Shown here in pieces: positions 1-25,271 of a DNA stretch of 25,271 nt. A program made the position numbers and the translations under genes. Each line of letters starts with the position of its first letter. The stretch's first letter is position 1. A model generated the notes under the pieces. It was not told the origin of the DNA, ran no database searches, and worked only from the letters and a program-made list of their open reading frames with translations. Source of the DNA: a virus; the IMG/VR virus record IMGVR_UViG_3300042896_001099, positions 1 through 25,271 of that record. The stretch is one strand, 5' to 3'.

Positions 1-1272
1 ATATTTGGTGTTAGTGTGCACTACTATACCTAACTGATCTTTTTGTCTACCAGCTGTAGCAGCGCCCCATGATACTATATTATCATAATCATAATTTGCT
101 CTTAAACCATCAACCACTTGAGCACCACAGTTATTTCTTTCTACACTCACTAACGGCTTACCCCATTGTAAGAGAATATCGTGTAATTTAGGTAAGAAGT
201 TAATCGGTGATATGCCATTGTTATGGTAACAAGCTACTTGTTTTATATTTGTTAAATCTGTAATGTCCATAATTTGTATTACAGAAGCATCCTTGTCTAT
301 ACCTTCACTAACATCAACACCAACAGCATAAATTTTATCATCACTTGGTTCTTCCCAAATTTGATAGCAACCATCCTCCATCACATAAATTGGTTGCTTT
401 ATATAAACAGACATTCTATCATATAATTGATCATTAATAGAACTTTCACCTGAGTCTAAGAATTCACAATTAAATTCTTGATTAAATGCATCCAAACTAC
501 CAATTGTGGCGATAGTTTCCTCTTTCCATCTATCATCACGATTAGGAATTTCATTCCATAGAATTTTATCGCAAGCCCAACCATTTTTTGCTTGCTCAGC
601 TCCTGTAAATAAGGTATGAAAAAGATTTCCTGTGCCGTTAGCTGTTGAAGCTATAAAAATTTTAGATTTCTTGGAAGATGAAACGATTGGGTATACCGAT
701 TTCCAAAATTCTTCAACTAAATGCGGTTCAATAAATGCTAACTCATCCAATATTAGACAATTGATAGATAAACCTCTTGCAGCAGTTCCTGTAGTTGTTG
801 AAATACCTATTCTACAACCGTTTGCTAAGCTCATAGACGTTTTACCATATTCTTTTACACCGGGTTTTAACCAATTTGGTAACTCTTCATATGCAAGACG
901 TATTCTTCTAAAGATTTCAATTGCTGTACCTTCCTTATTTGCTACAATTAATATAGATTGATCTTGTTGAAAGCACGCTATCCATAATGCATAAATCGTC
1001 ATTAATGTTGTTTTACCAATCTGTCTACTTGCTAATAATATAAAGAACCTATTATCACGCATCTTTCTTAGTACGCGTTTTTGACATGGGTGCAACTCAA
1101 TTGTTTGTTTACCTTCATCCAATGAAACGATGTGAAAATGGTTTTCCGCAAAATGCAATATGTTCTGGGAACACTTTTTAATATCCTTTACCATGTCCGG
1201 TGTATACTCAAATTGAGCATCTACAGTCGGTAGGTTCGGGTTATTTAAATAGTTTTGTTTGTTTTTAAGCAT
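1..1272 (-). CDS. 17: Terminase large subunit, T4 gp17-like (C-terminus cut by window edge)
   Basis: This is the packaging motor and headful nuclease that drives DNA into the prohead. About 424 residues are visible from an ATG at 1272, and the reading frame is still open at base 1. The ATPase domain has a Walker A SRQIGKTT at about residues 82-89 and a Walker B CLILDELAFIE about 100 residues later. The RNase H-like nuclease begins with GVDVSEG near residue 318, and the VERNNCGA segment further on fits the second acidic residue of gp17. Alignment to T4 gp17 is clear along the whole visible length, but the N-terminus before Walker A is about 80 residues shorter than in T4. The gene is divergent from the acidic late gene at 1292 with only 19 bp between the two start codons. 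The missing part should be the end of the nuclease domain. Confidence 0.96.
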   Translation of the reverse strand, partial: MLKNKQNYLNNPNLPTVDAQFEYTPDMVKDIKKCSQNILHFAENHFHIVSLDEGKQTIELHPCQKRVLRKMRDNRFFILLASRQIGKTTLMTIYALWIACFQQDQSILIVANKEGTAIEIFRRIRLAYEELPNWLKPGVKEYGKTSMSLANGCRIGISTTTGTAARGLSINCLILDELAFIEPHLVEEFWKSVYPIVSSSKKSKIFIASTANGTGNLFHTLFTGAEQAKNGWACDKILWNEIPNRDDRWKEETIATIGSLDAFNQEFNCEFLDSGESSINDQLYDRMSVYIKQPIYVMEDGCYQIWEEPSDDKIYAVGVDVSEGIDKDASVIQIMDITDLTNIKQVACYHNNGISPINFLPKLHDILLQWGKPLVSVERNNCGAQVVDGLRANYDYDNIVSWGAATAGRQKDQLGIVVHTNTKY

Positions 1273-1278
1273 TGGCGA

Positions 1279-1286
1279 TATAAATA
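1279..1286 (+). promoter_or_regulatory. T4-type late promoter box
   Basis: A perfect T4 late -10 octamer, TATAAATA, ends 5 nt before the ATG at 1292. In T4 such boxes are read by the gp55/gp33/clamp-dependent RNA polymerase and transcription starts about 6 nt downstream. That would place +1 on or next to the start codon. The surrounding sequence is quasi-palindromic, so it may also serve the divergent terminase gene. Confidence 0.75.
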
Positions 1287-1291
1287 TTTAC

Positions 1292-2221
1292 ATGTCACGA
1301 GCAAGCAATCTATTAGATATATGGGATTTATATTCAACTAAGGTTATCAACGAAAAGACAAATGGTAACCCTCCAAAGAGATCTCAAAAGTTTAGTACTA
1401 AACCAGGACCTGGTCCTAAATTAATGAATGATAAAGATGCATATGCAGTTGCGCAGCACAGCCAAACTGGTCCAGACGGTGTAAATAATTTTGACGGTCC
1501 AGCTTTCAATAGAAACATATCTGATCTAAAGACAATGACGGATAAAGATAAAGAAGAAAGACCATATGTTGCTGACTTAAACGTGTCAGTAGAAAATTTT
1601 GACAAGGAAATTGAAAAAACAACAAAATCAGCAATAAATAATAATATGAAATCTACTTTCGATAAACTTTTTGAAGAAGTCATGAATAGTGAAGACGAAC
1701 AAGACTTAGCTGCTCTTGGCGTTGACACCGAAACCGGTGATATGGGCGGTGAAGAAGTAACAATTACCTTAAAGCCTGAGCATGTTCAGCTATTAAAGGA
1801 CATTCTTGCTCAAGTTGAAGGTGGAGCAGAAGATATGGAAGCTGATGTTGAACTAGGTGATGAAACAACACCAGATGATAATTTAGGTACAGAAGAAGAT
1901 GCTGAAGAGCATGGTGATAAAGATGAAGAGAAGCACGATGAGGATTCAGAAGAAGTAGCTGCTGAAGCTACTCATATGGAAGAAGTTCCTGATCAGAAAG
2001 GTCTTCACTTAACGAAGGTAGGTAATAATAAGGTTGGCGATGTTACAGCTAAGAACGATGTTGGTGCTGGTCCAGCAGGTACAAAGACAATCAAGGATGG
2101 TGTAGATGGTAAGGGTAAGGATGTGCCATCAGCAGCTGGTATGAACTTAACTAAGTTAAATCATAACAAGCCAGCTAGCAAGATTAAGGGTAATAATCAG
2201 TTAGCATTCGGTATTAAGTAA
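1292..2221 (+). CDS. Acidic late protein, unknown function (possible capsid-assembly protein)
   Basis: I do not recognise this 309-residue protein. The start at 1292 (protein begins MSRASNLLDIW) is preferred over an in-frame start at 1259, because the 1259 start lies upstream of the late promoter box and inside the divergent terminase gene. The N-terminal half is mixed in charge. Residues from about 150 to 235 are very rich in Glu and Asp. The C-terminus is Gly/Lys rich and repeats an [H/N]LTK motif twice (HLTKV and NLTKL), each followed by Asn/Lys-rich sequence. Low complexity, acidity, a late promoter and adjacency to terminase and neck genes suggest a structural or scaffold-like role such as T4 gp67/gp68. 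That is inference from context only. An intrinsic terminator follows the stop codon. Confidence 0.8.
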   Translation: MSRASNLLDIWDLYSTKVINEKTNGNPPKRSQKFSTKPGPGPKLMNDKDAYAVAQHSQTGPDGVNNFDGPAFNRNISDLKTMTDKDKEERPYVADLNVSVENFDKEIEKTTKSAINNNMKSTFDKLFEEVMNSEDEQDLAALGVDTETGDMGGEEVTITLKPEHVQLLKDILAQVEGGAEDMEADVELGDETTPDDNLGTEEDAEEHGDKDEEKHDEDSEEVAAEATHMEEVPDQKGLHLTKVGNNKVGDVTAKNDVGAGPAGTKTIKDGVDGKGKDVPSAAGMNLTKLNHNKPASKIKGNNQLAFGIK

Positions 2222-2244
2222 AAAGTTTGAAAGGGATTCTAAAT

Positions 2245-2275
2245 AAAAAAGCTTGCAGCAATGCAAGCTTTTTTT
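2245..2275 (+). terminator. Rho-independent terminator
   Basis: The stem GCTTGCA (2251-2257), a 4-nt loop and TGCAAGC (2262-2268) are followed by seven T residues. An A-run on the 5' side can extend the stem with A-T pairs and make it function in both directions. It ends the transcript of the acidic gene just before a new late box at 2299. It is the only clear intrinsic terminator in the window. Confidence 0.85.
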
Positions 2276-2298
2276 ATCCGTGCATATAAACTAGATTA

Positions 2299-2306
2299 AC
2301 TAAATA
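2299..2306 (+). promoter_or_regulatory. Late promoter box variant
   Basis: The box ACTAAATA ends 5 nt before the GTG at 2312, with the same spacing as the perfect box at 1279. It restarts transcription directly after the terminator at 2245-2275. Confidence 0.55.
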
Positions 2307-2311
2307 ATATT

Positions 2312-2638
2312 GTGGACAAGTTCAAAGATTTTTTTAACGTAGGTGTTGCTAAAAGACATCGTAAACCTATATTAGGTGGTACTGATTTTGCTAAGAAACA
2401 TTTAAACATAGTACCTGCAAAATATAAAACACCGTTAGATTCTAATCACAAAATCGAAACGTTAAAGAAGCGTCGTGGTAGATTTCATTGTGATCATAAA
2501 GATATAGAATTTATCAAACGTAAATTTTTAAAAGGATTAATGCCTAAGATAGATGATCTTAAAGTGTTAGGTGGTAAGATGAATATAAGATTTTACTACG
2601 ATAAAAACGATGGTAAATGGGTAATAGAAAAACAATAA
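2312..2638 (+). CDS. Small basic late protein, unknown
   Basis: The protein has 108 residues and is Lys/Arg/His rich. It begins with GTG at 2312, placed 5 nt after a late box. No recognisable domain, signal peptide or membrane segment is visible. It lies one base upstream of the gp14-like neck gene and shares its transcript, so a role in the virion or its assembly is likely. The position and basic charge would fit a small head or neck accessory factor, but nothing in the sequence proves this. Confidence 0.75.
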   Translation: MDKFKDFFNVGVAKRHRKPILGGTDFAKKHLNIVPAKYKTPLDSNHKIETLKKRRGRFHCDHKDIEFIKRKFLKGLMPKIDDLKVLGGKMNIRFYYDKNDGKWVIEKQ

Positions 2639-2639
2639 T

Positions 2640-3539
2640 ATGGCTGATAATTGCACTCCAGTTCCTCAAATTGATACCGGCTACCCTGGTATCGTAGATT
2701 CTGATCAAACATGTTTTAGATATGTAGATAAAGAAGTTATCTTCAATGAAGAATACCTTTATAGCAATTATTATAGAGAACAGATCAATCAGTACGGTAC
2801 AAGAATTACCTATTATGTAAATGCATATAATGTACTAAGTGCTGATAATTTCTATGGAGAAGATCCAACAAGAAGATTTGCACCAGGACGTCAGCTCAAT
2901 GTATTTGTAGAGTTGTCAGAAAATGCTAATACTTTAACAAAATTTGGTTTACAAGCTGATGATGAAATTACAATTTTTATTCACTTGTCAGCATTTTACA
3001 GTGTGTTCTGGGATGTAGGTACTCAGTTTATAGGAGCAACTCAAGGTGTTGATAGTAATCTGTTAACCGAGCAACAAGTAGATTGTGAAAATGAAAGAAT
3101 GAGAACAGAAACACCAAACATTTTTGAAAGTCAGTTCAATCAGATTCAGCCTAAAGCTGGCGATGTATTCACTTTAACTGAATACGGTAAAGGTCGCCCA
3201 GGTAATAGAACAGGTAAGAACTTTGAAGTGACTGAAATATTAGATGAAGATATTTCACGTACAAATCAATTAGGAGGACATTACGTGTGGACAATAAAAG
3301 GTAAGAGATTTGAATTTAGCTTTGAACCAGGTCTTGTCGATGAAGGTGGTGATGATCAGGTATATGATAATGCTTCTAATGGTATATTATCTGGTGGTTC
3401 ACAACCTGCTTCACCTAAGAAGAAGTACGCAGAACAGAATAATGAAAATAATACACTGCTTTCTATCAACGATGTAAGTCGTGAACAAGTTTTTGATATG
3501 CCTAAGAACGATAATACAGACGTTTACGGGGGATATTAA
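2640..3539 (+). CDS. 14: Neck protein / head completion, T4 gp14-like
   Basis: The 299-residue product matches the T4 gp14 pattern from memory. An N-terminal YYREQINQYGTRITYYV segment is followed by NFYGEDPTRRF (about 70-80), equivalent to the gp14 LIFGED...KF segment. LQADDEITIFIHLSAF (about 104-119) parallels VQDEVTLSINPHLF. PKAGDVFTLTEYG (about 170) followed by FEVTEILDED parallels EGDLIFFPMDN...FEINWVEP. gp14 with gp13 completes the DNA-filled head and makes the tail docking site. T4 gp14 is about 256 residues; the extra length here is an insert around residues 125-165 and an Asn/Ser-rich C-terminus. The start has no Shine-Dalgarno and follows the previous stop by one base, so the two genes are cotranscribed. 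Confidence 0.85.
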   Translation: MADNCTPVPQIDTGYPGIVDSDQTCFRYVDKEVIFNEEYLYSNYYREQINQYGTRITYYVNAYNVLSADNFYGEDPTRRFAPGRQLNVFVELSENANTLTKFGLQADDEITIFIHLSAFYSVFWDVGTQFIGATQGVDSNLLTEQQVDCENERMRTETPNIFESQFNQIQPKAGDVFTLTEYGKGRPGNRTGKNFEVTEILDEDISRTNQLGGHYVWTIKGKRFEFSFEPGLVDEGGDDQVYDNASNGILSGGSQPASPKKKYAEQNNENNTLLSINDVSREQVFDMPKNDNTDVYGGY

Positions 3540-3542
3540 ATA
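3535..3542 (+). promoter_or_regulatory. Late promoter box variant overlapping the gp14 stop
   Basis: ATTAAATA ends 4 nt before the ATG at 3547 and contains the TAA stop of the gp14-like gene. The spacing is slightly shorter than at the other late boxes. Confidence 0.45.
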
Positions 3543-3546
3543 ATGT

Positions 3547-4899
3547 ATGTTATTTTTAGCTGTAATTATATTGCTAACCTCTTTAGCAATTGCAGGGGTA
3601 GCTGCTTATTTTAGCGTAGTCGGTTTATCCTTGCTATTTGTAGGCTCAGGTGTATCGATTATTATAATGGGTAGTGTTTTGGAGGTGGGTAAACTGATAA
3701 CAGTATCTGTATTGCACCAGTTATGGGATAAGTTAGGTAAACTACTTAAAACTTACTTACTAATAGCATCGTTTGTCTTAATGATAATAACATCAATAGG
3801 TATTTACGGCTATCTTAGCAATGGATATAATGCAACCAACATAAAAGTTACTAGCTTTGAAAATCAGAAAAATCAATTACTAGATAAAAGCAATAAATTA
3901 AAACAAGATATTGTAACTTTATCAAAACCGTTACCGGAAAAAGAAAATTCAGCAGCAAATAATAATGATTTTCTATCACAACAGTCAAACTTAATTCTTT
4001 CAAAACAGGGTAGCATAAAAGAGATAAGAGATGGTATGATGACGTATAAGCAAAAAGCTACCGAAGACATTAACACCGCTAAAGTTTTATTAGAAAGTGA
4101 GGTAAGTAAAGAAATTTCACAAATTACTCTCTATAATAATCGTTTACAAATATTGGATAGAGAAGTAGATACCTGGTTAAATCAAGGTACCGGTGGGTTG
4201 TTTAAACAAAATGGATTAGACAAGGCTCGTTTAGTAAAAGAGCAGCAAAAATCAGAAAGAGACTCTATTGATCAACAAATAAAACAAATTAATTCTAATA
4301 TTGATCGTTTAAGATTAGATTACAAAGCGTACATAGAAACCACCAATGCTACTTTAGCAGAAAGGTTAAAAGCTTCTGAAATCAATATTGAAAAATTAGA
4401 AAATGAAATAGTATCTGACAAACAGCTGATAATAGATGCTCAGAATAAACAAAAAGAAAACGATACCTTATTTTTAGCTCAAAAAGATATAGAATCCAAA
4501 CAAAGAGCAGAGACTATCAAATTGTATCAAGATGAAATAATAAAAATAGAGCAGCAAGTATCTGATATCGATACAAAAATAGTTAATACAGATGTTGGAA
4601 CTTTTAAGTTCGTAGCAAAAAGTTTAAATTTAAATCTAGACAAGACAGTTAATCTGTTTATTTTATTAATAATTTTTGCTTTCGATCCTTTAGCAGTTGC
4701 TCTTTTATTGTGCTTTAATTATCTAGTAAAAAAGACTCCAGTTAAAGAAGAGCAAAAGGTGAATATTGTAACTTCTATACCTGCCCCATCACCAGAACCA
4801 ACTCCTTCAGTAGATGAAAGTGGTTTGAAAAAGGAATTTCCTTATACAGAATTAGAAAATAATAAAATAGCTTATAGATCTTACCCTGTAGGTCATTGA
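3547..4899 (+). CDS. Large membrane protein with periplasm- or cytosol-spanning coiled coil, unknown
   Basis: The protein has 450 residues. Three hydrophobic segments lie at the N-terminus (about 2-20, 22-42 and 70-90). A long charged, heptad-like coiled-coil region runs from about 100 to 350. One more membrane segment follows at about 367-395, containing FAFDPLAVALLL. The tail is Pro-rich (PAPSPEPTPS). Similar membrane-coil-membrane proteins occur in aquatic T4-like phages without assigned function, to my knowledge. Late expression is suggested by the TAAATA box just before the start. Roles in superinfection exclusion, envelope remodelling or lysis timing are possible but not shown. Its 3' end overlaps the convergent gene at 4893 by 7 bp, with no terminator between them. 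Confidence 0.85.
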   Translation: MLFLAVIILLTSLAIAGVAAYFSVVGLSLLFVGSGVSIIIMGSVLEVGKLITVSVLHQLWDKLGKLLKTYLLIASFVLMIITSIGIYGYLSNGYNATNIKVTSFENQKNQLLDKSNKLKQDIVTLSKPLPEKENSAANNNDFLSQQSNLILSKQGSIKEIRDGMMTYKQKATEDINTAKVLLESEVSKEISQITLYNNRLQILDREVDTWLNQGTGGLFKQNGLDKARLVKEQQKSERDSIDQQIKQINSNIDRLRLDYKAYIETTNATLAERLKASEINIEKLENEIVSDKQLIIDAQNKQKENDTLFLAQKDIESKQRAETIKLYQDEIIKIEQQVSDIDTKIVNTDVGTFKFVAKSLNLNLDKTVNLFILLIIFAFDPLAVALLLCFNYLVKKTPVKEEQKVNIVTSIPAPSPEPTPSVDESGLKKEFPYTELENNKIAYRSYPVGH

Positions 4900-5126
4900 T
4901 CTAAATTTCTGCTTTTATACCAAGCTTCAACCTGATATATCATATCACGTTCTCTAGCTTTAATATACTTCTGAAACGCTAACGGTTTAATCCATGCAGC
5001 ACTTTTATTTGGATCTATGCCAAGTTGTTCAGCTTTATCACAAGCTATATTTACACCTTCGTATAAGCAAGCAAATCTTGCCAAAAAATTCACATTATTG
5101 TAGTAATCTTCTTTACTGTCTTCCAT
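4893..5126 (-). CDS. Small protein, unknown (77 aa)
   Basis: I do not recognise this protein. It is helical in character and carries no membrane segment or obvious motif. Its N-terminal acidic stretch MEDSKEDYYNN overlaps the end of the upstream 135-aa gene by 14 bp. A -10-like TACAAT lies 6 nt before the ATG, so it may also have its own leaderless transcript. It converges tail to tail with the coiled-coil membrane gene. Confidence 0.65.
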   Translation of the reverse strand: MEDSKEDYYNNVNFLARFACLYEGVNIACDKAEQLGIDPNKSAAWIKPLAFQKYIKARERDMIYQVEAWYKSRNLDQ

Positions 5127-5520
5127 ATAAAGATTGTATGAGCTTTCCTAATAGGAATAATTTCATCTCCTTATCATTATACGTATATGAATCAATTGCA
5201 TTAAACAATCCAAAAGTTAAATCTTTTACAATTTTTTTGCTTATGTTGTAGTTTAGTTCTTCAGATTTGTTATCTAGTACTGAGCTGGAAGTTTTAGATT
5301 TGTCTAATATATCCACTACCATCTCAAGTAAAATTTTATGGGTGTTCTTTTTACTATATGAAAAGCATCCTTCTCTAAACTTTCTCTGTTCATCTAGATT
5401 AAGAGAAAAGAAATCTTCTATTTCTTTCTTAATATGCTCTAAGTCTTTAGATTGTACGGTTGTTTTTTGTTGTAGTGAACTTGGTGACACTTCTGTTGTA
5501 ATTTTATCTAGCTCGGTCAT
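5113..5520 (-). CDS. Hypothetical protein, 135 aa
   Basis: No known family is recognised. The N-terminal third is Thr/Ser/Gln rich and probably flexible. The remainder is predicted helical, with a region rich in Lys and Asp/Glu. The start overlaps the end of the zinc-ribbon membrane gene by 17 bp and the end overlaps the next gene by 14 bp, so the small minus-strand genes here form one tightly packed unit running right to left from 6263. Confidence 0.7.
   Translation of the reverse strand: MTELDKITTEVSPSSLQQKTTVQSKDLEHIKKEIEDFFSLNLDEQRKFREGCFSYSKKNTHKILLEMVVDILDKSKTSSSVLDNKSEELNYNISKKIVKDLTFGLFNAIDSYTYNDKEMKLFLLGKLIQSLYGRQ
5133..5138 (-). promoter_or_regulatory. -10 hexamer of a predicted leaderless promoter
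   Basis: TACAAT on the minus strand sits 6 nt before the ATG at 5126, the same spacing as at uvsX, primase and gp41. The -35 side is weak (TTATTC, 16 nt upstream). Confidence 0.4.
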
Positions 5521-5890
5521 TGAAATAAATTGGGTCAGTTTGAAGGAGAGTTTTTACATCTGATATTGCTCTAATACCTTTATCACATTTATTGCACTTA
5601 TAAAGAATGTCTTTGTCAAAACGGACTTCAACGTCCTGCTTTACTTTTTCTGAACAAGGGCATTCGAGTTGAATAATATGTTTTGTTAATTCTTTATACT
5701 CTTCTAATTTTAATTTTTGAGCTTTTTCAATTAATCTGTTTTCATATACTGTGTTCAAGAAATAAAAAAATAAAACTTGCAGTATGAACGTCAGTGAAAA
5801 TAGCCACCAAAATTTCTCAGGGTAAATAAGGCCAGATAACAAACTAACAAGTGTTGTAATTAGAAACGAAAATAGAATTTTACTACCCAT
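5504..5890 (-). CDS. Small two-helix membrane protein with C-terminal zinc ribbon
   Basis: The 128-residue protein has two hydrophobic segments (about 4-22 and 28-47), a Lys/Glu-rich helix, and then a CPC (77-79) and CNKC (99-102) cysteine set. This set looks like a treble-clef or zinc-ribbon metal site facing the cytoplasm. Similar CPC...CxxC small membrane proteins occur in aquatic T4-like phages, as far as I recall, without known function. It overlaps the stop of the 126-aa gene upstream by 8 bp and is probably translationally coupled to it. The late box ahead of 6263 would make it a late product. Membrane topology and metal binding are inferences from composition. Confidence 0.75.
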   Translation of the reverse strand: MGSKILFSFLITTLVSLLSGLIYPEKFWWLFSLTFILQVLFFYFLNTVYENRLIEKAQKLKLEEYKELTKHIIQLECPCSEKVKQDVEVRFDKDILYKCNKCDKGIRAISDVKTLLQTDPIYFNDRAR

Positions 5891-6263
5891 TATTAATTTT
5901 ATCTAATTCTATGCTAATATCAACTACAGCTCTGTTTATAAGTTCAATTCTTTTGTTTGCGTAAGCTAAATGTTGTTTATATTTTTCTTTTAATGCAGGG
6001 TTAGCTTCGGCATTGAGTATAATCTTACGTAAATTGACTGAATTAAGATATAAATCAGATAACACTTCATCAGCATAATTTAACGGGAAAGGCTTTAATT
6101 TAGGAGCTAATGTATTGTCGTCTTTTTTGTTTGCATCAATAAAAGCACTTACTTTATTGGCTTGCGGTCCTGTGTCACCCTTGCTATCTTGACGAGCAGT
6201 TACACCGTATTGCTGTCTATTAACGTTATACATCTTTTGGTCTTCCGAAATCAGCTTTTTCAT
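5883..6263 (-). CDS. Hypothetical late protein, 126 aa
   Basis: No family is recognised. The N-terminus (MKKLISEDQKMYNVNRQQYG) is followed by a polar linker and a C-terminal helical half with a regular hydrophobic pattern, possibly a coiled coil. It is first in a minus-strand unit of four genes. It is preceded by CTTAAATA exactly 6 nt before the ATG, and it is divergent from the 140-aa late gene at 6299. Late timing suggests a virion or assembly role, but this is inferred only from the promoter. Confidence 0.7.
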   Translation of the reverse strand: MKKLISEDQKMYNVNRQQYGVTARQDSKGDTGPQANKVSAFIDANKKDDNTLAPKLKPFPLNYADEVLSDLYLNSVNLRKIILNAEANPALKEKYKQHLAYANKRIELINRAVVDISIELDKINNG

Positions 6264-6269
6264 GTTAAA

Positions 6270-6277
6270 TATTTAAG
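6270..6277 (-). promoter_or_regulatory. Late promoter box, minus strand
   Basis: CTTAAATA lies 6 nt before the ATG at 6263. The same octamer at the same distance precedes the gene at 8023. It is part of a 35-bp divergent promoter region shared with the gene at 6299. Confidence 0.55.
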
Positions 6278-6284
6278 TAAAACC

Positions 6285-6292
6285 AATAAATA
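6285..6292 (+). promoter_or_regulatory. Late promoter box, plus strand
   Basis: AATAAATA lies 6 nt before the ATG at 6299, back to back with the minus-strand box at 6270-6277. Confidence 0.55.
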
Positions 6293-6298
6293 ATACAT

Positions 6299-6721
6299 AT
6301 GAGCAATTACGGTAATAGATTTAAACGTGTTCTTGTAGAACAAGATGACACGGAAATAACAGATAAAGATGCAATGGTGCAAACCTTAGATAAAGGTACT
6401 TCTCCTGAAGATTTTGATGTAAATGCTCCACCGGCAGGTGTTGAAGCTGTCCCAACAATGAGTGCAGTGCAGAAAAAAATGTATGAGCAGTTAAAAGGTT
6501 GGATTGATAGAATCGATGAATTTTCAACCTATTTAAACGGTACAGGTCCAGAAAGTATTCAAAGTAAATTGAATGCAGCTGAGCCAGATACTTTATTTGA
6601 TAAGATAAGTACAGCAGAAACCAAAAAAATTGCTCGTGTAGCTGTTGAACTTACCTCATTAAATGAAATGCTTAAGGGTTACTTAGCTACAGCTAATGAT
6701 CCAAAGTATCGTTATAATTGA
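6299..6721 (+). CDS. Hypothetical late protein, 140 aa
   Basis: The family is not recognised. The N-terminal 60 residues are polar and acidic with Pro and Asp. The remainder is helical with alternating hydrophobic residues and ends at a Tyr/Arg-rich tail. It is a single-gene plus-strand unit placed between two minus-strand blocks and has a late-type box 6 nt before the start. The 3' end overlaps the convergent primase gene by 10 bp without a terminator. A structural role is plausible but unproven. Confidence 0.75.
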   Translation: MSNYGNRFKRVLVEQDDTEITDKDAMVQTLDKGTSPEDFDVNAPPAGVEAVPTMSAVQKKMYEQLKGWIDRIDEFSTYLNGTGPESIQSKLNAAEPDTLFDKISTAETKKIARVAVELTSLNEMLKGYLATANDPKYRYN

Positions 6722-7746
6722 TTTCTTATTTTAGTTAAAATAATCTTAGCTTTAAGCCCTGAGTATGTATTTTTTATAATCAACTCAGGGTTTATACTGT
6801 CTCTGCCAAACTTAATACAAATTTCATTTATATCTTTATAGCCTTTGAATTGCTCAGGCCAAATAAAGACACTTTCACCAGCATCTACTAAGACAGTACT
6901 CTTCTTTAATGAAGCAGTATCATTCCACTGATTATCTAAACACCAAATTTTGCGATGACTAGTAAGATTTGCTAATTGACTGGTTTGTAGGTCGTTAAAT
7001 GACCGTGAACTGTCTTCTTGAATACCGCAAATAGCTAATCCATTTAATATAAAGTATGAATCTATAGGTCCTTCAAAGATATAAACATTATCATGAAATA
7101 TATCTAAGTTATGAATGCCATATAAACTTTTTTCAGCGCCAACCTTACTCAAGTATTTCGGTTTCTTATAAGAATCACTCTGTAAGATTGTTCTAGTTTG
7201 ATAAAAGATAATATCTCCTTCTGTATCATAAAAAGGCAACACCAGTCTATTCTTATGTACCTTATCTTTTAATGAAATATAAAAATTTTTGGGTCTATTT
7301 ACTGCAGTATCTAAACGTCTTTGCTTTATAAAGTCTAAACAAGTCTTTACAACTACATTATCTTTATAAAAGTCAATCTGATTATTATCATTAAGATTGA
7401 TACAATCGTCTGGTAACGATTTACTTACAGTCTTTACTTCTACCTCTTTTACCGGCGTAGGTATATCAACTTGTTCAAAGTTTTTAACCTCATTAATGAT
7501 TTCATTAAAAGGTTTACCAGTAACATCAAGTATAAAATTGAAAGGCTTTTTGCTATAACCGCAATTATGGCAATAACATATCTCTTTCTTAGGTATAAAA
7601 AAGAATCTAGTCTTTTTACCGTAGCTTTTACCCTCTTTACAGAAAGGGCAACTACCATTATAGACGTGAGTGTATTTATTGAATGATGGAAAACTGACGT
7701 GTCTATAAAACGTCTGAATTATATACTGCTCTGGTATCGGTACCAC
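6712..7746 (-). CDS. 61: DNA primase, DnaG type, T4 gp61-like
   Basis: The enzyme makes RNA primers for lagging-strand synthesis together with the gp41 helicase. It has 344 residues, almost the T4 gp61 length (342). The N-terminal zinc-binding domain has CPFC (33-36) and CHNC (59-62), the CHC2-like pattern. The TOPRIM fold follows, with the catalytic Glu in IFEGPIDSYF (about 221-230) and a second acidic motif CLDNQWND near residue 270. The start codon is GTG at 7746. It is chosen because a complete predicted promoter (TTGATT, 16 nt, CATAAT) ends 6 nt before it and because no Shine-Dalgarno is present. It is the last gene of the minus-strand replication block and meets the 140-aa late gene tail to tail. 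Confidence 0.92.
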   Translation of the reverse strand: MVPIPEQYIIQTFYRHVSFPSFNKYTHVYNGSCPFCKEGKSYGKKTRFFFIPKKEICYCHNCGYSKKPFNFILDVTGKPFNEIINEVKNFEQVDIPTPVKEVEVKTVSKSLPDDCINLNDNNQIDFYKDNVVVKTCLDFIKQRRLDTAVNRPKNFYISLKDKVHKNRLVLPFYDTEGDIIFYQTRTILQSDSYKKPKYLSKVGAEKSLYGIHNLDIFHDNVYIFEGPIDSYFILNGLAICGIQEDSSRSFNDLQTSQLANLTSHRKIWCLDNQWNDTASLKKSTVLVDAGESVFIWPEQFKGYKDINEICIKFGRDSINPELIIKNTYSGLKAKIILTKIRNQL

Positions 7747-7780
7747 AACAGTATTATGATTAATTTCCTGAATAAATCAA
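7747..7780 (-). promoter_or_regulatory. Predicted leaderless early promoter of the primase gene
   Basis: TTGATT (7775-7780), a 16-nt spacer, CATAAT (7753-7758), then 6 nt to the GTG. The predicted +1 falls on the start codon. The region from the -35 to the -10 also contains an imperfect 9-bp inverted repeat (one mismatch, 5-nt centre), a possible operator. Confidence 0.6.
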
Positions 7781-7786
7781 CAAATA

Positions 7787-8023
7787 TTATCTGTAACCAA
7801 TATTTCTTGTTGATGAATTAACTTGCGTTTTGTAATCTTGAAGAATCTCACCAGTCTTAGCATCTCTAACACTAACCATACCTTTTTTGATAAGATTACC
7901 TGTAACTGGATCGTTATAACTTACTTGTTCAAATGTCTTACCATCTGTTGTATGGGTAGTAATTTTAGGAAGCACAGTTTCACCTGTAAAAGGTGATCTA
8001 ATGTTGATTGGTTCTAGGAACAT
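7787..8023 (-). CDS. Small protein, unknown (78 aa), late-type promoter
   Basis: No family is recognised. The 78 residues are beta-rich and contain recurring short motifs (FTGET, DPVTGN, DAKTGE), which look like a small repeated beta-hairpin unit. The ATG at 8023 lies 6 nt downstream of CTTAAATA, so this gene in the middle of the replication block may be a late product, perhaps a virion decoration or baseplate-like small protein. That is inference. The stop precedes the primase promoter. Confidence 0.65.
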   Translation of the reverse strand: MFLEPINIRSPFTGETVLPKITTHTTDGKTFEQVSYNDPVTGNLIKKGMVSVRDAKTGEILQDYKTQVNSSTRNIGYR

Positions 8024-8028
8024 ATCAA

Positions 8029-8361
8029 TTATTTAAGCTTGTTATTTTGAGAATTGCTGTTTTTCTCATTGTAATCATGCTGTTTATAGCATATCTTATA
8101 AACATCACTGGGTAGATCTTTAACATACTCTATGATTTTTTCCTGAATACCATAATCAAACCTTTCTTTAGGAATCTTCCTGTTAATATTTTTAGGTATA
8201 GAAAGAAAATAATAGTTTTCTTCATCTTGCTTACAATAAATTAACATCTCCCCAACAAACGTACCGGTACCCACAGCATAAATTTGCTTCGCTTTCGGTT
8301 TTACCTTAGTTTTCTTTTTAAGTAACTTATTTATGTAATCAAATTTACCTAATGAATTCAT
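8029..8361 (-). CDS. Hypothetical protein, 110 aa
   Basis: The protein is not recognised. It has a basic N-terminus (KLLKKKTKVKPKAK), then a beta-rich centre (IYAVGTGTFVGEMLIYC, EENYYFLSIP), then an Asn/Lys-rich tail. It follows ThyX by 12 nt and has a -10-like TATAGA 6 nt before its ATG, so it may be transcribed both with thyX and alone. No enzyme motif is visible. Confidence 0.65.
   Translation of the reverse strand: MNSLGKFDYINKLLKKKTKVKPKAKQIYAVGTGTFVGEMLIYCKQDEENYYFLSIPKNINRKIPKERFDYGIQEKIIEYVKDLPSDVYKICYKQHDYNEKNSNSQNNKLK
8030..8037 (-). promoter_or_regulatory. Late promoter box within the replication block
   Basis: CTTAAATA ends 6 nt before the ATG at 8023 and overlaps the end of the 110-aa gene. 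Sequence and spacing are identical to the box before 6263. Confidence 0.5.
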
Positions 8362-8367
8362 AAAGTC

Positions 8368-8373
8368 TCTATA
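8368..8373 (-). promoter_or_regulatory. -10 hexamer of a predicted leaderless promoter
   Basis: TATAGA lies 6 nt before the ATG at 8361, overlapping the thyX stop region. No good -35 is visible. Confidence 0.35.
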
Positions 8374-9042
8374 TTAATCCTTTGATTCTAATGCTTCAAA
8401 CGTATGTGGAAAGAGAATACTAAGTTGGTCTTTAATAGATAGTGCTATATCTCTATGTTCTTTCTGAGTATCTTGTTTACCACGTAATTCTACATAATGT
8501 AACCAACTTCTTAGGGTACCAGTCATGTAAATTGTAGTGGAAGTATTGAGAGGTAGCACCATTCTTGCACATTCTTTAGCAATTCCTTTATCGATAAGTT
8601 TATTATAAAGGGTTTCAGAACGTTGTAAATGATCAGTAATATCTCCAGCTAATGAATTATCTATAATTGCCGGTTCATCACCTACTTGGCGGTTTGTTTT
8701 ACCTTGCATACGCCATTGTATGGGTTCAAAACTAGTAGCTTGAGCATATCTTTGACTAAACTCCTGAAAAGTAAAAGATCTATGACGTAAAATTTGAGCT
8801 GCAATTGCTCTAGATGTCTTTATTTCAAATGTTGCTGAAACATGTTCGAAAGGACTCCAATGATTATGCTTAATCAGATAACGAATCAACTTACTACCTG
8901 TTTCTGTATTGAGTTGATTGCTTGGATTGCTAACTCTAGCGATATAAACTATGAAATCTTCAGGAGAAAGATGCACTCCTTGTAAACTATCAGGATCTTT
9001 ATAAACTAATGGCTGTGTAAGTGCAATTAAATTTGTCTTCAT
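8374..9042 (-). CDS. thyX: Flavin-dependent thymidylate synthase ThyX
   Basis: ThyX converts dUMP to dTMP using FAD, NADPH and methylene-tetrahydrofolate, supplying thymidine for phage DNA. The 222-residue length is typical. The ThyX signature is present as RHRSFTFQEFSQRY (86-99), fitting RHRxxSx4-5SxR. The preceding HWSPFEH (61-67) and the C-terminal RSWLHYVELRGKQDTQKEHR region (about 178-197) are also characteristic. T4 itself uses an unrelated ThyA-type enzyme, so this is a replacement seen in other phages. It lies downstream of an unknown 136-aa gene with 24 nt between them, and no clear promoter of its own was identified. Confidence 0.96.
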   Translation of the reverse strand: MKTNLIALTQPLVYKDPDSLQGVHLSPEDFIVYIARVSNPSNQLNTETGSKLIRYLIKHNHWSPFEHVSATFEIKTSRAIAAQILRHRSFTFQEFSQRYAQATSFEPIQWRMQGKTNRQVGDEPAIIDNSLAGDITDHLQRSETLYNKLIDKGIAKECARMVLPLNTSTTIYMTGTLRSWLHYVELRGKQDTQKEHRDIALSIKDQLSILFPHTFEALESKD

Positions 9043-9066
9043 TATGTATACACATAATATAACAAA

Positions 9067-9477
9067 CTATCCTTCGTTATCAACATCTTTTTGAGATATA
9101 TCTCTTATAGTAGTGTTTATAAATTTGCTCAAATATAATCCTAAAGCATCCGCTTCTTGCTGATTATTAGCATGAATTAATGGAGGTATAGGATTGCCTT
9201 GAAAATCATACCCTATGATAACAAAACTTTGCAAAAACTCTTGACAGGTAGATATCATTGCTTCTAATTCCTCTACCTCTCTCTTTTTTGATTTAGACTT
9301 AAGATTGTTAATCAGTTGTATCATTAACGCATCCTTAATGACTCCTGCTACAGCTTGTGGAATTTCTTCCCCTTCTTTCTTCACTGGCTTAATGTATTTC
9401 TTTTTTTTGGAAAGATCATTTTTCTGTTCTTCGTCCATGTACTTATTTAAGTGAACTGAATGGATTTTTCTTGGCAT
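9067..9477 (-). CDS. Hypothetical protein, 136 aa (start uncertain)
   Basis: The family is not recognised. The N-terminus is very basic (KKKKYIKPVKKEG near residues 25-37) and the remainder is helical with a mixed beta segment (FVIIGYDFQGNPIPPLI). The longest form starts at 9477 and overlaps the upstream 121-aa gene by 35 bp. An internal ATG at 9438 (protein MDEEQKND..., 123 residues) lies 5 nt after a CTTAAATA late-type box. The gene could therefore be translated early from the long start and late from the short one, or the short form may be the true gene. Confidence 0.6.
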   Translation of the reverse strand: MPRKIHSVHLNKYMDEEQKNDLSKKKKYIKPVKKEGEEIPQAVAGVIKDALMIQLINNLKSKSKKREVEELEAMISTCQEFLQSFVIIGYDFQGNPIPPLIHANNQQEADALGLYLSKFINTTIRDISQKDVDNEG

Positions 9478-9808
9478 CGTTATTTACTCCTTTTTGGATG
9501 AGTAGACTAATTAAAGGCTCCAAACTATCCGTCTTAAGAAAAAATCCCCTATTAAAATTCACTCCACCGTCATCAAACTCAAACAAAGTTTCATTAATTT
9601 CATTTTTATTTGAATAACAAGTAATATAAACAGATGAAACACCTGGATCAACTAACACAGTCCAACGTCTAGGATCAGAGGCACTGTATGCATTAAACAT
9701 CTTAAATACGACAAAACCGCTATCCTTCAAACGTTTAATAAAATAGCCTGCGGTTTTGATCTTATTTGAAACTCTTTTTTCTCTTAATCTAATAGTGTCA
9801 GTCGACAT
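9443..9808 (-). CDS. Hypothetical protein, 121 aa, downstream of the clamp
   Basis: No family is recognised with confidence. The N-terminus is basic (RLREKRVSNKIKTAGYFIKRLKDSG), followed by a beta-rich part with DPRRWTVLVDPG and VYITCYSN strands, suggesting a small alpha/beta domain. It has its own complete predicted leaderless promoter, whose -35 hexamer contains the stop codon of the clamp gene. This suggests early expression with the replication genes. It overlaps the following 136-aa gene. Confidence 0.7.
   Translation of the reverse strand: MSTDTIRLREKRVSNKIKTAGYFIKRLKDSGFVVFKMFNAYSASDPRRWTVLVDPGVSSVYITCYSNKNEINETLFEFDDGGVNFNRGFFLKTDSLEPLISLLIQKGVNNDAKKNPFSSLK
9444..9451 (-). promoter_or_regulatory. 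Possible internal late promoter box
   Basis: CTTAAATA lies 5 nt before an in-frame ATG at 9438. It is the third occurrence of this octamer at 5-6 nt from an ATG on the minus strand. Confidence 0.35.
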
Positions 9809-9842
9809 ATAAAGTATATAAGAATATGGTCGAATAAATCAA
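9809..9842 (-). promoter_or_regulatory. Predicted leaderless early promoter downstream of the clamp gene
   Basis: TTGATT (9837-9842), a 16-nt spacer, TATATA (9815-9820), 6 nt, then ATG at 9808. The TGA stop of the clamp gene lies within TTGATT. The first 11 nt (TTGATTTATTC) are identical to the primase promoter. Confidence 0.6.
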
Positions 9843-10567
9843 TTAATTAAAGCAGAGATGATGTAAGTTAGCTTAGTTTTATCTTTTACTAACGTAGTTT
9901 TTATTACACCGAATGCGGTATTAATAGCAAACTCAATATTCTCACACTTATTAAAGTTAATCAATCTAAATGTATCGAAGTTAATAGGTATAACTTTAGA
10001 TAATGCAATACCTTCATAACTATCAGCTATAACGCATTGAAAGTTATCAGAGTTATGTCTATTTTTATCCCCTAACTCACCGTAAATTTTATTGTTCTCT
10101 GTATAGATATAAAGTTTATTTGTTTCTGTAGTAAAAGATGACCCTTTAAACAGTGAACTAAGCCTATTTTCTGAAACTTTAAATACAGTATCAAACTTTA
10201 ATGCATTAATCTTACTAACATTAATTGTTGGTGACTTAATAATACCATCTTCAAGTAGATGAAACGTAAACTTAAAGTTATCACTGTTATATTTTACACT
10301 ATTGTTCGTAATATCTAAACTAATAGTATCTGAATCGACAGTTTCTAATACACGGGTAAACTTTTTGATATCTGGAACGTTTATGTTCTTATCAAAGTCA
10401 CAATCCGCTTGAGTTTCAGAGTATAAAATGAGAGTAGCATCGTTAGCTGCAGTAATACTACTAATTTTATTTTTTTCAATTTTGAGAATAGTTTTATCAT
10501 TAAGATAAGAAATAGGGTTAAGAACGTTAGAGATAAAATCTTTCTTACTATCGATTTTTAATTTCAT
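9839..10567 (-). CDS. 45: Sliding clamp, T4 gp45-like
   Basis: This is the DNA polymerase processivity factor, a trimeric ring in T4, which also activates late transcription. It has 242 residues against 228 in T4. Primary sequence similarity is low, as usual for phage clamps, but the alternating beta-strand and helix pattern, the starting MKLKIDSKKDF and the placement directly downstream of gp32 in the replication block all fit. The clamp role of the polymerase C-terminus (QTNLFELL) offers a partner. A TATAAT box lies 5 nt before the ATG. The TGA stop is embedded in the -35 box of the next gene. The clamp-loader genes (44 and 62) are not in this window. Confidence 0.75.
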   Translation of the reverse strand: MKLKIDSKKDFISNVLNPISYLNDKTILKIEKNKISSITAANDATLILYSETQADCDFDKNINVPDIKKFTRVLETVDSDTISLDITNNSVKYNSDNFKFTFHLLEDGIIKSPTINVSKINALKFDTVFKVSENRLSSLFKGSSFTTETNKLYIYTENNKIYGELGDKNRHNSDNFQCVIADSYEGIALSKVIPINFDTFRLINFNKCENIEFAINTAFGVIKTTLVKDKTKLTYIISALIN

Positions 10568-10572
10568 TTCTA

Positions 10573-10578
10573 ATTATA
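10573..10578 (-). promoter_or_regulatory. -10 hexamer of a predicted leaderless promoter for the clamp gene
   Basis: A perfect TATAAT lies 5 nt before the clamp ATG at 10567, immediately after the stop of the upstream gene. No clear -35 is present. Confidence 0.45.
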
Positions 10579-10581
10579 GTT

Positions 10582-11052
10582 TTAAGACTCTACTAAACCA
10601 GGAGCTTTTTTTTTGGGTGTATGTGAATTTTTAATTAGAGTATCAATCTTATCTTCTAAACGATTAACTTTATCGTATAGTTTATCTATAGCATTTATAA
10701 TATCCTCATACCTTGTAACCTTATTCAAATCAAACTCTAGTTGATTAGGATCAGTAGGAAGGGTAGTTTGCTCAACTTGCTGTGGAGCGTATGCTTGCGG
10801 TGTAGGATTACTATATACCGGTGGAGGAGCAAATACAGGTTGTGGAGGAGGTGGTTGTATTGCTTGCAAGATAGGTACATCACCTTTAGGTGCTAGAGCT
10901 CCTTTTACAACATTTTCTAATTCGTGCTTTATTTCATTTCTTCTAGTAGTGAGGAAGTTGGACGACCCAACGATAGAGTCGTCCAACCTTTTTAATTCCC
11001 CATACGTGGAACCTAACAAGCCGATTAATAGTTCTTTATGGTCAGGTTCCAT
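10582..11052 (-). CDS. Pro-rich linker protein with C-terminal coiled coil, between gp32 and clamp genes
   Basis: I do not recognise a family. The 156 residues fall into three parts. A helical N-terminus (about 1-55) is followed by a Pro/Gln-rich flexible middle (about 60-100, with QPPPPQPVFAPPPVY). A C-terminal helix with a heptad pattern (about 110-142, YDKVNRLEDKIDTLIKN) probably oligomerises, and the tail is basic. It starts 3 nt after the gp32 stop, so it is translated from the same mRNA as gp32. The arrangement suggests a tethering protein, but no binding partner can be read from the sequence. Confidence 0.7.
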   Translation of the reverse strand: MEPDHKELLIGLLGSTYGELKRLDDSIVGSSNFLTTRRNEIKHELENVVKGALAPKGDVPILQAIQPPPPQPVFAPPPVYSNPTPQAYAPQQVEQTTLPTDPNQLEFDLNKVTRYEDIINAIDKLYDKVNRLEDKIDTLIKNSHTPKKKAPGLVES

Positions 11053-11055
11053 TTT

Positions 11056-11916
11056 TTAGGAAATATCTAAGCTATCCAAGATATCCTTAATTTCATCATC
11101 TGCGGACTTAGTTGAAGTAGATTTAGCTGGTGTAGAAGGCTTAGCTTTTGCAGCTGGCTTAACTTCTTCTTCATCAGGCTCAACTGCAGGCTCTGCTTCA
11201 TCCTTAACCACATTGCAATAGTAATGCTCATTAAGCATATTACGAAGTTCATCGTAACTCTTAATAGCAAAGATCTTAGTCAGATCATGTACAGTGTCGT
11301 ATATCTTTTTTGCCTTTGTATCGTCCAAATCTGCAATTGCACAAGGCATACTAAACTTAGATGAAACGTAACTAGGATAATCACCTTGCTTTTCTACTTT
11401 AACACGAAGATTAACACCGTTAGGACTCAAATCAAAGATACGTGGACCGAAATCTTCTGCTTCTTCACCGTCAATAGCATCCTTAATAATCTTCTGAAGC
11501 TGCTTACCGTAACGTAGAATCTTAATCTTACCATTGTTATCAGGATTTACCGGATCGTTTACTACATAAACGTTAACCAACCACTTTTCACTTCGTCCGA
11601 TAGCCTTAATCTTTTCCTTCTCACTTTCCGTGCCAGTACGTAGTACGCGATAACGTTCTTCAGCGATCGGATCACGCTCACCAAACGTCTGTGGGCTCAA
11701 TGCTGCTACGTACTGGCCGGTTGAGAAACTCGTCCAACCATGAGTAAAGAAATGAAAGAATGTATTCTTAGGATTCTTAGTATCGGGCAAAAGACGAACA
11801 ACGTAAGTATTACCCGGTTCAGTCTTTAGAATCTCAGTAACCCCAGAATTACCCTTATCCTGTGCAAGAGCACCCTTGATGCTCTGAAATATAGAACTAT
11901 TAATCATATTTGTCAT
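11056..11916 (-). CDS. 32: Single-stranded DNA-binding protein, T4 gp32-like, zinc site lost
   Basis: The protein coats ssDNA during replication and recombination. It has 286 residues (T4: 301). The OB-fold core is recognisable: TFFHFFTHGW (52-61), then SEKWLVNVYVVNDPVNPDNN (109-128), followed by GKIKILRYGKQL. This aligns with the T4 segment [20 protein letters not shown]. The C-terminal tail is a Pro/Ala/Lys linker ending in an acidic tip, as in T4, where it recruits partners. The T4 zinc motif CPVC (Cys87 and Cys90) is replaced by DPIA at 82-85, and no other Cys lies nearby. ATG 11916 is used; an in-frame ATG 9 nt further in is an alternative. Upstream elements TTGATT and TACAAT fit a promoter with a leader of about 6 nt. 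Confidence 0.9.
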   Translation of the reverse strand: MTNMINSSIFQSIKGALAQDKGNSGVTEILKTEPGNTYVVRLLPDTKNPKNTFFHFFTHGWTSFSTGQYVAALSPQTFGERDPIAEERYRVLRTGTESEKEKIKAIGRSEKWLVNVYVVNDPVNPDNNGKIKILRYGKQLQKIIKDAIDGEEAEDFGPRIFDLSPNGVNLRVKVEKQGDYPSYVSSKFSMPCAIADLDDTKAKKIYDTVHDLTKIFAIKSYDELRNMLNEHYYCNVVKDEAEPAVEPDEEEVKPAAKAKPSTPAKSTSTKSADDEIKDILDSLDIS

Positions 11917-11926
11917 AAATTATACC

Positions 11927-12580
11927 TTATTGTACTGTATTGTCGGTTGAAATCAACTTATTATATGCAAGAATACAAAGTTTTTTAGCTTTGCTGCTTG
12001 TATAATACTTTGTTCTGTAAAAGTTAATGTTTGAGAAAATATCACCAAACACAAAGTCTTTTATCTCACCATCATACCTGTTTAAAATTGAATCGAAATT
12101 AGGAAAAACAAACAAACAATATACAACTACTTGTCTGTCCTTAACATGCATCATAAAATCATGCCATTTACTATCAGGACTTGTAAAGGATGCGTATTTT
12201 TCGAAAGGAATATTTTTTTCTTTGCAAAACTTATAGATAACCCCAAAGCTATCTTTGATCTTAGTTAAAGTTTGATCATGGTCAGGGTTTTCAGGCAAAA
12301 ACTTTGTTTGATAAATCGTGTACGCTTTGATTGCTTTTTGACTAGTAAAGAAATTTAAGTCAAATTGTTTATCATCATAAACAAAAAATGGAGCCTCAAA
12401 GAAATCCTTTATGTTGATATTAGGAAATTTAGAAAAAAAAGCATTTAACTTTGTTACCGCAATATATTCCGGCTTTTCATCAAAGTCTTCAAAATTTTTA
12501 CGGTAAGTAAAAGGCTTATTGTTTAATTTTCTACTTGTACTTAAGTAACAATTGTAGATATACTTTTCTCTTTCAGTCAC
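11927..12580 (-). CDS. 59: Probable helicase loader, T4 gp59-like
   Basis: gp59 loads the gp41 helicase onto gp32-coated forks. This protein has 217 residues, the same length as T4 gp59 from memory. Weak similarity runs along the chain. Examples are the N-terminal YNCYLSTSRKLNNK segment, a central FFVYDDKQF followed by a Tyr-rich helix, and the C-terminal YYTSSKAKKLCILAY, which resembles SQKAKNVFIETV of gp59. The position is strong support: in T4 gene 59 lies directly upstream of gene 32, as here, and the helicase gene is two genes further upstream. It starts with GTG 6 nt after a TACAAT box. The assignment needs a profile search. If wrong, it is an unknown early replication-block protein. 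Confidence 0.55.
   Translation of the reverse strand: MTEREKYIYNCYLSTSRKLNNKPFTYRKNFEDFDEKPEYIAVTKLNAFFSKFPNINIKDFFEAPFFVYDDKQFDLNFFTSQKAIKAYTIYQTKFLPENPDHDQTLTKIKDSFGVIYKFCKEKNIPFEKYASFTSPDSKWHDFMMHVKDRQVVVYCLFVFPNFDSILNRYDGEIKDFVFGDIFSNINFYRTKYYTSSKAKKLCILAYNKLISTDNTVQ
11929..11956 (-). promoter_or_regulatory. Predicted promoter of the gp32 gene
   Basis: TTGATT (11951-11956), 16 nt, TACAAT (11929-11934), then 12 nt to the ATG at 11916. It lies inside the end of the upstream gene. A second -10-like TATAAT is at 11919-11924. This is the one TTGATT promoter in the set that predicts a short leader instead of none. Confidence 0.45.
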
Positions 12581-12586
12581 GCTTGT

Positions 12587-12592
12587 ATTGTA
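12587..12592 (-). promoter_or_regulatory. -10 hexamer of a predicted leaderless promoter
   Basis: TACAAT lies 6 nt before the GTG at 12580. The upstream -35 is weak. Confidence 0.4.
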
Positions 12593-12601
12593 TCACATTT
12601 C

Positions 12602-12895
12602 CTAAAGAATTTTATTCTTATTAATAATTTTAGTAATATATTTGCTTTTTGTAATAGATGGTTCAAACAAAATAAATTTGCGTAATGCTTCGAAGTCACT
12701 AGGCTCTGAGATAGTGGTCTTATAAAGCTTTCTAAGCTTTTCGTCTTGCAATATTTTCGTGAAAATAGTAGCAAAATTTATCTTTTTACCGTAATATAGA
12801 AAACAGAACGTACAAAAGCTGTAAAACGAATGTACAAGTTCTCTGTCTTCTATTAAAAGGCAGGGTGATTTATTTTGTAAACTATCATTACTCAT
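12602..12895 (-). CDS. Hypothetical protein, 97 aa, at the T4 gene 33 position
   Basis: The protein is not recognised by sequence. It has a Cys/Phe/Tyr-rich hydrophobic stretch (about 24-36, FYSFCTFCFLYYG), which is too aromatic and short to be a clear membrane segment, followed by a Lys-rich helical part. In T4 the order 33-59-32 is cotranscribed. The order here (97-aa gene, gp59-like, gp32) makes it a positional candidate for gp33, the late-transcription coactivator, but I see no convincing similarity to gp33. A perfect TATAAATA lies 13 nt before the ATG. Confidence 0.6.
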   Translation of the reverse strand: MSNDSLQNKSPCLLIEDRELVHSFYSFCTFCFLYYGKKINFATIFTKILQDEKLRKLYKTTISEPSDFEALRKFILFEPSITKSKYITKIINKNKIL

Positions 12896-12908
12896 TAAGC
12901 CTATAAAA

Positions 12909-12916
12909 TATTTATA
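12909..12916 (-). promoter_or_regulatory. Perfect late promoter octamer upstream of the 97-aa gene
   Basis: TATAAATA on the minus strand lies 13 nt before the ATG at 12895, farther than at the other late boxes. TTGATA containing the gp41 stop codon lies 14 nt upstream of it, so an early and a late promoter may overlap here. Confidence 0.5.
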
Positions 12917-12932
12917 GACTTAAATGGTTGTA

Positions 12933-14264
12933 TCAACTTTTGTTACTTAGCATTGCTAGAGTGTTGGTAATACTTGATTGGTCTCCTATTGTAGTTAAGG
13001 AATCATCTTCAGAAACCGTCAACGTACTATAGTCTAGCTTCATTGTAGTAGTGCCATGATTGATACCGAATCGGTTTTTCATCATTCCAAGCTTTACCAC
13101 CCCTAATTCTTTATCTTCTTCATCTTGAAAAATGCTAACAATAACGTCAGCAGTAGCTGCTAACCCAATACTTTCACTGATCGTCTCTAACCCTGGGCTA
13201 TTAATGTTATAACCAGATCGATTTAACTGTGTAGCTGATATAATCGGACAATTAAACAGGTAACTTAATGCTCGAGTCTGCTCAGATACAAACTTTACAC
13301 GTTCATAACTGTTATTACCTACCTTACTCATTACTAGATTAAGGTAATCCAACACGATAGCATCTATTTTAATGCCTTTAGTTGTGATGTTTTTAATGAA
13401 ACCTTGTAGTTCATGCACTGTAACTGTGCTAGGAGGAAACTCTTTAATGAGAATCTTACCGTTAGGATTGGAACCGCTTATCTCTTCTATCTGTTGCTTA
13501 AGGGTTGCACTCTCAGATCTAAGATCTCTTAATGGAATCTTAGTAATATTTGAGGATAAACGTTTAGCATATACCATTTCACTCATCTCTAGTGTTATTA
13601 GCAGTACTGTCTTACCTTGACTTGCTATATTAGTAGCTAAATTACCTAGGAAAATGCTCTTACCTACGTTAGTTTCACCGGCAAACACGTATAAAGCCCT
13701 GCCTTTTTGTAGAAAACCACCACTAAGCTTATCATCCAACCATCTCCACTTCGATGATACAACAGGTTGATCAACATTAATATCATCAATAACCTTATCA
13801 AAATCTTTAAACAGGTCTAAACCTGTATCAGTCTTGAGATTAATGTTGCAGCTCTTTTCAAATTTATCTAAAATAAACGATGTATCAATTTTACCTGATG
13901 AAACATCCTCAGCTACCTCAAGCATTGTGTGATAAATTGCCTTTTCTTTAAGGTATCTCTCAGTATTTTGAATTAATTCGTTCTCATTTAAGTTTTTATC
14001 AACGTTAGTAATAGTTCTTAATACAGTCTTGAAAGTTTCTTTAACGTCATCATTGTTTATGTACGTTTTAAGCTCAGTAATGGTAGGTACTGTATTAGTT
14101 TTAGTATAGAAAGCCTTAATGATACTAAAAATTGCTTTAATATTCTTATCTTTAAAGTAATCAGGCTTGATAACTTCAATAATGTTTGAAAGATATCGTT
14201 CATCTGTCAAAGATTTATAAACGATGATATTTTCAAACTCATCTAAATTCAGTCTTAGCTCCAT
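12933..14264 (-). CDS. 41: Replicative DNA helicase, DnaB family, T4 gp41-like
   Basis: This is the hexameric 5'-3' helicase that unwinds the fork and works with the primase. It has 443 residues (T4: 475). The N-terminal helical domain covers about 1-145. The RecA-like domain has Walker A GETNVGKS (196-203), the DnaB-type LEMSEM (225-230), Walker B IVLDYLNLV near 303-311 and ISATQLNRSGYN about 30 residues later. The ATG at 14264 is supported by TATAAT exactly 6 nt upstream with TTAACT a further 16 nt back. No Shine-Dalgarno is seen. The stop TGA lies within a TTGATA element ahead of the next gene. Confidence 0.95.
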   Translation of the reverse strand: MELRLNLDEFENIIVYKSLTDERYLSNIIEVIKPDYFKDKNIKAIFSIIKAFYTKTNTVPTITELKTYINNDDVKETFKTVLRTITNVDKNLNENELIQNTERYLKEKAIYHTMLEVAEDVSSGKIDTSFILDKFEKSCNINLKTDTGLDLFKDFDKVIDDINVDQPVVSSKWRWLDDKLSGGFLQKGRALYVFAGETNVGKSIFLGNLATNIASQGKTVLLITLEMSEMVYAKRLSSNITKIPLRDLRSESATLKQQIEEISGSNPNGKILIKEFPPSTVTVHELQGFIKNITTKGIKIDAIVLDYLNLVMSKVGNNSYERVKFVSEQTRALSYLFNCPIISATQLNRSGYNINSPGLETISESIGLAATADVIVSIFQDEEDKELGVVKLGMMKNRFGINHGTTTMKLDYSTLTVSEDDSLTTIGDQSSITNTLAMLSNKS

Positions 14265-14298
14265 ATGTAGATTATATCACTGAAAGTTAAATAGTTAA
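14265..14298 (-). promoter_or_regulatory. Predicted leaderless early promoter of the gp41 gene
   Basis: TTAACT (14293-14298), 16 nt, a perfect TATAAT (14271-14276), 6 nt, then ATG at 14264. It overlaps the stop of the upstream glycosyltransferase. Confidence 0.55.
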
Positions 14299-14979
14299 CT
14301 GTTTATTTTTGTAAATACTGTATTTGTTTAAGAAGTATTTCTGGCCTTCAAGCCATTCTTCTGACATTTTTTGCAGTCCAGGTGAGTTATGTATGATAGG
14401 TACATCACCAACACCTACTGTTACCTTATTAAGTGAGCAATCAAGTGAAAAGACTAGATCGTAAAAGTGGAACTTTGACGGAATGTTTTCATCAAATCTT
14501 ACATTGTCTGGAAGTGTGCTTAAATTTACTCCGATAAACACCCCATCAATCATTACCACTCTATCAGGTAAAGGACCGAATGAAGTATACATGTACGATT
14601 GATTGCTCTTACCATGAGCTACACATCCCCTCAAGTTTTGTCTTTCGGACATTAGGTGCCATAAGACAGGCTCTTTAATCGTAATTGCTTTTGTACCAGC
14701 TAATCCAAAAACTGTATATTTTTCAGCAAAACTTCTTACTCTGAAATTAAAATCATAGCAATTTACATATACATCATCATGAATGAACAATGCTAAGGGT
14801 ATATTTTCTTCTTTTAGTTTAGAAATAGCATTATTGTAAACACTTGTAAGTGATTCTTTATTATTACCGTAAAATAAAACATTTTCTGGGCTATAAATGC
14901 AATTGGTTGTAAGAGATTCATACAAAAGCGTATCTTCTAACTTACTTTTTTGTGAAGCTGTTATGATTTTATACCGCAT
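14287..14979 (-). CDS. Glycosyltransferase, GT-A fold (GT2-like family)
   Basis: The 230-residue protein fits the small glycosyltransferase-like family that I associate with Pfam Glyco_tranf_2_5. An N-terminal MRYKIITAS strand is followed by a short helical part and LALFIHDDVYVN (62-73), whose HDDV matches the metal-binding DxD-type motif. VMIDGVFIGVN (about 142-152) and FDENIPSKFHFYDLVFSLD (about 163-181) come next, where a late His/Asp set completes the active site. The substrate could be host surface sugars, virion proteins or modified phage DNA bases; the sequence does not decide. It starts inside the end of the GNAT gene (19-bp overlap), so the two are coexpressed. Confidence 0.8.
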   Translation of the reverse strand: MRYKIITASQKSKLEDTLLYESLTTNCIYSPENVLFYGNNKESLTSVYNNAISKLKEENIPLALFIHDDVYVNCYDFNFRVRSFAEKYTVFGLAGTKAITIKEPVLWHLMSERQNLRGCVAHGKSNQSYMYTSFGPLPDRVVMIDGVFIGVNLSTLPDNVRFDENIPSKFHFYDLVFSLDCSLNKVTVGVGDVPIIHNSPGLQKMSEEWLEGQKYFLNKYSIYKNKQLTI

Positions 14980-15440
14980 TTGTTTAAAATTGTTTTAATA
15001 GGCGCTTTAAAGGTGTAATCGTCTGTACCAAACTGATTCTTTTGTTTTACAAACTGATTATCAAACATCTTTTTGAAAAATAGTATACCATCGCTATTTT
15101 CTTCTGAGTTTACGTAATATGTCGTACAGGTACTTGACTCATAATAGTCTAAAGAGCATAAAATTAATTGCTTAGCAATACCTTTACCTCTATGTTCTTT
15201 ATCAGTTATGATATAATATGTCTTAAAGACATTATCTTCTTTTGTACCGATAGAAAAAGCATGCAAACCAACTATCTTATCATTAATTTTGTAGACTTGT
15301 ATAGGGAATTTATCCCACCACTTTCTTTCTTCCCACAAATAGCCAAAAGTATTAAGAATAAAAGAGTCTGTATTTTTGTATACGAACTCCATTAACTTAA
15401 ATTTCATATCCACGTCATTTGGGTAAATATATTCTATCAT
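14961..15440 (-). CDS. GNAT-family N-acetyltransferase
   Basis: The 159-residue protein has the GNAT acetyl-CoA-binding motif A: a beta strand TYYIITD (74-80) followed by KEHRGKGIAKQLI (81-93), fitting R/QxxGxG/A. A C-terminal FFKKMFDNQFV resembles the usual motif B. The acyl acceptor is unknown. Its ATG overlaps the stop of the glutamine amidotransferase (ATGA), and its own end overlaps the glycosyltransferase. The three genes form one translational unit, which suggests a shared pathway such as making or attaching an amino- or acetyl-modified sugar or base. That link is inference. Confidence 0.85.
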   Translation of the reverse strand: MIEYIYPNDVDMKFKLMEFVYKNTDSFILNTFGYLWEERKWWDKFPIQVYKINDKIVGLHAFSIGTKEDNVFKTYYIITDKEHRGKGIAKQLILCSLDYYESSTCTTYYVNSEENSDGILFFKKMFDNQFVKQKNQFGTDDYTFKAPIKTILNKCGIKS

Positions 15441-16105
15441 AATTCTAAAAATGGTGATTTAGTTTTAAACTCGCCTACTACTTTGAAACCTCTTTTATTG
15501 AATTTATAAATTATACCTTCTTTAGCTTCTTTAAACCCTTCACCTTTACTTGAAGTGAAGCTATTTTTATCAAAAAATAAAGTACTTCCCTGTCTAGCGA
15601 TATAAACGTTCAGAGTGTCTAGATTAACTACCCAAACGCCAAAGGTTCCTTCAAGTAAGCCAAGTACGAATGATATTAAATGAACTTCTTTTGCTGTAGC
15701 ATTGGTGTTTTTAGATTTATTAAGTCGTTCAAAATATAGCAACAAAGCGGGTATAATACTACTATCAACAATATTAGAATGCTCTGGTATGTAAGTCTCT
15801 TTTAGCTTATCATAATTAGTAAGTACCCCATTGTGTGCAACAACCCAGTTATTATAAACAAATGGATGGCTATTATGTTCTTGCCATTTTCTCTCCATAG
15901 ATGTAGGTGCTTGATTATGGCCGAGGTATAAGAAACCATCTGGTAGGTTTATCTTATCCCAGTTGAAGGAGCCTTCAGTTTTATGAAAATCATAATTTTC
16001 ACCATCATGGTAATAGATACCTGAAGCGAAATTACCTCTTTGCTTGTTAACTTGATCTAATATCTCAAATTTACTAGTGCTAGTTGATCCGAATATGCCA
16101 CAAAT
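15437..16105 (-). CDS. Class II glutamine amidotransferase, non-ATG start (ATT) or frameshifted
   Basis: The Ntn-type glutaminase domain takes NH3 from Gln for an unknown acceptor. In frame, the sequence reads Ile/Met-CGIFGST, where Cys must be N-terminal to act as nucleophile. Further on are GHNQAPT (the GHTR position of the family) and WVVAHNGVLTNY with the conserved NG oxyanion residues. VDSSII follows at the later acidic site. No ATG exists between an in-frame TAA (16140-16138) and the Cys codon, so the annotated start is ATT at 16105. An AAGGAG sequence lies 11 nt upstream, unusual in this genome. The residue aligned with the substrate-binding Arg of GHTR is Gln. The first in-frame ATG (15898) would delete the catalytic N-terminus. 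With QueC nearby, a 7-deazaguanine role is possible. Confidence 0.75.
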   Translation of the reverse strand: MCGIFGSTSTSKFEILDQVNKQRGNFASGIYYHDGENYDFHKTEGSFNWDKINLPDGFLYLGHNQAPTSMERKWQEHNSHPFVYNNWVVAHNGVLTNYDKLKETYIPEHSNIVDSSIIPALLLYFERLNKSKNTNATAKEVHLISFVLGLLEGTFGVWVVNLDTLNVYIARQGSTLFFDKNSFTSSKGEGFKEAKEGIIYKFNKRGFKVVGEFKTKSPFLEL

Positions 16106-16109
16106 AGTC

Positions 16110-16151
16110 TTAACTTCTCCTTTCTTGCTTGGTTATAACCGTTAAAGTCAT
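16110..16151 (-). other. Possible 13-codon leader ORF before the amidotransferase
   Basis: An ATG at 16151 sits 5 nt after a perfect TATAAT, exactly where this genome starts its other leaderless genes. It encodes MTLTVITKQERRS and ends at a TAA (16112-16110). The amidotransferase frame is +1 relative to it and would be entered by skipping one base at that stop. An AGGAGA sits just upstream of the last sense codon. It could be a leader peptide coupled to an ATT start, a frameshift site, or a coincidence. Confidence 0.3.
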
Positions 16152-16185
16152 AACGTATTATATAGATACCTACTAAGAATATCAA
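16152..16185 (-). promoter_or_regulatory. Predicted early promoter of the amidotransferase unit
   Basis: TTGATA (16180-16185), 17 nt, TATAAT (16157-16162), then 5 nt to the ATG at 16151. The total is again 28 nt from the -35 hexamer to a start codon. It is divergent from the late box at 16196. Confidence 0.55.
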
Positions 16186-16195
16186 GGTTATTTTA

Positions 16196-16203
16196 AATAA
16201 ATA
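16196..16203 (+). promoter_or_regulatory. Late promoter box
   Basis: AATAAATA ends 6 nt before the ATG at 16210, with the same sequence and spacing as at 6285-6292. Confidence 0.55.
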
Positions 16204-16209
16204 TAAAAT

Positions 16210-17376
16210 ATGAACGATCTATTTCGTAGCAGTTGGATTAAAAACACACAAGTAGTTATGGAGAATGCTATTTATTCTGAAAATTTAATAAATGAAGGTA
16301 TTTCAAAGATTATCGGTGATGTGAGTAAAAAAATGGCAGCTGCTGGTATCGGTATACCATATAGAGATGATCGTTTATTCTTCTATGAGTTTTTAAAAGA
16401 CAAGCATAATGATAAAATTCCACAAGACTTTAAAGACGCTTTTGCAACTATAAAGCCTCAAGGTAAGGATATCAATGCATTGATGGGTAAAATTTTGATG
16501 GATGAAAAATTACCAGAAGGTTTCGTAGATAAACTATCTGATGATTTTGATAAGTACTCTAAAACGGTTAAAAAGATTGGTGATAAAGAAATAGATGCAG
16601 TTACAGAATTTTTAAATAGAGCTGCAGGTTCAAGAGAGAGTAGAGGAGTGAGAGCAGGAGAAGAGCCAAAGAAAAAGTTTGGTGATATATCTGCTATTAA
16701 AGCAGCAGTTGAGACTGGTGGTCGCCCAGAACAAGCTTTAAAGAAAGGTGCAAATGCTTTTGAAACTCTTAATTTAAATTTAAGTCCAGAAGATACTTTG
16801 GTCTTTGATGAAGAGTCAGCGATGGGTTATGGGATATATACTTTAACTAAGAATGGATTAAAGTATAGAGTAACTCTTAAGCAACATGACGGCAATCCAA
16901 AAAAAGTAAGTGGATTATCGAAAGACAATCTCGTAAGCTTGGTTATAACTAAGCCATCAGAAAAAGAAAGATTTGCTGGACCTACTATCGATGATATGGA
17001 AACGCCTCAATTTGAACGTGAGAAGAGCGTTGCGGATTATCCAGCTGAAAAGGGTGATGATTTTTCAACTCCAGATCCAGAAGATATTGCATATGGTAAG
17101 CAATATGAAATCGATGATGATGAAAACGAAGAAGACGAAAAAGAAAAAGAAGAAGATTACGAACAAGCTGAAGAAGATATTAATGAGGAAGATGCAGAAG
17201 ATATGATGAAAGACAAAACTGCATCAAAAGCTCAACAAAGAGATACTAAGGAAGAAGATTCTGAAGAGCAAGTAAAGATGTCTCCACAACAAGTAAATGC
17301 AATGTTAGCTAGACAGCATTATCTAAGAATGCAAAATCGCTTTAACATTGAAAGACGTCATACTTTAGGATATTAA
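16210..17376 (+). CDS. Acidic late protein, unknown (388 aa)
   Basis: No family is recognised. The N-terminal 200 residues look folded and helical (MNDLFRSSWIKNTQVVMENA onward). A beta-rich segment at about 200-250 (TLVFDEESAMGYGIYTLT) follows. Then comes a very acidic tract (about 298-355, mostly Glu/Asp/Lys) and a basic C-terminus (MLARQHYLRMQNRFNIERRH). The acidic tract plus short basic tail recalls scaffold or internal head proteins and the acidic gene at 1292, but homology between the two is not apparent. It is an isolated plus-strand gene between minus-strand blocks, with a late box 6 nt upstream. Its end overlaps queC by 12 bp. Confidence 0.8.
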   Translation: MNDLFRSSWIKNTQVVMENAIYSENLINEGISKIIGDVSKKMAAAGIGIPYRDDRLFFYEFLKDKHNDKIPQDFKDAFATIKPQGKDINALMGKILMDEKLPEGFVDKLSDDFDKYSKTVKKIGDKEIDAVTEFLNRAAGSRESRGVRAGEEPKKKFGDISAIKAAVETGGRPEQALKKGANAFETLNLNLSPEDTLVFDEESAMGYGIYTLTKNGLKYRVTLKQHDGNPKKVSGLSKDNLVSLVITKPSEKERFAGPTIDDMETPQFEREKSVADYPAEKGDDFSTPDPEDIAYGKQYEIDDDENEEDEKEKEEDYEQAEEDINEEDAEDMMKDKTASKAQQRDTKEEDSEEQVKMSPQQVNAMLARQHYLRMQNRFNIERRHTLGY

Positions 17377-18126
17377 TACGCAGCCTTTATCTTTGTAGAT
17401 CTTATCTAGCTTTTCCTGTTGAACGTATTGAATAGGATCAATATACCCTGCTTCGATAAATCCTCTTAGTCTTAAACTACTTGATGGTGTATCAGCATCA
17501 GCTAAGCCATCTTCTCTATTTGAGTAACATGTCCAGGTATCTTTAAATTTAACGTTTAATCCTACACCTCTTTCAATAATTTCTTTCTTAGACATAGTAA
17601 GTAAAGGTGCTTCGATCACTATCTTACTCTTTCTATTGAGTGAAATGACGTTATTAACGTAATTTAAAAATTCAGTACTACCATCCCAATAACCTGCTAA
17701 TGAATCAGCTTGAGCAGCACCATACCAAACAGTATCACATTCCATTGTCTCAGCATACGCACAAGCGATAGACAAAAACATCATATTACGAAAAGGTACA
17801 TATGATACTGGTTGAGCATCTCCTGCCATCTCTTTAATCTTAGGATTATCTATGTTAAAATTAGTAAGTGACGACTTATTAGCTATATCTTTAATATAGC
17901 TCACATCAATTGTCTTATTGAAGACGTCAGTGAACATGTATGAATCTCTTACACGTTGAATTTGTTTACTAATACAATTTAATTCTCTTTTATGTCTTTG
18001 ACCGTAATCAAAAGATAGAGTATAAATGCTCGTATATGCGTTGCTTGCAGCCATGTGAAGTAGTACTGTTGAATCCATACCACCGCTAAACGCTAAGACT
18101 ATTTTTTCTTTTTTTCTTGTAGACAT
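17365..18126 (-). CDS. queC: 7-cyano-7-deazaguanine synthase (QueC-like), zinc motif missing
   Basis: QueC turns 7-carboxy-7-deazaguanine into preQ0 using ATP and ammonia. The 253-residue protein carries the PP-loop SGGMDS (14-19), LSFDYGQRHKREL (37-49) and VSYVPFRNMMFLSIA (107-121), all typical of QueC. The C-terminal TWTCY (197-201) is also typical. The usual cysteine cluster after it (CGxCxxC) is absent: residues 206-217 read DGLADADTPSSS, leaving only Cys200 of the four zinc ligands. The family sequence resumes at LRLRGFIEAGY. ATG 18126 is preferred over a start at 18150 that overlaps uvsX by 23 nt. The gene starts 1 nt after the uvsX stop and is cotranscribed with it. preQ0 could feed tRNA or DNA modification. 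Confidence 0.88.
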   Translation of the reverse strand: MSTRKKEKIVLAFSGGMDSTVLLHMAASNAYTSIYTLSFDYGQRHKRELNCISKQIQRVRDSYMFTDVFNKTIDVSYIKDIANKSSLTNFNIDNPKIKEMAGDAQPVSYVPFRNMMFLSIACAYAETMECDTVWYGAAQADSLAGYWDGSTEFLNYVNNVISLNRKSKIVIEAPLLTMSKKEIIERGVGLNVKFKDTWTCYSNREDGLADADTPSSSLRLRGFIEAGYIDPIQYVQQEKLDKIYKDKGCVLIS

Positions 18127-18127
18127 A

Positions 18128-19228
18128 TTATTCAGTTTCTTCAACCTCATCAGGAATTTCTTCTTGTGTATTACCCTGATTATTACTGTATTTCCATTCT
18201 ACTTTAATCTTCTCTTCAATACCGGGTACAATAGTATTATCCCACAATTCTTTATCATTCTTCCATTTTGAATAGTAGCCAAGCTTAGTACCATCTGGTA
18301 ATGTATAGGTGCTTCCAGTTTGAATAATAACACCAAATCCGACAGCTAACTCCAACAGACCATAGTACTTATTGAGTCCGTTTTCAAAACTCAAATACAT
18401 CTCACCTTCCAGGTACTGCTTTACAAATCTATTCTTTGCAGTCAATGCTCTCAGTACAACCCCGGAATAACTCTTCTGACCTACTGCTAGCTTATCCCCT
18501 AAATCTTTATCTTCCTTCATTGGCTTTCTTGCCAATTGCAACGTGACTGATGGAAGATAAACTGCACTTCTACCACCTGGCATTTCTTTAACTAATGATG
18601 GAAACATTGCAGATGGGTCATCGTAAATGTGATTGGATACAATTATAGTTGTCTTTGTAATTGCAGCTAGCTGCGTACAAGTTCTAAGCAAGCTCTTAAT
18701 TGCTTTAGCTCTACTACCCATATCAGCACTAGTGCTAGACTTCTCCATTCTATTGATTTGCAACTCACTTTCCATGTTACCAAGTGAATCAATTGCAATA
18801 ATAAATTTACCTACCTGACCTTTTTCTTTCGCTTTAGTTAAGAAATTGTAAATAGAGTTTCTACATTCTTCAATACTGAAAGTAGGTACATATTTTACCT
18901 TAGAAACATCTAATCCAAGTGCTTCAGCACCGTCTTTATCAATAGCGTTCTCACTATCAAAAATTACTGGAATAAGCCCATCTTTTTGAGCTGCAGCTAA
19001 AATCTTTTGAATAATAAAAGACTTACCAGTCATCGATGGTCCAGCTAACATCGTCAATCTATTACGTGGAATACCACCAAAAAGTGATCCAGATACCAAT
19101 CCGTTCAAAACCATCGACCCCGTATCAATCCACCCATCCACATTTGATAATGCACCGTCATTTAAAAATGACGCATACGGGTTAATCTTATCAATCTCAC
19201 CTAAAATTTCATTTAAGTCTTTGTCCAT
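18128..19228 (-). CDS. uvsX: RecA-like recombinase, T4 UvsX-like
   Basis: UvsX forms filaments on ssDNA for strand exchange, repair and recombination-dependent replication. The protein has 366 residues from ATG 19228 (371 from ATG 19243). The Walker A motif is GPSMTGKS (63-70), followed by VIFDSENAIDKDGAEALG (a RecA-family Glu site) and a Walker B KFIIAIDSLGN near residue 145. The remaining core and an acidic C-terminal tail (EEIPDEVEETE) are typical. The 19228 start is preferred because a full promoter (TTGATT, 16 nt, TATAAT, 6 nt) ends there; the 19243 start would lie upstream of the -10 box. queC follows after one base. Confidence 0.93.
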   Translation of the reverse strand: MDKDLNEILGEIDKINPYASFLNDGALSNVDGWIDTGSMVLNGLVSGSLFGGIPRNRLTMLAGPSMTGKSFIIQKILAAAQKDGLIPVIFDSENAIDKDGAEALGLDVSKVKYVPTFSIEECRNSIYNFLTKAKEKGQVGKFIIAIDSLGNMESELQINRMEKSSTSADMGSRAKAIKSLLRTCTQLAAITKTTIIVSNHIYDDPSAMFPSLVKEMPGGRSAVYLPSVTLQLARKPMKEDKDLGDKLAVGQKSYSGVVLRALTAKNRFVKQYLEGEMYLSFENGLNKYYGLLELAVGFGVIIQTGSTYTLPDGTKLGYYSKWKNDKELWDNTIVPGIEEKIKVEWKYSNNQGNTQEEIPDEVEETE

Positions 19229-19254
19229 ACACCAATTATACATGGTGTATGGAC
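19223..19254. repeat. Perfect 11-bp inverted repeat centred on the uvsX -10 box
   Basis: GTCCATACACC (19223-19233) and its exact reverse complement GGTGTATGGAC (19244-19254) flank a 10-nt centre that holds the uvsX TATAAT. One arm covers the predicted start of transcription and the uvsX ATG, the other fills the -35/-10 spacer. The position suggests a repressor operator. If transcription starts farther upstream it would instead be an RNA hairpin hiding the start codon. Confidence 0.7.
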
Positions 19255-19262
19255 GAAATCAA
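19229..19262 (-). promoter_or_regulatory. Predicted leaderless early promoter of uvsX
   Basis: TTGATT (19257-19262), 16 nt, a perfect TATAAT (19235-19240), 6 nt, then ATG 19228. It is the best sigma70-like promoter in the window. Confidence 0.65.
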
Positions 19263-19266
19263 ACGT

Positions 19267-19548
19267 TTACTTAAGATTATTAGGGATTTGTATATCCATA
19301 ATCTTCTTCGTCTCAACTAACACAGCCATTGCCTTGGGGTCTTTCTTAGTTTCAATAATGTGATCACGCCACATTAATAAAACTCTACGAACCTTTTCTA
19401 ACTCTCTATTCTTTAAAGCATTGGTGCCTTTATCCGTACCGTCAATAATTTTAGTAATAACTTGCATAGTGCCGGTAATACCATCATTTTGACCTTTCTT
19501 AAACTCCTGCAGATTTGCTAAATAGCTTTCGTTTTTCATATTATTCAA
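19267..19548 (-). CDS. Hypothetical protein between gp43 and uvsX, 93 aa
   Basis: The protein is not recognised. It is helical and Lys-rich throughout (for example RELEKVRRVLLMWRDHI) with no membrane segment or cofactor motif. Its ATG overlaps the stop of the 119-aa gene by 8 bp, so the pair is coupled and transcribed with the polymerase region. The position between gp43 and uvsX suggests a replication or recombination accessory, but no function can be assigned. Confidence 0.65.
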   Translation of the reverse strand: MNNMKNESYLANLQEFKKGQNDGITGTMQVITKIIDGTDKGTNALKNRELEKVRRVLLMWRDHIIETKKDPKAMAVLVETKKIMDIQIPNNLK

Positions 19549-19900
19549 ATAATTTAATTACCTCTGGTTGTGCGTCTTGCTTGACGGGTGGTTTCGAAAC
19601 GTTAGCTGCTTCGATAATCTTATCATATTGAGCCGTAATTCTAGGATCAACATTAAAGTTCTTACCAACTGCTACATTAGACTTGTTGTAAGTATATGTG
19701 AAATTTCTACCTGCATCATTTACCGCAATAAATTCTGCTAAAAACAGAGGAATCAATTGAACCTGAAATTGATTATTCTGTGGTTGCACAGTAATCATAA
19801 CAGGATTCAAAATGTCTACTGTCGTATCTGTCTCTTTTGCTAACTCACCGAGTATATTACGCCCGGTATTGTCAATAATTGTAATATAATTTTTGGCCAT
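19541..19900 (-). CDS. Hypothetical protein, 119 aa, Sm-like pattern possible
   Basis: No firm family. The N-terminal part (about 1-60) reads as short strands: YITIIDNTGRNILGELA, then TTVDILNPVMITVQ, then VQLIPLFLAEFI. This G..L.....I.NP..I layout resembles the five-stranded Sm/LSm barrel found in some T4-like phage proteins. The C-terminal half is a flexible tail that ends EVIKLFE. If Sm-like, it might bind RNA, but this is a weak pattern match. It follows the polymerase gene with its own TTGATT promoter and overlaps the 93-aa gene. Confidence 0.65.
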   Translation of the reverse strand: MAKNYITIIDNTGRNILGELAKETDTTVDILNPVMITVQPQNNQFQVQLIPLFLAEFIAVNDAGRNFTYTYNKSNVAVGKNFNVDPRITAQYDKIIEAANVSKPPVKQDAQPEVIKLFE

Positions 19901-19934
19901 GCTATAACTTAATAAGCAGTGGATAAAAAATCAA
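19901..19934 (-). promoter_or_regulatory. Predicted promoter between gp43 and the 119-aa gene
   Basis: TTGATT (19929-19934) contains the polymerase TGA stop and lies 28 nt before the ATG at 19900, exactly as at other genes. The -10 is weaker (TATTAA at 19909-19914, 8 nt from the ATG). Confidence 0.5.
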
Positions 19935-22504
19935 GTAAGCAACTCAAACAAATTCGTCTGCACTAATGATCCAGGTTTTTGAGCTACCCAATTTACATTA
20001 TTGTAGAATCTTTCGATGACTGAAAAGATATGGTTTTCAAACATCGTTTCATAATCTGGTTCGAAGAGTTTTTTAAACTCTTCTGGGTAATAATACTTAT
20101 AAGCAATTGCTGATATATTATATGAGTTAGGTTTTCTCACATAGAAGTATCTTACTTTATCTCCAGAGCTAATCTTTTCGTATTTGGTGGTTAGCTTAAA
20201 TTTATCTAACAGAAGATTATGCATATAAGCAGCTTTAACGTGGCAAGGCATTCCTTTTGCTGTAGTAAAATCATCACACATACCTGCGTACTTTTCATAT
20301 CCTTTAATACCAGATACAAAAGTAATATCCTCTACAGATAGCTTTTTAAATATATCGTAAGTTTCATTTAATATAAGATTTGTTTCACCGATATTCTGCG
20401 TCGTTAACATCGTTTCAATAATCTTTTTAACGTAAGGCTTAATAGCATTAGGCATTGTACTTCTTACAACTTCAACACCTGTGTATTTAAATTTATCGCA
20501 AGCAATACCCTCGTCATCTAAAATATGCAACACATATCTCTTTTTCTGTAAGAATATACCCACATCTGCTATAGCTTCACGTTTAAAAATAAACCTACAG
20601 TCTTTAGAGTTAATAGATTTTGCACCCCAAATTTTAATCTCTTTATTAAGATACTCTTCAATCTCTATAACTTTATTAAGAGTTTCTTTTGTAAGCTTAT
20701 TGCCTTCTTTAAACTTAAAAAGCTTATTAACAATAAGAGGCTTAATTGAAACGTAACTCGAGTCTGTATCGTTGTAAATAATACAATTGTTTAATTCTTC
20801 TTCGTTAATATTAGGAAGCTGTTGCTTGATAAACGATTTGAGAAGTTCATTCGAATGTTTAATAACTGATTGACCGGTAAGTGTAATTGAAGAAGCAATA
20901 TCATCGTCACCGAAAGGTGCATTTTTATTACCGAAGTAACCGTAAATTGAATTAATAAAGACCTTGATACACATTTGCTTTGCATCAAGTTGATCAATTG
21001 TCATCTTAACTTGCTTTGCCTCAGATGTTTCCTTGTTGGTAAACTCCGAGTATTGCTTCTTAAGCTTCTTAATATCCTTTCTGATTGCTTGTCTTTTGTT
21101 ATAATAGTAATCAAGAATTTCAGGCATTACACCTTTCTTCTTTTGCGTAAACATAACATCAGCTTTACTAATGGCTATCTGTTCATTATTAACGAATTGC
21201 GCAAACTTATCGATAGGTAAAGTGAATGTCTTACCACACACATGCCTTATCGTTACCTGTTTGTCGTCTTTAGTCTCTATAACACCTACCTTAGTTTCGG
21301 GTGAGATGTTAAGACTAATCATAACGTTTGGATACAGTGAATTAGCATCGAATGAAATAATATATTCCTGAAATCCGCTTAATGGTTCACCAACATATGC
21401 ACCAGGATTCTTACCTGTATCTTCATTACGAATAAAAGAAGGTATCTTCTGATCACGGTATCTGGCTTTTACCGCGGTAGCTCCATTGATAACGGATAAT
21501 GAACCCATTGCTGCTTCAAATGTAGTAAGACCTACATACGCTAACATTCGAATAAGCTCAGTATACTTTAGCTTCTCTTCTAACTTAACCAGAAGCTTAA
21601 CGTCTTGAATATTGTAATCAATAAACGTCTTCCAATCTTTATCAGCTAACGTTGCAAGATTCATTGCACCGAAGTTTACTTTCTTTTCCCCTAATTCCAA
21701 TTCAGCGATGTTATTAAGCTTATAGCTTTCCCGTACTCCAAGACAAAAACGTTTATACACGTCTAAGTAATCGATAAGAGATATACCTTCAATATACCAT
21801 CTAATCTGCTCTTGACCGAATTGACCTTTAATTGATCTATTATACACATTACCTGATGGTGATAGACGCTTGGTCCATTCTTCACCAAGTATACTTGTGC
21901 ATCTATTAATAACGTAAGGTATATCGAAAAACTCAGAGTTCCAACCTGTTAAGATGTCAGGGTAATCACTTTCAATATATTCAATAAACTTGATAAAAAG
22001 TTCTTTTTCAGTCAAGCATTTTACATACTTTACGTTTGGATCTTCACTTGTATAATCCTTTATACCCCATGTAAGAAACTTTTTGCTTAAAGAATCGTAA
22101 ATTGTAATTACGTTTACTGGCTCTTTAGCTTGATTAGCGTGTGGAAAGTCATCTGGAGCATATACCTCGATATCCAAAAACATTACTTTAATTGGATATT
22201 GTGCAAACTCTAAAGTTTCATTTACCTTCCAAAACGTATCTATCAGGTACTGTTGCGTTACAGGAAAATTATCAAATACCCTTTTAATGTTTGTATCTTT
22301 TAGATACTTGTATCTATCGTATTGCGTTCTAAAGATTTTCTTTACTAGCTTAGTACCGTAAATTGATTCATAATCACCCTTACCTTCAACATAAAGATAA
22401 GGGTCTACAGAAGCATCTACCTTAATTCGCTTACCATCTTTATCCCACGTAAATAGAGTTACACTACGCTCTTTACCGTTGTAGTATATATTTCTATAAC
22501 TCAT
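19931..22504 (-). CDS. 43: DNA polymerase, family B, T4 gp43-like
   Basis: This is the replicative polymerase with proofreading. It has 857 residues (T4: 898). The 3'-5' exonuclease has ExoI FLDIEVY (about 108-114), ExoII LTGWNSEFFDIPYV and ExoIII YNIQDVKLL. The polymerase domain has motif A SFDANSLYPNVM (near 385), motif B KVFINSIYGYFGN (near 513) and motif C YNDTDSSY (near 577), with all catalytic aspartates present. The C-terminus LVQTNLFELLT ends in a QxxLF-like clamp-binding peptide. ATG 22504 follows TATAAT by 7 nt and there is no Shine-Dalgarno. The polymerase TGA stop forms part of the next gene's promoter. All key residues are intact. Confidence 0.97.
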   Translation of the reverse strand: MSYRNIYYNGKERSVTLFTWDKDGKRIKVDASVDPYLYVEGKGDYESIYGTKLVKKIFRTQYDRYKYLKDTNIKRVFDNFPVTQQYLIDTFWKVNETLEFAQYPIKVMFLDIEVYAPDDFPHANQAKEPVNVITIYDSLSKKFLTWGIKDYTSEDPNVKYVKCLTEKELFIKFIEYIESDYPDILTGWNSEFFDIPYVINRCTSILGEEWTKRLSPSGNVYNRSIKGQFGQEQIRWYIEGISLIDYLDVYKRFCLGVRESYKLNNIAELELGEKKVNFGAMNLATLADKDWKTFIDYNIQDVKLLVKLEEKLKYTELIRMLAYVGLTTFEAAMGSLSVINGATAVKARYRDQKIPSFIRNEDTGKNPGAYVGEPLSGFQEYIISFDANSLYPNVMISLNISPETKVGVIETKDDKQVTIRHVCGKTFTLPIDKFAQFVNNEQIAISKADVMFTQKKKGVMPEILDYYYNKRQAIRKDIKKLKKQYSEFTNKETSEAKQVKMTIDQLDAKQMCIKVFINSIYGYFGNKNAPFGDDDIASSITLTGQSVIKHSNELLKSFIKQQLPNINEEELNNCIIYNDTDSSYVSIKPLIVNKLFKFKEGNKLTKETLNKVIEIEEYLNKEIKIWGAKSINSKDCRFIFKREAIADVGIFLQKKRYVLHILDDEGIACDKFKYTGVEVVRSTMPNAIKPYVKKIIETMLTTQNIGETNLILNETYDIFKKLSVEDITFVSGIKGYEKYAGMCDDFTTAKGMPCHVKAAYMHNLLLDKFKLTTKYEKISSGDKVRYFYVRKPNSYNISAIAYKYYYPEEFKKLFEPDYETMFENHIFSVIERFYNNVNWVAQKPGSLVQTNLFELLT

Positions 22505-22538
22505 TAAACGAATTATAGATACGTTCCTAGGAAATCAA
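22505..22538 (-). promoter_or_regulatory. Predicted leaderless early promoter of gp43 with palindrome
   Basis: TTGATT (22533-22538) contains the TGA stop of the glycosyltransferase. A 15-nt spacer, a perfect TATAAT (22512-22517) and 7 nt to the ATG follow. The spacer carries the 10-bp palindrome TTCCTAGGAA (22524-22533), a possible operator. Confidence 0.6.
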
Positions 22539-23737
22539 TTATAACGGGCTAAGTTTTTACGTGACTTATCACCGTAAGGAGTAGAATAAAGCTCCACGTA
22601 ACAATCTATATTCTGATCAGTTTCAAGCCATCTTGTCTCTGCATATTGGCGAGCTTTTTTACAGATTGATCTATAACGATCAACATCCTTAAGAGTATCA
22701 TTGATACGATCTATCATCTCATCTCCTGTATTGAACTTTATAGGAGCGTTCTCGTAGGTGCATAAATCTTGACAAGCAATAGGTAATCCAAATGCACTAG
22801 CTTCAATATATTTTAAATCACTCTTAGATTTGTTGAAAACATTATCAGTCAATGGAGCTACCATCATATTAACTCCTAATTTTTCAATACTTTCACCATA
22901 CTCATACAATCTCTTCCACTGATGAAATTCAATCTTTCCAGCTTTAACCAAATCAAGCAACGATAGAGGGAACGCCCCCATAAACACCCATTGGTACTTA
23001 TCTACCGTCTTACGAATAACATCGTTTACATGCTGGAAGTCATCTTTTTGCTTTACTCTATTTTCAATATCAAAATGCGCCCCTGAACCAGCATATAAGA
23101 TACGAGGCTTTTTCTTATTAGCGTCGTAACTATGCATGTTTTTGGTAAGATTATAGTAATTACCTAGCCAAAACTTTGGCATAAAGTTTGGAATGACAGT
23201 TACGTTTTGATTACCAGTCTTTTCTTTGTAGTAGTCTCTCATAAAATTACATGTTACTGTAATTTCATCACACTCGGACATAATCTTCTGAGCAGTCTCT
23301 CTTATCTCAGGGTTTTCGAAAGCTGGTTTATATTTGTTATAGTCAGGAATATCTTCTTTAAAACAAATATCATCGATTTCATAAATGATTTTCATCCCGT
23401 TTTGTTTTGAAAGATCTTTTAAGAAATTAAAAAATGCTAATTGCTGTTTTGTAGCTTGTCTTTGTAATCGTACTGACTTTACAGCAACATAATATCTTGG
23501 ATCAAGATTCATAACTGTAGTACCATGAACTACTCCCTTATTATGTGCATTCATTACCTGCTCAGGCCATATCATTCTCCAGTGACCACACCCACTATAG
23601 TCAGCGTAATAATTTAAGTATCTTTCTAAATCTAATTCTTTAGGTCTTTCTATTTTACTCTGCGGTGGTTGTGTATTTTGCTGAGGAATTACAAATGGAA
23701 TTTTATTATTTGAGAAAGGTACGTTACTCGAAAACAT
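22535..23737 (-). CDS. Glycosyltransferase, GT-B fold, between gp46 and gp43
   Basis: The 400-residue protein begins with a low-complexity Asn/Pro/Gln-rich N-terminus (1-30). A Rossmann-like N-domain follows with HWRMIWPEQVM and KIIYEIDDICF (about 117-127). A C-domain contains VTVIPNFMPKFW, RILYAGSGAHFD and, near the end, SDLKYIEASAFGLPIACQD, the GT4-type donor-binding motif. A sugar-nucleotide-dependent transferase is therefore likely, with an unknown acceptor. The location between two core replication genes is notable: in T4 the DNA glucosyltransferases also lie among early genes, so DNA modification is one option, but surface glycan modification is equally possible. Only a -10-like TATATA is seen upstream (4 nt from the ATG). 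Confidence 0.85.
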   Translation of the reverse strand: MFSSNVPFSNNKIPFVIPQQNTQPPQSKIERPKELDLERYLNYYADYSGCGHWRMIWPEQVMNAHNKGVVHGTTVMNLDPRYYVAVKSVRLQRQATKQQLAFFNFLKDLSKQNGMKIIYEIDDICFKEDIPDYNKYKPAFENPEIRETAQKIMSECDEITVTCNFMRDYYKEKTGNQNVTVIPNFMPKFWLGNYYNLTKNMHSYDANKKKPRILYAGSGAHFDIENRVKQKDDFQHVNDVIRKTVDKYQWVFMGAFPLSLLDLVKAGKIEFHQWKRLYEYGESIEKLGVNMMVAPLTDNVFNKSKSDLKYIEASAFGLPIACQDLCTYENAPIKFNTGDEMIDRINDTLKDVDRYRSICKKARQYAETRWLETDQNIDCYVELYSTPYGDKSRKNLARYN

Positions 23738-23761
23738 ACAATATATAGTCTGTTTCTCAAA

Positions 23762-25271
23762 CTAGTCCACAAAATTAACCCGTCTTGTAATACCGTTATG
23801 CTTTTCCAAGAATATAACATCACCGGTTGCAGATTTAATGCTTTCTTTTCTATGACTAATAATGAATATGCATTCATTAAATTTTTCACTTCGTTCTTTG
23901 AGAATTTCCAGTACAATATCGACACCCTTTTCATCTAAACTACTATCAAAAAGCTCATCATATATACTAACGTTATAATGTACATTACCTTGTGACTTAC
24001 GCATGTCTATAAATGAAAATAGGCATGCTAAATCGATAGCTTTACGTTCAGCACCTGAAAAATTATTATATGCACAAATCTTGCCTTTCTCATTTAGAAT
24101 TTCTTCTTCGAAATATTCATTAAAAATGCATATACTATTACTATCAAGTTTTTTAAGATAGTGAGTTAATTTACTGTTAAAGTTTTGCAAAATCTTTTTA
24201 ACGATATAACTTTTCACACCTTCTTCACTTACGACAAACTTTACAACATCAAGCAAATTGATAATCTTTTTAAGATTGTCTAGTTCGGTTTTTACAACGG
24301 TTAAACGTTCTCTAGCTTTCTCAATAATATCATTAAATGAATCTGCATTTTCATTGATATCATTAATATTATCTTGTAGCTGTTTATTGAGATCGTTTAA
24401 TTCCACCAATCTCTTTGAAAGCATATTTTTATTTTGCAACTTAACTTTTAGGTTATTAAGTTCATCATTTATCTTAATTAAGTGCTTTTTAATTTTGGTA
24501 CTCTTATCTTTTAAAACAGATGCATCACTTTCTAAACTAACTACGGCGATAGTTGTAACATCTATACTGTCTTTAAGTTTAACCTTTTCATGTTCAATGT
24601 GCTCTCTATCATGAAAATCTATAGGACGTAAGCATGTTGGACAAATATCCTTGTTTGTACCTGCTTTATCATATTGTTGATTTTTAGTTTTAACTTCAGA
24701 GTTATACGAAGCTATTTGAGCAATAAGTTGCTTAATCTTTTCATCTATGTTATCATATGCTTTATTAAAAGTATCAATTTCCTTTTGCTTAATTGATAAG
24801 TCAATATCCTCACAATCGGATATTTCACTTTGAATATTTTTAATTTCAGTGTCGTTACTATTAATCTTTTTATTAATGAGATTAACTTTATCCTGTCTTT
24901 CTTTGATGCGATTAAGTTTTTGGCTTTCGTATGCTTCTATAGACTTAATAATTTCATCGTGTTTAGTTTTTTCAATATCAAAATTTTTATTAACGTTGTT
25001 AATATCTTCTCTTAGCTTAGATAGCATTTCAGAGAAAACTTGCAAGTTAAAAACTTGTTCAATAAATTTGCGTTTTTCTACTTTACCCTTTGCCATGAAC
25101 GGTAAAGTATTATTGGTTGTCATAATAACGCAATTTTGAAATACTTCGGGTGAGGATGATAATACCAAACCGATATATTCTGTTGTATTGGCTATGCTGT
25201 CTCTTGTCTTATCTGTGCCATTTTTATAGACATTAAGTTTAGAAGGATTTAACGACCTAATAATTACATAC
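23762..25271 (-). CDS. 46: Recombination endonuclease subunit, T4 gp46-like (Rad50/SbcC family), N-terminus outside window
   Basis: With gp47 this ATPase processes DNA ends for recombination-dependent replication. About 502 residues are visible and the frame is open to the right edge (T4: 560), so roughly 60 N-terminal residues including Walker A are missing. The Q-loop region is SSPEVFQNCVIMTT, followed by two long coiled-coil arms that meet at a zinc hook CPTC. The C-terminal ATPase lobe carries the signature FSGAERKAIDLA, Walker B VSIYDELFD, the D-loop SSLD and the H-loop IFIISHRKE. All expected motifs in the visible part are intact. A TTG at 25168 is not the start, because the coding frame continues upstream through conserved sequence. 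Confidence 0.93.
   Translation of the reverse strand, partial: YVIIRSLNPSKLNVYKNGTDKTRDSIANTTEYIGLVLSSSPEVFQNCVIMTTNNTLPFMAKGKVEKRKFIEQVFNLQVFSEMLSKLREDINNVNKNFDIEKTKHDEIIKSIEAYESQKLNRIKERQDKVNLINKKINSNDTEIKNIQSEISDCEDIDLSIKQKEIDTFNKAYDNIDEKIKQLIAQIASYNSEVKTKNQQYDKAGTNKDICPTCLRPIDFHDREHIEHEKVKLKDSIDVTTIAVVSLESDASVLKDKSTKIKKHLIKINDELNNLKVKLQNKNMLSKRLVELNDLNKQLQDNINDINENADSFNDIIEKARERLTVVKTELDNLKKIINLLDVVKFVVSEEGVKSYIVKKILQNFNSKLTHYLKKLDSNSICIFNEYFEEEILNEKGKICAYNNFSGAERKAIDLACLFSFIDMRKSQGNVHYNVSIYDELFDSSLDEKGVDIVLEILKERSEKFNECIFIISHRKESIKSATGDVIFLEKHNGITRRVNFVD

Follow-up and report, generated by a model that had tools for sequence, protein, structure and literature searches.

Transcripts that enter transposase genes of the IS10/Tn10 type from external promoters fold back and hide the start; that structure derives from the ends of a mobile element and, unlike the layout predicted here for uvsX, is neither leaderless nor part of a phage operon. 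In the T4 genes e, soc, 49, and I-TevI, early transcripts that read through fold so that the translation start is masked, and RNA made from the late promoter is without the 5' part of the structure (PMC3014915). For sigG of Bacillus subtilis, a large hairpin has been proposed to block translation of RNA reading through from the upstream operon, whereas transcripts initiated at the sigG promoter itself are unable to form it (PMC5942855). In contrast to the prediction for uvsX, sigG serves sporulation in a cellular organism, has a leader and a ribosome-binding site, and is not leaderless. Our literature search recovered no account of an element of this kind at uvsX.

The uvsX locus resembles the T4 set in that its start codon lies in a stable helix of the upstream-initiated RNA (as predicted, with an unpaired probability of ~0.00 for the AUG) and in that its own promoter, judged from consensus and spacing, is placed so as to omit the 5' strand. 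It differs in having a TTGATT-N16-TATAAT promoter instead of the T4 late promoter TATAAATA and an RNA predicted to start at the AUG with no Shine-Dalgarno sequence, instead of one with a leader and a Shine-Dalgarno sequence. By analogy, the uvsX element appears to work like the T4 set, yet we do not file it as a T4 late-promoter element. Its novelty relative to the T4 and sigG cases would lie in its being leaderless, without a Shine-Dalgarno sequence, at uvsX, and linked to another promoter class.

The uvsX locus and its predicted leaderless promoter

The window, by which we mean the whole stretch of 25,271 bases analyzed from a virus record, carries a T4-like replication module. The nearest proteins of known phages, mainly cyanophages, share only 31 to 33% identity with those encoded here (~32% between this UvsX and cyanophage UvsX), and DNA-level searches against known phages returned zero matches. 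No relatives were recovered from the bacterial genome contigs searched. The relevant features are as follows.

17365..18150, minus strand: queC-like gene, overlapping the 3' end of uvsX (Pfam QueC, 2.8e-52)
18128..19228, minus strand: uvsX, a RecA/UvsX-like recombinase of 366 aa (Pfam RecA, 1.6e-15; PHROG 97 UvsX-like, 7.5e-58)
19220..19234, minus strand: 3' arm of the dyad, TGGTGTATGGACAAA, containing the start codon and codons 2 and 3
19226..19228, minus strand: conserved uvsX ATG, its A being the predicted +1, 6 nt after TATAAT
19235..19240, minus strand: -10 box TATAAT, in the loop of the predicted hairpin
19243..19257, minus strand: 5' arm of the dyad, sense strand TTCGTCCATACACCA, within the promoter spacer and predicted to be transcribed in read-through RNA only
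19257..19262, minus strand: -35 box TTGATT, separated from the -10 box by 16 nt
19267..19548, minus strand: co-directional ORF upstream of uvsX, with its end 38 nt from the uvsX ATG, the proposed source of read-through RNA
19931..22504, minus strand: gp43-like DNA polymerase B, farther upstream and preceded by a promoter of its own, TTGATT-N15-TATAAT-N7-ATG

The queC-like gene, a member of the 7-deazaguanine pathway, is probably cotranscribed with uvsX, which would link this pathway to a recombinase transcript. A search for terminator-like sites between positions 16000 and 23000 found none. Elsewhere in the window, a perfect 13-bp inverted repeat (AAAAAAGCTTGCA/TGCAAGCTTTTTT, 4-nt loop) lies between genes at 2245-2274 and is likely a bidirectional terminator.

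The uvsX ORF had first been placed with its start at the in-frame ATG at 19243, which we rejected because it is missing from nearly all relatives; the real start is the second ATG (19228-19226), at which all uvsX relatives align (protein MDKDLNEI...). The promoter called at uvsX in the sequence-only reading is borne out by TTGATT-N16-TATAAT. As the A of the ATG falls on the expected +1, six nucleotides past TATAAT, the uvsX mRNA is predicted from this spacing to be leaderless; this +1 is derived from a sigma-70-like consensus that may not be the host's. There are no Shine-Dalgarno-like motifs at uvsX, nor are they enriched in the clade. Among 126 distinct uvsX 5' regions, an arrangement of TTGA, 15 to 18 nt, a TATAAT-like box, 5 to 7 nt, and ATG is nearly universal. 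Across 597 kb, comprising the window and 17 related contigs, such a promoter precedes 101 ORF starts with 3 to 9 nt to the ATG, a count inflated by the redundancy of related contigs and by the picking of starts for the presence of a promoter. The gap is exactly 6 nt in 54 of the 101, a peak that is not a product of the picking, and only 10 of 2,235 internal ATGs have such a promoter at any distance. The leaderless layout, as read from these motifs, seems to be general in this uncultured T4-like clade; TTGA-N15..18-TATAAT-N6-ATG is also found at the window starts 22504, 9808, 7746, and 12895, at other minus-strand starts, and at L284 to L318.

The dyad and its predicted RNA fold

The 11-mer GTCCATACACC occurs at 19223-19233 (plus strand) and its exact reverse complement at 19244-19254, confirming the 11-bp dyad with TATAAT in its center that had been noticed from the letters. 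The arms even grow to a perfect 12 bp (19223-19234/19243-19254) around an 8-nt loop and, over a longer span, pair at 14 of 15 positions (19220-19234/19243-19257). One arm indeed spans the predicted +1 and the start codon (the ATG at 19228-19226 lies inside the 3' arm), and the window has no further exact copy of GTCCATACACC. Since 12-bp inverted repeats with 3 to 20 nt between their arms turn up in 8% of dinucleotide-shuffled windows (mean, 0.09), the dyad by itself is only moderately unlikely, and its significance comes from its position at the promoter and start codon and from its conservation. An exact search of viral contigs for the full dyad gave one match only, in a near-identical contig. 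A looser arm pattern matched 20 stretches, of which those checked outside uvsX (L085, L089, L092, L093, and L100 to L102) were rejected as chance or coding matches. In the clade contigs, the arm motif is absent elsewhere except for one half-site in G017.

Folding of 19190-19290 (minus strand) gave -30.2 kcal/mol (z = -4.9), a value that 0 of 200 shuffles equaled, and the hairpin predicted in the read-through RNA, at -24 to -30 kcal/mol, holds the AUG within its 3' arm. The predicted probability that the AUG is unpaired is ~0.00 in this RNA versus 0.88 in AUG-initiated RNA, the promoter-initiated RNA being, as predicted, without the 5' arm. Excess pairing is maximal at positions -5 to +3, that is, at the AUG itself. 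We rejected the hairpin as an intrinsic terminator, a U-run after it being absent on both strands.

We consider it probable that, when upstream genes are read through, the RNA copy of the dyad folds into a hairpin in which the uvsX start codon is buried, and that this hairpin acts as a translational gate. Read-through RNA from the DNA polymerase gene and the ORFs behind it would fold over the uvsX AUG. The uvsX promoter would be embedded in the hairpin-coding sequence, with the -35 box and the 5' arm upstream, the -10 box in the loop, and the +1 at the AUG of the 3' arm. RNA initiated there would lack the 5' arm and hence form no hairpin; it would be a leaderless mRNA whose 5'-terminal AUG stays exposed. 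With the start codon hidden in read-through RNA, uvsX would be made mainly from its own promoter, and its translation, perhaps together with that of queC, would track that promoter instead of the upstream operon, and polarity may additionally remove read-through RNA that goes untranslated. The model draws on the anatomy, the predicted fold, the covariation, the restriction to uvsX, and the link to terminator absence, and it presupposes read-through itself, the actual +1, the block to translation, and a benefit to the phage that would account for why uvsX needs insulation.

Covariation, terminators, and alternative explanations

Within the window's subclade (9 distinct sequences), 94% of cells are paired, 5 of 15 pairs show two-sided compensatory changes, and the covariation score was reached by 0 of 500 shuffles. 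Codon 2 alternates synonymously between GAC and GAT, matched by G or A in the 5' arm, and shifting the partner by 1 to 3 columns lowers pairing to 22 to 52%. Most members of this subclade have a shuffle rank of 0. Several relatives have 14-bp arms, and the weakest have AT-only pairings of 7 to 8 bp.

The sequence-only reading had taken the dyad for a DNA operator: a dimeric repressor of the phage or host, bound to both arms, would cover the -10 box and the +1 and block RNA polymerase. In lambda-type phage repressor operators, symmetric DNA likewise lies over the -10 box and the +1. The element does look regulatory, but an operator for a dedicated repressor is unsupported by the relatives and the terminator pattern, and we regard it as unlikely. 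In its favor, the dyad of the window's subclade is perfectly symmetric about the -10 box, about two helical turns separate the arms, and several relatives have 14-bp arms; an operator coevolving with its repressor would also fit the covariation, were that taken alone. However, relatives have 8, 9, or 10 nt between the 11-bp arms, a shift of 36 to 72 degrees in helical phase that a dimeric repressor could hardly accommodate, and the fixed half-site spacing that is a hallmark of operators is thus not seen here. Unlike in lambda-type operators, both spacing and sequence vary among close relatives with RNA pairing kept: the arms drift while pairing stays, and those of other subclades, one of which has CATATATAAGA and TCTTATATATG, bear no sequence relation to those of the window. 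The sequence-only reading had itself named loss of the dyad from promoter-keeping close relatives as grounds for refutation, and this is what is seen: L004, L012, L109, and L010 keep the promoter, with the flanking dyad missing or displaced. In the first three of these, the AUG is nonetheless predicted to be RNA paired, its segment pairing with GUCUAUAC or UCUAUAC, which overlaps the -10 box, via a U.G pair, so that the -10 box itself becomes the partner strand. Also against an operator are the lack of the arm motif at any other clade-contig site bar the G017 half-site and the skew of non-Watson-Crick departures on the sense strand toward G.U (8 versus 2 A.C, from few independent events).

The distribution of terminators speaks for the hairpin model and bears on the operator as well. 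At 59 loci without a terminator and with a co-directional gene ending within 45 nt, the unpaired probability of the AUG is 0.119 versus 0.382 when the -40 to -13 segment is shuffled; at 55 distinct loci preceded by an intrinsic terminator, it is 0.347 versus 0.339, no different from chance. Over distinct sequences and clusters, the association has a P of 0.001 to 0.005, and with clustering at 70 to 80% identity P stays at 0.001 to 0.02; both hold under a strict terminator rule adopted after inspection, an earlier, looser rule having given a P of 0.07 to 0.09. On the protein tree, with ~10 to 11 independent contrasts, 3.6 of 10 agreed with the association and 0.1 opposed it (median P = 0.125), which is the right direction but not significant; the inclusion of all no-terminator loci gave 3.6 with versus 1.0 against, likewise not significant. 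Within the subclade that shares one identical 3' arm, 11 of the 13 loci lacking a terminator possess the 5' arm, as opposed to 0 of the 6 that have a terminator (Fisher P = 0.001, kinship ignored), a pattern that counts against an operator. Counting against the hairpin model, several no-terminator loci are without such a hairpin, L128, L064, L067, and L207 among them.

This exclusion of dyad and terminator is likewise predicted if the hairpin serves the 3' end of the upstream mRNA, as a block to 3' exonucleases or an RNase III site that replaces a terminator hairpin, with the overlap of the AUG being incidental. We hold that explanation to be even less probable than the operator, since the excess pairing is centered on the AUG and positions -5 to -1, no U-run follows the hairpin, and L004 and L012 rebuild the hairpin with a different 5' strand while still covering the AUG. 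Coincidental symmetry, by which AT-rich promoter and start sequences often yield functionless dyads, could account for the weakest relatives and draws on the 8% frequency of 12-bp repeats in shuffled windows, but it is the least credible explanation in view of the compensatory covariation, the shuffle rank of 0 in most of the window's subclade, and the absence of the effect at 64 other leaderless starts.

Restriction to uvsX and implications for the clade

The comparison of leaderless starts covered 78 distinct starts with a 5- to 7-nt gap. The mean shuffle rank of AUG sequestration was 0.09 for the 14 uvsX starts among them versus 0.59 for the 64 others, of which 5%, the chance level, ranked at ≤0.05; we therefore rejected the hairpin as a general trait of leaderless genes. 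Given these chance-level values and the absence of the arm motif elsewhere bar the G017 half-site, the start-codon hairpin is a feature of uvsX. Two cyanophage uvsX starts that we inspected were both without such a promoter-hairpin. Dyads of other sequences were also observed: a palindrome, TTCCTAGGAA, in the gp43 promoter spacer (window positions 22504-22550); ACCGTA-TAA-TACGGT around the -10 box of a gp43 homolog (L288), another dyad at a leaderless start; and GCCAC-(ATATAATATAA)-GTGGC immediately 5' of the ATG of a GuaC/IMPDH-like gene (L304; MRIETELKYDFDDVL), a promoter-embracing dyad outside uvsX.

For the clade as a whole, we give even chances to a wider scheme in which replication genes use leaderless promoters and the promoter-embedding start-codon hairpin of uvsX insulates the gene, hairpin and terminator being interchangeable in that role; transcripts that read through would be silenced and only AUG-initiated RNA translated, by a switch that would need no Shine-Dalgarno sequence, leader, or protein factor. 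Such a scheme joins leaderless translation and the fold-back silencing of read-through RNA, which are usually separate topics. The TTGA-N16-TATAAT-N6-ATG layout offers a simple finder of true starts and promoters in the clade, as in the case of the misplaced uvsX start of the window. The locus would also provide a clean test case for whether hosts that translate leaderless mRNAs require the masking of an internal AUG without a Shine-Dalgarno sequence. If the scheme is true, a short dyad would insulate a gene where a compact genome has no room for a terminator.
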